From the NCBI RefSeq assembly GCF_001187505.1, contig NZ_CP012150.1:2852001-2916000 (forward strand): 64,000 nucleotides of DNA, written 5' to 3'. Shown here one piece after another: positions 1 to 64,000 of this stretch. Under the pieces are notes generated by a model. The model was not told the DNA's origin. It made no database searches and worked only from the letters and a program-made list of their open reading frames with translations. Both the position numbers and the translations under genes were made by a program. This DNA comes from Mycolicibacterium goodii. Its GTDB lineage: Bacteria; Actinomycetota; Actinomycetes; Mycobacteriales; Mycobacteriaceae. How positions within the stretch are numbered: the stretch's first letter is position 1; every line of letters starts with the position of its first letter.

Positions 1-1258
1 CCAGCACCGCGCCGTAACGCCAATCGCGTCGCACCACCGCCCGCCACAACGCCCAGCCGAGGACCGGCACCGCGATGAACCACATGGCCGGCGTGCCGAC
101 GAGCATCACGGCCTTGACGCAGGACTGCGCGCCGCAGCCGGGCACATCCTGGTTGTCGATCGCGTACAGCACCGGCCGCAGCGACATCGGCCAGGTCCAC
201 GGCTTCGACTCCCACGGATGGTGATTGCCGTCGGCGTTGGTCAGCCCGGAGTGAAAACGATAGGCCGCATAGGTGTAATGCCACAGTGAGCGCAGCGCAT
301 CGGGAATCGGCAAGATGCTGTCCTGCCCGATCGAGCGCCCGACCTCATAGCGGTTGACGGCGGTCTCGGAGGCGAACCACGGCCCGTACGACGCCAGATA
401 CACCGCGAACGGGATCAACCCGAACACATACGCCGCGGGCCCGAGATCGCGGCGCAGCGTGCCCCGCCACGGGTGCGGCACGTGGTACTGCTTGCGCGCG
501 ATCGCGTCGAACACGAGCGTCATGACGCCGAAGAACAATACGAAATACAGGCCCGACCATTTCGTCGCACATGCCAGCCCCAGCAGCACCCCCGCACCGA
601 AACGCCACCACCGCACACCCAGGCGCGGACCCCAACGGGTCTCGGCGATGCGGCCGTCGAGGAACGCGTTGTACATGCGCTCGCGCACCTGGTCGCGGTC
701 GACCATGAGGCACGCGAACGCGGCCACCATGAACATCACCAGAAAGACATCGAGCAGCGCCGTGCGTGACGAAACGAAGCTCACCCCGTCGGCGATGATC
801 AACAACCCGGCGATCGCGCCCACCAGCGTCGAGCGGCTGATCCGCCGGGCGATGCGCGTCACCAGCATCACGATGATGACGCCGCACACCGCACCCGAGA
901 ACCGCCAGCCCAGACCGTTGTAGCCGAACAGCCACTCGCCGATGGCGATCAACTGCTTGCCCACAGGTGGATGCACCACCAGGCCGTAGCCCGGATTGTC
1001 CTCGACACCGTAGTTGTGCAGCAGCTGCCAGGCCTGCGGCGCGTAGTGCTTCTCGTCGAAGATCGGGGTGCCCGCATCGGTGGGCGACCCGAGGTTCAAG
1101 AACCGGCTGATGGCGGCAAGCGCGGTGATCAGAGCCGTCATCACCCAGCCCTGCGCGCGGTCGAGCGGACCGAAATCAGGTGGCGGGATCACCGGCCCGG
1201 GACTGATCAGCGGAGCCGAGCGACCAGCCGTCGGCGTATCGGTGTCGAGGGCGGTCAC
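1..1258 (-). CDS. pmt: Protein O-mannosyltransferase Pmt, 3' end cut by the window edge
   Basis: This is a polytopic membrane enzyme of the PMT family (GT39). The family moves mannose from polyprenyl-phosphate-mannose to Ser/Thr of exported proteins on the outer face of the membrane. About 419 codons are present; the gene runs off the left edge, so the C terminus is missing. The N-terminal region carries FDEKHYAPQAW, the acidic loop motif of this family, followed by VVHPPVGKQLI and hydrophobic segments such as VIIVMLVTRIA. I chose GTG at 1258 because a TACGAT hexamer lies 7 nt upstream, so the mRNA could begin at the start codon. It is divergent from rsmI by 24 nt, as in other mycobacteria. 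Confidence 0.93.
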   Translation of the reverse strand, partial: MTALDTDTPTAGRSAPLISPGPVIPPPDFGPLDRAQGWVMTALITALAAISRFLNLGSPTDAGTPIFDEKHYAPQAWQLLHNYGVEDNPGYGLVVHPPVGKQLIAIGEWLFGYNGLGWRFSGAVCGVIIVMLVTRIARRISRSTLVGAIAGLLIIADGVSFVSSRTALLDVFLVMFMVAAFACLMVDRDQVRERMYNAFLDGRIAETRWGPRLGVRWWRFGAGVLLGLACATKWSGLYFVLFFGVMTLVFDAIARKQYHVPHPWRGTLRRDLGPAAYVFGLIPFAVYLASYGPWFASETAVNRYEVGRSIGQDSILPIPDALRSLWHYTYAAYRFHSGLTNADGNHHPWESKPWTWPMSLRPVLYAIDNQDVPGCGAQSCVKAVMLVGTPAMWFIAVPVLGWALWRAVVRRDWRYGAVL

Positions 1259-1265
1259 GCAAGCG

Positions 1266-1275
1266 ATCGTAGGCT
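1266..1275. promoter_or_regulatory. Overlapping divergent -10 elements for pmt and rsmI
   Basis: On the plus strand TAGGCT (1270-1275) lies 7 nt before the rsmI GTG. On the minus strand TACGAT (1271-1266) lies 7 nt before the pmt GTG. The hexamers share the TA base pairs at 1270-1271. Both fit the TANNNT mycobacterial -10, and both mRNAs would be leaderless. Seen in sequence; the promoter role is inference. Confidence 0.55.
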
Positions 1276-1282
1276 GTCGGTC

Positions 1283-2119
1283 GTGACACTCGGCAAACTG
1301 CTGATCGGCGCCACGCCGTTGGGCCAGCCGTCAGATGCGTCGGCGCGGCTGGTCAGCGCGCTGAAACAGGCCGACATCGTCGCCGCCGAGGACACCCGGC
1401 GGATCCGGGCGCTCGCGCAGGCGCTCGACGTCACACCGGCCGGGCGGGTGCTCAGCTTCTTCGACCAGAACGAGGCCGGCCGCGTGCCCGGGCTGGTCGA
1501 GGAGATCGCGGCGGGCGCGACCGTGCTGGTGGTCAGCGACGCGGGCATGCCGCTGATCAACGACCCTGGCTATCGACTCGTCGCGGCCTGTGTGGACGCC
1601 GGGCTGCCGGTCAGCTGCCTCCCTGGACCGTCGGCGGTGACCACGGCCCTTGCGGTGTCCGGTCTGGCGTCCGACCGGTTCTGCTTCGAGGGCTTCGCAC
1701 CACGCAAACACGCCGCCCGCATGACCTGGTTGCGCACGCTCGCCAACGAGACCCGCACGAGCGTGTTCTTCGAGTCACCGCGCCGGCTCGCCGAGACGCT
1801 GCACGACGCGGTCGACGCTCTTGGCTCCGATCGTCGCGTGGTGGTGTGCCGCGAGCTGACGAAGACCCACGAGGAGATCAAGCGCGGCACACTGGCCGAA
1901 CTTGCGGAGTGGGCCGACGACGGCGTGCTGGGGGAGATCACCGTGGTGCTGGCCGGTGCGACGCCGACGGCGGATCTGCCGACGCTCGTGGCCGAAGTCG
2001 AGGAACTGGTCGCGGCGGGCACCCGGGTGAAGGACGCGTGCGGGCAGGTGATCGCCGACCATCCTGGCGCGCCGTCCAAGCGTGAGCTCTACGACGCGGT
2101 GCTGCGCGCGAGGGAGTGA
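1283..2119 (+). CDS. rsmI: 16S rRNA (cytidine-1402-2'-O)-methyltransferase RsmI
   Basis: RsmI is a SAM-dependent tetrapyrrole-methylase-fold enzyme that 2'-O-methylates C1402 of 16S rRNA in the decoding centre. The 278-residue product has the usual length. It opens with TLGKLLIGATPLGQPSD, with the family's G-N/P-L-G element, and carries VSDAGMPLINDPGYRLV and the LPGPSAVTTALAVSGL signature. GTG at 1283 is chosen because the family N terminus starts exactly here and a -10-like TAGGCT sits 7 nt before it. Its 3' end overlaps pabB on the other strand by 31 nt, so the two genes converge. Confidence 0.95.
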   Translation: MTLGKLLIGATPLGQPSDASARLVSALKQADIVAAEDTRRIRALAQALDVTPAGRVLSFFDQNEAGRVPGLVEEIAAGATVLVVSDAGMPLINDPGYRLVAACVDAGLPVSCLPGPSAVTTALAVSGLASDRFCFEGFAPRKHAARMTWLRTLANETRTSVFFESPRRLAETLHDAVDALGSDRRVVVCRELTKTHEEIKRGTLAELAEWADDGVLGEITVVLAGATPTADLPTLVAEVEELVAAGTRVKDACGQVIADHPGAPSKRELYDAVLRARE

Positions 2120-3345
2120 GGCCCGACGGCAGGCCCAGCCCCCACGATGCTCGCGGCCTTGTGTAGGCACTCTTCCCACTCGCGGTCCGGGTCGGAGTCC
2201 GCGGTGATACCGCCGCCCACGCCGAGCACCGCGGAACCGTCGGCGCCGAACTCCACGGTGCGGATCGCGACGTTCAACTCGCACCCGGCGACCGGTGAGG
2301 CAAGACCGACCGTGCCACAGTAGATTCCCCGCCGGCCGGGCTCCCAGATGCGCAGCAATTCACGGGCCCGGCCCTTCGGGGTTCCCGTGACGGATGCGGG
2401 CGGGAACGCGGCATCGAGCAGTGCGCCCATGGGCACGCCGGTGTCGACCTCGGCGGTCACGGTCGACACCAGATGCCACACGCCCGGTGCGGGCTTGACC
2501 GCGAGAAGTTCGGGCACGGTCACCGATCCGGTGCACGCGACGCGACCGAGGTCGTTGCGCACCAGGTCGACGATCATGATGTTCTCGGCGACATCTTTGG
2601 CCGACGCCAGCAGTCCGGCCGGGTCCGCGTGGCGCGGCAGTGTCCCCTTGATCGGGCTCGACGACACCGACGATCCGCGTCGGCTCAGAAACAGTTCCGG
2701 CGACAGCGACGCCACGGCACCCCATTGGCCTGCCACGTACGCCGCGCGTGCCGGCGCGGTGCGGGCCACGGCGTCGGCGAAGAAGTCCAACGGCGAGCCG
2801 TCGAGACGCCCGGTGAATCGCGTGCACACGCACGCCTGATACACCTCGCCCGCCGCGATGGCCTGCAGGCATGCCACCACGCCACGGCGGTGCACACCAC
2901 GATCCGGCGCCACCCAGTGCACGGCGTTGGGCCGCGAAGGCGTCGGCTCCAGCGCGCGCAACCAATCGGGAACCGGTGCGCCACTGAGGCTTTCGTACCA
3001 CCACCGGCCGTCGACGTCCTGGCGCAGCACGCAGTCCGACCAGCCGCCCGCGGCCTGCGGGATGCGCGGAGCGGTCTCCGCCGCCCCGGGGTCCGGATAG
3101 GACAGATAACCGAACCAGCCACCGCCCACGGCGGTGCCGACACAAGCAGGCTGCGGCACGTCGAACACCGCGTCGGGTTCAACGGGCAGCGCCGTCACCG
3201 TCGGCGCGATGACGGCGCGGGAACCGAACCAGTCGCCGATCAGCGCTGCCGGCGGCGCCAGCCCGGCGGCCGACGCGGCGGCGGCGACGCTGCGCAACAC
3301 GGCGGGGGCCGCCCCGTCCGGCGGGCAGAACCGCTCGATCCGCAT
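2089..3345 (-). CDS. pabB: Aminodeoxychorismate synthase component I (PabB)
   Basis: PabB converts chorismate plus glutamine-derived ammonia to 4-amino-4-deoxychorismate on the way to p-aminobenzoate and folate. The 418-residue product has the chorismate-binding C-terminal fold, with SSPIKGTLPRHAD (the PIKGT motif that separates PabB and TrpE groups), DLVRNDLGRV and SVTGTPKGRARELL. ATG at 3345 begins MRIERF; the frame stays open upstream but loses protein character there. The gene converges on rsmI and follows the sigma-factor gene by 20 nt on the same strand, though the functions look unrelated. Confidence 0.93.
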   Translation of the reverse strand: MRIERFCPPDGAAPAVLRSVAAAASAAGLAPPAALIGDWFGSRAVIAPTVTALPVEPDAVFDVPQPACVGTAVGGGWFGYLSYPDPGAAETAPRIPQAAGGWSDCVLRQDVDGRWWYESLSGAPVPDWLRALEPTPSRPNAVHWVAPDRGVHRRGVVACLQAIAAGEVYQACVCTRFTGRLDGSPLDFFADAVARTAPARAAYVAGQWGAVASLSPELFLSRRGSSVSSSPIKGTLPRHADPAGLLASAKDVAENIMIVDLVRNDLGRVACTGSVTVPELLAVKPAPGVWHLVSTVTAEVDTGVPMGALLDAAFPPASVTGTPKGRARELLRIWEPGRRGIYCGTVGLASPVAGCELNVAIRTVEFGADGSAVLGVGGGITADSDPDREWEECLHKAASIVGAGPAVGPHSLARSTAS

Positions 3346-3365
3346 GCCATCAGCGTGGCAGATGG

Positions 3366-4277
3366 CTACCGGCTGATCACCCGCGGGATGTCGACACCGG
3401 CCAGCTTGTCCGGGTTGCGCATCGCATAGAAGTGCGTGATGCGCCCGTCGACGATCTCGATGGTGATCACGCCCTCGAAGCTGTCGTCGAGGTACAGCTT
3501 GAGCGCGGGGGCGTTGTTGTACATCGCCGGTTCGACCCGTACGCCCCCACCGCCAAGGCGCACCAGACCGGAGACCAGGCGGGCCACGGCGTCGGCACCC
3601 GACACCGGACGGCGCGCGGCGCTGCGCTTGCCCGCACTGTCGGCGGTCCACACCACATCGGGGGCCAGCAGCTCCATGAGCGCGTCCATGTCACCGGTCG
3701 CCGCCGCGGTGAAGAACCGCTGGGTGATCTCCATCGACACCTGTGGGTCGACCGGTTCGAAACGTTTACGACGCGACTGCACGTGGTTGCGCGCGCGGTG
3801 CGCCATCTGGCGCACCGCGGTCGTGGATTTGCCGATGGTGGAGGCGATCTCGTCGTGGCTGAAGCCGAACACGTCGTGCAGCACGAACACGGCCCGCTCA
3901 TCCGGGGTGAGGGTTTCGAGCACCACCAGCATCGCCATCGAGACCGATTCGGCGAGCACCACATCCGAGGACGCATCTTCGGCCTGGGCCACCAGCAGCG
4001 GTTCGGGCAGCCACGGGCCCACGTACTCCTCGCGCAGGCGCGAGCGGGCGCGCAGCGCGTTGAGCGACTGGCGGGTGACCAACTTGGCCAGATAGGCCTT
4101 GGTGTCGGTCACCGTGCCCAGGTCGACCTCGGCCCAGCGCAGGTAACTCTCCTGCAGCACATCGTCGGATTCGGTTGCCGTGCCGAGGATCTCGTATGCG
4201 ATGGTGAACAGCAGCGGCCGCAGGGCGGTGAACCGCTCGGCATGCTCGGTCGAGTTACCTGCGCTGGGATCGGTCAT
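3366..4277 (-). CDS. ECF41-type extracytoplasmic sigma factor (SigJ-like)
   Basis: This is an alternative RNA polymerase sigma factor of 303 residues. Sigma region 2 (about residues 15-80, RPLLFTIAYEILG to SDDVLQESYLRW) and region 4 (about 115-165, LTPDERAVFVLHDVFGFSHDEIA) are followed by a SnoaL/NTF2-like C-terminal domain. The linker GPWLPEPLLVAQ and the late NPDKL motif are hallmarks of the ECF41 group, whose C-terminal domain tunes activity in place of a classic anti-sigma factor. The start at 4277 overlaps the upstream oxidoreductase stop by 4 nt (ATGA), so the two are translationally coupled. ECF41 factors typically pair with an oxidoreductase, epimerase or decarboxylase gene. M. tuberculosis SigJ is the nearest named relative I know; orthology is not proven. 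Confidence 0.9.
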   Translation of the reverse strand: MTDPSAGNSTEHAERFTALRPLLFTIAYEILGTATESDDVLQESYLRWAEVDLGTVTDTKAYLAKLVTRQSLNALRARSRLREEYVGPWLPEPLLVAQAEDASSDVVLAESVSMAMLVVLETLTPDERAVFVLHDVFGFSHDEIASTIGKSTTAVRQMAHRARNHVQSRRKRFEPVDPQVSMEITQRFFTAAATGDMDALMELLAPDVVWTADSAGKRSAARRPVSGADAVARLVSGLVRLGGGGVRVEPAMYNNAPALKLYLDDSFEGVITIEIVDGRITHFYAMRNPDKLAGVDIPRVISR

Positions 4278-5467
4278 CGGCGTGCAGCTCCCACGGTTTC
4301 CTTGCCTACCTCGGCGAGTTGGCGGGCGCGGTTGCGACCCTTGAACCAGAAATAGGATCCCGGCTTGCGGCCCTCCTTGGCCAGGAACGTCAGCGTGGCC
4401 TTGCACACCGTCTCCTTGACCGCCGCACCGGCACGTCCGCCGATGTACACCCGTCGCGGCGTGTCATCGGAGTGCGCGATCTGCACGGTGCCGTAGATGC
4501 GCCCGACGCTCACGCACTGCCCCGTGAAGGCCTGGTTGAGCACCGCCGGTTCGGTCCCGGCGATGCGCGCCAGCACGGTTTCGGCGGCCTGCACACCCAT
4601 CGGGCTCGCGGCCTGGCAGCTCATCCGCAGCGGGATGCCCGACGGGGACGCCGCATCACCCGCGGCGAGGATGCGGTCGTCGTCGACACTGGTCAGGGTC
4701 TCGTCGGTGATCAACCGGCCCACTTCATCGGTGGTGAGACCGCTGGCCGCGGCCAGCCCGGGCACCCCGAAGCCGGTGGTCCACACCGTCACCGCGCTGG
4801 GCAGTTGCCTGCCGTCGGCCAGCGTCACCTCGGTGGCGCCGACGGAGGCCACCAGGACGTCGGGTCCGTCGACGATGGTCACGCCCAGCTTGGTGAGCGC
4901 CTTGACCACCGAGCGGCGGGCCTGCACGCCCAGCGACGCGCCGACGACGTCGGTGACAAGGGTGACCGAGCGGCCGGCCTCGGCGAACTCGCCCGCGGCC
5001 TCGATCCCGGTGAGGCCACCGCCGACGACGACGATCGGCGCGGACATCGGCACGTCCTGCAGGCGCGCACGCAGACGCTGCGCCTGTTCGAATTCGCTGA
5101 GCGGATAGGCATGTTCGGCCGCGCCGGGCACCGACCTCGGCACCCCGCCGGTGCTGCCGACGGCGTACAGCAGGTAGTCGTAGTCGAGCACGTCGCCGGA
5201 GGCGAGCTGCAGCTGACGGATCGGGGCGTCGATGCGTTCGACGCTGTCCACCAGCAGGCGCACCCGGTCACCCAGCAGGGTGTCGTAGCCGGCCGTGGCG
5301 TTGTGGTTGCCCGCCGCCAACTGGTGCAGGCGGATGCGTTCGACGAACTCCGGTCGCGGGTTGACCAGGGTGATGGTCGCGCGCTCTGCCTTCTGCAGAT
5401 GGTTCGCGGCCAGCACCCCGGCGTAGCCGCCGCCGATCACGACGATGTGAGGGGCCTTCGGCGTCAT
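4274..5467 (-). CDS. FAD-dependent pyridine nucleotide oxidoreductase (NDH-2-like)
   Basis: The 397-residue flavoprotein belongs to the NDH-2/ferredoxin-reductase-like family. An N-terminal FAD-binding Rossmann fold (IVVIGGGYAGVLAAN, residues 7-21) is followed by a second dinucleotide fold (IVVVGGGLTGIEAAGEFAE, about 150-168) and a late FAD contact around DDDRILAAGDAA. I see no long C-terminal amphipathic or membrane segment, so it need not be a respiratory NADH dehydrogenase. It is cotranscribed and coupled with the ECF41 sigma gene and preceded by a matching ECF41-type promoter, so it is probably the main target of that sigma factor. The substrate is unknown. Confidence 0.85.
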   Translation of the reverse strand: MTPKAPHIVVIGGGYAGVLAANHLQKAERATITLVNPRPEFVERIRLHQLAAGNHNATAGYDTLLGDRVRLLVDSVERIDAPIRQLQLASGDVLDYDYLLYAVGSTGGVPRSVPGAAEHAYPLSEFEQAQRLRARLQDVPMSAPIVVVGGGLTGIEAAGEFAEAGRSVTLVTDVVGASLGVQARRSVVKALTKLGVTIVDGPDVLVASVGATEVTLADGRQLPSAVTVWTTGFGVPGLAAASGLTTDEVGRLITDETLTSVDDDRILAAGDAASPSGIPLRMSCQAASPMGVQAAETVLARIAGTEPAVLNQAFTGQCVSVGRIYGTVQIAHSDDTPRRVYIGGRAGAAVKETVCKATLTFLAKEGRKPGSYFWFKGRNRARQLAEVGKETVGAARR

Positions 5468-5503
5468 GGTGTCTCTCCTTCTCGAATGGGCTTGTGCCCT
5501 CAA

Positions 5504-5530
5504 GACACCGCGCGTCGCCGAAGTGTGACA
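5504..5530 (-). promoter_or_regulatory. Candidate ECF41 sigma-dependent promoter
   Basis: On the minus strand TGTCACA (5530-5524), 16 nt, then TGTC (5507-5504) lies about 37 nt before the oxidoreductase ATG. The published ECF41 consensus is TGTCACA, 16 nt, CGTC, so only one position differs. This supports autoregulation of the oxidoreductase-sigma operon. The motif is seen; the use is inferred. Confidence 0.65.
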
Positions 5531-5563
5531 GATCCGCGCCGAATGTGGCTCAGATCACCCCGA

Positions 5564-8462
<2,899 letters not shown>

Positions 8463-8470
8463 TTGCATCC

Positions 8471-8480
8471 ACCTTATGGT
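8471..8480. promoter_or_regulatory. Overlapping divergent -10 elements for metG and tatD
   Basis: TATGGT (8475-8480, plus) precedes the tatD GTG by 6 nt. TAAGGT (8476-8471, minus) precedes the metG ATG by 8 nt. The hexamers share the TA pairs at 8475-8476, the same geometry as at pmt/rsmI. Seen in sequence; the role is inferred. Confidence 0.55.
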
Positions 8481-8486
8481 GTTGCG

Positions 8487-10560
<2,074 letters not shown>

Positions 10561-10595
10561 CTATTCGACTGCTCGGGCGGACCGAGATACGACGC

Positions 10596-11501
10596 TTGGC
10601 GAAAGAGATCGACTTTCGCCCACGAAAGGCATTCGGACAGAACTTCGTCCACGATGCCAACACGGTGCGGCGCATCGTGTCGGCCTCTGGGGTCCACCGG
10701 AACGACCATGTCCTCGAGGTCGGGCCAGGACTCGGTTCTCTGACTCTGGCGCTGCTGGATCGGGGGGCCCGCGTCACCGCGGTGGAGATCGATCCGCTGC
10801 TGGCGCGTCAGCTGCCGACGACGATCGCCGATCATTCGCACAGTGAGATCAACCGGCTCACCGTGCTCAACAAGGACATCCTCACGCTGCTGCCGGGTGA
10901 CCTGGCCGAGCAGCCGACGGCCCTGGTCGCGAACCTGCCGTACAACGTGGCGGTGCCCGCGTTGCTGCATCTGCTGGCCGAGTTCCCGACCATCCGGTCG
11001 GTGATGGTCATGGTGCAGGCCGAGGTGGCCGAGCGCCTGGCCGCCGAACCGGGCGGCAAGGACTACGGCGTGCCGAGCGCCAAGGTGCGGTTCTACGGAA
11101 ACGTCCGCAGGCACGGCATGGTGTCGCCGACGGTGTTCTGGCCCATCCCGCGGGTGTACTCGGGGCTGGTGAGGATTGACCGGTACGAGACCCCGCCGTG
11201 GCCGATGGACGAGGCCTTCCGCGACGAGGTGTTCAGCCTCATCGACATCGGCTTCGCGCAGCGCCGCAAGACCTCGCGCAACGCGTTCGCCGAGTGGGCC
11301 GGCGGTGGCAACGAGTCGGCCGAGCGCCTGCTGGCCGCCAGCATCGACCCGGCGCGTCGCGGCGAGACGTTGAGCGTCAACGACTTCGTCCGGTTGCTGC
11401 AACGCACCAAGGAAGCGCTGGGCGAAAACTACAACAAGCTGGCCTCCAGGTCGTCGGCAACGAGCCCCTCGGTGTCCTCCGAGGTGTCCGCCGAGGCCTG
11501 A
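10596..11501 (+). CDS. ksgA: 16S rRNA dimethyladenosine transferase KsgA (RsmA)
   Basis: KsgA dimethylates two adjacent adenines near the 3' end of 16S rRNA during small-subunit maturation. The 301-residue product has the SAM motif [13 protein letters not shown], the acidic [11 protein letters not shown] and the catalytic [10 protein letters not shown] motif. TTG at 10596 is the only ordinary start after an in-frame stop at 10536; homology to the M. tuberculosis protein appears to reach further upstream through [14 protein letters not shown], so a rarer start (CTG at 10557) overlapping rpfB is possible. It lies 35 nt after rpfB in the same operon. Confidence 0.93.
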
Positions 11502-11517
11502 GCCGGCCTGCGCCGAG

Positions 11518-11566
11518 ACCGGCGAAATGGTGCCCGACGGTGTCCGTCGGCGGCCATTTCGCCGGT
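11518..11566. terminator. Nested two-tier hairpin between ksgA and the kinase gene
   Basis: A perfect 13-bp outer stem (11518-11530 with 11554-11566) encloses a perfect 7-bp inner stem, CCGACGG (11534-11540) with CCGTCGG (11544-11550). It is followed by TTCGTGTTT. It sits between convergent genes and could stop transcription from both sides. Confidence 0.6.
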
Positions 11567-11608
11567 TTCGTGTTTGCCGGCCGTTGTTTTTCGGTTGTCA
11601 TTCGAGTG

Positions 11609-12466
11609 TCATTCCAGTGCGGTGGCCAACTGTTCGACGAACTCCGCACACGATTCGTGACGGCGCTCGGGATCTTTTGCCAATGCCTTCGCGAATATCG
11701 AATCCACGGCGTGCGGGATCCAATCCGCCCGATCCGAAATCCGCGGCGGCGGGCTGTTCAGATGTTGGTCGATCATCTTCATCGCGGTGGTCGCGGTGAA
11801 CGGCGGCAGCCCGGTGAGGATCTCCACCGCCGTGCAGGCCAACGCGTACCGGTCGGTGGCCGCCGAGAGCACCCGCCCGGAGATCAGTTCCGGTGCCGAG
11901 TAGGGCAGCGACGCCTGCACCTGCGGCCGGGGTGCCGCGGCCTGATGCGTGATGCGGCGGGCCGGGTCGAGGGTGAGACGTCCGGTGGAGTCGGCGGCAA
12001 GGCGCGCCGCGACGTCCTCGGCGAGCGAGTGTGCGACGCCGAAGTCGATCAACACCGCCCGTGAAAAAGGTTTGTCCGCAAGGATATTGGTTGGTTTGAC
12101 GTCGCTGTGCACGATGCCGAGCCGGTGCACGTGGTCCAGCGCGTCGGCGATCTGCCGCAGCGCGGCGAGTTGATCTGCCCGCGCGGCCAGGCTGGTGACG
12201 GGCCTGCCGTCGACGAACTCCATGGCCAGCCAGTCCCGCCCCGCCGAGTACATCGCGACGACGTTGGGGTGCTGCGCACGGCAGGCGAACTCGTACTCGC
12301 GGCGCAGCTTCTCCAGGTGCGCGGGGTCGCGGTGCGAATCGTTGAGCACCTTGAGCGCGACCGGGCGGCCCGCGGCGTCGCGGGCCCGGTACACCACGGC
12401 CCAGCCGCCGCGACCCGCCACGTCCTCGACGGCGAATCCCGCGATGCGCTCGCCGGGTGACACCAC
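11609..12466 (-). CDS. Soluble Ser/Thr protein kinase (Hanks type)
   Basis: This is a eukaryote-like Ser/Thr kinase of 285 residues. Visible are the glycine loop AGRGGWAVVY, the ATP lysine in VALKVL, the catalytic loop HSDVKPTNIL and DFGVA. The loop has HSD in place of HRD, making it a non-RD kinase that may not need activation-loop phosphorylation. There is no membrane or sensor segment, so unlike PknA/B it should be cytosolic. GTG at 12466 is chosen because TAAGCT ends 6 nt upstream (leaderless); GTG at 12472 touches that hexamer. It lies antiparallel between ksgA and ispE, which are adjacent and co-oriented in M. tuberculosis. The substrate is unknown. Confidence 0.85.
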   Translation of the reverse strand: MVSPGERIAGFAVEDVAGRGGWAVVYRARDAAGRPVALKVLNDSHRDPAHLEKLRREYEFACRAQHPNVVAMYSAGRDWLAMEFVDGRPVTSLAARADQLAALRQIADALDHVHRLGIVHSDVKPTNILADKPFSRAVLIDFGVAHSLAEDVAARLAADSTGRLTLDPARRITHQAAAPRPQVQASLPYSAPELISGRVLSAATDRYALACTAVEILTGLPPFTATTAMKMIDQHLNSPPPRISDRADWIPHAVDSIFAKALAKDPERRHESCAEFVEQLATALE

Positions 12467-12472
12467 CCACAC

Positions 12473-12478
12473 AGCTTA
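12473..12478 (-). promoter_or_regulatory. -10 element of the kinase gene (leaderless)
   Basis: TAAGCT on the minus strand ends 6 nt before GTG 12466. This decides the start in favour of 12466 over 12472. Inference from the TANNNT motif and spacing. Confidence 0.45.
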
Positions 12479-12520
12479 GGGATCGGCGCCGTGATACAGC
12501 GGCGAGACGGCTCACGGCGA

Positions 12521-12526
12521 TAGGGT
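12521..12526 (+). promoter_or_regulatory. -10 element of ispE (leaderless)
   Basis: TAGGGT ends 7 nt before GTG 12534, the standard distance for a leaderless mycobacterial mRNA. The alternative GTG at 12528 is only 1 nt from the hexamer and would lie upstream of the transcript. Confidence 0.5.
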
Positions 12527-12533
12527 CGTGGCC

Positions 12534-13496
12534 GTGTCCGCATCCGATGGCAGTACCGCGTCCGAGTGGGTGACCACCGGTTCGGTCACCGTGCGCGTGC
12601 CCGGCAAGGTGAACCTGTACCTGTCCGTCGGCGATGTGCGTGACGACGGGTACCACGATCTGACGACGGTGTTCCACGCGGTCTCACTGCTCGACGAGGT
12701 GACGGTCCGCAACGCCGATGTGCTGTCGCTGCAGATGTCGGGTGAGGGGTCCGAGACGCTGCCCGTCGACGAGCGGAACCTGGCCTGGCGGGCCGCCGAA
12801 CTCATGGCCGAGCACGTCGGCCGGGCCCCGGATGTCGCGATCACCATCGAGAAGTCGATCCCGGTGGCAGGCGGTATGGCAGGCGGCAGCGCCGACGCGG
12901 CGGGTGTGCTGGTCGCGATGAACACGCTGTGGGAGCTCGGGGTGCCGCGGCGGGATCTGCACGCGTTGGCCGCCCAGCTGGGCAGCGACGTGCCGTTCGC
13001 GCTGCACGGCGGCACCGCGTTGGGGTCCGGACGCGGTGAGGAACTCGCGACGGTGCTGGCGCGCAACACGTTCCACTGGGTGTTGGCGTTCGCGCACCGC
13101 GGCCTGTCGACCCCCAAGGTGTTCGGCGAGCTCGACCGGCTGCGCGCGGACGCCACGCGCGGTCTGCCGCGTGCCGACGAGCCCGAGCCGGTGCTGGCCG
13201 CGCTGGCCTCCGGTGACCCGGCCGAGCTGGCGGCGCTGCTGGGCAACGATCTGCAACCCGCGGCCCTGAGCCTGTACCCGGAGCTGCGTCGCACGCTGCG
13301 CGCCGGGGTCGAGGCGGGCGCGCTGGCCGGCATGGTGTCGGGTTCCGGTCCGACGTGTGCGTTCCTGTGTGCGTCGGCGTCGGCCGCTGTCGACGTCGGC
13401 ATCCAGCTGTCGGGCGCCGGGGTGTGCCGCACCGTGCGCGTCGCGAGCGGACCGGTGCACGGCGCGCACGTGGTGCCCGCTCCTTCGGCGTCCTGA
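12534..13496 (+). CDS. ispE: 4-diphosphocytidyl-2-C-methyl-D-erythritol kinase IspE
   Basis: IspE is a GHMP-family kinase of the MEP isoprenoid pathway; it phosphorylates CDP-methylerythritol with ATP. The 320-residue product starts with [22 protein letters not shown] (the lysine and histidine that bind substrate) and carries the ATP glycine loop [15 protein letters not shown] and the late GSGPTCAFL motif. The start at GTG 12534 follows from the -10 spacing. In M. tuberculosis it is third in the rpfB-ksgA-ispE operon; here the antiparallel kinase gene and a terminator-like hairpin separate it, so it has its own promoter. Confidence 0.95.
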
Positions 13497-13922
13497 GACC
13501 CCTCGGGCGTCGTGTCCCAACCTGAATTCAACCTGCCGAAACATGGCCGGCACCAGCGGATACACCGCTGTGACACATCACTCAATTCTCGCCACAGTTT
13601 GGCAGTTACTTAAGGGTCTCTTAAGATGATCGGCGGTGGAAGCTAGCGGTCGAGTATCGAATGCGACAATTTCGCCCTCCGGCAATATCGGTGGGCGGTT
13701 GCTCAGCCATGTGGCAGGCGTCGCGAAGTGCGATCCCGCGTCGTTGCTGGAAGCGCCCGTATTTCCGGGCAGTTCATCACCGAACCGAGACATAACTGCT
13801 GCCCAATCGTGTGCGCGTACCTATCCAATGGTGCGGTCGCAAGGGCGGAATATGGATAACCGGGTAATGACGTTGGGCCGGATTTCGCCGGTCCAGCGGC
13901 TCCGGAAGCCGAGGAGGTCGTC
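13497..13922. other. 426-nt gap with direct repeats but no convincing gene
   Basis: The gap between ispE and the ligase gene is less GC-rich than its surroundings. It holds CTTAAG twice at 13609-13614 and 13620-13625 (11-bp period). An open frame from GTG 13636 to 13926 would overlap the next gene by 4 nt, and M. tuberculosis has a small gene of unknown function at this place. However, its codons lack the strong G/C third-position bias of real genes here. I treat it as a probable long leader or regulatory region. Confidence 0.5.
13609..13625. promoter_or_regulatory. CTTAAG direct repeat, possible response-regulator box
   Basis: CTTAAG, GGTCT, CTTAAG gives identical half-sites one helical turn apart (11 bp), the arrangement used by OmpR/PhoB-type regulators. 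It lies about 300 nt before the acyl-AMP ligase start. The regulator is unknown. Confidence 0.35.
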
Positions 13923-15560
13923 GTGAGCAGATTCACCGAGAAGATGTACCGCAACGCACGCACGGTGAAGACCGGCATGGTGACCGGTGAACCACACGCG
14001 CCGGTGCGGCACACCTGGGGTGAGGTGCACGAGCGGGCTCGTCGCATCGCCGGTGGCCTGGCGGCCGCGGGCATCGGTCACGGCGACGCGATCGGCGTGC
14101 TGGCCGGCTACCCGGTGGAGATCGCGCCGACCGCGCAGGGCGTCTGGATGCGCGGCGCGAGCCTGACGATGCTGCACCAGCCGACGCCGCGCACCGACCT
14201 CGCGGTGTGGGCCGAGGACACCATGAACGTCATCAGCATGATCGAGCTGAAGGCCGTCATCGTCTCCGAGCCGTTCCTGGTCGCCATCCCGGTGCTGGAG
14301 GAGAAGGGCATCCAGGTCCTCAAGATCACCGACCTGCTCGCCGCCGAGCCCATCGACCCCGTCGAGACCGGCGAGGACGACCTCGCGCTCATGCAGCTCA
14401 CGAGCGGCTCGACCGGGTCGCCCAAGGCCGTGCAGATCACGCACCGCAACATCCACTCGAATGCCGAGGCGATGTTCATCGGCGCCGAGTACGACGTCGA
14501 GAAGGACGTCATGGTCAGCTGGCTGCCGTGCTTCCACGACATGGGCATGGTCGGCTTCCTGACGATCCCCATGTATTTCGGCGCCGAACTCGTCAAGGTC
14601 ACGCCGATGGACTTCCTGCGCGACACCCTGCTGTGGGCCAAGCTCATCGACAAGTACAAGGGCACGATGACCGCGGCCCCCAACTTCGCCTACGCGCTGC
14701 TGGCCAAGCGGCTGCGCAGGCAGGCCAAGCCCGGTGACTTCGACCTGTCCACGCTGCGTTTCGCGCTCTCGGGTGCCGAGCCCGTCGAACCGGCCGACGT
14801 CGAGGACCTGCTCGACGCGGGCAGGCCGTTCGGTCTCAAGCCCGAGGCGATCCTGCCCGCCTACGGTATGGCCGAGACCACGCTGGCGGTGTCGTTCTCG
14901 CCGTGCGGCAAGGGTCTGGTGGTCGATGAGGTCGACGCCGATCTGCTGGCCGCGCTTCGCCGCGCCGTGCCCGCCACCAAGGGCAACACCAAGCGCCTGG
15001 CATCGCTGGGCCCGCTGCTGGAGGGCCTGGAGGCCCGCGTCGTCGACGAGCACGGCGAGGTCATGCCGCCGCGCGGCGTCGGCGTCATCGAACTGCGCGG
15101 TGAGCCGCTGACCCCGGGCTACATCACCATGGGCGGTTTCGTGCCCGCCCAGGATGAGCACGGCTGGTACGACACCGGCGACCTCGGCTACATCACCGAG
15201 GAAGGCAACATCATCGTCTGCGGCCGCGTCAAGGACGTCATCATCATGGCCGGGCGCAACATCTACCCGACCGACATCGAGCGTGCCGCCGGCCGCGTCG
15301 AGGGGGTGCGTCCGGGTTGTGCCGTGGCCGTCCGCCTGGATGCCGGGCATTCGCGGGAGACCTTCGCCGTCGCGGTCGAGTCCAACGCCTGGCAGGATCC
15401 GGCCGAGGTGCGCCGCATCGAGCATCAGGTCGCCCACGAGGTGGTCTCCGAGGTCGACGTGCGGCCGCGCAACGTCGTGGTGCTCGGCCCGGGTTCCATC
15501 CCGAAGACGCCGTCGGGCAAGCTCCGCCGGGCCAACTCGGTCTCCCTCGTCACCCAGTAG
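13923..15560 (+). CDS. Acyl-AMP ligase / acyl-CoA synthetase (Pks16-like)
   Basis: This 545-residue protein belongs to the ANL adenylating superfamily and most resembles fatty acyl-AMP ligases; the M. tuberculosis gene at this locus is misleadingly called pks16. It should adenylate a carboxylic acid and pass it to CoA or a carrier protein. Motifs are the P-loop [13 protein letters not shown] (about 160), [24 protein letters not shown], the YDTGDLGYI aspartate, and the C-terminal lysine in [20 protein letters not shown] is typical of the FAAL group. GTG at 13923 follows AGGAGG by 6-7 nt, a strong ribosome site. The acyl substrate cannot be told from sequence. Confidence 0.88.
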
Positions 15561-15589
15561 CGCTTTTCTCTGCACCTTGGCACCGCGAC

Positions 15590-15647
15590 CGTGCGTGTCT
15601 GCCCCACGCCACGCCGCCGAACAGCAGCAGTCCGCGCACGCTCGTCG
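15590..15647. repeat. 58-nt intergenic repeat, copy 1
   Basis: It starts CGTGCGTGTCTGCCCCACG and ends GCGCACGCTCGTCG. A second copy lies inverted at 17379-17436 with about 9 in 10 bases identical by eye. Both copies sit between convergent genes, here the ligase and the minus-strand membrane protein. Confidence 0.75.
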
Positions 15648-15669
15648 AGCGCGAGAGTGACGTGATACG

Positions 15670-16215
15670 TCAGGCCGTCGGGTGCGGCGACGCCGCGTCG
15701 TCCATGCGCCGGTAGACCCGCCACCAGATCGCCTCGTACTCGACGGGTTCGAGCTCGCCGCGGTCGAGGCGGTCGTCGGCGTCGAGCAGGGTCGACGCGA
15801 GGTCGCTGAGCCGATCGCGCGCCGCGATCGCCGTCTCGTCGTCGTGGCCGACGATCGTCGTCGCCAGCAAGGTACGCACCTGGGTGCGCGCCTCGCCGGC
15901 CAGCGCGGCGGCCACCGCGCCCGCACCCAACGTGATCGCCGTCGACGTCGCGACCGCGGCCCACGTCGGCATCGATGTCGTGAGCCAGATCGGGCAGATG
16001 AACCACAGCGCCAGACCCCAGCCCGGCCAACCGCGCGCGACGCGGGTCCAGCGGCGCTCCGCCGCGTCCATCCCCGGCGGATAGACGACGAGCCGGTATT
16101 CCACGACCCCGAACCGGGTGGGCCGGATCTCGACCGACCCCCATCGCCGGGCACCGTCGAGCACTCGAATGATGAGACGCTGCAGCAGCCCGGGCTGTGC
16201 ATGACAGGCGTCCAT
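15670..16215 (-). CDS. Small membrane protein of unknown function, possibly DUF6611
   Basis: I do not recognise a biochemical function. The 181-residue product has an N-terminal soluble part, two hydrophobic segments (about residues 66-110: WGLALWFICPIWLTT and the following Ala-rich stretch) and an acidic C-terminal helix-rich tail containing DADDRLDRGELEPVEYEAIWW. Such two-helix proteins occur widely in mycobacteria, perhaps as the DUF6611 family. ATG at 16215 is odd because GGAGG ends only 1 nt before it, which is too close for normal initiation; a later in-frame GTG could be the true start. It is flanked by the two inverted copies of a 58-nt repeat. Confidence 0.7.
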   Translation of the reverse strand: MDACHAQPGLLQRLIIRVLDGARRWGSVEIRPTRFGVVEYRLVVYPPGMDAAERRWTRVARGWPGWGLALWFICPIWLTTSMPTWAAVATSTAITLGAGAVAAALAGEARTQVRTLLATTIVGHDDETAIAARDRLSDLASTLLDADDRLDRGELEPVEYEAIWWRVYRRMDDAASPHPTA

Positions 16216-16267
16216 ACCTCCGTTTTACCCAGCTTTTTCACAGGGAACCGGAACCCGGCAGATTTCC

Positions 16268-16297
16268 CATCTGAGTATATAAAGATATACTCAGATG
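16268..16297. promoter_or_regulatory. Perfect 13-bp palindrome overlapping a promoter and start codon
   Basis: CATCTGAGTATAT (16268-16280), spacer AAAG, and ATATACTCAGATG (16285-16297) form a perfect inverted repeat. It contains the -10 hexamer TATACT (16286-16291), exactly 6 nt before ATG 16298. A repressor bound here would block the promoter and transcript start at once. The likely ligand is an unidentified dimeric repressor; none is encoded next to it. Confidence 0.75.
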
Positions 16298-17335
16298 ATG
16301 GCTGACAGAATTCCCACCAGGCTCGCCGAGCATCCGACCGTGAAGGCGGTGCGGGCGCGCAACAACGCCGGACCCCGGGTCCCGATCGACGCCGACTGGC
16401 TGCGGGCGCTGTGTCTGGAGGCCGGCGTCGACGACGTCGGGTTCGTCAGCGTCGACAATCCGGCCGTCGAATCTGAGCGCGAGCACGCCGACGCGGCCCT
16501 GCCCGGGGTGCGCAGCTACATCTCGCTGGTGGTGCGTATGAACCGCGACAACGTGCGCTCCACCGCGCGCAGCGTCGCCAACCAGGAATTCCACCGCAGC
16601 GGTGAGGCCCTCAACGAGGCCGCGCACCGCATCACCCGGGCACTGGAGGACGCCGGATACCGCGCGGTCAACCCGTCGGCGACATTCCCGATGGAGATGG
16701 ACCGCTATCCCGGGCGCATCTGGGTGATCGCACACAAACCCATCGCGGTGGCAGCGGGCATGGGCGTCATGGGTATACACCGCAACGTGATTCACCCGAA
16801 ATTCGGCAACTTCATCCTGCTCGGCACCATCCTGGTGGCCGCGCCGATCAGCGGTTACGGTGAGCCACTTGACTATTCGCCGTGTCTGGAATGCAAGTTG
16901 TGTGTGGCGGCATGCCCGATCGGGGCGATCGGCAAGAACGGCGAGTTCGACTTCCGCGCCTGCTCGGTGCACAACTACCGCGAGTTCATGGGCGGGTTCA
17001 CCGACTGGGTGCAGACCGTGGCAGACAGTGCCGACGCCGACGATTTCCGTTCGCGGGTAAGCGATTCCGAGAACGCGTCGATGTGGCAGAGCCTGTCTTT
17101 CAAGCCGAACTACAAGGCCGCCTACTGCCTGGCGGTGTGTCCGGCCGGCGAGGACGTCATCGAACCCTACCTCGAAGATCGCAAGGCGTTCATGGACACG
17201 GTCCTCAAACCGCTGCAGGACAAGAAGGAGACGCTGTACGTGCTGCCCAACTCGGCGGCCAAGGCGCATGCCGAGAAGCGGTACCCGCACAAGACCGTGA
17301 AGGTGGTCGACGGCGGGCTGCCGCGGCAGCGGTGA
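16298..17335 (+). CDS. 4Fe-4S oxidoreductase-like protein (QueG/dehalogenase-like ferredoxin fold)
   Basis: This 345-residue cytosolic protein carries two 4Fe-4S sites: CLECKLCVAACP (about residue 196) and a second CP motif in CLAVCPAGED (about 285). The arrangement recalls epoxyqueuosine reductase and reductive-dehalogenase catalytic subunits, but I see no clear corrinoid-binding evidence, and length and flanks differ from QueG. It is probably an electron-transfer or reductase enzyme of unknown substrate. Of two adjacent ATGs (16295, 16298), the second is exactly 7 nt from the -10 TATACT, so a leaderless mRNA would begin at it. The gene sits alone behind a perfect palindrome, so it is probably inducible. 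Confidence 0.82.
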   Translation: MADRIPTRLAEHPTVKAVRARNNAGPRVPIDADWLRALCLEAGVDDVGFVSVDNPAVESEREHADAALPGVRSYISLVVRMNRDNVRSTARSVANQEFHRSGEALNEAAHRITRALEDAGYRAVNPSATFPMEMDRYPGRIWVIAHKPIAVAAGMGVMGIHRNVIHPKFGNFILLGTILVAAPISGYGEPLDYSPCLECKLCVAACPIGAIGKNGEFDFRACSVHNYREFMGGFTDWVQTVADSADADDFRSRVSDSENASMWQSLSFKPNYKAAYCLAVCPAGEDVIEPYLEDRKAFMDTVLKPLQDKKETLYVLPNSAAKAHAEKRYPHKTVKVVDGGLPRQR

Positions 17336-17378
17336 GCGCCGGGCGCACGCTCACGCGCACCGGACGCGCGCTCACGCG

Positions 17379-17436
17379 CGACGAGCGTGCGCGCAGTGCT
17401 GCTGATCTGCGGCGTGGCGTGGGGCAGACACGCACG
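17379..17436. repeat. 58-nt intergenic repeat, copy 2 (inverted)
   Basis: It is the reverse complement of 15590-15647 with a few substitutions near the middle. It lies between convergent genes (Fe-S protein and pth), which suggests a shared terminator-like role or a small mobile palindrome. Confidence 0.75.
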
Positions 17437-17440
17437 CTCG

Positions 17441-17500
17441 CGGTGCTGACTGCTGACTGCTGACTCACGGTGCTGACTGCTGACTCGCGGTGCTGACTGC
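17441..17500. repeat. Short tandem repeat at the 3' edge of pth
   Basis: The unit CGGTGCTGACTGCTGACTCG is repeated: 17441 (27 nt, with one extra GCTGACT heptamer), 17468 (20 nt) and a partial copy at 17488 that runs into the pth stop codon. Copy number may vary between strains. Confidence 0.8.
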
Positions 17501-18075
17501 TACCAGGCGTGGACGGTGTTCTGCGCGGGTTCCAAACCCTCGGCGATGAGGAGTTCGGTGGCGTCGGCGGCCTGCTCGACGATCGTGGGGACCTCGGCGC
17601 GCTCGGCCGCGGTGAAGTTCTCCAGCACGAACGCCGCCGGGTCCTTGCGACCCGGCGGGCGTCCCACGCCGATGCGGACCCGGTGAAAGTCCTTGGAGCC
17701 CAATGCCGATGCGACGGAACGCAGGCCGTTGTGGCCGCCTTCACCGCCGCCCAGCTTGAGCCGGATGCGGCCGAAGTCGATGTCGAGCTCGTCGTGGATC
17801 ACCACGATCTGCTGCGGCGGCACCGAATAGAACTTGGCGAGTGGGCCGATCTGACGGCCCGACTCGTTCATGTAGCAGCGGGGCTTGGCGAGCACCACGG
17901 AGGTGCCCGCCAGTCGACCCGTCACCACCTCGGCGCCGGACTTCTTGTGCACCTTGAAGGCCGAGCCCATGCGTCCGGCGAGCACGTCGGCAACCATGAA
18001 GCCGAGGTTGTGCCGGGTCTTGGCATAGGCGGGCCCGGGGTTTCCCAGGCCCACCACCAGCAGTGGCTCGGCCAT
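17500..18075 (-). CDS. pth: Peptidyl-tRNA hydrolase
   Basis: Pth recycles tRNAs by hydrolysing the ester bond of peptidyl-tRNA released from stalled ribosomes. The 191 residues have the substrate-binding [19 protein letters not shown] with the catalytic histidine in TRHNLG, the asparagine in [10 protein letters not shown], and [25 protein letters not shown]. It starts 12 nt after the rplY stop, a typical rplY-pth pair in actinobacteria. Confidence 0.96.
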
Positions 18076-18087
18076 CCGGTCGCGGCC

Positions 18088-18744
18088 TTACTCGGCCGAC
18101 TCTTCGGCGGCAGCCTCTTCGGCAGGAGCCTCGGCAGCGGCCGCTTCGGCCTCGCCTGCGCCCTCACCCTCGAGGGCCTCGGCGCTCGGGGCCTCGACGA
18201 TGTTGACCACCAGCAGCTCCGGATCGGAGATCAGGTTGACGCCGTCGGGCAGCGAGATCTGGCCCGCGGTGATCTGGGTGCCCGCCTCGACGCCCTCGAC
18301 CGACACGGCGAGCTGCTCGGGGATCGACAGCGCCTCGGCCTCGATCTCGATGGTGTTGGTGTCCTGGGTGACCAGCGTGCCCGGGGCGGCCTCGCCCTCG
18401 ACGACGACGTTGACCTCGACGGTGACCTTCTCGCCGCGCTTCACCACGAGCAGGTCGGCGTGCTGGATGGTGCGGCGGATCGGGTGGACGTCGAGCGCCT
18501 TGGTCAGCGCGAGCTGCTCGGTGCCGTCGATGTCCAGGGTCAACACGGCGTTGGTGCCGTGGCCGCGCAGCACGGCCGCGAAGTCGCGGGCGTTGAGCTC
18601 AAGGTGCTGCGGATCGGTGCCGTGGCCGTAGAGCACGGCGGGCACCTTGCCGTCGCGGCGGGCCTGGCGCGACGCGCCCTTGCCGGTGCGGGTACGCACG
18701 TTCGCGGTCAGCTTGTTGGGTACGTTGGCGGCGGTCTTGGCCAT
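18088..18744 (-). CDS. rplY: 50S ribosomal protein L25 (general stress protein CTC family)
   Basis: L25 binds 5S rRNA. The 218-residue product is the long CTC/TL5 form, with an N-terminal 5S-binding domain (about 1-100, including [18 protein letters not shown]) and a C-terminal beta domain, then a low-complexity Ala/Glu tail of about 40 residues ([20 protein letters not shown]). ATG 18744 follows an AGGAG 7-8 nt upstream. A probable promoter 125 nt upstream implies a long 5' leader, which may host autoregulation. Confidence 0.95.
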
Positions 18745-18868
18745 GGGGTGTTGCTCCTAATCAGTCCCTGTACTCGGTTCGTCAGCACGGCCAGGGTCGC
18801 AACACTCAAAGAAGTTCCCGTCGATAACGGTGGTCCATCAAGGTCCACCCTCGCCGTGACGCCCGGTC

Positions 18869-18898
18869 AGGGTAGCAAAGAAAGCCCGCCGGTCCCAA
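18869..18898 (-). promoter_or_regulatory. Probable rplY promoter with long leader
   Basis: On the minus strand TTGGGA (18898-18893), an 18-nt spacer and TACCCT (18874-18869) form a plausible promoter. The leader would be about 118 nt before the rplY ATG. Confidence 0.45.
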
Positions 18899-18902
18899 AA
18901 CG

Positions 18903-19775
18903 CTACAGCGGGTACCTGGTGCCGGTGAGCTGCTCGGACAGCTCCCACAGCGCCTTCTGGGTGTCGGTGCGACGCGCCAGCGGGCTGCGGCCGACCGGCC
19001 CGGTGGGGCCCCACTGCCCGAAGCGCGGGCCGAGGAAGCTGTCGCCGGGCACGTCCTGCGACACCGCGTAGAGCGTCTGGCGGGCCCCGAACGTGACGTC
19101 GGTGGCCAGGTGCCGGTTTCCCAACGCGGCCATCGCCGATCCCAACCGGTTGCCCGAGTGGCCCTGCAGGTTGGTGGCCGAATACCCGGGATGCGCGGCG
19201 AGTGCGCGCACCGACGATCCGGAGGCGACGAGGCGACGCTGCAGTTCCGAGGTGAACATCAGGTTCGCGAGCTTGGACTGGCCGTAGGCCGGCCACGCCG
19301 CGTACGGGCGGGCCTTCCAGTTCAGGTCGCGCAGGTTGATGCGGCCGATCCAGTGCATCATCGACGACACCGTGACCACCCGGTCGGAGATCTTGGGCAG
19401 CAGCAGGTTGGTGAGCGCGAAGTGGCCCAGATGGTTGGTGCCGATCTGGCTCTCGAAGCCGTCGACGGTGCGCGACAGCGGCACGGCCATGATGCCCGCG
19501 TTGTTCACCAGGACGTCGACGGTCTCGACGGTGTCGGCGAATTCGTGCACCGACTTGAGGTCCTGCAGGTCGAGCTTGCGTACCTCGACGACGCCTCCCG
19601 GCATGGTCTCGGCGGCCGCGGTGCCCTTGTCGAGGTTGCGGACGGCGACGATGACCTTGGCGCCCACGCGGGCGAGTTCCCGCGCGGTGACGAGTCCCAA
19701 CCCGCTGTTGGCGCCGGTGACCACGACGGTGCGGCCGCGAAACGAGGGGAGATCGGCACTGGTCCAATGGCTCAT
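18903..19775 (-). CDS. Short-chain dehydrogenase/reductase
   Basis: This classical SDR of 290 residues has the NAD(P) motif VVVTGANSGLGLVTARELA near residue 17, NNAGIM near 90, the catalytic serine in VVTVSSMMHWIG and YxxxK as YGQSK near 165. The sequence resembles the retinol-dehydrogenase/protochlorophyllide-reductase-like SDRs common in mycobacteria; the substrate is unknown. ATG 19775 is preceded by TAGGGT with 6 nt between, predicting a leaderless mRNA. It is alone in its transcription unit, between lpqT and rplY. Confidence 0.88.
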   Translation of the reverse strand: MSHWTSADLPSFRGRTVVVTGANSGLGLVTARELARVGAKVIVAVRNLDKGTAAAETMPGGVVEVRKLDLQDLKSVHEFADTVETVDVLVNNAGIMAVPLSRTVDGFESQIGTNHLGHFALTNLLLPKISDRVVTVSSMMHWIGRINLRDLNWKARPYAAWPAYGQSKLANLMFTSELQRRLVASGSSVRALAAHPGYSATNLQGHSGNRLGSAMAALGNRHLATDVTFGARQTLYAVSQDVPGDSFLGPRFGQWGPTGPVGRSPLARRTDTQKALWELSEQLTGTRYPL

Positions 19776-19781
19776 GCCGCC

Positions 19782-19787
19782 ACCCTA
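19782..19787 (-). promoter_or_regulatory. -10 element of the SDR gene (leaderless)
   Basis: TAGGGT on the minus strand ends 6 nt before ATG 19775, matching the spacing seen for other predicted leaderless genes in the window. Confidence 0.45.
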
Positions 19788-19810
19788 ACGACTCCGGTCG
19801 GTGCGCCGGC

Positions 19811-20464
19811 TCACTTCTTGGCGACGGTGAAACCGGAGATGATCGACTCGATGTCCTTGGCCTGTGCCTCGGCCTGATCGGCGTAGGTGGTGACGGTCAG
19901 CTGGATCAGGTAGCGCTGCGGCGGTGCCTGCTCGGTGGTGGGGATGACGACGCGGTTGTAGGACTGCATGCGGCGTCCGTTGAGGTCGTAGCTGCCTTCG
20001 ATCATCGCCGAGGGGAAGCCGCGCCAGTCTTCCAGCGAGGCGTTGAGCTGCTTGAAGTTCTCCGACAGTTGCGCGTCGGCGTAGCCGTGGTCGCGCAGCG
20101 CGGCCGCGACGTCGAAGTCGCCGTAGAGCTCGAACGCGAGCAGCATCGCCGTCGGGTAGGTGTCGCCCTTGGCGATCATGCGGGTGAACGGCGCCAGGTT
20201 CGGGTTGGTGTACGGGTGCCAGCCGGGTGGGGTGGGCATGCTGACCGTCAGATCCGGGATCTTCTCCGGGGCGACGGGTTCACCGACGATGCCGTTGTCC
20301 TCCAGGTGCTGCCACAGCGGCACCGGTGGCGCACCCGAGGAGGTCGTCGTGGTGGTCGTGGTCGTCGTCCAGATCGACTGATAGTCAGGGGTTTGCGCGC
20401 CGCAACCGGCCAGCAGCAGCGCCAGCACGGATACGACGGCCGGGACGGCTGGGGACCGCCTCAC
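19811..20464 (-). CDS. lpqT: Lipoprotein LpqT (LpqN/LpqT family)
   Basis: This is a 217-residue exported lipoprotein. The N terminus has two arginines, a hydrophobic core and the lipobox LLLAGC, followed by a Thr-rich linker (a run of nine T) and the LpqN/LpqT domain, with PDLTVSMPTPPGWHPYTNP and SYNRVVIPTTEQAPPQRYLIQLTV. Family function is poorly defined; members are surface exposed and some bind cell-envelope or host factors. GTG 20464 overlaps the arsC stop by 4 nt (GTGA), so translation is coupled. Confidence 0.9.
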   Translation of the reverse strand: MRRSPAVPAVVSVLALLLAGCGAQTPDYQSIWTTTTTTTTTSSGAPPVPLWQHLEDNGIVGEPVAPEKIPDLTVSMPTPPGWHPYTNPNLAPFTRMIAKGDTYPTAMLLAFELYGDFDVAAALRDHGYADAQLSENFKQLNASLEDWRGFPSAMIEGSYDLNGRRMQSYNRVVIPTTEQAPPQRYLIQLTVTTYADQAEAQAKDIESIISGFTVAKK

Positions 20465-20814
20465 AGAATCTCGTGCACCGAATCGATCGGCCGGGCGAGC
20501 CGGGTGCCTTTTGCGGTGACGACGAACGGCCGCTCGATCAGGATCGGGTGCTCGGCGAGAGCGTCGAGCAGCTGCTCGTCGGTTGCATCCGCCAAATTGA
20601 GCTCGGCATAGAGGGATTCGCGTTTGCGCACCGCGGTGCGCACATCGATGCCCGCGTCGGCGATCATCTTCTTCAGCTCGTCGCGGGTCGGCGGGGTTTT
20701 CAGATACTGGATGATCTGCGGCTCGATGCCGTTGTCGCGCAACAGTTCCAGCGTCTTGCGCGACGTCGAGCACTTGGGGTTGTGGTAGATGCGAGCTTGT
20801 GAATCCGATGTCAT
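20461..20814 (-). CDS. arsC: ArsC/Spx-like arsenate reductase family protein
   Basis: The 117-residue thioredoxin-fold protein of the glutaredoxin-linked ArsC family has the active-site cysteine in HNPKCSTSRKTLELL, the conserved YLKTPPTRDEL and the cis-proline region around ERPFVV. It could reduce arsenate or another oxyanion, but many chromosomal members have no proven arsenic role. Its ATG (20814) directly abuts the prs stop and its stop overlaps lpqT, so prs-arsC-lpqT is one operon. No arsenic transporter lies nearby. Confidence 0.87.
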   Translation of the reverse strand: MTSDSQARIYHNPKCSTSRKTLELLRDNGIEPQIIQYLKTPPTRDELKKMIADAGIDVRTAVRKRESLYAELNLADATDEQLLDALAEHPILIERPFVVTAKGTRLARPIDSVHEIL

Positions 20815-21795
20815 CTATGCAGACCCGTCGAACAGTCCGGTCACCGAACCGTTCTCGAAGACGGCCCGGATGGTGTTGGCCAGAAGCGGTGCGATGGACA
20901 GCACCGTGAGTTGCGGGAAGCGCTTTTCTTCACCGATGGGCAGCGTGTTGGTGACGATCACCTCGCGCGCGCCGCACTCGGCCAGGCGCTGCGGGGCCGG
21001 ATCCGAGAGCACACCGTGCGTCGCGGCGATCACCACGTCCTTGGCGCCGTCCTCACGCAGCAGGTTGACCGCGCCGGCGATCGTGCCGCCGGTGTCGATC
21101 ATGTCGTCGGTGAGGATGCAGGTCTTGCCCTTCACATCGCCCACCACGCGGTTGGACTTCACCTGGTTGGGCACCAGCGGATCACGGGTCTTGTGGATGA
21201 ACGCCAGCGGCACACCGCCCAGCGAGTCGGCCCACTTCTCGGCGACGCGCACGCGGCCCGAATCGGGGGACACCACCACCATGTCCTCGTCGGCGTAGTG
21301 CTCGGCGATGTAACCGGTGAGCAGTTTCTGCGCCCGCATGTGGTCCACCGGGCCGTCGAAGAAGCCCTGGATCTGATCGGTGTGCAGATCGACCGACACG
21401 ATGCGGTCGGCGCCGGCGGTCTTGAGCAGATCGGCGACCAGCCGCGCCGAGATGGGTTCGCGGCCGCGGTGCTTCTTGTCCTGCCGGGCGTAGGGGTAGA
21501 ACGGCAGGATCGCGGTGATGCGCTTGGCGCTGCCACGCTTGAGCGCATCGATCATGATCAGCTGCTCCATCAGCCACTGGTTCAGCGGCGCCGGATGGCT
21601 CTGCAGCACGAACGCGTCACAGCCACGGACGGATTCGTCGAAGCGGACGAAGATCTCACCGTTGGCGAAATCCCGTGCCGTCTGCGCGGTGACCGCCACG
21701 TCGAGTTCCTTGGCGACCTGGTCGGCCAGCTCGGGGTGCGCGCGACCCGCGAACAGCATCAAGTTTTTGCGATTGTCGGTCCAGTCCGTGGCCAC
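20815..21795 (-). CDS. prs: Ribose-phosphate pyrophosphokinase
   Basis: Prs makes PRPP from ribose 5-phosphate and ATP for nucleotide, His, Trp and (in mycobacteria) decaprenyl-phosphoribose synthesis. The 326 residues include SFANGE-like DFANGEIFVRF, the ATP-binding YPYARQDKKHRGREP, DLHTDQIQGFF and the PRPP loop LTDDMIDTGGTI. GTG at 21795 begins VATDWTDNRKN. It follows glmU after 101 nt, the conserved glmU-prs order. Confidence 0.96.
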   Translation of the reverse strand: MATDWTDNRKNLMLFAGRAHPELADQVAKELDVAVTAQTARDFANGEIFVRFDESVRGCDAFVLQSHPAPLNQWLMEQLIMIDALKRGSAKRITAILPFYPYARQDKKHRGREPISARLVADLLKTAGADRIVSVDLHTDQIQGFFDGPVDHMRAQKLLTGYIAEHYADEDMVVVSPDSGRVRVAEKWADSLGGVPLAFIHKTRDPLVPNQVKSNRVVGDVKGKTCILTDDMIDTGGTIAGAVNLLREDGAKDVVIAATHGVLSDPAPQRLAECGAREVIVTNTLPIGEEKRFPQLTVLSIAPLLANTIRAVFENGSVTGLFDGSA

Positions 21796-21896
21796 TTTGG
21801 CTGCCTTCGCGGTCGGGAATCGATACGGGGCAATGGTACGTAGCGTTTCCGGCGGCTCGTAGCCGGGTTACCAGATTGCCAACGGAAAGAGTCGAT

Positions 21897-23345
21897 TCAG
21901 CTCTCGTCGCCCATGGCCTTGCGGGCGGCCTTGTCGGCGGCCGAGCCCGGACGCCTCTTGGCCACCCAGCCCTCGATATTGCGTTGCGGACCTGCGGAGA
22001 CGGCCAACGCACCTGGCGGAACGTCGTCGCGCAGCACCGTTCCCGCGCCGGTGTAGGCGCCGTCGCCGACGGTCACCGGCGCCACGAACATGGTGTCGGA
22101 GCCGGTGCGCACATGTGACCCGATCGTCGTTCGGCTCTTGTTCTCGCCGTCGTAGTTGACGAAGACGCTCGACGCGCCGATGTTGCTGTATTCGCCGATG
22201 TCGGCGTCGCCGACGTAGGTCAGGTGCGGCACCTTGGTGCCGGTGCCGATCGTGGAGTTCTTAACTTCGACGAACGCGCCCAGCTTGCCGTCGGCGCCCA
22301 GGTTCGTTCCCGGCCGCAGATAGGTGAACGGACCGACGGTGGCGCCCGCGCCGATCACCGACTCGCTGCCGTGGGTGCGCACCACCGACGCGCCGTCGCC
22401 GACGGCGACGTGGGTGAGCGACGTGTCCGGGCCGATGACGCAGTGCGCGCCGACGCGGGTCGCGCCGAGCAGTTGCGTGCCGGGGTGCACCACGGTGTCG
22501 CGCCCGATCTCGACGTCGATGTCGATCCAGGTGCTGCCCGGATCGATGATCGTCACGCCGGCCCGCTGGTGGGCCGCGACGATGCGCCGGTTGAGCACCT
22601 TGGCGAGGTCGGACAGCTGCACGCGGTCGTTGACCCCGGTGACCAGGGCGCTGTCGTCGACGTGCTTGGCCCGCACGGTGCGGTGATCCTGGCGCAGGAT
22701 CTCGACGACGTCGGTGAGGTACAGCTCGTGCTGGGCGTTGTCGGAGCGCAGCCGGGTCAGCGCCGAGCGCAGATCGGCGATGTCGAACGCGTAGACGCCG
22801 GTGTTGACCTCGCGGATGGTGCGCTGCGATTCGGTCGCGTCGGCCTGCTCGACGATGCCGATGATCTCGTGGTCCTGGGTGCGCAGGATGCGGCCGTATC
22901 CCGTCGGGTCGGGCAGCGTCGTGGTCAGGACGGTCGCGGCCGCGTCGCCGCTGCCATGGCTGTCGATCAGATCCGTCAGCGTGTCGGTGTCCAGCAGCGG
23001 CACGTCACCGGAGGTCACCACGATCATGCCCGCGAAGTCGGCGGGCAACGCGGTCAGCCCGCAGTTCACCGCGTGGCCGGTGCCGAGCTGCTGGTCCTGC
23101 ACGGCGATGTCGATCCGGCGGTCCAGCTCCCCGGCGAGCCGGGCGATCTCGGGGGCGATGCGCTCACGGTCGTGACCGAGCACCACCACGAGGTGGGTCG
23201 CCGAGATGTTGCTGACGGTGTGCAGGACGTGGGCGAGCATGCCGCGCCCGGCCAACGTGTGCAGAACTTTCGGCGTGTCGGAGCACATGCGGGTGCCTGC
23301 TCCGGCGGCGAGAACCACAACCGCGGCCTCGGTTGATGCGGTCAT
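21897..23345 (-). CDS. glmU: Bifunctional GlmU (GlcN-1-P acetyltransferase / UDP-GlcNAc pyrophosphorylase)
   Basis: GlmU performs the last two steps to UDP-N-acetylglucosamine, the peptidoglycan and arabinogalactan-linker precursor. The 482 residues have an N-terminal uridylyltransferase domain ([18 protein letters not shown] near residue 11, QQLGTGHAV) and a C-terminal left-handed beta-helix with hexapeptide repeats (about 260-455), including [24 protein letters not shown]. The C-terminal tail (to residue 482) is lysine/arginine-rich, as in other mycobacterial GlmU. The ATG lies 91 nt beyond the tRNA-Gln gene on the same strand. Confidence 0.96.
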
Positions 23346-23436
23346 CCGGCCTCCCTGCTCGTCCGGGTGTGAAGGTTGGCGACGCGACTCGCGGAATTCG
23401 TACGCGAAGCCACGTGGGCTGTTCGCGGCAAGAATG

Positions 23437-23508
23437 CTCCGTCGCCAGGACTCGAACCTGAACTATCTGAACCAAAATCAGAGGTGCTGCCGATTACACC
23501 ACGACGGA
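23437..23508 (-). tRNA. tRNA-Gln (anticodon TTG)
   Basis: Read on the minus strand, a 7-bp acceptor stem TCCGTCG pairs with CGACGGA, followed by discriminator G. The anticodon stem TCTGA/TCAGA encloses loop TTTTGGT with TTG at positions 34-36. The T arm reads TTCAGGTTCGAGTCCTGG. CCA is not encoded. The gene lies upstream of glmU on the same strand and divergent from the TetR gene. Confidence 0.95.
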
Positions 23509-23538
23509 ATGTCCGCCAGAGACTTTAGTCGAAGGGTC

Positions 23539-23544
23539 TAGCCT
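23539..23544 (+). promoter_or_regulatory. -10 element of the TetR gene (leaderless)
   Basis: TAGCCT ends 6 nt before GTG 23551. This supports GTG as both transcript start and initiation codon. Confidence 0.45.
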
Positions 23545-23550
23545 GTACGC

Positions 23551-24186
23551 GTGGCAGCACCCGACAAGGACGTGCGTGCCCCTCGTGCCAGGATGACCGG
23601 CAGCGAGCGGCGGCAACAGCTGATCGAGATCGCCAAGTCGCTGTTCGCCGAGCGCGGCTACGACGGCACCTCGATCGAAGAGGTCGCCCAGCGGGCCAAC
23701 GTGTCCAAGCCCGTGGTCTACGAGCACTTCGGCGGCAAGGAAGGTCTGTACGCCGTCGTCGTCGACCGGGAGATGTCGGCGCTGCTCGAGGCCATCACGT
23801 CGTCACTGACCAACAACCGTTCCCGGGTGCGGGTCGAGCGGGTCGCGTTGGCGCTGCTCACCTATGTCGAGGAACACACCGACGGGTTCCGCATCCTGAT
23901 CCGTGATTCGCCTGCCGCGATCACCACCGGCACCTACGCGACGCTGCTCAACGACGCGGTGAACCAGGTGTCGTCGATCCTGGCGGGGGACTTCTCCCGC
24001 CGCGGGCTGGACCCCAATCTCGCGCCGCTGTACGCCCAGGCGCTGGTCGGTTCGGTGTCCATGACCGCACAGTGGTGGCTTGACGTGCGCGAACCGTCGA
24101 AGGAGGTGGTCGCCGCGCACGTGGTGAACCTGGCCTGGAACGGCCTGACGCATCTGGAATCGAATCCGGTGCTGCACGAGGAGTAG
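23551..24186 (+). CDS. TetR-family transcriptional regulator
   Basis: The 211-residue repressor has an N-terminal helix-turn-helix (about residues 20-66: RRQQLIEIAKSLFAERGYDGTSIEEVAQRANVSKP split over the usual three helices, ending VVYEHFGGKEGLY) and a C-terminal helical ligand domain. It is conserved next to mfd in M. tuberculosis, where the target is not well defined. GTG 23551 fits a leaderless transcript. No obvious TetR palindrome is visible in its short upstream region. Confidence 0.93.
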   Translation: MAAPDKDVRAPRARMTGSERRQQLIEIAKSLFAERGYDGTSIEEVAQRANVSKPVVYEHFGGKEGLYAVVVDREMSALLEAITSSLTNNRSRVRVERVALALLTYVEEHTDGFRILIRDSPAAITTGTYATLLNDAVNQVSSILAGDFSRRGLDPNLAPLYAQALVGSVSMTAQWWLDVREPSKEVVAAHVVNLAWNGLTHLESNPVLHEE

Positions 24187-24205
24187 GTCGGAGAGCATCC
24201 CCAAC

Positions 24206-24257
24206 TGCAACCCAAGGGTTGCATCAGTGGGTGTTGATGTGCAACCCTAGGGTTGCA
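24206..24257. promoter_or_regulatory. Twin perfect palindromes, probable ArsR operators
   Basis: TGCAACCCAAGGGTTGCA (24206-24223) and TGCAACCCTAGGGTTGCA (24240-24257) are 18-bp perfect inverted repeats, 34 bp apart. They precede the SRPBCC-ArsR operon by 27 nt. The identical arms with only the central dinucleotide changed point to two dimers of one regulator, most simply the ArsR encoded in the operon. Confidence 0.8.
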
Positions 24258-24283
24258 GTAATCCCGCGAGAGAGGAATCCGAC

Positions 24284-24733
24284 ATGACCACCGACTTCGA
24301 CCGCATCGAGCGCGAGATCGTCATCGACGCATCGGCGCAACGCGTCTGGGACCTGGTGAGCGAACCCGGCTGGTACATTAACGACGAGCGGATCACCGAA
24401 CACCGCATCGAGCGTGACGGCGACGTCGCGATCGTCACCGATCCGACGCACGGCAGGTTCGCGTTTCGAACCGTCACCCTCGACGAACCGCGTTATGCGG
24501 CCTTCCGCTGGCACATCGACGCCGACGACCTCGACAGCTCGTCCACCCTCGTCGAATTCTGGATCACCCCGGCGCCGTCCGGCGTGGTGCTGCGGGTCGT
24601 CGAGAGTGGCTTCGCCGCGCTGGACGAGCCCGAGGCCGACCGCCGTTCCCGGTTCGACGATCACAGTGGCGGCTGGACGCTCGAGCTCGGCCTGGCCAGG
24701 AAGTTTTTGGTGGGAGCCGCCGCCGATGCATGA
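24284..24733 (+). CDS. SRPBCC/AHSA1-like ligand-binding protein
   Basis: The 149-residue START-like beta-barrel protein belongs to the group often paired with ArsR regulators (activator-of-Hsp90-ATPase-like). Typical elements are IEREIVIDASAQRVWDLVSE near the start and GGWTLELGLARKF near the end. It is presumably cytosolic and binds a hydrophobic ligand; no catalytic residue is evident. The 3' end overlaps the ArsR start by 8 nt, so they are coupled. Twin palindromes upstream suggest tight repression. Confidence 0.87.
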   Translation: MTTDFDRIEREIVIDASAQRVWDLVSEPGWYINDERITEHRIERDGDVAIVTDPTHGRFAFRTVTLDEPRYAAFRWHIDADDLDSSSTLVEFWITPAPSGVVLRVVESGFAALDEPEADRRSRFDDHSGGWTLELGLARKFLVGAAADA

Positions 24734-25049
24734 GAGTCCTTCGCCGGTGCAGGTTTTCGCTGCGCTTGCCGACGACAGCCGGTGGCAGGTTCTCGTCGCA
24801 CTCGGGCGTCGGCCGGCGTCCGCGTCGGCGCTGGCCGACGAACTCCCGATCAGCCGCCAGGCCATCGCCAAACATCTGAAAGTGCTCACCGATGTGGGAC
24901 TGGTGGCGGCCACCCGGGTGGGACGTGAGATCAGGTACGAGGCGGTGGGAACTCGGCTCAGCGAGGTGGCGCGCCGGCTCGACGGTATCGCGGCTGGTTG
25001 GGAACGCCGGCTGGCCAGGATCAAGGACGCTGCCGAACAGGACGTCTGA
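24726..25049 (+). CDS. ArsR-family winged-helix regulator
   Basis: This is a 107-residue ArsR/SmtB-fold repressor. The recognition region is LADELPISRQAIAKHLKVLTDVGLV, followed by the wing TRVGREIRYEAV. I see no metal-binding CXC or DXHX motif in the usual helix, so like other ArsR proteins paired with SRPBCC partners it probably responds to a non-metal signal. ATG 24726 lies inside the end of the SRPBCC gene. It probably binds the twin palindromes at 24206-24257. Confidence 0.88.
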   Translation: MHESPSPVQVFAALADDSRWQVLVALGRRPASASALADELPISRQAIAKHLKVLTDVGLVAATRVGREIRYEAVGTRLSEVARRLDGIAAGWERRLARIKDAAEQDV

Positions 25050-25074
25050 CTGCGCGCGAGCGCTCGGACAGAGC

Positions 25075-25099
25075 GGGGCCGGATCGAAATTCCGGCCCC
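25075..25099. terminator. Hairpin after the arsR gene, before the mfd -10
   Basis: GGGGCCGGA (25075-25083) pairs with TCCGGCCCC (25091-25099) around a 7-nt loop. No T-run follows; the mfd TAGAAT begins 2 nt later. It may end arsR transcripts. Confidence 0.45.
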
Positions 25100-25100
25100 G

Positions 25101-25106
25101 TAGAAT
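25101..25106 (+). promoter_or_regulatory. -10 element of mfd
   Basis: TAGAAT ends 9 nt before ATG 25116, so the predicted 5' leader is only 2-3 nt. Confidence 0.45.
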
Positions 25107-25115
25107 GACCCCATC

Positions 25116-28100
25116 ATGACCGCACCGGGGCACACTTCTGTCCAGACCCCGATTGCGGGTCTCGTCGAGCTGGCACTGTCCGATCCGTCTCTGCAGGACG
25201 TCATTCGGCGCGCCGCCGACCGACCCGCCGATCTGGCACTCGTCGGACCGGCCAGCGCACGCGTGCTGGTCGCCGCCGCGCTCGCCCGGAACGGCCCGCT
25301 GCTGGTGGTCGCCGCCACCGGCCGTGAGGCCGACGAGCTCACCAGCGAGTTGCGCGGCGTGTTCGGCGACTCGGTGGCGCTGTTCCCGTCGTGGGAGACG
25401 CTGCCGCACGAGCGGCTCTCACCCGGCGTCGAGACCGTTGGGGCGCGGCTGCTGCTGTTGCGTCGCCTGGCCCGGCCCGACGACGAGACCCTCGGCCCGC
25501 CGCTGCGCGTGGTGGTCACCACGACGCGGTCGCTGCTGCAGCCGATGGCTCCCGACCTCGTCGACATCGACCCGGTGAAACTTGCCGTCGGCGCCGAGCT
25601 GGAGTTCGAGGACGTGGTCGCGCGGCTCGTCGACCTTTCTTATACGCGCGTCGACATGGTCGGCAAGCGCGGCGAGTTCGCGGTGCGCGGCGGCATCCTC
25701 GACGTGTTCCCGCCGACGGCCGAACATCCGGTCCGTGTCGAGTTCTGGGGCGACGAGATCTCGGAGATGCGGGCGTTCTCGATCGCCGACCAGCGGTCCA
25801 TCCCCGAGGTGCCGGTGCAGACCGTCGTCGCGGTGCCGTGCCGTGAGTTGCTGATGACCGACGACGTGCGCGAACGCGCCGCGGCGCTGGCCGCCGAGCA
25901 TCCGACGTCGGAGAACACCGTGCCCGGCACGGTGCCGGACATGCTGGCCAAACTGTCCGAAGGCATCCCGGTCGACGGCATGGAGGCCCTGCTGCCGCTG
26001 CTGCATCCGGTCGAGCCGACGACGCTGACCAACCATCTGCCCGAGGGCGCCCCGGTGCTGGTGTGCGATCCGGAGAAGGTGCGCACCCGTGCCGCGGACC
26101 TGATCAAGACCGGCCGCGAATTCCTCGAGGCGTCGTGGTCGACGGCCGCCGTCGGCGGCGACGCCCCGATCGATCTGGAGGCGCTCGGCGCGTCGGGGTT
26201 CCTCACGTTCGAGGAGGCGCGCGACGCCGCCCGCGAGGGCGGGCACCGGTGGTGGACGCTGTCGCAGCTGTCCGACGAGTCGGCGATCGAACTCGACCTG
26301 CGGCCGGCCCCGTCGGCGCGCGGCCAGCAGCACAACCTCGACGAGATCTTCGCGATGCTGCGGGCCCACGTGGCCACCGGTGGGTACGCCGCCGTCGTCA
26401 CCCCCGGCGTCGGCACCGCACACCGCGTCGTCGAGCAACTCGGCGAAGCCGACACCGCCGCAACGATTCTGGAGCCTGGCGCCGCCCCCAAGGCCGGTGT
26501 GGTCGGGGTGCTCAAGGGCCCGTTGTGCAGCGGTGTGGTGCTGCCCGGCGCCAACCTGGTGATCATCACCGAGGCCGACCTGACCGGTAACCGGGTGACC
26601 GCCAGTGAAGGCAAAAAGCTTGCCGCCAAACGGCGTAACGTCGTCGACCCGCTCGCGCTCACCGCGGGCGACCTGGTGGTGCACGATCAGCACGGCATCG
26701 GCAAGTTCGTCGAGATGACCGAGCGGGTGGTCGGCGGCGCGCGCCGCGAGTACGTCGTGCTGGAGTACGCCTCGGCCAAGCGCGGTGGCGGATCGGACCG
26801 GCTCTACGTGCCGATGGATTCGCTGGATCAGCTGTCCCGCTACGTCGGCGGGGAGGCGCCGTCGCTGTCGCGCCTCGGCGGCAGCGACTGGGCGAACACC
26901 AAGACCAAGGCGCGCCGCGCGGTCCGGGAGATCGCCAGTGAACTTGTTGCGCTGTACGCCAAACGCCAGTCCGCGCCGGGACACGCGTTCGGCCCGGACA
27001 CCCCGTGGCAGGCCGAGATGGAAGATGCGTTCGGGTTCACCGAGACCATCGACCAGCTGACGGCCATCCAGGAGGTCAAGGCCGACATGGAGAAACCCGT
27101 GCCGATGGACCGGGTGATCTGTGGCGACGTGGGGTACGGCAAGACCGAGATCGCGGTGCGCGCGGCGTTCAAAGCCGTGCAGGACGGCAAGCAGGTCGCG
27201 GTGCTGGTGCCGACGACGCTGCTGGCCGACCAACATCTGCAGACCTTCACCAACCGCATGGCCGGCTTCCCGGTGACCGTCAAAGGCTTGTCGCGGTTCA
27301 CCGATCCCACCGAATCCCGCGCCGTGATCGAAGGTCTCAAAGACGGTTCGGTGGACGTCGTGATCGGCACCCACCGGTTGTTGCAGACCGGTGTGACGTG
27401 GAAAGACCTTGGCCTCATCATCGTCGACGAGGAGCAGCGGTTCGGCGTGGAGCACAAAGAGCACATCAAGTCGATGCGCACCCACGTCGACGTGCTCACC
27501 ATGAGCGCCACCCCGATCCCGCGCACCCTGGAGATGAGCCTGGCAGGCATCAGGGAGATGTCGACGATCCTCACCCCGCCCGAGGAGCGCTACCCGGTGC
27601 TCACCTACGTCGGCCCGCACGACGACAAGCAGGTCGCCGCCGCGCTGCGCCGCGAACTGCTGCGCGACGGGCAGGCGTTCTACATCCACAACCGGGTGCG
27701 CACCATCGACGAGGCCGCCGCCCGGGTGCGCCAGCTGGTGCCCGAGGCGCGGGTTGTGGTGGCGCACGGCCAGATGAACGAGGAGACGCTGGAAAAGACC
27801 GTCGAGGGTTTCTGGAACCGCGAATACGACATCCTGGTGTGCACCACGATCGTCGAGACCGGCCTGGACATCTCCAACGCCAACACGCTGATCGTTGAGC
27901 GGGCCGACACGTTCGGTCTGTCCCAGTTGCACCAGCTGCGCGGCCGGGTGGGCCGCAGCCGCGAGCGTGGCTATGCCTACTTCCTGTATCCGCCGAACAA
28001 GCCGCTGACCGAGACGGCCTACGACCGCCTGGCCACCATCGCCCAGAACAACGAACTGGGTGCCGGTATGGCCGTGGCGATGAAGGACCTGGAGATCCGC

Positions 28101-28763
28101 GGTGCGGGCAATGTGCTCGGTGCCGAGCAGTCCGGCCACGTCGCAGGCGTCGGCTTCGACCTGTACGTGCGCCTGGTGGGGGAGGCCGTCGAGGCTTACC
28201 GAGCTGCGGCCGACGGGAAAACCGTTGCCACACCGCAGGAGCAGAAGGATGTGAGGATCGACCTTCCGGTCGATGCGCATCTGCCACCCGAGTACATCGG
28301 CAGCGACCGGCTGCGCCTGGAGGCCTACCGCCGGCTGGCCGGCGCGGTCGACGACGACGCCGTGGGGTCGGTCGTCGAGGAGCTCATCGACCGTTACGGG
28401 CCGCTGCCCGAACCGGCGCAGCGTCTGGTGGCCGTCGCCCGGCTGCGGCTGCTGTGCCGCGAGTACGGCATCACCGAGATCGGTGCGGTGTCGGCGTCGA
28501 CGGTGCGGTTGAGCCCGGTGGTGCTTGCGGATTCGGCGCAGTTGCGGCTCAAGCGGATGTACCCGGGCGGGCACTACCGCGCCACCACCTCCACCGTGCA
28601 GGTGCCGCTGCCGCGCGCCGGTGACGGTGTCGGCGCGCCGCGCATCCGCGATCTCGAACTGGTCGGTTGGGTGGCCGGACTCGTGCTGGTGCTCAACGGA
28701 AAAGGTCAGGCCGACGTGGACATGTCGAAGTTCTCGAACCCGGCGGGGGAGGCGAAGCGATGA
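25116..28763 (+). CDS. mfd: Transcription-repair coupling factor Mfd
   Basis: Mfd removes RNA polymerase stalled at lesions and recruits UvrA. The 1215-residue length is typical. In order: UvrB-like N-terminal region (about 1-350), RNA-polymerase-interaction domain (about 500-570, containing [17 protein letters not shown]), the RecG-like translocase with Walker [17 protein letters not shown] (about 670) and DEEQ box [13 protein letters not shown] (about 770), motif [28 protein letters not shown], and the C-terminal regulatory domain. ATG 25116 follows a -10 TAGAAT at 9 nt. It overlaps mazG by 4 nt. Confidence 0.97.
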
Positions 28764-29773
28764 TCGTGGTCCTGGTGGATCCGCGCCGCCCCGCCCTGGT
28801 GCCGGTCGACGCCGTCGAGTTCCTCACCGGGGATGTCCAGTACACCGAGGAGATGCCGGTCAAGGTGCCGTGGTCGCTGCCGTCGGCGCGGCCGGCCTAC
28901 GACGGCGAGGACGCCCCTGTGCTGCTGTCCTCCGATCCTGAGCATCCAGTTGTCAAGGCGCGCTTGGCCGCCGGTGAGCGGCTGATCGCGGCGCCCGATC
29001 CGCAGCCGGGGGAACGTCTGGTCGACGCGGTCACGCTGATGGACAAGCTGCGCACCTCCGGGCCGTGGGAGAGCGAGCAGACCCACGATTCGCTGCGCCG
29101 CTACCTGCTGGAGGAAACCTACGAGTTGTTCGACGCCGTCCGCAGCGGCGACGCCGAGGAACTCCGTGAGGAACTCGGCGACGTGCTGCTGCAGGTGCTG
29201 TTCCATGCCCGCATCGCCGAGGACGCGCCCGAGCATGCGTTCAGCATCGACGATGTGGCCGATGCGCTGGTGCGCAAACTCGGCAATCGCGTGCCCGCGG
29301 TGATCGCCGGGGAGTCCATCTCTCTGGACGAGCAGTTGGCTCAGTGGGAAGAGCGCAAGGCCCAGGAGAAGAAGGTCAAGGCGCGTGCGTCGTCGATGGA
29401 CGATGTGCCCACCGGTCAGCCCGCGCTGGCGTTGGCGCAGAAGGTGCTGGCGCGCGTCGCGCAGGCCGGTCTGCCCGCGGACCTGATTCCGGCCGCGCTG
29501 ACGTCGGTCACGGTCTCGGCCGATACCGATGCCGAGAACGAACTGCGTTCTGCGGTGCTGGAATTCATGGATACCGTGCGACAGGTGGAGGCCGATGTCG
29601 CGGCAGGCCGCCGTGGCGAGAATGTCCCCGAGGAACTCGATGTCGCCCCGCTCGGGGTGATCTCCGAGGACGAGTGGCGGGCGTACTGGCCCGGTGTTGT
29701 CGCCGATGTCTCGGAGGCCTCGGAGCCGGAGCCGGAGCCTGACCCCGAATCGGACCCGGACTCCGGCGACTGA
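28760..29773 (+). CDS. mazG: Nucleoside triphosphate pyrophosphohydrolase MazG
   Basis: MazG hydrolyses (often oxidised) NTPs and dNTPs to monophosphates, a nucleotide-pool cleaner. The 337-residue mycobacterial form has an extra N-terminal domain (1-95), then one catalytic MazG domain with the metal ligands in [11 protein letters not shown] and [23 protein letters not shown], and a long acidic C-terminal tail rich in E, P and D ([16 protein letters not shown]). ATG 28760 overlaps the mfd stop (ATGA), so repair-coupling and nucleotide hygiene are cotranslated. Confidence 0.93.
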
Positions 29774-29777
29774 TCCG

Positions 29778-29841
29778 CGACTGTGAAACCTCGGCGAGAT
29801 TTCGCGAAAAATGCAGCCGTGGTTGCACATTCGCGAACGTG
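29778..29841. repeat. Intergenic repeat-like element sharing a 15-mer with 33325-33339
   Basis: CGACTGTGAAACCTC (29778-29792) recurs inverted at 33325-33339, and CTGTGAAACCT again at 42456-42466. The stretch continues through GGCGAGATTTCGCG and TTCGCGAAC, giving partial self-complementarity. It lies between convergent genes. Confidence 0.5.
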
Positions 29842-29846
29842 ACATG

Positions 29847-29880
29847 GGTGTGCCCCCTTCCTTGCGGAAGGGGGCACACC
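29847..29880. terminator. Perfect 15-bp hairpin between mazG and the large exported protein gene
   Basis: GGTGTGCCCCCTTCC (29847-29861), loop TTGC, GGAAGGGGGCACACC (29866-29880). It is a strong bidirectional terminator candidate between convergent genes; only a weak T-rich stretch follows. Confidence 0.75.
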
Positions 29881-29892
29881 GTTCCTCCCCCC

Positions 29893-32800
29893 TTAGTCCG
29901 AGTCGCCGCCGGAGCCGGAGCCGGAGTCGTTGCCGCTCGTGTCCTTGCCCGTGTCTTTGGCGGTGTCTTTGGCGGTGTTCTTGGTCTTGTCTTTGCCGGT
30001 CAGCTTCTTGACCCCGTTGTCGATGTCCTTCTTCAGGCGCTCGACACGGTTCTGCACGTTCTCGCCGACCTGCCGGACGGCACCCTTGAGGTCGCCCTTC
30101 TGGAGCTTCTCGACGACCTTACCGGCGCGGACCTGAGCCTTGGCGATGCTGTTCTGGGTCTTGACGACCCGCTTGGTCACCTCGGCCTCAAGATCCTTGC
30201 CGGCCTTCAACACCGGGCCGATCGGGTCGTTGACAAGGGCGGTGGCGTCTTTGAGCCCGTCGACCACCGCCCCTTCGGTGGCCTCGTTGACCTCGGCCAG
30301 CGCCTTGCCGACCTCACGCTGGTCCTCGGCAAGCTGTTCCTGCGTGGGTGCCGGGGTTTCAGGCAACTGGCCGTCGGCCGCACCGAGCACCTTGCTGACC
30401 CCGTCGCCGATCTCACGGCTGACGGTCTGGATGGCCTCACCCGGCTCCGTCGCGAGCTTGGCGACGGCCTCCTTGATCTGGGTGGGCACCTCGATGTCGT
30501 TGTCCTCCAGGAACTTCACCACCCGATTGGTGATGCGGGTGACCACGTCGGTGTACTCCGCGCCCACACCCTTGCCCAGCTCGGCGAGGATGTCCCCGGC
30601 CAGCAGGGCGGCCTGCTGACGGGTGAGGGTCTGGGTGCCGAACAGCGTCGGGACGTGCATCTTGTCGAGCGTGCGTGTCCACGTGCCGTCCTCGTTGCGC
30701 ACGACGTCGGTGTAGCTGCTGTTCACCAGCATCTTGAGCACCGGCTCCAGCGCATCGGCGATCGGAGTGTTGATCTCCTCACCTGTTGCGGCACTGAGCA
30801 ATCCGGCGACCAGGCGGGCCGGCGCCAGCAGCGGCAGGCCGTCGGTGGTCAGCGTGGCGTAGAAGCTGCCTGCGTCGTATTCGCCCTCGGGAACCTGGTA
30901 GGCGACCACCCCGACGCCGCCCTCGCGGTTGGTCGCCAGGTTGACGAGCTCGGCGCCGTAGGTGAGGACCAACATCGACGACGCCACCGAGTTGGCCCAG
31001 GCGATCGGGTTGGCCGTCACCGGGGCGTCGGAGAGCAGGTCGTATTCCCAGGTGGCGTCGGCCTTGATGGTGATCACCATGGGCTTGCCGTCGGCGGAGT
31101 TCAGGAAGACCATCAGGTCGTTCAGGTCGTTCAGCCCGACACCCGAGACATCACCCTGCAGCAGCTTGGTGACGGTGTCCTCCGGCAGCCCGTACAGCAC
31201 GTCCTCGCGCTCGGGGCTGACCGGGTTGACGCCGGTGAGCTCCTGGTAGATCGGCGCGAACCGAGCGTAGAGACCGCCGTTGGGCCGGCCCGGGTTCCGC
31301 AGCAGGGCCATCGTCATCAGCGTGACATCGATGACCCCGCCCGGGGTTTCGGTGTACGACGGGTACAGCGGGTTACCGTTCGCGTCGACCGGCATGTCCG
31401 GGAACTCGAGATCGCCGGGCAGCGGGTACGACACGATGATGTCGTTGAGGCCTCCGTTGCCGGTGGTGTGGTTCACCACCTGCAGGATCGGATTGCCGTT
31501 GTCGTCTGTCTTGATGACGATGTAGCGACCGTCGGTCAGCGGCTTGCCTGCCTCGATCTCACCGTTCTTCACGGCCTCGATGAACCGGCGGTATGCCTCA
31601 CCCGTGGCGATGGCCCCGTCACCGTAGGCGATGAGGTTCACGTTCTGGGCGTACAGGGTCCAGTTCAGCAGCGGGGCAAGGAAACCCAGGTCACCCGACA
31701 GGAAGTAGGCGACCGTCTGCGGTGAGAGGTTCGCCAGGCCGGCCAGCGCCGACAGGTCGACGTCGCCGTTCGCCAGACCCGCCAGGGCGCTCAGGTCCAG
31801 GTTGGCCAGTGCGGCCAGTTGATCGGTGGGGGACACCCACTGGCCGAAGGTGTTCGTGGTCCAACCGCCAGGCAGCCAGCCGAACACCGGTTGGGTTTCG
31901 GGGATCTGCTGCGGGATTGTCGGATCGATCAGGTCTTCCGCGCGCTCTTCCCAACTTCCGCCTGGGAGGTTGAATTTCGTGCGGTCGAAGGTGTAGTTGA
32001 CGTCGCCGACGTTGATCGGCTTTACCAAGCCGATCAGCGAATTCCAGAGGCTGTTACTGGGGAACCACCCCGGCTTTGTCAGTCCGAGAACCTTGACCGG
32101 ATCGATAGGAGGAACTGTGTATGTGCCTTCGTACTCGCCGGTTTCGAGGAACTGGTCGAGTGCTTCTGGATCGCCTTTGAAGGGGTTGTCGATGGTGACG
32201 GTAGTGCTGATCGGCTGTCCGAGCGACTGACTGGCCCATGAACCGAAAACATCCTGCAAGCTGTATTTGTACGAGCCGAGAAACGGTATCGAGATCGACT
32301 TCTGTTCGGTCCACCAACTCGGTTGGGAAACCGTGTATGAGATGGTCAGATCAATCTGCTCCGCCGCGAGGATCGCGTCACGGTCCTCTTGCATCACCTG
32401 GGCGAGCGCGGCCTCGAAGGCCTCCTGGTACGCCGGATTGTCGACCATCACGTCTTTGGTGCCGGTCTGGCCCCATGTCGGCGGCGTGTAGTACTGGTCG
32501 TTGTCCGAGTTGGTCAGCTCACCGAGGTCCATCTGGCCCAGCAGATCTGCCAGGTCGCCCGCGGACAGATCACCGAGGTTGATGTCGCCCAGGCTCAGTC
32601 CGCCGAGATTCGGGTTGTACCACTGCACCCACTTGGGATCGAGCGCCACACCGCCGGTGCCCCAACCCACAAGGGGATTCGTGTCTTTCGACTTCACGAT
32701 CGCTTGGTAGATCGCCTCGGCGTCGGCATCGACCGTGTTCGAAGCGCCGATCGGCAGCCAGTCAGGAAAACCGATGAAGTAGGTGTCGCTCGAGACTGCG

Positions 32801-32898
32801 TTCGCAACGGACGGGGTGATCGCGACACCGAGGGTCGCGGCGATGGCCGTACCGACAACAGCTGCCTTGGTGGCCTTCTTACGGCGATGCCTTGCCAA
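29893..32898 (-). CDS. Large exported protein with PE-PPE-like segment and Lys/Asp-rich tail
   Basis: The function is not known to me. The 1001 residues begin with a lysine/arginine-rich Sec-type signal (hydrophobic core about 12-32, ending SVANA). Residues about 95-130 and 365-390 hold short Leu/Asp/Gly repeats (SLGDINLGDLSAGDLADLLG; DLSALAGLAN twice). The middle (about 520-580) contains GGLYARFAPIYQEL after RPN, reminiscent of PE-PPE lipase-like domains, but I find no clear GXSXG nucleophile. The last 150 residues are helical and charged, ending in KDT repeats and a Gly/Ser/Asp tail. TTG 32898 is the start, with AGGTG upstream. The 5' third is less GC-rich than its neighbours. It follows efeB on the same strand after 515 nt. 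Confidence 0.72.
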   Translation of the reverse strand: MARHRRKKATKAAVVGTAIAATLGVAITPSVANAVSSDTYFIGFPDWLPIGASNTVDADAEAIYQAIVKSKDTNPLVGWGTGGVALDPKWVQWYNPNLGGLSLGDINLGDLSAGDLADLLGQMDLGELTNSDNDQYYTPPTWGQTGTKDVMVDNPAYQEAFEAALAQVMQEDRDAILAAEQIDLTISYTVSQPSWWTEQKSISIPFLGSYKYSLQDVFGSWASQSLGQPISTTVTIDNPFKGDPEALDQFLETGEYEGTYTVPPIDPVKVLGLTKPGWFPSNSLWNSLIGLVKPINVGDVNYTFDRTKFNLPGGSWEERAEDLIDPTIPQQIPETQPVFGWLPGGWTTNTFGQWVSPTDQLAALANLDLSALAGLANGDVDLSALAGLANLSPQTVAYFLSGDLGFLAPLLNWTLYAQNVNLIAYGDGAIATGEAYRRFIEAVKNGEIEAGKPLTDGRYIVIKTDDNGNPILQVVNHTTGNGGLNDIIVSYPLPGDLEFPDMPVDANGNPLYPSYTETPGGVIDVTLMTMALLRNPGRPNGGLYARFAPIYQELTGVNPVSPEREDVLYGLPEDTVTKLLQGDVSGVGLNDLNDLMVFLNSADGKPMVITIKADATWEYDLLSDAPVTANPIAWANSVASSMLVLTYGAELVNLATNREGGVGVVAYQVPEGEYDAGSFYATLTTDGLPLLAPARLVAGLLSAATGEEINTPIADALEPVLKMLVNSSYTDVVRNEDGTWTRTLDKMHVPTLFGTQTLTRQQAALLAGDILAELGKGVGAEYTDVVTRITNRVVKFLEDNDIEVPTQIKEAVAKLATEPGEAIQTVSREIGDGVSKVLGAADGQLPETPAPTQEQLAEDQREVGKALAEVNEATEGAVVDGLKDATALVNDPIGPVLKAGKDLEAEVTKRVVKTQNSIAKAQVRAGKVVEKLQKGDLKGAVRQVGENVQNRVERLKKDIDNGVKKLTGKDKTKNTAKDTAKDTGKDTSGNDSGSGSGGDSD

Positions 32899-33413
32899 TT
32901 GCCTGCACCTCTCAGGAAAAATTCAGATTTACAGGAGGCACTTTAGGTCGGCAAAGCTCGTCTCCGCTGTCCGTCGAACGGCCTAACGGGCGGCATTTTT
33001 GCAGGTGCAAATAGCTGAGATTGCTCAAATTGTCGCATCGCGGCGAGTTTCGCCGGCGGCTCTTGACGATGTAACCTGTTCCGTTCGGTTATTGAGCACC
33101 GGTGAAGCGGTTGACAATCCAACGCATGAAAGTAGCTGGATCCCGGCAACTTTATTGACGTACGCGAACATAGTCGTGTCTGCGAGGCCGGCGCGGCGGC
33201 TTCGCTGTCCTTCGGTTACCCTCAGGTTGCGCTCCATACCGGATGACCTGGGTTAGCGGGCGATCTGATGGGCAAAGGCTTCGCGAGTGTGAAGCCCGCG
33301 CGAAAAATCCGGCGAAAAGTAGCAGAGGTTTCACAGTCGGGGAGTGGAATCGCAAAGGCTTCACACTCGCGGCGGACAGACCCGCCTTACCCGCCAGAGC
33401 CGCCCAGGCGACG
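32899..33413. other. 515-nt gap: AT-richer leader region and an inverted repeat
   Basis: The first 250 nt upstream of the large gene are unusually AT-rich for this genome and probably carry its promoter. A TTGACA at 33111-33116 (plus strand) has no good -10 partner. The distal part holds the palindromic element at 33282-33371. No gene is evident. Confidence 0.6.
33282..33371. repeat. Intergenic palindromic element with 15-bp arms
   Basis: CGCGAGTGTGAAGCC (33282-33296) pairs perfectly with GGCTTCACACTCGCG (33357-33371). The 60-nt interior contains the inverted copy of the 15-mer found at 29778-29792. CAAAGGCTTC also occurs twice as a direct repeat at the edges. It ends 42 nt before the efeB stop. 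Confidence 0.75.
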
Positions 33414-34751
33414 TCACTCGAACAGCGTCGAACCCCAGTAGGCCGAGGTGTCGCCCTCACGGATGCCGGGCGGGCACGCGAAGACGGCCGTCCCGGTGTG
33501 GGTGATGTACTCGTTGAGCGCATCCTTGCGCGACATCTCGCCGAGCATCGGGATGAACTGCTTGTCCGGGCTGCGCACGAAGGCGATGAAGAACAGCCCG
33601 GCGTCGAGGTGACCGAAACCGTCGGTCCCGTCGGTGAAGTTGTATCCGCGGCGCAGGATCTCGATGCCGCCGAGGTTCTGCGGTGACACCAGGCGCACGT
33701 GCGCGTCGACGTCAATGGCCGGTTTGCCTTTGCCGTCGGTCAGGTCGAAGTCGAGTTCCTCGAACTCGTCCTGCAGACCGTTGGGCGCACCGCTGCCCTT
33801 CTGTCGGCCGATGACGCGTTCCTGCTCCAGCAGCGTTGTGCGGTCCCAGTTCTCGATGCGCATCCGGATGCGGCGGGTCAGCAGGTAGGTGCCGCCGGTG
33901 AGCCAGGCCGGCCCGTCGCCGTCGGCGACCCAGACGTGCTTGTTCAGCGCATCGGTCTCGTCGGCCTTGATGTTGTTGGTTCCGTCCTTGAACCCGAACA
34001 GGTTTCGCGGTGTCGCCTGATCGCGGGTGGTCGACGAGGTGCGTCCGAAACCCAGCTGCGAGTAGCGCACCGCCACCGTTCCGAACCCGACGCGCGCGAG
34101 GTTGCGGATGGCGTGCACGGCGACCTGCGGGTCGTTCGCACATGCCTGGATGCAGATGTCGCCCCCGGAGCGGGCCGGGTCCATCGTCTCGTTCGGGAAT
34201 TTCGGCAACGCCTGCAGCTCGGCGGGTTTCTGGTCGGCGATGCCGAAGCGGTCCTTGCCGTCCTTGAGGAAGAAGCCGGGCCCGAACCCGATGGTCAGGG
34301 TCAGCTGTGAGGCAGGCAGGCCGAGCGCCTCACCGGTATCCGACGGTGGGGCATAGGGATTGCCGCCGACCGCGCCGTCGGGTTCGGTCTCCTCGCCCTG
34401 CGTCATACGTTCTGCCATCTGCGTCCACTGCTTCAGCAGCGCGATGACGTCGTCGCGGCTGTCGGTGGTGACGTCGAAGGCGCAGAAGTGCATGCGGTCC
34501 TGCGCCTCGGTGATGATGCCGGCCTGGCGTTCCCCACGGAACGGCACCGGCCCGCTCAACGCCCCGTGCGGGGCGCCGGCGGCGGCGGAGGCCCGGCCGG
34601 CCAGCGCACCCGCGCTGGCCGCGCCGACCACCGCGGCGGTGACCCCGGCAGCGCCGAACAGTCTGCGTCGCGATATGCCCGACGACTGCGCTGGGGTCAC
34701 CTCACGGGCAGGGGACTGCCCGCGGGAAGGGTCACTGCTGGGCGATGACAC
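33414..34751 (-). CDS. efeB: Tat-exported Dyp-type haem peroxidase EfeB
   Basis: EfeB is the peroxidase/deferrochelatase of the EfeUOB elemental-iron uptake system. The 445 residues start with a twin-arginine signal (SGISRRRLFGAAG, about residues 24-36) followed by a hydrophobic Ala-rich core. The Dyp fold shows GFKDGTNNIKA (the GXXDG distal aspartate motif) and a proximal haem histidine region in ANDPQVAVHAIRNLARV. GTG 34751 overlaps efeO by 20 nt. It is third gene of efeUOB and should act outside the membrane, oxidising Fe(II) or handling haem iron. Confidence 0.93.
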   Translation of the reverse strand: MSSPSSDPSRGQSPAREVTPAQSSGISRRRLFGAAGVTAAVVGAASAGALAGRASAAAGAPHGALSGPVPFRGERQAGIITEAQDRMHFCAFDVTTDSRDDVIALLKQWTQMAERMTQGEETEPDGAVGGNPYAPPSDTGEALGLPASQLTLTIGFGPGFFLKDGKDRFGIADQKPAELQALPKFPNETMDPARSGGDICIQACANDPQVAVHAIRNLARVGFGTVAVRYSQLGFGRTSSTTRDQATPRNLFGFKDGTNNIKADETDALNKHVWVADGDGPAWLTGGTYLLTRRIRMRIENWDRTTLLEQERVIGRQKGSGAPNGLQDEFEELDFDLTDGKGKPAIDVDAHVRLVSPQNLGGIEILRRGYNFTDGTDGFGHLDAGLFFIAFVRSPDKQFIPMLGEMSRKDALNEYITHTGTAVFACPPGIREGDTSAYWGSTLFE

Positions 34752-35904
34752 CTTGCACCTGGCTCACCTCTTTGCTCAGCGCGTCGATGGCGCGCGAGAG
34801 CTCTTGACGTTCCGGTTCGGTCACCTTGTCGTAGGTGACGAAACCATCGCCATCACGATACTTCTCCAGCAGCGCCTCGACGTCGGCGAAGCGCTGATCC
34901 ACGCGCTTGCCCAGATCAGGGTTGCGCTCATCGAGGATCGGGCGCACCGAGGCCACCGCGGTCTGCGAGCCCTCGACGTTGGCCCGGAAGTCCCACAGGT
35001 CGGTGTGGCTGAAGATGTCCTCTTCACCGGTGATCTTGCTGATCGAAACCTCGTCGAGCAGACCCTGTGCGCCACCGGCGATCTGGGTGGAGTCGATGGT
35101 GAAATCGGGCGCCTTCACACCGGCGTCGAGTTCCTTGACGTCGGCCACCAGCTGATCGGCGATGGCGTCGGTGTCGGGCTGCAGACCCGAGACCCACAGA
35201 TCTTTCTCCAGGCGGTGGAACCCGGTCCACTTCTGGCCCGGCTCCAGGTCTGCCTCGCGCAGGTCGATGCGCGGGTCGAGGTCGTTGGGGAACGACTCGG
35301 CGACCGGCTCGATGCGCTCGTAGTAGATGCGCGAGGTCGGGTACAGCGACTTGGCCTTCTCGACGTCCTTGGCCTTGATCGCGGCGACGAACTCCTCGAC
35401 GGCCGGGACCAGTGCGTCGGTCTGGCTGTTGACGTAGCGCTTGTAGCTGTCGGCGGCTTCCTTGAACTTGCCCTCGGTGTCGATCTGCACGGCGTCACCG
35501 GTGACGACGAAATCGCCGCGGATGCCGTCGCCCACCATGCCGGGGCGGCACGAGGTCTGGTAGGTGCCGGGCTGCGTGAGCTGCACGATGAGCTGACGCT
35601 TCAGGCCGGGGGAGATGTTCTCGACCTCACCCATGACCCGCTCGCCCTCGCCGTAGACGTAGAACTCGGTGACCTTGTTCCCGGTGTTGGTGACGACGAA
35701 CGTGCTGGGCCCGGTCGCGGCCTCGGTGCCCGAGAGCTTGCACTCGGTGTCGGAGGCCTCGACGGTGATCTGGTTGGACTTCTCGCCGCCGGCGGTGTCG
35801 CCGGTGGTGGCGCTCTCCTTGGCCTGGCAGCCGGCGAGCGAGAACCCGGCAAGGACGGCCGCTGCGGCGGCAACTCCTGTCTTGGCGGCAGGGATCATCT
35901 TCAC
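34732..35904 (-). CDS. efeO: Iron uptake lipoprotein EfeO
   Basis: EfeO is the exported iron-binding partner of EfeU. The 390-residue product has a signal with lipobox FSLAGC, a cupredoxin-like N-terminal domain (about 45-130, with TSCRPGMVGDG) and the M75 peptidase-like imelysin domain (about 150-390). The latter has HXXE-type metal residues in WTGFHRLEKDLW. GTG 35904 overlaps the efeU stop as GTGA; ATG 35898 is an alternative two codons in. It is membrane-anchored on the outer side. Confidence 0.92.
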   Translation of the reverse strand: MKMIPAAKTGVAAAAAVLAGFSLAGCQAKESATTGDTAGGEKSNQITVEASDTECKLSGTEAATGPSTFVVTNTGNKVTEFYVYGEGERVMGEVENISPGLKRQLIVQLTQPGTYQTSCRPGMVGDGIRGDFVVTGDAVQIDTEGKFKEAADSYKRYVNSQTDALVPAVEEFVAAIKAKDVEKAKSLYPTSRIYYERIEPVAESFPNDLDPRIDLREADLEPGQKWTGFHRLEKDLWVSGLQPDTDAIADQLVADVKELDAGVKAPDFTIDSTQIAGGAQGLLDEVSISKITGEEDIFSHTDLWDFRANVEGSQTAVASVRPILDERNPDLGKRVDQRFADVEALLEKYRDGDGFVTYDKVTEPERQELSRAIDALSKEVSQVQGVIAQQ

Positions 35905-36833
35905 GTGGTCGACCTTTCGGATGTGGTGGTTGCCTCCGGGTCGACGGTCGGCTCGGAGGACGTATCGGCGGACGCGCGGCCCGGCTTCAGGAACAGCGCG
36001 AGCACGACGACGAGGTAGGCCAGCCACGCCGCGAACTGGAGCACGGTGGGCGTGGGGTCGATGTTGAAGATGCCCTGGATGGCCTCGCCGTACCACGCCG
36101 ACCAGTCGAACCAGCCCCCGCCGCCGCTGACGTCGAACGCCTTGGCGGCCAGGCCGGGCAGCCATCCGACGGTCTGCAGCGCCTTGGTGGCGTAGGCGAG
36201 GATCCCGGCGGCGACCACGATCAGGAAGATGCCGGTGTACCTGAAGAACTTGCCGAGGTCGAGCCGCACGGCGCCGGCGTACATGCCGTAGGCGATCGCG
36301 ACGGCGATCAGCACGCCGACGATCAGCCCGGTCAGCGGCCACAGCGTCTCGGCTTCGGCGTAGCCGACCATGAACAGCGCCGTCTCGACGCCTTCGCGGC
36401 CGACCGCGAGGAACGCCAGCAGCGCGACCGCGGGCCCGCCGGTCTCCAGTGCCTGGGAGAGTTCGCTGCGCAGCTCGCCTGCGATGGATGCCGCGGCCTT
36501 CTTCATCCACAGCACCATCGTGGTGACGATGACGACGGCCAGAAGCGATGCGATGCCGGCGATGGCCTCCGCCCCGAGGCCGCTGATGGTGTTCTCGCCG
36601 AACTGGATGACGAGGAACACCGCGACGGTCACAGCGATCGCACAGCTAACTCCCAGCCACACCCATTTCAGGGCGTCCCTGCGGTCGGATTTGACCAGGA
36701 AGGCGACGAGGATCGAGACCACAATGGCGGCTTCCAGGCCCTCGCGCAGGCCGATCAAGCCGCTGCCGAGCAGCTGCGATGTGATGTTCGATGCGGCCAG
36801 TATGCTGGTCGGAACCTCCGTGATGGCGGTCAT
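35901..36833 (-). CDS. efeU: High-affinity iron permease EfeU (FTR1 family)
   Basis: EfeU is the membrane permease, an OFeT/FTR1 homologue with about seven helices in 310 residues. The two REXXE iron motifs are visible: GLIGLREGLEAAIVV (about residue 30) and AVGREGVETALF (about 148). The C-terminal tail is hydrophilic and Thr/Ser-rich (STT end). ATG 36833 is preferred to the TTG one codon upstream. It heads efeU-efeO-efeB, preceded by two IdeR-like boxes, so iron should repress it. Confidence 0.93.
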   Translation of the reverse strand: MTAITEVPTSILAASNITSQLLGSGLIGLREGLEAAIVVSILVAFLVKSDRRDALKWVWLGVSCAIAVTVAVFLVIQFGENTISGLGAEAIAGIASLLAVVIVTTMVLWMKKAAASIAGELRSELSQALETGGPAVALLAFLAVGREGVETALFMVGYAEAETLWPLTGLIVGVLIAVAIAYGMYAGAVRLDLGKFFRYTGIFLIVVAAGILAYATKALQTVGWLPGLAAKAFDVSGGGGWFDWSAWYGEAIQGIFNIDPTPTVLQFAAWLAYLVVVLALFLKPGRASADTSSEPTVDPEATTTSERSTT

Positions 36834-36864
36834 CAAGCGTCCTCAATAGAGCCGGGTAGAGCCG

Positions 36865-36903
36865 TAAGCCTTGGCTAGCCTTGGCAAGGCGTGGCTCACC
36901 TTA
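36865..36903. promoter_or_regulatory. Two adjacent IdeR-like iron boxes upstream of efeUOB
   Basis: TAAGCCTTGGCTAGCCTTG (36865-36883) and the inverted CAAGGCGTGGCTCACCTTA (36885-36903) each match about 14 of 19 positions of the IdeR/DtxR consensus TTAGGTTAGGCTAACCTAA. They lie 32-70 nt before the efeU ATG. Seen motif; binding is inferred. Confidence 0.55.
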
Positions 36904-37038
36904 GCAGGGGCCGCTCCGGATGCGGCAGGTGTTCGGCACGCCCCCGCCGATCAAAAAGTCCACCGAAGTCCGTCGAAACGACGCTTCTGCGTTCATGCGA
37001 CGATGGGGAGCGAGATGAAGCGGGGTTGAGGGAGTCCG

Positions 37039-39118
<2,080 letters not shown>

Positions 39119-39154
39119 GCGGCGCCGAGTACATCCGGCGCCTGACTGACGAAG

Positions 39155-39838
39155 ATGCCCGACCCGAAGCGGCCCGATCCGAGGCGACGCTCCCCGGCTC
39201 CCCGACCTGGGAAGCCGGGGAAGAACGGCGATGCGAATCGGCCGAAGGCGCAGGCACGCCGTCGGGCAGCCGAGGGCAGGCCCGCGCAGGTGGAGCAGGC
39301 GCCCGACGAGTCGGTCACCAAAGCCATTGCGGTACAGGCACAACAGCAGGCCGAGCTGCAGTCCGAGCAGCGGTTCGGTTCGGCGGCGCGACGTGCGGCC
39401 ATCCTGGCCGCCGTCGTGTGTGTGCTGACGCTGACGATCGCCGGGCCGGTGCGCACCTATTTCGCGCAACGGACCGAGATGAAGCAACTCAAAGCGAGCG
39501 AGGAGCAGTTGCGCGCCCAGATCGCCGATCTCGAACAGCAGAAGGTGAAGCTGGCCGACCCGGTGTTCATCGCGGCCCAGGCCAGGGAGCGGCTGGGTTT
39601 CGTGATGCCCGGTGACACCCCGTTCCAGGTTCAACTGCCGCCCAACGCCGTGGTGACCCAGGAGCCCGAACCCGAGAAGCCCGGCGCGACCGTGCCCGCG
39701 GGCCAGCCCTGGTACACCTCGTTGTGGCACACGATCGCCGATGAGCCGCACGGGGTCACGCCCGCGATCGCGCCGGCTCCGCCCGCCCCACCCGCGCCGG
39801 GTGAACCGGCACCGACCCCACCCGCCCCCGGTGGTTGA
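39155..39838 (+). CDS. ftsB: Cell division protein FtsB (septum formation initiator family)
   Basis: FtsB is a bitopic divisome protein that links FtsL and FtsQ. The 227 residues have a long basic, Pro-rich cytosolic N terminus (1-75), one membrane helix (about 80-98: AAILAAVVCVLTLTIAG), a coiled coil (about 105-135: LKASEEQLRAQIADLEQQKVKL) with the GDTPF-type motif after it, and a Pro-rich exported tail. This long-tailed form is normal for mycobacteria. Its stop overlaps the next gene by 8 nt. Confidence 0.92.
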   Translation: MPDPKRPDPRRRSPAPRPGKPGKNGDANRPKAQARRRAAEGRPAQVEQAPDESVTKAIAVQAQQQAELQSEQRFGSAARRAAILAAVVCVLTLTIAGPVRTYFAQRTEMKQLKASEEQLRAQIADLEQQKVKLADPVFIAAQARERLGFVMPGDTPFQVQLPPNAVVTQEPEPEKPGATVPAGQPWYTSLWHTIADEPHGVTPAIAPAPPAPPAPGEPAPTPPAPGG

Positions 39839-40322
39839 CCCCGCCGACCTCGAGGTGGTGGCGCGGCAACTGGGCCGCGAGCCGCGCGGGGTCCTTGAGA
39901 TCGCCTACCGGTGCCCCAACGGTGAACCGGCCGTGGTCAAGACCGCGCCGCGGCTGCTCGACGGCACCCCGTTCCCGACGCTGTACTACCTGACCCATCC
40001 GGTGCTGACCGCGGCCGCGAGCCGGTTGGAGTCCTCCGGGATGATGCGCGAGATGACCGAACGGCTCGGCCAGGACCCGGATTTGGCCGCGGCGTACCGG
40101 CGGGCCCACGAGTCCTACCTCGCCGAGCGCGACGCGATCGAACCGCTGGGCACCACGTTCACCGGTGGCGGCATGCCGGATCGGGTCAAATGCCTGCACG
40201 TGGTCATCGCGCATTCGTTGGCAAAAGGTCCCGGTGTCAACCCGTTCGGCGACGAGGCGCTGGCGGTGCTGGCCGACGAGCCCGCGATGGCGGGGATTCT
40301 GGAGCGTGACACATGGGTGTGA
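39831..40322 (+). CDS. DUF501 family protein
   Basis: The function is unknown. This 163-residue cytosolic protein of the DUF501 family is conserved between ftsB and ppx throughout actinobacteria. Recognisable stretches are RCPNGEPAVVKTAPRLLDGTPFPTLYYLTHP and MPDRVKCLHVVIAHSLAKGPGVNPFGDEAL. The conserved Cys/His pair in KCLHVVIAH might bind a metal, but this is a guess. GTG 39831 lies within the end of ftsB; the 3' end overlaps ppx by 10 nt, indicating coupled translation. Confidence 0.85.
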   Translation: MVDPADLEVVARQLGREPRGVLEIAYRCPNGEPAVVKTAPRLLDGTPFPTLYYLTHPVLTAAASRLESSGMMREMTERLGQDPDLAAAYRRAHESYLAERDAIEPLGTTFTGGGMPDRVKCLHVVIAHSLAKGPGVNPFGDEALAVLADEPAMAGILERDTWV

Positions 40323-41263
40323 CGAACCGCCGGGTCGGCGCCGTCGACTGTGGCACCAACTCGATCCGGTTGCTGATCGCCGAACCCGACGGGGGCCGGC
40401 TGCGGGATGTGCACCGCGAGATGCGGATCGTGCGCCTGGGCCAGGGCGTCGACGCGACCGGGGAGTTCGCGCCGGAAGCGTTGGCCCGCACCGAAGCCGC
40501 GCTGGCCGACTATGTGGGCTTGATGATCGAGCACTCGGTGTCGGCGGTGCGCATGGTGGCCACATCGGCCGCTCGCGACGCGGGCAACCGCGACGACTTC
40601 TTCGCGATGACCGCGCGGCTTCTCGGCAAGGTGGTGCCCGGCGCGGTGGCCGAGGTGATCACCGGCACCGAGGAGGCCGAACTGTCCTTCCGCGGCGCCG
40701 TCGGCGAACTGGATGCGGCCGCAGCGCCGTTTCTGGTCGTCGACCTCGGCGGCGGTTCGACCGAACTGGTGCTGGGCACCGACGCCGTGCAGGCCAGCTA
40801 CTCGGCGGATATCGGCTGTGTGCGGCTCACCGAGCGCTGCCTGCACTCCGACCCGCCCACCGCCGACGAGATCGCGCACGCCCGCAGGGTGGTTCGTGAG
40901 GGCTTGGCCCAGGCGCTGCAGGTGGTTCCGGTGCAGCAGGCCCGCACCTGGGTGGGTGTGGCGGGCACCATGACGACGTTGTCGGCGTTGGCGCAGAACA
41001 TGACCGAATACGATCCTGCGCGGATTCACCTGTCCCGCGTCGGTTTCGGCGATCTGATGCGGGTCTGCGACGAGCTCATCGCGATGACCGGTGCGCAGCG
41101 GCTCGCCCTGGGGCCGATGCACGAGGGCCGTGCCGACGTCATCGGCGGTGGTGCGGTGATCGTGGAAGAACTGGCCGCCGTGCTCGGCGAGCGCGCGGGG
41201 ATCGACCAACTTGTCGTCAGCGAGCACGACATCCTCGACGGCATCGCGCTGTCGATCAGCTGA
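40313..41263 (+). CDS. ppx: Exopolyphosphatase / pppGpp phosphatase family protein
   Basis: This Ppx/GppA-family protein of the ASKHA fold has 316 residues, the short form of which M. tuberculosis has two. Phosphate loops are AVDCGTNSIRLL and VVDLGGGSTELVLG; TSAARDAGNRDDFF and AGTMTTLSALAQ are also typical. It could hydrolyse polyphosphate or pppGpp; by position it corresponds to the M. tuberculosis Ppx2 gene (Rv1026 as I recall). It lacks the C-terminal HD domain of long Ppx enzymes. It ends the eno cluster; a strong terminator hairpin follows. Confidence 0.92.
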   Translation: MGVTNRRVGAVDCGTNSIRLLIAEPDGGRLRDVHREMRIVRLGQGVDATGEFAPEALARTEAALADYVGLMIEHSVSAVRMVATSAARDAGNRDDFFAMTARLLGKVVPGAVAEVITGTEEAELSFRGAVGELDAAAAPFLVVDLGGGSTELVLGTDAVQASYSADIGCVRLTERCLHSDPPTADEIAHARRVVREGLAQALQVVPVQQARTWVGVAGTMTTLSALAQNMTEYDPARIHLSRVGFGDLMRVCDELIAMTGAQRLALGPMHEGRADVIGGGAVIVEELAAVLGERAGIDQLVVSEHDILDGIALSIS

Positions 41264-41279
41264 TCTCATTCAAAAGCAA

Positions 41280-41311
41280 ACGGCCGGAAGTGGTTTCCCA
41301 CTTCCGGCCGT
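41280..41311. terminator. 14-bp hairpin terminator between ppx and the MPT63-like gene
   Basis: ACGGCCGGAAGTGG (41280-41293), loop TTTC, CCACTTCCGGCCGT (41298-41311). Read on the minus strand it is followed by TTTGCTTTTG, an intrinsic-terminator-like T tract for the MPT63-like gene. Confidence 0.8.
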
Positions 41312-41339
41312 CGCGGTGTAAAGGTCAGGCCAGATCAGA

Positions 41340-42365
41340 TCAGGCCGCGGGGCCGTGGCTGACCGGAGCCGTGGTGGGCGCAGGCACGGTCGTGGTCGGC
41401 TGCACACCGGCCGGCACCAGCGCGGGGTCGGCGGGCACCAGCGCGGGATCCGCGGGTGCGGCGGGCACAGCGGGCACCGCCTCGACCGGGGCGGCCGGCG
41501 GAACCGCGGTCGCCACGTTGCCCGCGGAGGCACCGGCGGGAGCCACCTCGACGGGCAGGGTGCCCTCGGCGAGCGGCGCGCCGTGCGAAACCGGCGTGGT
41601 GCCTTCGGGAGCCGGTGCGGCCGGGATTTCCGCGGGGGCCGGGGTGGTCGCGGCATCGGTGCCGGTCGCCTCGGCTTCTGCCGCGGTGGCCGCGGGCAGG
41701 TCGGTGGCACGGCTGCCCGCACCGGCGGCGGCCGGTGTGGCGGCGGTGCCTTCCTCGGCGGTCGACGCCGCAGCCGGGGCCGGGGTCGCCTCGGCTTCGG
41801 TCGCGGTCGCGGGCTCGGCCGCGGAAGATGCGGAGGATGCGGCCGGGCGGCTCTGGCCGGTGCCGCGCGGGGCCGGGGCCGATGCGGCCGGCTTGTCCCA
41901 CACCAGCAGGTCACGGCCGCCTGCGTTGTAGACGACGGTGGTGGGCTCGGGGCCGGTCACGTCGAAGTAGATTTTGCCGCTGGTCTTCTCGCCCTGGGCG
42001 ATGGTCGACGGGTTGACGCCCTGCGGGGTGGCGACCTGGAACAGCGCGCGGTAGTTCTGGCCGTCGGCGGCGCGCACGTTGAAGTTGGAGATGATCGGGG
42101 TCACGCTGCCCTGAATGGCCTCGTCGGTCGCGGTGACCTCCCACAGGGTGCCACGCACGTCGTAGGGGATGGTGTCGCTGCTGGGCTTGAGACCGGTCAC
42201 GGTCCAGGCCTGGACGACGTCACCGTTGTTCAGCTTTGCCGCGCTGCCGAGCGTCGCCGTGGTGACGGCGCTGGCGTCACCGGACGCCGCGGGTGCGGTG
42301 CCGAGGATGGCGGCGGCGGCGACGGCCGCAGCGGCCACGGCCGTACTGAGTTTCGTGATCTTCAA
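41340..42365 (-). CDS. MPT63-like exported protein with long Ala/Pro-rich tail
   Basis: The N-terminal half (about residues 1-160) has a signal peptide (VAAAAVAAAAILGTAPAASG) and a domain like the secreted antigen MPT63: GDVVQAWTVTGLKPS, RGTLWEVTATDEAIQGSVTPIISNFN split into short blocks, and GEKTSGKIYFDVTGPEPT. The second half (about 160-341) is a low-complexity Ala/Pro/Thr/Glu tail not present in MPT63 itself; it may span the cell wall. I prefer TTG 42365 with AGGAG 8 nt upstream over GTG 42374, which touches the same AGGAG. The function of MPT63 is unknown. The small membrane gene lies 150 nt upstream. Confidence 0.85.
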   Translation of the reverse strand: MKITKLSTAVAAAAVAAAAILGTAPAASGDASAVTTATLGSAAKLNNGDVVQAWTVTGLKPSSDTIPYDVRGTLWEVTATDEAIQGSVTPIISNFNVRAADGQNYRALFQVATPQGVNPSTIAQGEKTSGKIYFDVTGPEPTTVVYNAGGRDLLVWDKPAASAPAPRGTGQSRPAASSASSAAEPATATEAEATPAPAAASTAEEGTAATPAAAGAGSRATDLPAATAAEAEATGTDAATTPAPAEIPAAPAPEGTTPVSHGAPLAEGTLPVEVAPAGASAGNVATAVPPAAPVEAVPAVPAAPADPALVPADPALVPAGVQPTTTVPAPTTAPVSHGPAA

Positions 42366-42449
42366 GGCATTCACTCCTGAGTTCTCCGATTTACCGCAGG
42401 CCCCCGACAGTGGGGATGCCCACTTCACTAGCGAAGTTAGCAGTATTAG

Positions 42450-42466
42450 AGGTTTCTGTGAAACCT
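42450..42466. promoter_or_regulatory. 7-bp palindrome upstream of the MPT63-like gene
   Basis: AGGTTTC (42450-42456), TGT, GAAACCT (42460-42466). It lies about 85 nt before the TTG start and could be an operator. CTGTGAAACCT here also occurs in two other intergenic elements of the window. Confidence 0.35.
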
Positions 42467-42515
42467 GCCCGGAGCATTTGGGTTCCGCTTACGCCGGCGT
42501 CGACGCGAAAGGTGC

Positions 42516-42776
42516 TCAGCCGGGCCAGTGGCGGGACACGATCGCGGCTACCGCCACCGCGGCGACCACGCCGAGGTAGCCGATCACCAGGCGGGTGTCG
42601 CGCAGGACGCATTTGCTGTGCATCAGCCCTGCTCGGCGGGCCCGTACGTAGCCGACCAGGCCGAGGCCGGCGAACCCTGCTACGGCCCAAGGGCCCAGAA
42701 GCCACGCCAGCAGCGCGACCGTGGCGTATACGCACAGCCGCAGCGGATCGTACGGTTGCCCGGCGGGTTCGCTCAT
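42516..42776 (-). CDS. Small two- to three-helix membrane protein, last gene of the lgt-like operon
   Basis: I do not recognise a family. The 86 residues contain about three hydrophobic segments: VYATVALLAWLLGPWAVAGF (about 15-35), AGLGLVGYVRARRAGL, and VIGYLGVVAAVAVAAIVS near the C terminus, with a basic cytosolic loop between (RARRAG, HSKCVLRD). ATG 42776 overlaps the radical SAM stop by 4 nt (ATGA), so it is made in step with that enzyme and may anchor it to the membrane or form part of the same complex. Confidence 0.75.
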   Translation of the reverse strand: MSEPAGQPYDPLRLCVYATVALLAWLLGPWAVAGFAGLGLVGYVRARRAGLMHSKCVLRDTRLVIGYLGVVAAVAVAAIVSRHWPG

Positions 42777-44341
42777 CGGATCTCGATGAGCGGTAACGCG
42801 GGCATCGCGGCGCCGGAGGCGAGCGACAACCGTTGGCGGCTCAACGCAGGCCAGGCCTGCACGGCGCAGAACGGTGCGCACTGATGCTGTTCGGCGGAGC
42901 GGGTTCCGACGTGCACGCAGCACTGGATGAGGCGTTCCTCGATCATCGTCGACATGTCCATGAACGGTTTGACGGTCAGCCGCACGACGCGTTCCCCGAG
43001 GAGCCTGCGGAGCTTGCGTCGGCGTCCCGGCAGCGCCGACGACGCCAGCGTCAATAAGGTCGACATGCCCAGATCGCAGTTCTCGCAGATGTTGCGCCAC
43101 ACGTCACCCATCTGGGGGTGCGACAGCGAGGACTGTTCGGAGAGCAGGCCGAGCAGTGATTCCTGCACGGCCAGGCGCAGTTCGCGCGGGATCTCGGTGT
43201 CGGCGATGCGGTTGGCCACCAACCCGAGTTTGTCCTTGAGGCTGTCGGTGCCGATCAGCGACACCAGCGAGCGCCACCGATCGCTGTCGTCGCGCAGCAA
43301 GTAACCGACCGAGCAACAGTGCGGGTGCGAGCACGGCAGCGCGGTCAGATCCCGCCAGGTGACCGCACCGTCGGTCTGGGGGCCCAGGCGTTTGAGGACG
43401 CCGGTGTGGGTGAGCCGGTCGAGCGGGTCGATCACACCGGAACGGCCGGAACCGAATTGGGGCTGGATCGTCAGCCCGCCGACGTACGGTGTGTCGAGCG
43501 CGAGCCGGACCATCGCCCCGATCTCGTGGTCGTTGACGCCGAGGGTCGCTGTCATCACCAGGGTCGTGAAGATCTCGCGGTCGGACAACCGTTGCAGCGC
43601 CTGGCTTTTCACCCTGCCGAGGTCGCCGCCGCGGTGGTGACGGTGGGTCTCGGCGGACAGGCCGTCGTACTGCAGGTACACCTCGACGCGTTCTCGGTGC
43701 AGCGTCAGCAGATCCAGCAGGGCATCGTCGTTGGCGATGCGAACGCCGTTGCTGTTGACCAGGATCCGGGTGATCGGCCGGTTCACCAGTTCGGCGAGCA
43801 ACTCGGAAAGTTGCGGATGCAGTGTCGGCTCACCGCCGCTGAGCATCAGCACGTCGATGCGGCCGTTCTCGCGCGCCAGGCGCTGATCGACGTTGGCGAG
43901 CACCTCGGCCACCGGGACCACGTTGCGCAGGTCGGGCGAACTGTCGGTGAAACACGTGGGGCAACGCAGGTTGCAGGCCTCGGAGATGTCCTCCAGCAGG
44001 ATGCAGGTGTGCTGGGTCTGCATCTCCGGCAGGCCGCGCAGATACGCCGACGGAATCGGGTCGAAGTTGCCCGCGACGTCGGGGGTGTGGGTCTTGGTCG
44101 GTGCCGTCCACTCCTCCAGGTACGACAGGATCTCGGGATCCTCGTCGTAGAGGGTGCGCACCAAACCGTGTGTCGGGCAGCCACGTTCGAGCCAGATCCG
44201 TCCGTCACGCTCGATCAGCACGGCGGCTAGCCGGCGTACGTCCGCCAGTGGGCGCTCGGGCGCGTCGGCGTGGCAGTGCGGGCAGAACGCGGTGACGTAG
44301 CGGTGCAGGCGATCTCCGCGCAGCCCCATGCCGGTGCTCAT
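42773..44341 (-). CDS. Tes-like (COG1964-type) radical SAM enzyme
   Basis: The 522 residues match the architecture of the radical SAM family that includes archaeal tetraether lipid synthase (Tes), which joins lipid tails by carbon-carbon bonds. Seen: an N-terminal knuckle CPHC (C20, C23) with CPTHG (C55, H58); QHTC (C113) directly before the SAM cluster motif CNLRCPTC (C123, C127, C130); SGGEPTLHPQ; a QPQFGSGR segment; CSHPHCCS; and a C-terminal CCVH...CAPFC block (C474, C475, C488, C492). Family members contain several Fe-S clusters and a mononuclear iron. The usual CGLC before QHTC is absent here, so one auxiliary cluster may be lost. It is coupled by 4-nt overlaps to its neighbours on both sides. 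The substrate is unknown; a membrane lipid is the best guess. Confidence 0.85.
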   Translation of the reverse strand: MSTGMGLRGDRLHRYVTAFCPHCHADAPERPLADVRRLAAVLIERDGRIWLERGCPTHGLVRTLYDEDPEILSYLEEWTAPTKTHTPDVAGNFDPIPSAYLRGLPEMQTQHTCILLEDISEACNLRCPTCFTDSSPDLRNVVPVAEVLANVDQRLARENGRIDVLMLSGGEPTLHPQLSELLAELVNRPITRILVNSNGVRIANDDALLDLLTLHRERVEVYLQYDGLSAETHRHHRGGDLGRVKSQALQRLSDREIFTTLVMTATLGVNDHEIGAMVRLALDTPYVGGLTIQPQFGSGRSGVIDPLDRLTHTGVLKRLGPQTDGAVTWRDLTALPCSHPHCCSVGYLLRDDSDRWRSLVSLIGTDSLKDKLGLVANRIADTEIPRELRLAVQESLLGLLSEQSSLSHPQMGDVWRNICENCDLGMSTLLTLASSALPGRRRKLRRLLGERVVRLTVKPFMDMSTMIEERLIQCCVHVGTRSAEQHQCAPFCAVQAWPALSRQRLSLASGAAMPALPLIEIR

Positions 44342-44976
44342 GTTCGGTACATCTCCGGGTTGAGGCCGGTGCAGAACCCGGCGGTGAGAACGGACATCAG
44401 CGCCCAGCCGATCATCAGGCCGATGCCGAGGCCGCGGGCGTGGGGGTTGTTGCGGCGCAGCAGGAATGTCCCGCCGCCGAACGCGATGAGCAGCAGGCCG
44501 ATCGCGGCGAGGCCGAAGACCACGCTCGAGCTGGTGGTCTGGGCTTCGAGTATGCCCCCGGCGATCAGCGTGATGAAGCCGACCACCAGGTTGATCGCCG
44601 CGTAGACGAACGGGCCGATGATCACCATGGCCACCGAGATCCGGGACGGGGAAGGGCCGTGGCCGGGTGGCGGTGGAGACGACGGATAGTCACCCGGGTA
44701 GGGCTGTGAGTAGCCCGGCGGCGGTGGGGGATGGTCGGTGGGCGGCCCTGCCGGGGGCCCGGCAGGCGGTACGCCCGGCGGCGGGCCGTACGGCGGCGGG
44801 CCGTACGGTGCGCCGGACGGCGGTTCATAGGGTACGCCCGGCGGGGGGCCGTACGGTAGGCCGGGAGGCCGCAGGTCGTACTCGTAGGCGGGCGGAATAT
44901 CTTGCGGCCCCTGCTCTTCTGGCGGTTCGCCGGCAGGCGAGGGTGGCTCGGGTGGTTGCGACGGGGGAGGGTTCAT
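44338..44976 (-). CDS. Proline-rich membrane protein (DUF4190-like)
   Basis: The 212 residues split into a cytosolic Pro/Gly/Tyr-rich N-terminal half (1-110, repeats such as PYGPPPG and PPAGPPAGPP) and a C-terminal membrane half with three hydrophobic segments (about 115-140, 147-170, 185-203). Such proteins are common in mycobacteria and often act as scaffolds or interaction partners; no enzyme motif is visible. It overlaps the lgt-like gene by 4 nt upstream and the radical SAM gene by 4 nt downstream, so a structural role in the same process is likely. Confidence 0.78.
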   Translation of the reverse strand: MNPPPSQPPEPPSPAGEPPEEQGPQDIPPAYEYDLRPPGLPYGPPPGVPYEPPSGAPYGPPPYGPPPGVPPAGPPAGPPTDHPPPPPGYSQPYPGDYPSSPPPPGHGPSPSRISVAMVIIGPFVYAAINLVVGFITLIAGGILEAQTTSSSVVFGLAAIGLLLIAFGGGTFLLRRNNPHARGLGIGLMIGWALMSVLTAGFCTGLNPEMYRT

Positions 44977-45758
44977 ACCGGCACTTCCTCACTGCGGGCT
45001 GCGCGCCGATAGTAACCGTGCCGATAGCCGTAGCACACCCGAAACCCGATGATCAGCAACGTGGGCAGCAGGAACCATTGGGGCCGGGTGAGATCCAGCC
45101 ACACCGTTTCGTTGGCGCGGACGAACTCGACGAGGAAGCGGAACACCGCGTACCCGGCGATGTAGATGACGAACAGCTCGCCGGGGTGGGTGATGCGGTT
45201 GCGCAGCCACAGCAGCACCCCGAAAGCGACGAGCTGGAACACGATCTCGTACACGAACGAGGGATGCATGGCCTGACCCGTCAGGCACGCGGGACATTCC
45301 GGGGTGGTGGCCGGGGCGTGGATGCCCCACGGCAGGCTGGTGGGCCGGCCGGGGGCCTCGGTGAGATGGCAGCCGATGCGGCCGATGGCCATGCCGAGTG
45401 CGACCGCGGGCGCGAACAGATCTCCGGTCCTGCCGCGGTATCCGCCGATGCGCTTGGCGACGTGCACGCCGACGTAGGCGCCGAGCAGTCCGCCGAGGAT
45501 GCTGCGGGATCCGAACTGCCAGGCCTCGGCGATGTTCGGGTTGGCATCGAAATTCCAGTGTTGCGCCCACCCCGACAGTCGCATGCCGATCGCACCGCCG
45601 ACCAGTGCTCCGGCCACCGCCACGATGGACTGTTCGTTGACGGCCCCGCGTCGACGCGCCTCGGCGGTGAACATCAGCACGGCGGCGAACACCCCGAGCG
45701 CGACGAACAATCCGTGGACCGGGACGGTCACGGTGCCCAGGTGCCATTCGGGAGCCAC
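44973..45758 (-). CDS. Divergent Lgt-like (prolipoprotein diacylglyceryl transferase family) protein
   Basis: This 261-residue, about seven-helix protein has the Lgt fold: SILGGLLGAYVG (86-97), GRIGCHLTEAPGR (126-138), HPSFVYE (165-171) and GYAVFRFLVEFVR (202-214). Compared with E. coli Lgt, R143, R239 and E243 are kept (R127, R207, E211), but essential H103 is leucine (L88) and N146 is cysteine (C130). It therefore probably does not lipidate prolipoproteins. M. smegmatis is reported to have a second Lgt homologue besides the true one; this is probably it. GTG 45758 is preceded by TAGGTT at 6 nt (leaderless). It heads a four-gene overlapping operon with the Tes-like radical SAM enzyme. Confidence 0.88.
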   Translation of the reverse strand: MAPEWHLGTVTVPVHGLFVALGVFAAVLMFTAEARRRGAVNEQSIVAVAGALVGGAIGMRLSGWAQHWNFDANPNIAEAWQFGSRSILGGLLGAYVGVHVAKRIGGYRGRTGDLFAPAVALGMAIGRIGCHLTEAPGRPTSLPWGIHAPATTPECPACLTGQAMHPSFVYEIVFQLVAFGVLLWLRNRITHPGELFVIYIAGYAVFRFLVEFVRANETVWLDLTRPQWFLLPTLLIIGFRVCYGYRHGYYRRAARSEEVPV

Positions 45759-45764
45759 CTGCTG

Positions 45765-45770
45765 AACCTA
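45765..45770 (-). promoter_or_regulatory. -10 element of the lgt-like operon (leaderless)
   Basis: TAGGTT on the minus strand ends 6 nt before GTG 45758. It lies in the 25-nt gap after the ZIP gene, so the operon has its own promoter although the ZIP gene is co-oriented. Confidence 0.5.
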
Positions 45771-45783
45771 ACCCGCCGCGGCG

Positions 45784-46497
45784 TCAGGTGGCGAGCGACA
45801 GACCGGCGGCGACGGCAAATCCGAGAACCGCGGCCAGTCCGGCGTTCTCGCGGGCCTTCTGGGTGGCCTCGGGGATCATCGAACCCACCAGCATGACAAG
45901 CAGTGCGCCCGCGGCGAATCCGTTGATCCCGCCCTGCAGCGCGGCGCCTGCGACCTTCTGCAACTGGTACCCGCCCACGGTCGCCACCGCGCACAGCGCC
46001 GAGATCGCCGCCCAGCCACCGATAATCGTGCGCGCCGGGTGCCCGGCGTTCCTCATGTCGCTGGCCGATCCGATCGACTCGGGCAGGTTCGACACGAAGA
46101 TCGCCACCACGAGCGCGGCACTCACGCCCGCCCCGCCCGCGATGCCGATACCCAGCACGGCCTGTTCGGGGATGCCGTCGAGAAGTGCGCCGAGCAGCAA
46201 CGGCATCCCGGCCGCGGCGCCGCCGCGGCCCATGCGGTCCACGGCGTGGTCGGCGACGTAGAAGACGATGGCGCCGACGGCCAGACCCAGTGCGACGGCC
46301 ACCGCACCGCTGACCCGAACGCCTTCCTCGGCCAGTTCGAACGAGATGCTGGAGATCAGCGCGCCTGCGCCGAAGCCGAGGACGAGACCGACGAGACGCT
46401 GGTTCCAGTCCCGGATGGCGCCCGCCACGGCGCCGATGAGCAGAGAGGACGCGGCGACCAGGCCCCACAGCAGCGCGGTGAGCACGCCTGTGAGCAT
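45784..46497 (-). CDS. ZIP-family metal transporter
   Basis: The 237-residue, about eight-helix transporter of the ZIP family usually imports Zn or other divalent metals. Metal-binding helices are visible as LLGALLDGIPEQAVLGI (ZIP proteins usually have a His in place of D or Q) and VAIFVSNLPESIGSA (the NXPE motif of helix 5 and neighbours). Several usual histidines are absent, so specificity may differ. I chose ATG 46497; an in-frame TTG at 46524 would add nine residues. It is near the NmtR/CtpD metal island and separated from the Cys-rich gene by a terminator. Confidence 0.85.
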   Translation of the reverse strand: MLTGVLTALLWGLVAASSLLIGAVAGAIRDWNQRLVGLVLGFGAGALISSISFELAEEGVRVSGAVAVALGLAVGAIVFYVADHAVDRMGRGGAAAGMPLLLGALLDGIPEQAVLGIGIAGGAGVSAALVVAIFVSNLPESIGSASDMRNAGHPARTIIGGWAAISALCAVATVGGYQLQKVAGAALQGGINGFAAGALLVMLVGSMIPEATQKARENAGLAAVLGFAVAAGLSLAT

Positions 46498-46531
46498 ACG
46501 GCTCGCGATGAATATGGTGCGCAAAGCAAAA

Positions 46532-46563
46532 GAGCCCGATCGACCGGCATGATCGATGGGCTC
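46532..46563 (-). terminator. Intrinsic terminator after the Cys-rich peptide gene
   Basis: On the minus strand GAGCCCATCGA and TCGATCGGGCTC form a stem with one bulge, followed by TTTTGCTTTG. It separates the Cys-rich gene from the ZIP gene. A second 12-bp hairpin, GCTGACCTGCCG (46575-46586) with CGGCAGGTCAGC (46601-46612), sits just after the stop codon. Confidence 0.65.
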
Positions 46564-46619
46564 ATATGGAGATTGCTGACCTGCCGCGCGGGAAGCCCGG
46601 CGGCAGGTCAGCTACGGCG

Positions 46620-46718
46620 TCAGCGCCGCACGTTGCAGTTCGGCGGATTTCCGCAGTGGTGGCCACCGTCGCATGCGTTGCAGCGACAGGTGCAGTTTCC
46701 CTTGGTTGCGATGCGCAT
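46620..46718 (-). CDS. 32-residue Cys/His-rich metallothionein-like peptide
   Basis: The product reads MRIATKGNCTCRCNAC then DGGHHCGNPPNCNVRR: six Cys and two His in 32 residues, spaced CXCXC-X2-C then HHC-X5-C. This density of soft ligands suggests a small metal-binding peptide (metallothionein-like), but the sequence is not the MymT copper peptide of M. tuberculosis. ATG 46718 has AGGAG 10 nt upstream. It is followed by two hairpins, one with a T tract. It lies between NmtR/CtpD and a ZIP transporter, so nickel, cobalt or zinc binding is a reasonable inference. The opposite strand has no better reading. Confidence 0.72.
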   Translation of the reverse strand: MRIATKGNCTCRCNACDGGHHCGNPPNCNVRR

Positions 46719-46807
46719 CGTTGCTCAACTCCTAACGTGCTCAAGCATTGCTCATGCTGCACGGCAGCAAATTGCCTGAGCTCAGGCGGACATCAACATA
46801 TAACAAC

Positions 46808-46945
46808 TCAACAATAGTTCGGCTCATCCGGAAAATAAAGGATTTCCGTGACCGCCCGGCGCTGTGCCGCGGGCATCTCATCGATGTGAGGACCGCATGA
46901 GCGGCAAATGAAATTCTTTGCCGGCAGCCCGGTTTCCCGGCTCAG
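46808..46945 (-). CDS. Candidate 45-residue protein with a CXXC motif
   Basis: A frame overlapping the nmtR stop reads protein-like: SRETGLPAKNF, ICRSCGPHIDEMPAAQ, then ILYFPDEPNYC, ending TGA at 46808. Only non-ATG starts are available; CTG 46945 would overlap the nmtR stop as CTGA, or CTG 46927 inside. The CXXC pair and terminal Cys fit a metal-binding role in this island. No standard start codon makes this uncertain; it may instead be a degraded gene. Confidence 0.35.
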   Translation of the reverse strand: MSRETGLPAKNFICRSCGPHIDEMPAAQRRAVTEILYFPDEPNYC

Positions 46946-47295
46946 GCGGAGGTGTCGCGGACGCCGAGCCGGAGGTGTTCGATGTGGTAGATCGCCTCGT
47001 CGAGGAGTTGTGCGACGTGGCTGTCGTAGAGCCGGTAGACGATGTTGCGCCCGGACCGGTCACCGGTCACCAGGCCCAGGGCGCGCAACAGGCGGAGCTG
47101 GTTGGACACCGCCGGCTGCTCCATCCCGACCGCTGCGGACAGTTCGGTGACCGAGCACGGGGATTCACGCAGCCGCGTCAGGATCAGCAGCCGGTTGGGG
47201 GAGGCCAGTGCCTGTAGTGTCTCGGCGACCTTGACCGCTGACGCGGCATCCAGCGATGCGGCGGGCGTCGTCCGCCCCTCGACACCATGACCCAT
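46942..47295 (-). CDS. nmtR: Nickel/cobalt-sensing ArsR-type repressor NmtR
   Basis: The 117-residue product closely resembles M. tuberculosis NmtR, including the N-terminal MGHGVEGR whose Gly2/His3 help bind nickel, the recognition region VTELSAAVGMEQPAVSNQLRLLRALGLV, and the C-terminal DSHVAQLLDEAIYHIEHL with the alpha-5 metal ligands (D, H, H). ATG 47295 is set by this N terminus; ATG 47328 upstream would add MSPCASCENGR and bury it. It is divergent from ctpD; a palindromic stretch lies between. Metal binding should release it and allow efflux. Confidence 0.9.
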   Translation of the reverse strand: MGHGVEGRTTPAASLDAASAVKVAETLQALASPNRLLILTRLRESPCSVTELSAAVGMEQPAVSNQLRLLRALGLVTGDRSGRNIVYRLYDSHVAQLLDEAIYHIEHLRLGVRDTSA

Positions 47296-47330
47296 GCGCC
47301 CATTCTCGCATGACGCGCAAGGACTCATTG

Positions 47331-47354
47331 ATACATTTCAATCTCTACATGTAT
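47331..47354. promoter_or_regulatory. Candidate NmtR operator between nmtR and ctpD
   Basis: ATACAT (47331-47336) and ATGTAT (47349-47354) form an inverted repeat with a 12-nt spacer; TACATGTA (47346-47353) is a smaller palindrome within it. The region is AT-rich for this genome, as SmtB/ArsR-type operators often are. Confidence 0.5.
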
Positions 47355-47392
47355 AAAGGTATGCGTTCTTCCGTTTTGTCGAAGGGTGCTTG

Positions 47393-49360
47393 ATGACCGC
47401 GCTGTATCCCGCCACCGCACCCACGCTCGACCCACCGGCGCGCGTTCGGCCGGGCAACTGGTTGTGCGCGGTGCCCTCGGTGCGGTGGGCTGCCGCGGCA
47501 CTCGGACTGTTCCTGTCCGGGTTGGGCGCACAACTCGGCGGCGCACCGCAGTTCGTGCACTGGACGCTCTACCTGGCCTGTTATCTGGTCGGTGGGTGGG
47601 AACCCGCCTGGGCCGGCGTGCAGGCTCTGCGGCGTCGCAACCTCGATGTGGACCTGCTGATGATCGTCGCGGCGATCGGCGCGGCCGCCATCGGACAGGT
47701 GTTCGACGGTGCGCTGTTGATCCTCATCTTCGCCACGTCGGGCGCGCTGGAGGATGTGGCGACGACGCGCACCGAGCGGTCGGTGCGCGGATTGCTCGAC
47801 CTCGCACCCGAAGACGCCGCACTCCTCGGCGGTGACGGCGCCGAACGGGTCGTCTCCGCTGCCGACCTGCGGCCCGGCGACGTCATCGTGGTGCGTCCGG
47901 GTGAGCGAATCTCCGCTGACGGCACGGTGATTCACGGCACCTCGGAGGTCGATCAGTCCTCGATCACCGGTGAGCCGCTGCCCGCCGCCAAAGCCGTCGG
48001 CGATGAGGTGTTCGCAGGCACGCTCAACGGTTCGGGCGCGCTGCGCATCGAGGTGACGCGGGAACCGTCGCAGACCGTGGTGGCGCGCATCGTGGCGATG
48101 GTCGCCGAGGCGTCGGCGACCAAGGCCACCACCCAACTGTTCATCGAGAAGATCGAGCAGCGCTACTCGGTGATCGTCGTGGCCGCGACGCTCGCGTTGC
48201 TGACCGTGCCGCTGCTGTTCGGTGCCGACCTGCGCTCGACGCTGTTGCGCGCCATGACGTTCATGATCGTCGCATCACCGTGCGCCGTGGTGCTGGCGAC
48301 CATGCCGCCGCTGCTGTCGGCGATCGCCAACGCCAGCCGCCACGGGGTATTGGTGAAATCCGCGGTCGCGATGGAACGGTTGGCCGATACCGATCTGGTG
48401 GTGCTCGACAAGACCGGCACGTTGACCGCGGGGGAGCCCGTGGTATCCCGCGTGGTTGCCCTCGCAGACGCCGACGTGCTCAGGATCGCCGCTGCCGCAG
48501 AACAATTCAGTGAGCACCCGTTGGGGCGCGCGATCGTCGCCGCGGCCGATACCCCGCTCCTCGAGGCGGTGGACTTCATCGCGCTACCGGGCCGGGGTGT
48601 GCGTGCGGGTGTGGACGGGCGCGTCGTCGAGGTGATCAGTCCCTCGGCGTACGCGGAAGCAGATGGCGACGTGCGTGAGCGCTGCGCCGCGATCGAGAAC
48701 GAGGGCGGCACCGCCGTCGTCGTGCTCGTCGACGCGGCGCCCGTCGGGATCATCGGACTGGTCGACCGACTCCGGTCCGATGCACCCGCCGCGGTGGCCC
48801 GCCTGGCGGAGTTGACGACGCAACCGCCCATGCTGCTGACGGGCGACAACCGGCGCGCGGCCGAACGTCTCGCCGGTCAGGTCGGTGTCACCGATGTGCG
48901 TGCCGAACTGCTCCCCGACGGTAAAGCCGCTGCGGTGCAGGAACTTCAGCGCGACGGCAGGCGCGTGCTGGTGGTGGGCGACGGCGTCAACGACGCACCC
49001 GCGATGGCCGCCGCGCACACGTCCATCGCGATGGGCCGGGCGGGGGCCGACCTGACGGTTCAGACCGCCGACGTCGTCACCATCCGCGACGAACTCGCCG
49101 CCATCCCCACGGTGGTCGCGCTGGCGCGGCGGGCCCGCCGCGTGGTGATCGCCAACCTCGTCATCGCGGGCACCGCGATCACCGGGCTCGTCGCCTGGGA
49201 CCTGTTCGGCCACCTGCCGTTACCGCTCGGCGTGGCAGGTCATGAGGGGTCGACGATCCTGGTCGCCCTCAACGGCCTGCGCCTGCTGAGCAACCGCGCC
49301 TGGACCCGAGCGTTCCCCTCGCGAGCAGACACAAACCTGCACATTTCGGGCCGAAAATAG
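47393..49360 (+). CDS. ctpD: P1B-4 cobalt/nickel-exporting P-type ATPase CtpD
   Basis: This 655-residue metal-efflux ATPase shows TM-helix motif SPC in IVASPCAVVLATMPPLL and the late HEGST motif (GHEGSTILVALNGLRLL), both signatures of the P1B-4 subgroup (Co2+, Ni2+, Fe2+). It also has TGE in SSITGEPLP, phosphorylation site DKTGTLTAGEP and GDGVNDAPAM. There is no N-terminal metal-binding CXXC or His-rich domain. M. smegmatis CtpD is described as a Co2+ transporter. ATG 47393 has GAAGGG 6 nt upstream. It is divergent from nmtR and its stop lies inside a long palindrome shared with the next, convergent gene. Confidence 0.92.
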   Translation: MTALYPATAPTLDPPARVRPGNWLCAVPSVRWAAAALGLFLSGLGAQLGGAPQFVHWTLYLACYLVGGWEPAWAGVQALRRRNLDVDLLMIVAAIGAAAIGQVFDGALLILIFATSGALEDVATTRTERSVRGLLDLAPEDAALLGGDGAERVVSAADLRPGDVIVVRPGERISADGTVIHGTSEVDQSSITGEPLPAAKAVGDEVFAGTLNGSGALRIEVTREPSQTVVARIVAMVAEASATKATTQLFIEKIEQRYSVIVVAATLALLTVPLLFGADLRSTLLRAMTFMIVASPCAVVLATMPPLLSAIANASRHGVLVKSAVAMERLADTDLVVLDKTGTLTAGEPVVSRVVALADADVLRIAAAAEQFSEHPLGRAIVAAADTPLLEAVDFIALPGRGVRAGVDGRVVEVISPSAYAEADGDVRERCAAIENEGGTAVVVLVDAAPVGIIGLVDRLRSDAPAAVARLAELTTQPPMLLTGDNRRAAERLAGQVGVTDVRAELLPDGKAAAVQELQRDGRRVLVVGDGVNDAPAMAAAHTSIAMGRAGADLTVQTADVVTIRDELAAIPTVVALARRARRVVIANLVIAGTAITGLVAWDLFGHLPLPLGVAGHEGSTILVALNGLRLLSNRAWTRAFPSRADTNLHISGRK

Positions 49361-49383
49361 GCAGGTTTGCGTCTGCTCGCGAG
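49318..49383. terminator. 23-bp palindromic element between ctpD and prpE-like gene
   Basis: Arms at 49318-49340 and 49361-49383 pair over 23 bp with one mismatch; the core GCGAGCAGACACAAACCTGC is nearly the same as in the element at 54262-54319. It covers the last codons of ctpD and ends 3 nt before the convergent gene. It is probably a bidirectional terminator and a member of an intergenic repeat family. Confidence 0.75.
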
Positions 49384-49386
49384 AGG

Positions 49387-51258
49387 TCAGCCGCGGCGCA
49401 AAACGGACTTGAGCTCGTCGAGCACCGACGGATCCTCGATGGTCGAGGGCACGGGCTCGTCCCTGCCGTCGGCGATACCGCGCATGGTCTTGCGCAGGAT
49501 CTTGCCCGAGCGGGTCTTCGGCAGCGCCGACACCACGTCCACAGACTTGAAAACCGCCACCGCGCCGATGCTTTCGCGGACCTTCTGAATGAGTTCGTCG
49601 CCGAGCTTGTCGGCGGACGCGCCCGCCTTGAGCACCACGAAACCGCGCGGCACCTGACCCTTGAGTTCGTCGGCCACACCGATCACGGCGCACTCGGCGA
49701 CCGCGGGGTGCTCGGCGAGAACGGCCTCGATCGAGCCCGTCGACAGGCGGTGCCCGGCGACGTTGATGACGTCGTCGGTGCGGCCCATGACGAACAGATA
49801 GCCGTCGTCGTCGATGTAGCCGCCGTCGCCGGTGAGGTAGTAGCCGTCGAACGCCGACAGGTACGACGAGACGTAGCGCCGGTCGTCACCCCACACGGTG
49901 GGCAGGGTGCCCGGGGGCAGCGGCAGCTTGATGCAGATCGCGCCCTCCTCGCCAGCGTCGGCGACGGAACCGTCGGCGCGCAGGATCTGCACGTCGTAAC
50001 CCGGCATCGGCACGGTGGCCGAACCGGGCCGGATGGGCATGAGTTCGACACCGGCCGGGTTGGCCGCGATGGCCCAGCCGGTCTCGGTCTGCCACCAGTG
50101 GTCGACGACCGGCTTGCCGAGCCGGTCGGCGGCCCAGTGGTAGGTGTCGGGGTCGAGGCGCTCGCCGGCCTGGAACAGGTACTTCAGGCTCGACAGGTCG
50201 TGGTCGCGCATGCGCGCGCCCTCGGGATCTTCCTTCTTGATCGCGCGGATCGCCGTCGGCGCGGTGAACAGCACCTTGACGCCGTGGTCGGAGATCACCC
50301 GCCAGAACGCGCCCGCATCGGGTGTGCCGACCGGTTTGCCTTCGTACAGAACGGTTGTCGCGCCCAGCATCAGCGGCGCGTACACGATGTAGGAGTGTCC
50401 GACCACCCAGCCGATGTCGGACGCCGTCCAGAACACGTCGCCGGGTTCGATGCCGTAGATGTTGCGCATCGACCACAGCAGTGCCACCGCGTGGCCGCCG
50501 TTGTCCCGGACGATGCCCTTGGGCTTGCCGGTGGTGCCGGAGGTGTAGAGGACATAGAGCGGGTCGGTGGCCGCCACCGGCACCGGATCGGCCGGTTCGG
50601 CCGCGGCCACCAGCTCGTGCCAGTCGACGTCGCGGCCCTCGACCAGGTCGCAGCGCTTCTGGTCGCGCTGCAGGATGACGCAGGACTGCGGGGTGTGCTC
50701 GGCGATTTCCAGCGCGGAGTCCAGCATCGGCTTGTACTCGACGATGCGGGTCGGTTCGATGCCGCAGGACGCCGCCACCACCACCTTGGGCTGGGCGTCG
50801 TCGATGCGGGCCGCCAGCTCGTGCGCGGCGAATCCGCCGAACACCACCGAGTGCGTCGCGCCCAACCGGGCGCACGCGAGCATCGCCATCACGGCCTCGG
50901 GAACCATCGGCATGTAGATGACGACGCGGTCGCCCTTGTCCACGCCGAGGCTGCGCAGCGCCCCTGCCACCTTTGCTGTCTGGTCGCGCAGCTCACGGTA
51001 GGTGTAGGTGCGCTTGGTGCCGGTGACCGGCGAGTCGTAGATCAGTGCGGCCTGGTCACCGCGCTCGGCGACGTGGCGGTCGAGCGCGTTGGCGCAGGTG
51101 TTCAACTCGGCGTCGGGGAACCAGCGGTAGAACGGCGGGTTGCTGTCATCGAGGATGCGTTGCGGGTCGCGGGTCCATGTCACCGCCTTGGCGGCGTCGG
51201 CCCAGAACGCGGCCGGGTCGGTGATGCTGGACTCGAACAAGGCACGGTAACCGGACAT
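49387..51258 (-). CDS. prpE: Propionyl-CoA (acetyl-CoA-type) synthetase, PrpE-like
   Basis: This ANL-superfamily acyl-CoA synthetase of 623 residues activates short carboxylates (probably propionate) with ATP and CoA. It has VFGGFAAHELAARIDDA (typical of PrpE/ACSS3), the P-loop YTSGTTGKPKGIVRDNGG, DHWWQTETGW, YLTGDGGYIDDDGY and the acetylatable lysine region LPKTRSGKILRKTMR. The choice of propionate over acetate is from family resemblance only. ATG 51258 is preceded by TACGGT at 7 nt (leaderless). It converges with ctpD and is divergent from the SDR operon. Confidence 0.85.
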   Translation of the reverse strand: MSGYRALFESSITDPAAFWADAAKAVTWTRDPQRILDDSNPPFYRWFPDAELNTCANALDRHVAERGDQAALIYDSPVTGTKRTYTYRELRDQTAKVAGALRSLGVDKGDRVVIYMPMVPEAVMAMLACARLGATHSVVFGGFAAHELAARIDDAQPKVVVAASCGIEPTRIVEYKPMLDSALEIAEHTPQSCVILQRDQKRCDLVEGRDVDWHELVAAAEPADPVPVAATDPLYVLYTSGTTGKPKGIVRDNGGHAVALLWSMRNIYGIEPGDVFWTASDIGWVVGHSYIVYAPLMLGATTVLYEGKPVGTPDAGAFWRVISDHGVKVLFTAPTAIRAIKKEDPEGARMRDHDLSSLKYLFQAGERLDPDTYHWAADRLGKPVVDHWWQTETGWAIAANPAGVELMPIRPGSATVPMPGYDVQILRADGSVADAGEEGAICIKLPLPPGTLPTVWGDDRRYVSSYLSAFDGYYLTGDGGYIDDDGYLFVMGRTDDVINVAGHRLSTGSIEAVLAEHPAVAECAVIGVADELKGQVPRGFVVLKAGASADKLGDELIQKVRESIGAVAVFKSVDVVSALPKTRSGKILRKTMRGIADGRDEPVPSTIEDPSVLDELKSVLRRG

Positions 51259-51265
51259 ATCGCAA

Positions 51266-51271
51266 ACCGTA
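51266..51271 (-). promoter_or_regulatory. -10 element of the prpE-like gene (leaderless)
   Basis: TACGGT on the minus strand ends 7 nt before ATG 51258. The 120-nt divergent region also contains TTGCA motifs (GGTTGCATTCACGTTGCACG on the minus strand) that could bind a carbon-source regulator; this is speculative. Confidence 0.45.
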
Positions 51272-51378
51272 ATCTGCGTCACGTGCAACGTGAATGCAAC
51301 CCTGGAAAAACGTGCAGCGGTGACGTCGGGCGGGTGCGCCCGACGTTTGACTCCTGTGCGGTCGGGTAGCCACCACGC

Positions 51379-52170
51379 ATGTCCGAAACACGTCCGCTGG
51401 CCGTGGTGACCGGTGCCTCCAGTGGCATCGGTCTCGAGCTGGCGAAGCTGCTTGCCGATGATGGCTACGACCTGATCGTGGCGGCCGACGACGCCGCCAT
51501 CTATCCCGCGGCCGACAAGCTCGGCACCGAGTGCGCCTCCGTGCAGGCCGTCCAGGTCGACCTCCGCAAACCTTCCGACGTGGAGCGGCTCTACCGCTCC
51601 TCGGCCGGACGGGTCCCCGATGTGGTGGTGCTCAATGCCGGGTCGGTGCGGGCCGGGTCGTTCGTCGAGGGCGACCTGGACGCCGACCTGTCGATCATCG
51701 ACCTCAACGTCCGCTCCACCGTGCACCTGGCCAAACTCGTGCTGCGCGACATGACGGCCCGCGGATCGGGCAAGGTGCTGTTCACCTCGTCGATCGTGGC
51801 CGCCATGCCCGGATCGCTGCAGTCGATCTACAACGCGTCGAAGTCGTTCATCCAGTCGTTGGCCGAGGCGCTGCAGGACGAACTGCGCGACACCGACGTC
51901 ACCGTCACGGCCCTCATGCCCGGACCCACCGACACAAAGCTGTTCGCGCGCAACCACATGGAGAACACCGTGTTGGCGCGCTGGGTGCCCAAGGACGATC
52001 CCGCCGACGTGGCCAGGCAGGGCTATGCGGCGCTGATGAGCGGTAGGCGCCGGGTGGTCGCGTCGTCGCTGAGCAGTAAGGCATTCGGCCTGGTCAACAC
52101 CGTTCTGCCGGATATGGTGAAAGCCAAGATCAACCGTCTCATCGCCAGCCCCGTTCGCGGGCACCACTGA
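51379..52170 (+). CDS. Short-chain dehydrogenase/reductase
   Basis: This classical SDR has 263 residues: cofactor motif AVVTGASSGIGLELAKLLA near residue 8, LNAGS near 92, catalytic serine FTSSIVAAMP near 138, and YNASK (YxxxK) near 152, with MPGPTDTKLF after it. Closest in style to short-chain dehydrogenases of the DltE/YqjQ type; the substrate is unknown. It heads a three-gene operon with an SRPBCC protein and a CrtI-like flavoprotein, which may together modify a hydrophobic molecule. Confidence 0.88.
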   Translation: MSETRPLAVVTGASSGIGLELAKLLADDGYDLIVAADDAAIYPAADKLGTECASVQAVQVDLRKPSDVERLYRSSAGRVPDVVVLNAGSVRAGSFVEGDLDADLSIIDLNVRSTVHLAKLVLRDMTARGSGKVLFTSSIVAAMPGSLQSIYNASKSFIQSLAEALQDELRDTDVTVTALMPGPTDTKLFARNHMENTVLARWVPKDDPADVARQGYAALMSGRRRVVASSLSSKAFGLVNTVLPDMVKAKINRLIASPVRGHH

Positions 52171-52184
52171 AGGAGCAAGGGGTC

Positions 52185-52661
52185 ATGGAATCATCTCCGG
52201 CAGCCGTGGACAGCTCGTTGACCGTCAAACGGGACACCACCGCCACGCGTCAACAGGTCTGGGACGTCATCGCCGACGGCTGGACCTACTCACAGTGGGT
52301 GGTGGGCAACACCCGCATGCGGGCGGTCGATTCGAACTGGCCCGCACCGGGCAGCACCATCCACCACACCATCGGGGTGTGGCCGGTGGTGCTCAACGAC
52401 GAGACCACGGTCGAATCCTGCACGCCCGGTAAGGAACTGATCCTGCACGCCAAGGGTCGTCCGTTCGGCAAGGCCCGAATCGTGATGCGGCTGCACGACC
52501 TTCCCGACGGCGGGTGCCGAGTCGAGATGGCCGAGGTGCCGATCGGCGGGCCGCTGGACTGGGTGCCGCGCCGGCTCGCGCTGCTCGCCGCCCATCCGCG
52601 TAACCGGGAGTGCACCGCACGGCTCGTGGCGCTCGCCGAGCGCCGGACCCAGCCGGAATGA
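52185..52661 (+). CDS. SRPBCC (polyketide cyclase/START-like) protein
   Basis: The 158-residue beta-barrel protein has the usual TATRQQVWDVIADGWTYSQWVVG start and a hydrophobic pocket. Members bind or transport lipids or act on polyketides; no specific function is evident. ATG 52185 follows AAGGAGCAAGGGG, a good ribosome site. Its stop overlaps the next gene start by 4 nt (ATGA), coupling it to the CrtI-like oxidoreductase. Confidence 0.85.
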   Translation: MESSPAAVDSSLTVKRDTTATRQQVWDVIADGWTYSQWVVGNTRMRAVDSNWPAPGSTIHHTIGVWPVVLNDETTVESCTPGKELILHAKGRPFGKARIVMRLHDLPDGGCRVEMAEVPIGGPLDWVPRRLALLAAHPRNRECTARLVALAERRTQPE

Positions 52662-54250
52662 GCCGCGACACCGCGGATGCGGTGGTGATCGGGGCCGGCC
52701 ACAACGGTCTGGTCGCGGCCGCCATGCTCGCCGACGCCGGCTGGGACGTCGTCGTCCTGGAGGCCCAGCCGGAACCCGGCGGCGCGGTCAAGAGCGCCGA
52801 ACTCGTGCCGGGCTACACCAGCGACCTGTTCAGCGCGTTCTATCCGTTGTCGGTCCACTCGCCCGCGCTGCGCGCGTTGAACCTGCAGGACCACGGCCTG
52901 CGCTGGACGCATGCACCCGCCGTGGTGGGCCATCCGCGTTCGGCGTCCGACGAGGACGCGCCGATGATCTACCGCGACATCGACCGCACCGCTTCGGAAT
53001 TGGACCGCCACCATGCCGGTGACGGCCGGCGCTGGTGCGAGCTGTTCGAGCAGTGGCTCAAGATCAAGGACGGCCTGATCTCGTCGTTGTTCACCCCGTT
53101 CCCGCCGGTGCGGGGGCTGATGGCGTTGCTGCGCAAGCTCGGCACCGCCGAGGCGCTGCGGCTCGCGCAACAACTCGTGATGCCCGCGGGCATCATGGCC
53201 GAGCACCTCTTCGATGGTGACGCCGCCCGGGTGCTGTTGCTGGGCAACGCGATGCACGCCGATGTGCCGATCGACGGTGTCGGCAGCGCGATCATGGGCT
53301 ACCTGCTGATCATGATGGCGCAGGACGGTGGTTGGCCGGTCCCGGTCGGCGGCGCGGGACAGTTGACCGCGGCGCTGGTGAACCGGGCCCGCTTCGCCGG
53401 TGCCCGCATCGAGTGCGAGCGCCGGGTGGACGGTATCGAGGTGCGCGGCGGGCGGGCCGTCGGCGTGCGGGCGGCCGACGGGACCACGTTGCGGGTGCGC
53501 CGGGCCGTGATCGCCGATACCTCGGCCCCGCGGCTGTACCGCGACCTGCTGCCCGAATCGGCCGTGCCTTTGGCGGTGCGCCGCAGCTTCGACCGGTTCG
53601 TCTGGGACACACCGGTGTTGAAGATCAACTACGCGCTGGACGCGCCCGTGCCGTGGCGCTCGAAGAATTTGAACCAGGCGGGCACCGTGCACCTGGGCGC
53701 CGACCACGACGGACTCGTCCGGTGGATGGCCGACCTCAACACCTCGACGTTGCCGCAGCACCCGTTCATGTTGTTCGGGCAGATGACGACGGTCGATCCG
53801 ACGCGCTCACCCGAGGGTACCGAAAGTGCCTGGGCCTACACGCATCTGCCACGCGGTATGGCCGACGACGCGTCGGCGGAGAACCTGGCCGAGGTGGTCG
53901 ACCAGGTGCTCGAAGAGCATGCTCCCGGGTTCGGTTCCCGGGTGGTGGGCCGGGTGATCCAGCGACCCTCCGACTTGGAGGCCGCCGACGCGAACCTGCA
54001 CACCGGGGCGGTCAACGGTGGGACCTCACAGCTGTACCAGCAGTTGATCTTCCGGCCCGTGCCCGGTTTCGGCACCGCCGAGACACCCGTCGCCAATGTG
54101 TTCCTGGGTAGCGCGGGTGCGCATCCGGGTGGGGGTGTGCACGGGGTGTGCGGCCGTAACGCCGCCAAGGCCGCGCTGGCCAACGACGGTGTGACCGGTT
54201 GGCCGCGAAGGAAACTCGGCAAGGCCATGCTCTCGCTGGTCACCAGGTGA
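52658..54250 (+). CDS. CrtI-like FAD-dependent oxidoreductase (phytoene desaturase family)
   Basis: This 530-residue flavoprotein starts with the dinucleotide motif VVIGAGHNGLVAAAMLA (residues 9-25) and EAQPEPGGAVKS, and ends with NVFLGSAGAHPGGGVHGVCGRNAAKAAL, the C-terminal FAD motif of the phytoene desaturase/PDSR family. It could desaturate or isomerise a polyprenyl or other lipid, but no carotenoid genes are visible next to it, so the substrate is open. It is the last gene of the SDR-SRPBCC operon and converges on kdpE across a palindrome. Confidence 0.87.
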   Translation: MSRDTADAVVIGAGHNGLVAAAMLADAGWDVVVLEAQPEPGGAVKSAELVPGYTSDLFSAFYPLSVHSPALRALNLQDHGLRWTHAPAVVGHPRSASDEDAPMIYRDIDRTASELDRHHAGDGRRWCELFEQWLKIKDGLISSLFTPFPPVRGLMALLRKLGTAEALRLAQQLVMPAGIMAEHLFDGDAARVLLLGNAMHADVPIDGVGSAIMGYLLIMMAQDGGWPVPVGGAGQLTAALVNRARFAGARIECERRVDGIEVRGGRAVGVRAADGTTLRVRRAVIADTSAPRLYRDLLPESAVPLAVRRSFDRFVWDTPVLKINYALDAPVPWRSKNLNQAGTVHLGADHDGLVRWMADLNTSTLPQHPFMLFGQMTTVDPTRSPEGTESAWAYTHLPRGMADDASAENLAEVVDQVLEEHAPGFGSRVVGRVIQRPSDLEAADANLHTGAVNGGTSQLYQQLIFRPVPGFGTAETPVANVFLGSAGAHPGGGVHGVCGRNAAKAALANDGVTGWPRRKLGKAMLSLVTR

Positions 54251-54261
54251 CTTTTCTCTCG

Positions 54262-54319
54262 CGAGCAGACACAAAACTGCTCATTTTCACGCCAAAACAG
54301 GCAGTTTTGCGTCTGCTCG
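54262..54319. terminator. Palindromic element between the CrtI-like gene and kdpE
   Basis: CGAGCAGACACAAAACTGC (54262-54280) pairs with GCAGTTTTGCGTCTGCTCG (54301-54319) except at one position. It is the same family as 49318-49383. It is flanked by TTTTCTCT on the left and lies between convergent genes. Confidence 0.75.
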
Positions 54320-54329
54320 GCAGAAGAAA

Positions 54330-55022
54330 TCAGGCCTCGAAGCGGTAACCCATACCCGCCTCGGTGAGCAGATGCACGGGGCGGGACGGATCGTCTTCGA
54401 GCTTGCGGCGCAACTGCGCGAGATAGACCCGCAGATAGTGGGTCTCGGTGGCATAGGCCGGGCCCCACACCTCGCGGAGCAGTTCCTCGCGGCCCACCAG
54501 CTTGCCGCGGTTGCGCACCAGCATCTCCAACATGCCCCACTCGGTGGGCGTCAGGTGCACCTCGAATCCGTTCTTGATGACCTTCTTTGCGGCCAGGTCG
54601 ACCGTGAACGACGATGTCTCGACGACGGGTAGGTCGGTGTCGGGCACCGCGGCACGACGTACGGCCGCGCGCAGGCGGGCCAGGAACTCGTCCATGCCAA
54701 AGGGTTTGGTGACGTAGTCGTCGGCCCCGGCGTCGAGGGCCTCGACCTTGTCGGACGAGTCGGTGCGGGCAGAGAGCACGATCACCGGCGCGGTGAGCCA
54801 CCCCCGCAGGCCGTGCAGCACCTCGATACCGGACATGTCGGGCAGTCCGAGGTCGAGCACGATGACGTCGGGCCGGTGATCGGCGGCGCTGCGCAGCGCC
54901 TCGGCGCCGGTCGCCGCGGTGCGCACCTCGTAGCCGCGGACCGACAGGTTGATGCGCAGGGCCCGCAGGATCTGCGGTTCGTCGTCGATGACCAGCACGC
55001 GGGTCTTGGCCGGTGTCGTCAT
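54330..55022 (-). CDS. kdpE: Response regulator KdpE
   Basis: This OmpR-family regulator of the potassium-responsive KdpDE system has 230 residues. The receiver domain (about 8-120) has the acidic VIDDEPQ, phospho-acceptor in VLDLGLPDMSG and lysine in VTKPFGMDE. The C-terminal winged helix has HLTPTEWGMLEMLV and the YLAQLRRKLEDDP recognition helix. ATG 55022 overlaps the kdpD stop (ATGA). Here kdpDE are the last genes of the kdpFABC operon. Confidence 0.95.
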   Translation of the reverse strand: MTTPAKTRVLVIDDEPQILRALRINLSVRGYEVRTAATGAEALRSAADHRPDVIVLDLGLPDMSGIEVLHGLRGWLTAPVIVLSARTDSSDKVEALDAGADDYVTKPFGMDEFLARLRAAVRRAAVPDTDLPVVETSSFTVDLAAKKVIKNGFEVHLTPTEWGMLEMLVRNRGKLVGREELLREVWGPAYATETHYLRVYLAQLRRKLEDDPSRPVHLLTEAGMGYRFEA

Positions 55023-57562
55023 GCCGGGGCCGCCAGTTCGATCTCGACGGTCAGCCCGCCGCCGGGGGTGTCGCCGGCCGAGATGGTGCCGCCCATGGCC
55101 TCGACGAAACCTTTGGCCACCGAGAGTCCAAGGCCCACACCGGTGGTCGTGTTGTGGTCGCCGAGCCGTTGGAACGGCGCGAACAACGCGTCCTCGGTGC
55201 CGCGCGGGATCCCCGGACCCTCGTCGACGACGGCGATCAGCACCTTGTTGGCGACGCGTCCCGCGGTCACCCGGATCAACCCGTCGGGCGCGTAGCGCAG
55301 CGCGTTGTCGATCAGGTTGGCCAGCACGCGCTCGAGTAGACCACCGTCGGCCAGCGCCACCGAATCGCCCACCTCGACCTTGACCCGGTCCACACCGGAG
55401 CGGCCGTAACCGGTGGAGCGGCGAGTGATGCCCAGCAGTGCGCGTTGCACGGTCTCCTCCAGGTACACCGGCCGCAACTCGGGGCGGATCACCCCGGCCG
55501 CCAACCGTGACGAGTCGAGCAGGTTTCCCACCAGCGCGGTGAGCGCGTCGACGGATTCCTCGATGGTGGCGAGCAGTTCGGCGGTGTCCTCGGCGGAGAA
55601 GTCGATGTCCTCGCTGCGCAGGCTCGACGCGGCGGCCTTGGCGGCGGCCAGCGGGGTGCGCAGATCGTGGCTCACCGCCGACAACAGCGAGCGGCGCAGT
55701 TCGTCGGCCTGCGCGATCGCGTGGGCCTTACCCGCCTCATCGCGCAGTTCGCGTTGCCGCACCAACCCGGCGGCCTGATGGGCCACCGCGCCGAGCACCC
55801 GCCGGTCACGCCCGGCGAGTTTGCGGCCCGACAACAGCAGCCAGAATTCGTCGCCGTCGTCTCCTGCCTCGACCGCGGTGTCGGCGACGTCGACGCGATC
55901 GCACGGGTTCTGGCCGACGCAGCCGACAACGGTTGCCCCGGAAGGGGTGTGGCGCAGCAGGCTCACCGTACGCTGGGAATATGTTTCGCGGACGCGTTCC
56001 AGCAGCGCGGTCAGGTCGGCCCCGCGCAGCACCGACCCGGCGAACAGCGCGAGCAGCTCGGCCTCCCGGGAGGCGTGCCTGGCCTCGCGGGCCCGTTTCG
56101 CCGCGCCGTCCACCAGGGCCGCCACGGCGACGGCCACCGCGAGCAGCACCACCACGGTCAGCGCACTGTCCGGGTCGGACATCGTGAACGTGTGGCGGGG
56201 ACTGATCAGGAAGTAGTTGAGCAGCAGCCCGGATAGCACCGCGGACAATGCTGCCGGTGCGACACCGCCGAGCAGCGCGACGACGAGGACCCCGATGAAG
56301 AACAGCGCGCTGTTGCCGCCGACGTCCAGGAACGGGTCGAGAACCGACACGGTGACGGCGCAGATCGCCGACGGCACCAGCAGCGCCGCGGCCCACGATG
56401 CCGCGTGCCGTTGCCGCGGTGTGGTCGACGACCAGCGGAAGCCGCGCCTGGCGGCCTCGTGGGTGACCATGTGGACGTCGATTTTCTCTGACCGCTGCAC
56501 GACCGTCGACCCGATGCCCTCGTCGAAGATCCGCGCCCACCGCGACCGTCGTGATGTGCCGAGCACGAGTTGGGTGGCGTTGATCTCCCGCGCGAAATCC
56601 AGCAGCGCGGTGGGCACGTCGTCACCGACGATGGTGTGCACCGTGGCACCGAGGCTGGTCGCGACCTCGCGGACCTTCCCCATCTGGGCGGCCGAGATAC
56701 CCGAGAGCCCGTCACCGCGAACCACATGGACCACCAGGAGTTCGGCACTGGACTTCGACGCGATGCGGAAGGCGCGGCGCACCAGCGTCTCCGATTCGGG
56801 TCCGCCGGTGACCGCGACGACGACGCGTTCGCGGGTCTCCCAGGTGGCCGTGATGTTGTTGTCGGCACGGTATTTGGCCAACGCCGTGTCGACCTGATCG
56901 GCCAGCCACAGCAGCGCCAGTTCCCGTAGCGCGGTGAGGTTTCCCCGCCGGAAGTAGTTGGACAGCGCGGCGTCGATGCGTTCGGGTGCATAGACGTTGC
57001 CGTGGGACAGTCTGCGCCGCAACGCCTCCGGGGTGATGTCGACCAGTTCGATCTGATCGGCCGCGCGCACCACCTCGTCGGGGACCTTCTCCTGCTGTTC
57101 GATGCCGGTGATGGCGGCCACGACGTCGTTGAGGCTCTCGAGGTGCTGCACGTTCACCGTCGAGATGACGGTGATTCCCGCGTCGAGCAGTTCCTCGATG
57201 TCCTGCCAGCGTTTCGGGTTCTTGCTGCCCGGGGTGTTGGTGTGGGCCAGTTCGTCGACCAGCACCACTTGCGGCTTGCGGGCCAGCACCGCGGGCACAT
57301 CGAGCTCGGGGAACCGGCCGCCGCGGTAGGCGATGTACCGCGGCGGGATGGTTTCGATGCCGTCGAGCAGCTCGGCGGTTTTCTTGCGTCCATGGGTCTC
57401 GATGACGGCGGCGACGACGTCGGTGCCCCGGTCGAGGCGGCGGTGCGCCTCGCCGAGCATTGCGTAGGTCTTCCCGACGCCGGGCGCCGCACCCAGGTAG
57501 ATGCGCAGCTCGCCGCGCTTCGAGGCGTTCGACGCCCGCGTACTCACATGACCATCATCCAC
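55019..57562 (-). CDS. kdpD: Sensor kinase KdpD
   Basis: This potassium/turgor sensor histidine kinase has 847 residues. In order: N-terminal KdpD domain with Walker A GAAPGVGKTYAMLG (about 25-38) and VLVDELAHTNTPGSKNPKRW, a universal-stress-like domain (about 225-370), four membrane helices (about 390-490), a GAF-like linker (about 510-620), HisKA with SHDLRTPLAAAKAAAS, and an ATPase domain (NLIDNALRYAPDG, DEGPGIPRGTE, GVGLGLSVAKGFVEAMGG). GTG 57562 overlaps kdpC by 8 nt; GTG 57547 is a shorter alternative. The mycobacterial orientation differs: in M. tuberculosis kdpDE is divergent from kdpFABC. Confidence 0.95.
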   Translation of the reverse strand: MDDGHVSTRASNASKRGELRIYLGAAPGVGKTYAMLGEAHRRLDRGTDVVAAVIETHGRKKTAELLDGIETIPPRYIAYRGGRFPELDVPAVLARKPQVVLVDELAHTNTPGSKNPKRWQDIEELLDAGITVISTVNVQHLESLNDVVAAITGIEQQEKVPDEVVRAADQIELVDITPEALRRRLSHGNVYAPERIDAALSNYFRRGNLTALRELALLWLADQVDTALAKYRADNNITATWETRERVVVAVTGGPESETLVRRAFRIASKSSAELLVVHVVRGDGLSGISAAQMGKVREVATSLGATVHTIVGDDVPTALLDFAREINATQLVLGTSRRSRWARIFDEGIGSTVVQRSEKIDVHMVTHEAARRGFRWSSTTPRQRHAASWAAALLVPSAICAVTVSVLDPFLDVGGNSALFFIGVLVVALLGGVAPAALSAVLSGLLLNYFLISPRHTFTMSDPDSALTVVVLLAVAVAVAALVDGAAKRAREARHASREAELLALFAGSVLRGADLTALLERVRETYSQRTVSLLRHTPSGATVVGCVGQNPCDRVDVADTAVEAGDDGDEFWLLLSGRKLAGRDRRVLGAVAHQAAGLVRQRELRDEAGKAHAIAQADELRRSLLSAVSHDLRTPLAAAKAAASSLRSEDIDFSAEDTAELLATIEESVDALTALVGNLLDSSRLAAGVIRPELRPVYLEETVQRALLGITRRSTGYGRSGVDRVKVEVGDSVALADGGLLERVLANLIDNALRYAPDGLIRVTAGRVANKVLIAVVDEGPGIPRGTEDALFAPFQRLGDHNTTTGVGLGLSVAKGFVEAMGGTISAGDTPGGGLTVEIELAAPA

Positions 57563-58415
57563 GCGCGGCCAGGGTGTCGAGGGCGAGGTTGAGTTCCAGG
57601 ACGTTGACCCGCGGTTCGCCCAGGAAGCCCAGGGTGCGGCCGTCGGTGTGCTGGGTGACCAGTTCGCGGACCCGCTGCGGATCCAGGCCGCGTGCCTGCG
57701 CGACCCGGTTCACCTGCAGGTCGGCGTAGGCGGGGGAGATGTCCGGGTCCAGGCCGCTGCCGCTGGCGGTGACGGCGTCGGCAGGCACCCGCGGTTTGCT
57801 GGTGCCGCGGATCGGCACGATCTGCCCGATGGTGTAGTCCTCGCCGGGTTCGGCGCATTCGACGCGCACCCCCTCGTAGGTGGCGAGGAACGGCGCCGTC
57901 GTGTCGGCGCACGGTTCGTTGACGCTGACGACGCGAACGGGCTTGATGACGTCGCCGCGTCCGTCGCGCGGCCCGATCACCGACAGCACCGCGCCGACGC
58001 CGCCCGGGGTGCAGAACGGCCGGGCCCCGCTGACCCCGTCGAGGTCCCCGACCGCTCGACTGCGCTGGCACACCTGGGTCAGCAGGCTCGGCGTGTCCGG
58101 TTGGTCGATGAGGCTTTCCGGCCCCAGGTTGCTCGCGGTGGTCGCCATCGGGTCATAGTCCGCCGACGATGGGCGGCTCTGGAAGTACTGCGGCAGCGGG
58201 TTGCCGTCGGCGTCGGTGAACGACTGCCCGATCAGGCTGCTGCCCACGGGTTTTCCCGCGACGTCGACGATCGATCCGTCGGCCTTGTGCTGCAGCCCGG
58301 GTAGTTGCGCCACCAGCCAGATGAACACCGGGTAGCCGATGCCGAGGATCACGGTGAGCACCAGCAGGGCCCGCAGGGCGGCGGTGTGTTGGCGGACGAG
58401 GGCGGTGAAAGACAT
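57555..58415 (-). CDS. kdpC: Potassium-transporting ATPase KdpC, long mycobacterial form
   Basis: KdpC is the small single-helix subunit of KdpFABC, which assists ATP binding to KdpB. At 286 residues it is about 90 longer than E. coli KdpC. One membrane helix (about 13-36: LRALLVLTVILGIGYPVFIWL) is followed by the conserved PQYFQSRPSSADYDP. Residues about 105-205 form an extra Cys-containing insert (CQRSRAV, FCTPGG, VNEPCADT, VECAEPG) that looks exported and may hold disulfides. The canonical end SGSGLDPDISPAYADLQVNRVA is intact. Confidence 0.93.
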   Translation of the reverse strand: MSFTALVRQHTAALRALLVLTVILGIGYPVFIWLVAQLPGLQHKADGSIVDVAGKPVGSSLIGQSFTDADGNPLPQYFQSRPSSADYDPMATTASNLGPESLIDQPDTPSLLTQVCQRSRAVGDLDGVSGARPFCTPGGVGAVLSVIGPRDGRGDVIKPVRVVSVNEPCADTTAPFLATYEGVRVECAEPGEDYTIGQIVPIRGTSKPRVPADAVTASGSGLDPDISPAYADLQVNRVAQARGLDPQRVRELVTQHTDGRTLGFLGEPRVNVLELNLALDTLAARG

Positions 58416-58416
58416 G

Positions 58417-60561
58417 TCAGGACATCCCGGGAAGAAGGTGGATTACCAGGTCGATGAGTTTGATGCCGATGAACGGAGCGATGATGCCGCCGAGGCCGTA
58501 GATGTAGAGATTGCGGCTCAACAGCTTCGAGGCGCTGCTCGGTGTGTAGCGCACACCCTTGAGCGCCAGCGGGATCAACGCGACGATCACGATCGCGTTG
58601 AAGATCACCGCCGACAGGATCGCCGACTGCGGGCTGTGCAACCGCATGATGTTCAGCAGATCCAGGCCGGGAAAGAGGCCCACGAACAGCGCCGGGATGA
58701 TCGCGAAGTACTTCGCGATGTCGTTGGCGATGGAGAACGTGGTCAACGCGCCGCGGGTGATCAGCAACTGTTTGCCGATCTCGACGATCTCGATGAGTTT
58801 GGTCGGGTCGGAATCGAGATCCACCATGTTGCCGGCCTCTTTGGCCGCCGACGTGCCGGTGTTCATCGCGACGCCCACGTCGGCCTGTGCCAGGGCGGGT
58901 GCGTCGTTGGTGCCGTCGCCGGTCATCGCGACCAGGCGTCCACCGGCCTGCTCACGCTTGATCAGCGCCAGCTTGTCCTCCGGGGTGGCCTCGGCGAGGA
59001 AGTCGTCGACACCGGCCTCGTCGGCGATGGCCTTGGCCGTCAACGGATTGTCGCCGGTGATCATCACGGTGCGGATCCCCATCCGGCGCATCTCGTCGAA
59101 ACGCTGCCGCATGCCTTGCTTGACAACATCTTTGAGGTGGATGACGCCGAGCACCTCGGCCCGTTTGGGGTCGGTGTCGTCGGTGACGACGTGCCCCACC
59201 ACCAGTGGGGTGCCGCCGGCGGCCGAGATGGCGTCGACGACGTCGAACAGTTCGGTCGGCACGGTGCCGCCTTCACCGCGCACCCATTCGACGACGGCGG
59301 CCGCCGCACCCTTGCGCAGGCGGTGCTCGCCGAGGTTGACGCCGGACATCCTGGTGGTGGCGCTGAATTCGATCCAGTGCGCCTCGGCGAGTTCGCCCGG
59401 GGTGCGGGCGCGTAACCCGAACTCCCGCTTGGCGAACACGACGATCGAGCGGCCCTCGGGGGTTTCGTCGGCCAGGCTCGACAACTGCGCGGCGTCGGCG
59501 AGCGCCTCGGGGGTGACACCGGTCAGCGGGACGAACGCCGCGGCCTGCCGGTTGCCCAGCGTGATGGTGCCGGTCTTGTCCAGCAGCAGGGTGTTCACAT
59601 CGCCTGCAGCCTCGACCGCGCGGCCCGACATCGCCAGCACGTTGCGCTGCACCAGCCGGTCCATCCCGGCGATGCCGATGGCCGAGAGCAGCGCGCCGAT
59701 GGTGGTCGGGATCAGGCACACCAACAGGGCCACCATGACGATGCCGCTGACCCCGTTGCCGGTGAGCGCCAGGGTGTCCGGCACGCCCGGATTGTTGGCC
59801 TTGGAGTAGATCGCCAACGGCTGCAGGGTCGCCACGGCGAACACGAAGATGATCGTCAACGCGGCCAGCAGGATGTTCAGTGCGATCTCGTTGGGGGTCT
59901 TCTGCCGGTTGGCGCCCTCGACGAGGGCGATCATCCGGTCGATGAAGCTCTCGCCGGGTTTCTGCGTGATGCACACGACGATACGGTCGGACAGCACCGT
60001 GGTGCCGCCGGTGACCGCCGAGCGGTCGCCCCCGGATTCCCGGATCACCGGGGCGGATTCACCGGTGATGGCCGATTCGTCGACCGAGGCGATGCCTTCC
60101 ACGACGTCGCCGTCACCGGGGATGGTCTGCCCGGCTTCCACGACGACGATGTCGCCCTGGCGCAGTTGCGGTGCCGGGACGGCCTCCTCGGCGCCCGATT
60201 CGTCGAGACGACGGGCCATGGTGTCGGCCTTGGTTTTTCGCAGCGACTCGGCCTGGGCCTTGCCGCGGCCCTCGGCGACCGCCTCGGCGAGGTTGGCGAA
60301 CACCACCGTCAGCCACAGCCACGCCACGATCAGCCAGCCGAACCAGGTGGGGTTCACGCACGCCAGCACCGTCGACCACACCGCGCCGATCTCGACGATG
60401 AACATCACCGGGTTGCGCCACAGCGTGCGCGGGTCCAGTTTGCGCAGCGCGTCGGGCAGCGAGCGCCACAACATCTTCGGGTCGAGCAGGCCACCCTGAA
60501 CGGGTTTGGCGGGTTTCGGGGTGTGGTCGAGGACCGCCGGCGCGGCGGTGTGAACTGCCAT
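58417..60561 (-). CDS. kdpB: Potassium-transporting P-type ATPase KdpB
   Basis: KdpB is the ATP-hydrolysing subunit (P1A ATPase) of the high-affinity K+ importer. It has 714 residues with ITGESAPV (TGES), phosphorylation motif [28 protein letters not shown] and [23 protein letters not shown] 60561 overlaps the kdpA stop by 1 nt (TGATG). It ends 1 nt before kdpC. Confidence 0.97.
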
Positions 60562-62231
60562 CAGTGGATTCCTTCTGCGAGTGGCCCGAGTGCCAGCATG
60601 GGCAGGAACGTCAGGGCGACGAGGATGAGGGTGACGCCCACCGTCATGCCGACGAACTGCGGCCGGTGCGTCGGCAGGGTGCCCACCGAGGTGGGCGTGA
60701 CACCTTGGCGGGCAAGGGATCCGGCGAGGGCCAACACCAGGATGATGGGCAGGAAGCGGCCGAACAGCATCGCCAGCCCCAACGCGGTGTTGTACCAATC
60801 GGTGTTGACGCTGATCCCGGCGAAGGCCGAACCGTTGTTGTTGGCCGCGGACGTGAATGCGTAGAGCACTTCGGACAGCCCGTGCGGGCCGGTGTTGAGC
60901 ATGCCGGCCCGCTGCCTAGGCATCGCCATGGCGACGGCGGTGCCGGTCAGCACGATCAGCGGGGTGACCAGGAAATAGCTTGCGGCGAGCTTGATCTCAC
61001 GTGGTGTGATCTTCTTGCCGAGGTACTCCGGGGTGCGCCCGACCATCAGGCCCGCGACGAACACCGTGATGATCGCCAGGATCAGCATGCCGTACAGACC
61101 CGACCCCACACCGCCCGGCGCGATCTCACCGAGCTGCATGTTGAACATCGTCATCAGGCCGCCGAGGCTGGTGTAGGAGTCGTGGAACGAGTCCACCGCC
61201 CCCGTCGACGTCAGCGTCGTCGCACCGGCGAACACCGCCGAATCGGCCACCCCGAAGCGCTGCTCCACGCCCTCCATCGCCGCGCCGATCGCCGTCGGGA
61301 CCGTGCCGTGGTGCTGCACCTGGAACAGCATGGTCAGGCTCACGCTGGCCAGCGCGATCACCCCCATGATCGCGGCGATCGCGTAACCCTGTCGGGTGCC
61401 GGCGACCATGCGGCCGAAGGTGCGCGGCAACGAGAACGGGATGAGCAGGATCAGGAAGATCTCCAGCCAGTTGGTCCACGGCGTCGGGTTCTCGAACGGG
61501 TGCGCGGAGTTGACGTTGAAGAAGCCGCCGCCGTTGGTGCCGAGCTCTTTGATGACCTCCTGGCTGGCCACCGGGCCGCCCGGGATGGTCTGCTGCATAC
61601 CGTTCAGCGTCGTCACGACCTGGTCGTGCAGCGCGAAGTTCTGGATCGCGCCGCCGGCCACCAGCAGGATGGCGCCGATGATCGCGATGGGCAGCAGGAT
61701 CCGCAGGTTGCCGCGTACCAGGTCGACCCAGAAGTTGCCGAGCTCACCGGTGTGACGGCGCGCGAAACCGCGGACCAGGGCGATGGCCACCGCCATGCCG
61801 ACGGCGGCCGAGACGAAGTTCTGCACCGCCAGCCCGGCCATCTGCACCAGGTGGCCCTGCGTGGATTCGCCGGCGTAGGCCTGCCAGTTGGTGTTGGTGA
61901 CGAAGCTGACCGCGGTGTTCCAGGCCAGCGCCGGGGTCATCGGGGTGGCCGGGTCGTGCAGGTGCAGCGGCAGCCAGCCCTGGACGAGCTGAAGTCCGAA
62001 CAGGAACACGATGCTCACCGCGGAGAACGCCAGCACACTGCGGGCGTAGGCGCCCCAGGTCTGCTCGGCGTGCGGGTCGGCGCCGATCGCGCGGTAGATC
62101 AAACGTTCGGCGCGGGAGTGTTTTTCGGAGGTGTAGACGCGGTACATGTAGTCGCCCAGCGGGACGTGCACCAACACGACCGCGGCGACCAGGGAGGCGA
62201 GGAACACGATCCCCGCGGTGGTGGGGGACAC
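60561..62231 (-). CDS. kdpA: Potassium-transporting ATPase KdpA
   Basis: KdpA is the channel-like K+-selective subunit with four pseudo-repeats, each with a selectivity-filter loop. It has 556 residues and about ten helices. Filter-type segments are visible as [45 protein letters not shown] and [17 protein letters not shown] 62231 overlaps the kdpF stop by 1 nt (TAGTG). Confidence 0.97.
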
Positions 62232-62317
62232 TAGAACCTCTCCGGGAAGAGCAGTGCGGCGCCGATGAACACGGCGACGAGCACCGCCAGGATCAGGCCG
62301 ACAACGTTTTCGATCAC
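62231..62317 (-). CDS. kdpF: Potassium-transporting ATPase small subunit KdpF
   Basis: KdpF is a 28-residue single-helix membrane peptide that stabilises the KdpABC complex. It reads roughly [13 protein letters not shown] followed by [15 protein letters not shown], with the LLFPE(R/K)F end typical of KdpF. GTG 62317 overlaps the upstream peptide stop (GTGA). It is too short for most gene finders. Confidence 0.92.
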
Positions 62318-62397
62318 TGGCGCTCCACCAGCCTCTGCACCAGGCCCAGCAGGGCGAAGATCGCCCCCGTCAGCACCAGGTAGACCAACACGGACAT
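62314..62397 (-). CDS. 27-residue membrane peptide preceding kdpF
   Basis: The open frame from ATG 62397 reads [14 protein letters not shown] then [13 protein letters not shown]: a single hydrophobic helix with a charged end. GGAGA lies 4 nt upstream, and the stop overlaps kdpF by 4 nt. It is the first gene of the kdp operon. I know of no assigned function; it may be a second regulatory peptide like KdpF or a leader peptide. The good ribosome site, operon position and overlap make it credible. Confidence 0.72.
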
Positions 62398-62423
62398 GCT
62401 GTCTCCGTTCGAAGACCCGTTGA

Positions 62424-62448
62424 CAGCCCGCCGGATCTCGGCGGGCTG
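62424..62448 (-). promoter_or_regulatory. 10-bp hairpin in the kdp leader
   Basis: CAGCCCGCCG (62424-62433) pairs with CGGCGGGCTG (62439-62448) around a 5-nt loop, 26 nt before the first kdp ATG. No T-run follows, so it may protect or modulate the mRNA rather than terminate it. Confidence 0.4.
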
Positions 62449-62490
62449 ATCCAGGATCTGCCCAGTTCAGCGCCGTGAACGCGGCACTGA

Positions 62491-62523
62491 CGGTTTCTTT
62501 ACGCTGCCGCGTCGGTCTTTAAC
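62491..62523. promoter_or_regulatory. Direct repeat, candidate KdpE box
   Basis: TCTTTACG (62496-62503) and TCTTTAAC (62516-62523), each preceded by CGGT/CGG, lie about two helical turns apart upstream of the kdp operon. Direct repeats suit an OmpR-type regulator such as KdpE. Inference. Confidence 0.4.
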
Positions 62524-62549
62524 ACCGTCTGTTCGAAGGGGTCGCACAG

Positions 62550-63368
62550 GTGGTTGCCGACGGACTGTCAGCGCGGCGTCAAGGTTTGTACAGCGGTGAT
62601 CAAGAGTCCGCCAGGACACTCGTGGTCATGGCCCGGTTGATGGATGTTCGAGGTGTGACCCACCCAGCGAAGTTCATGTCCCTACTGTTCGCTCCACGGA
62701 CCGCCGCGCCGGCCGAGCGGCGGCCCCATTCGGTGAGCCGTCGTCAACTCGGCGTGGTGGAGCTGGCGCTGCCCGCGATCACCTTGCGCGACAACGCCAT
62801 TGCCCGGTGGGTGCGTGAGCGCAGCGTGGCCGTCGAGGTGCGCGACGGCCACGAACTGGCGATCGCCAGATCGGCGGACGTGCACCCGATGCGGATGACC
62901 GCGCATGCCGACGGTCTGTCCGCCGACGAGTTGGTGTTCTGCTCGGCGGGCCTGGGCGTGGGGCGGGTGGTGGTCACCACCGCCGACCACGTCGACGTGC
63001 TGGCCGCGACCCGGCGTCGGCAACCGGTCCTGATGGGGGCGCTGCGCCGCCGGGTCGCCAGGGCGATTTTCGACTGCCCGACGGTCGACGTGGTCGGCAT
63101 CTACCGCGATGTCGACCACGCCCAACATCATTGCGTGAGCTATCCGTCGGCGGTCGGGGCGATGCTGGCCGAGATGAGCCGCATCCGTCGCGACCACGGC
63201 GTGATGCTCACCCGCATCGCGCTGGGCGGGCGGCACCTCACGTTCGGCGCCGGGCCGGGGGAGTTGTCCGAGGTCGCCGCGGCCGTCGACGAAACCCTCG
63301 ACGACGCGTGCGCGACGCTGCGGTTCCCGCGGCCGTCGGTGGTGGTGTCGGCGTCGCCGACCGTCTGA
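62550..63368 (+). CDS. Shortened LysA-like (PLP decarboxylase fold III) protein
   Basis: The 272 residues align by eye with the middle barrel part of diaminopimelate decarboxylase: VAVEVRDGHELAIARSADVHP (like SGGELA...GVDP), HADGLSADEL (like HGNNKS), GLGVGRVVVTTADHVDVLA and LTRIALGGRHLTFGAG (like LDIGGGF). The PLP lysine motif and the C-terminal catalytic cysteine domain are missing, so it should not be an active decarboxylase. It may bind PLP or be a decayed paralogue. The start is uncertain: GTG 62550, ATG 62628 or later. It is divergent from kdp. Confidence 0.6.
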   Translation: MVADGLSARRQGLYSGDQESARTLVVMARLMDVRGVTHPAKFMSLLFAPRTAAPAERRPHSVSRRQLGVVELALPAITLRDNAIARWVRERSVAVEVRDGHELAIARSADVHPMRMTAHADGLSADELVFCSAGLGVGRVVVTTADHVDVLAATRRRQPVLMGALRRRVARAIFDCPTVDVVGIYRDVDHAQHHCVSYPSAVGAMLAEMSRIRRDHGVMLTRIALGGRHLTFGAGPGELSEVAAAVDETLDDACATLRFPRPSVVVSASPTV

Positions 63369-63403
63369 ACGTTTCGTCCTTCTCGTCCCCGGCCCCTTTC
63401 CGC

Positions 63404-64000
63404 TCACCGGGTCGCGCGCGCGTCGACAAGGGCCGGCGGCGTCGCCCCGAGCCACCACTGCGGGTCGGCGCAGTTCTCGGTGGCGGTGCCGTCGTCGCGC
63501 ATGAAATGCCGTTCGTCGCGGCCGGGTTCGTCGAATGCGCCGTCGAGCGCGCGCAGCACCCACTCCGCCCCGAACGCGAACACCTCGGCGGCGACACCGC
63601 CTAGCGGGTGGAACTCGTTTTCGTATACCCGCATCTCTTTCGGCGCAAGGATGCGCTCGTAAGTCGCCAGCGCATCCTGCACCGGGGTCAGCTCATCGAA
63701 CTCGCCGATGCCGAGCAGGACCGGGCGGGTGATGTGAGTGACCAATTCGCCCAATGGCATCCGTTCCTTGAGGTCGCGGTCGAACGCGGCCTCGTCGGTG
63801 TAGCCGGCCATGTACATGTAGTTGCTCTTGAAGCTCGGTTGGGCCGCCTCGAAGATGGTTTCGAAGTCGCCGGACACCGCCTCGAATGTTGCTGCGGCGC
63901 GCAGTCGCGTCTCGGGATCGGCCAGCGCCCGCATCGCCCAGTAGCCGCTCATGCTGATGCCGAACATCCCGATCCTGGTGGCGTCGACCTGCGGAAGACC
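63404..64000 (-). CDS. Alpha/beta hydrolase, N terminus beyond the window
   Basis: The last 198 residues of a serine hydrolase are present: nucleophile elbow GISMSG (just inside the window edge), an aspartate region GEFDELTPVQDALATYE, and a catalytic histidine candidate in ENEFHPLGG. The fold resembles FrsA/DUF1100-type or dienelactone-hydrolase-like enzymes. The gene enters from the right edge, so the start is not visible. It converges with the LysA-like gene with 35 nt between; no hairpin is seen there. Confidence 0.82.
   Translation of the reverse strand, partial: GLPQVDATRIGMFGISMSGYWAMRALADPETRLRAAATFEAVSGDFETIFEAAQPSFKSNYMYMAGYTDEAAFDRDLKERMPLGELVTHITRPVLLGIGEFDELTPVQDALATYERILAPKEMRVYENEFHPLGGVAAEVFAFGAEWVLRALDGAFDEPGRDERHFMRDDGTATENCADPQWWLGATPPALVDARATR

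Follow-up and report, generated by a model that had tools for sequence, protein, structure and literature searches.

What might a cell do with an Lgt-like membrane protein and a Tes-like radical SAM enzyme that are encoded together in one tightly overlapping set of genes? The question is raised by a locus in the window analyzed here, a stretch of 64,000 nucleotides (G000:C1:2852001-2916000) from a single-contig genome of 7.1 Mb. The genes present and the closest relatives suggest that this is a fast-growing Mycolicibacterium akin to M. smegmatis. Families resembling the two proteins both handle lipid tails, and here they are locked to a dedicated membrane protein with a Cys-bearing tail. We tentatively read the module as a membrane-bound lipid-modifying system, with a probability somewhat short of even. 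Lipid chemistry is the simplest reading because a Tes-fold enzyme and a phosphatidylglycerol-binding fold travel together. The module is carried by soil mycobacteria and related bacteria. Having a laboratory host, it lends itself to genetic work and makes clear predictions that can be checked by lipidomics and peptide mass spectrometry. Searches of the open-licence literature for Tes in mycobacteria, for Lgt with radical SAM, and for diabolic acid with Mycobacterium returned no description of an Lgt-Tes module, and those for neighbouring locus tags returned nothing on it. The available parts of PMC9433317, PMC8941075, PMC13251419, PMC11868695, PMC13274423, PMC13188914 and PMC7174638 contain no description of it.

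Layout of the locus

The genes lie on the minus strand in the order LgtL, ProTM, rSAM, smTM. LgtL (44973..45758) is an Lgt-fold membrane protein of 261 aa with a GTG start, and ProTM (44338..44976) has a Pro-rich N-terminus and three membrane helices predicted from hydropathy. They are followed by rSAM (42773..44341), a Tes-fold radical SAM protein of 522 aa, and by smTM (42516..42776), a small membrane protein of 86 aa. Coordinates of the reading frames confirm the proposal of the first-pass annotation that each of these four minus-strand genes overlaps the next by 4 nt (44973-44976, 44338-44341, and 42773-42776). These overlaps are not due to chance, because they are recurrent. Among the loci of the best 80 of 338 relatives, 54 have a motif-bearing reading frame that ends just before rSAM, and in 51 of these ProTM and rSAM share precisely 4 nt; the rSAM/smTM overlap is exactly 4 nt in 25 of the 36 smTM-bearing loci among the same best 80.

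The patchy occurrence of smTM had been overlooked in the first reading. It was found by tblastn in 36/80 loci (best 80 of 338), with its absence from the other 44 to be read in the light of a short protein and some cut contigs, and also in the more distant loci L087-L092 (weakly in L090). Alignment of these proteins identified a conserved KCxLRDTRLV-like loop.

Upstream of LgtL, the sequence TAGGTT (45765..45770, minus strand) lies 6 nt before the GTG start and is a candidate −10 element. A sigma-70 scan of this region, which is blind to leaderless-type promoters, found no site. The corresponding sequences were compared in 8 of the 80 loci, and TAGGTT or TAAGTT occurs 6-7 nt upstream of the LgtL start in all six that are mycobacterial, two of which are near-identical M. 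peregrinum loci. The Nocardia locus has TACGCT at the matching place; no such −10-like element precedes LgtL in the Nonomuraea locus, in which another gene comes first.

Linkage and spread of the module

An rSAM ortholog was identified in 52 of 198 genomes of the genus (seven first-look candidates scored per genome), near full length and at least 71% identical in 50 of them, in two pieces in G074, and cut by a contig end in G008. LgtL was found at E <= 1e-60 in 54 of the 198 (13 candidates scored per genome). Both genes occur in 52 genomes, rSAM alone in 0, LgtL alone in 2, and neither in 144, where absences with these numbers of candidates scored are not proofs and Fisher's test on the co-occurrence ignores the kinship of the genomes. 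LgtL alone is found in G141 and G091: one case involves a contig end, the other end of which carries no module gene, and the second involves pieces interrupted by a stop. In each of the 52 genomes with both, the two genes share contig and strand, with a gap of 106-858 bp. A scan of contigs from the best 80 of 338 relatives (rSAM identity 77-89%) covered Mycobacterium, Mycolicibacterium, Mycobacteroides, Nocardia, Nonomuraea, Microbispora, Microtetraspora, Planomonospora, and Sphaerimonospora. In 79 of these 80 loci, LgtL and rSAM share a strand and lie within 2.5 kb of each other, the exception being L040, where the contig starts only 443 bp before rSAM. The expectation that an Lgt-like neighbour would be conserved is thus borne out in both samples.

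The module extends beyond mycobacteria, which the first reading had also overlooked. Within 396 genomes of the phylum (three candidates scored in each), rSAM members at ∼60-67% identity occur in six genomes outside the genus. Five of these (L087-L091) have LgtL at 40-53% identity beside rSAM; the sixth (L092) is truncated by a contig end within rSAM. For L093-L106, mostly ∼30% identical to rSAM, no LgtL was found in the stretch examined around each; L105 matches in part, at 45-74%, and lies close to the start of a contig. rSAM belongs to a large family: when proteins were searched with a profile built from four relatives at the 60% level, 2526 of the 7995 candidates scored reached E <= 0.001, a number that includes more distant relatives. 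The best 120 matches include entries labelled Gemmatimonadetes, Herpetosiphonaceae, Agromyces, and Microbacterium terrae. Three rSAM records were found in a plasmid collection: M. avium pS2b (343,811 bp), an M. branderi plasmid (864 kb), and a chromosome-sized record from Nonomuraea gerenzanensis. On the M. avium and M. branderi plasmids an Lgt-family gene adjoins rSAM and transposase genes are nearby.

A larger pathway cluster was considered and rejected: across the 21 loci compared, only rSAM, LgtL, ProTM, and smTM recur across genera, and families F2-F7 are common only to the Nonomuraea, Microtetraspora, Microbispora, Sphaerimonospora, and Planomonospora loci. A ZIP gene is found nearby in 11/80 loci and an MPT63-like gene in 12/80 (best 80 of 338), as neighbours of the module and not as members.

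Two known folds with altered residues

The description of rSAM as Tes-like holds for its overall fold. Among solved structures, that of the archaeal tetraether synthase Tes / GDGT-MAS (MJ0619, PDB 7tol/7tom) is closest by a wide margin, at 24% identity; the rSAM model is poor at residues 376-397 and 433-437. The two also share the rubredoxin-type CxxC...CxxH site (C20, C23, C55, H58) and the CxxxCxxC radical-SAM cluster (RS) motif (C123/C127/C130; 43952..43975, minus strand). All seven residues are kept in 328/328 rSAM homologues, a redundant set in which 240 are the best matches of protein searches and which includes the window copy and excludes L091, L092, and loci where the reading frame is short or interrupted.

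Other features of Tes are absent. At the aligned positions of its [Fe4S4]N ligands (C73, C77, C80, and a His), no Cys is found in 14/14 ortholog rows; a CP..DCGxC-type motif is present in 8 of the 9 other rows of that alignment. Lys458 occupies the position of Tes Met439 in 328/328 homologues, and Val478 that of Tyr459 in at least 98%. According to the part of PMC9433317 available, both Tes residues are completely conserved across 1000 archaeal Tes homologues, and the M439A variant is still active. Unlike Tes, rSAM furthermore has extra conserved Cys residues (C337, C419, C422, and C488) and an LgtL partner. The profile search that the first-pass annotation had proposed went against a Tes assignment, with a score of 147.6 bits on NCBIfam NF045702 (Tes), below the curated cut-off of 450. 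Together with the three residue comparisons that came out against it, this score led us to reject rSAM as a Tes. The best NCBIfam match is NF045646, the radical SAM (seleno)protein TrsS, at 185.8 bits and far under its cut-off of 490; we know of no function for TrsS.

A status as an ordinary bacterial member of the family was rejected as well, on scores from both profiles. The three scanned members of the window branch score 186-201 bits on TrsS and 143-151 bits on Tes (143 for L087 and 151 for L090), whereas the non-ortholog relatives, eight of which were scanned, score 314-471 and 233-331 bits in seven cases and 203 and 190 in L104. A tree of 20 sequences contains a single Tes and has weak inner supports.

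These scores bear on the view that rSAM modifies a small molecule or protein and that LgtL merely anchors the complex or supplies a lipid. The higher score on TrsS than on Tes (186 vs 148 bits), the extra conserved Cys residues, and the next-nearest folds after Tes, which are MoaA and the peptide enzymes SuiB and SkfB, would all fit such an enzyme. However, the TrsS cut-off is missed too, comparison of 21 loci revealed no gene outside the module that recurs in different genera, and the linkage to LgtL points to lipids, so that we regard this view as distinctly unlikely.

Possibly related enzymes are reported from other bacteria. The membrane-spanning lipid synthase Mss is reported to have the Tes catalytic architecture by modelling, as the rSAM model does; the hosts named are Bacillota and Thermotogota, and no Lgt-like partner is mentioned in the available part of that paper (PMC13274423). 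According to Lloyd et al. (PMC9433317), bacteria without known biphytanyl production also have homologues of the archaeal enzyme, and the accessible text of PMC8941075 and PMC11868695 deals with bacterial Tes homologues without proven function.

LgtL matches PF01790 and the Lgt fold in profile and fold comparisons (model pLDDT 77.6), as had been proposed from its sequence. A single-sequence phmmer search of the PDB gave no match; the profile search did match Lgt. The reference for residues was the genome's own housekeeping Lgt (L001), together with the positions given as essential in PMC13251419. Arg127, Arg207, Tyr203, and Glu211 are the counterparts of R143, R239, Y235, and E243 in Lgt (E. 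coli 5azb; L001), and G154 also has a counterpart. The two arginines, which are proposed to bind phosphatidylglycerol in Lgt, are kept in 208/208 LgtL homologues. This set is redundant (120 are the best matches of protein searches), includes the window copy, and excludes L001, L002, and loci where the reading frame is short or interrupted.

In contrast to Lgt, which requires Y26, N146, and H103 (W, Y, or F in some), all 208 homologues have His15 at the Tyr26 position and Cys130 at the Asn146 position, and position 88, which corresponds to His/Trp/Tyr 103, is Leu in 200 and Ile in 8. C155 is present in 204/208, and most have a CPxC motif in the head domain. The score on the TIGR00544 equivalog is 98 bits, below the cut-off of 118.9. 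The second Lgt homologue of M. smegmatis, MSMEG_5408, is described as Y26H and N146C with presumed low Lgt activity, and no rSAM neighbour is mentioned in the available part of the paper (PMC13251419). It is probably the counterpart of LgtL, being matched on these two described replacements, and the module thus offers a testable role for it. LgtL probably does not act as an ordinary Lgt, because three active-site positions differ and MSMEG_5408 is presumed to have low activity. It may be catalytically dead. One could speculate that His15, Cys130, and Glu134 form a new catalytic set, such as an acyl-thioester site.

The low activity presumed for MSMEG_5408 (PMC13251419, available part) and the module copies on the M. 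avium and M. branderi plasmids would suit a second, weak lipoprotein transferase whose linkage to rSAM reflects passive co-inheritance on islands or plasmids. This explanation is highly improbable in our view: linkage and 4-nt overlaps hold across genera despite different flanking genes, linkage persists at 40-53% LgtL identity, and the same three positions are replaced in 208/208 homologues.

The lipid-modifying system that we favour would begin with LgtL binding phosphatidylglycerol or a similar lipid through its two retained arginines and passing on a diacylglyceryl-containing lipid. The rSAM protein would sit at the inner face of the membrane, tethered by smTM where this is present, and would abstract hydrogen from a saturated acyl chain and functionalize that chain. 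It could possibly couple two chains as Tes does, using the retained C-terminal iron-sulphur site; such coupling is possible because the C-terminal cysteines are kept, and their cluster in Tes is proposed to form a carbon-sulphur intermediate. As other residues of Tes are missing, methylation, desaturation, or a different C-H reaction would fit equally. Against lipid chemistry it can be said that a shared fold shows no function, that the Tes cut-off is missed and Tes residues are absent, and that literature searches on mycobacteria found no report of an unusual acyl chain. Furthermore, the hosts that can be named are, to our knowledge, mostly mesophilic actinobacteria and not classic makers of membrane-spanning lipids.

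The Cys-tailed membrane protein

Within the genus, ProTM is specific to the module and has a near-invariant Cys motif, both of which the first reading had overlooked. Its C-terminus reads T-A-G-F-C202-T-G-L-N-P-E-M-Y (44347..44385, minus strand), and the pattern G-x-C-xxx-NP-xx-Y at the protein end occurs in 76/80 loci (best 80 of 338), with CTG as the Cys context in 75 of them and CTA in L079. One locus of these 80, L046, has neither a BLAST match to ProTM nor the tail motif. An alignment of 20 rows (A4), covering the last 96 residues, was used as a search query, with 25 first-look candidates scored per genome across the genus. It gave strong matches in 51 of 52 module genomes; in the other (G032), a different Pro-rich membrane protein (L120) adjoins LgtL. 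Among the 146 genomes without the module there was one weak match (G181, E 8e-4). ProTM is single-copy in its own genome (E up to 10, all 80 candidates scored), and on this basis a role as one of many substrates was rejected; a second, tandem copy is found in five genomes of the genus.

In the lipid-modifying system proposed above, ProTM would be a dedicated membrane partner, acting as scaffold or acceptor. Because the Cys tail is specific to the module, a version based on protein lipidation competes seriously with this one: ProTM would be the true substrate, LgtL would place a diacylglyceryl or acyl group on the C-terminal Cys at the outer face in an uncleaved, reversed-lipobox reaction, and rSAM would modify that lipid or the CTGxNPxxY tail. 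The confinement of ProTM to module genomes, its sole copy, and the recurrence of the tail pattern all favour this version. A positively charged stretch before the last helix, seen in hydropathy and charge predictions, suggests that the Cys faces outside, and Lgt acts at the outer face of the membrane. Several observations argue against it. L087, L089, and L090 have LgtL and rSAM, and BLAST found no ProTM in them. In the phylum sample (12 candidates scored per genome), strong matches came from four module-bearing Mycobacterium genomes and not from the six more distant rSAM genomes, with two weak matches elsewhere. The main copy in G050 keeps CTG and has lost NPxxY, the Cys spacing is not that of a canonical lipobox, and an outer Cys would be beyond the reach of a cytosolic rSAM. 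On balance, we consider a substrate role for ProTM rather unlikely.

A further scheme, quite improbable as we see it, joins both activities: LgtL would move phosphatidylglycerol-derived diacylglyceryl onto the ProTM Cys or another lipid, and the Tes-fold enzyme would cross-link its saturated chains. If it were true, aerobic actinobacteria would have a lipid, anchored to protein or spanning the membrane, that an Lgt-Tes partnership produces.

Similar tails may exist elsewhere, as suggested by a weak match of the ProTM tail, below cut-off, to PF24191, a mycobacteriophage membrane family. Different small membrane proteins, each with a Cys close to its C-terminus, adjoin LgtL in L088 and L116, and these weakly resemble ProTM.

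Neighbouring genes

Upstream of the module in the window (45784-49360) lie genes that, as read from sequence, would encode a ZIP-like permease, an ArsR-type regulator and a divergent P-type metal ATPase, apparently an ordinary metal set; the ZIP-like permease of the window has no Pfam match. Among the best 80 of 338 relatives of the radical SAM protein (rSAM), ZIP is found near the Lgt-like gene, LgtL, at 11 of the 80 loci, and a gene for an MPT63-like secreted protein (DUF1942) is found near the module at 12. The window copy of the latter (41340-42428) is extended at its C-terminus by a long stretch rich in Ala and Pro.

All three f45-family genomes encode an uncharacterised protein of 133-135 aa after smTM, the small membrane protein gene (L113, 3390-3791; L114; L118). 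A molybdopterin oxidoreductase-like gene, named by sequence reading, is located upstream of LgtL in two of these genomes, and the contig of the third ends first.

Plasmid-borne copies

Copies of the module are also carried on plasmids, namely M. avium pS2b (L122) and M. branderi pJCM12687 (L123). IS110 or IS200/IS605 transposase genes are found near these plasmid copies, and together these observations suggest that the module spreads horizontally.

Variant and related proteins

Some mycobacteria and other actinobacteria encode another radical SAM protein that resembles Tes more closely than the window rSAM does and shares ∼31% identity with the latter. It occurs in genus genomes G026, G064, G015, G158, G125, G057, G091, G105, G083, and G043, and in the further sequences L096-L099. 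The three that were scanned (L096-L098) scored 330-335 bits for TrsS and 307-331 bits for Tes, reaching neither the TrsS cut-off (490 bits) nor that for Tes (450 bits).

Tandem second copies resembling the Pro-rich membrane protein, ProTM, are present at loci L125-L129. The CTGxNP motif is kept in both copies at L125, and at L126-L129 the second copy ends differently, in the Cys-containing sequence VGC-x-SML-x-GLE.

In genome G355, the open frame for rSAM (L091, 742-2586) contains a tandem-repeat insert with a unit of ∼30 residues, positioned between query residues 352 and 353. At L116, a nearby frame also has a repeated stretch, separate from this insert.
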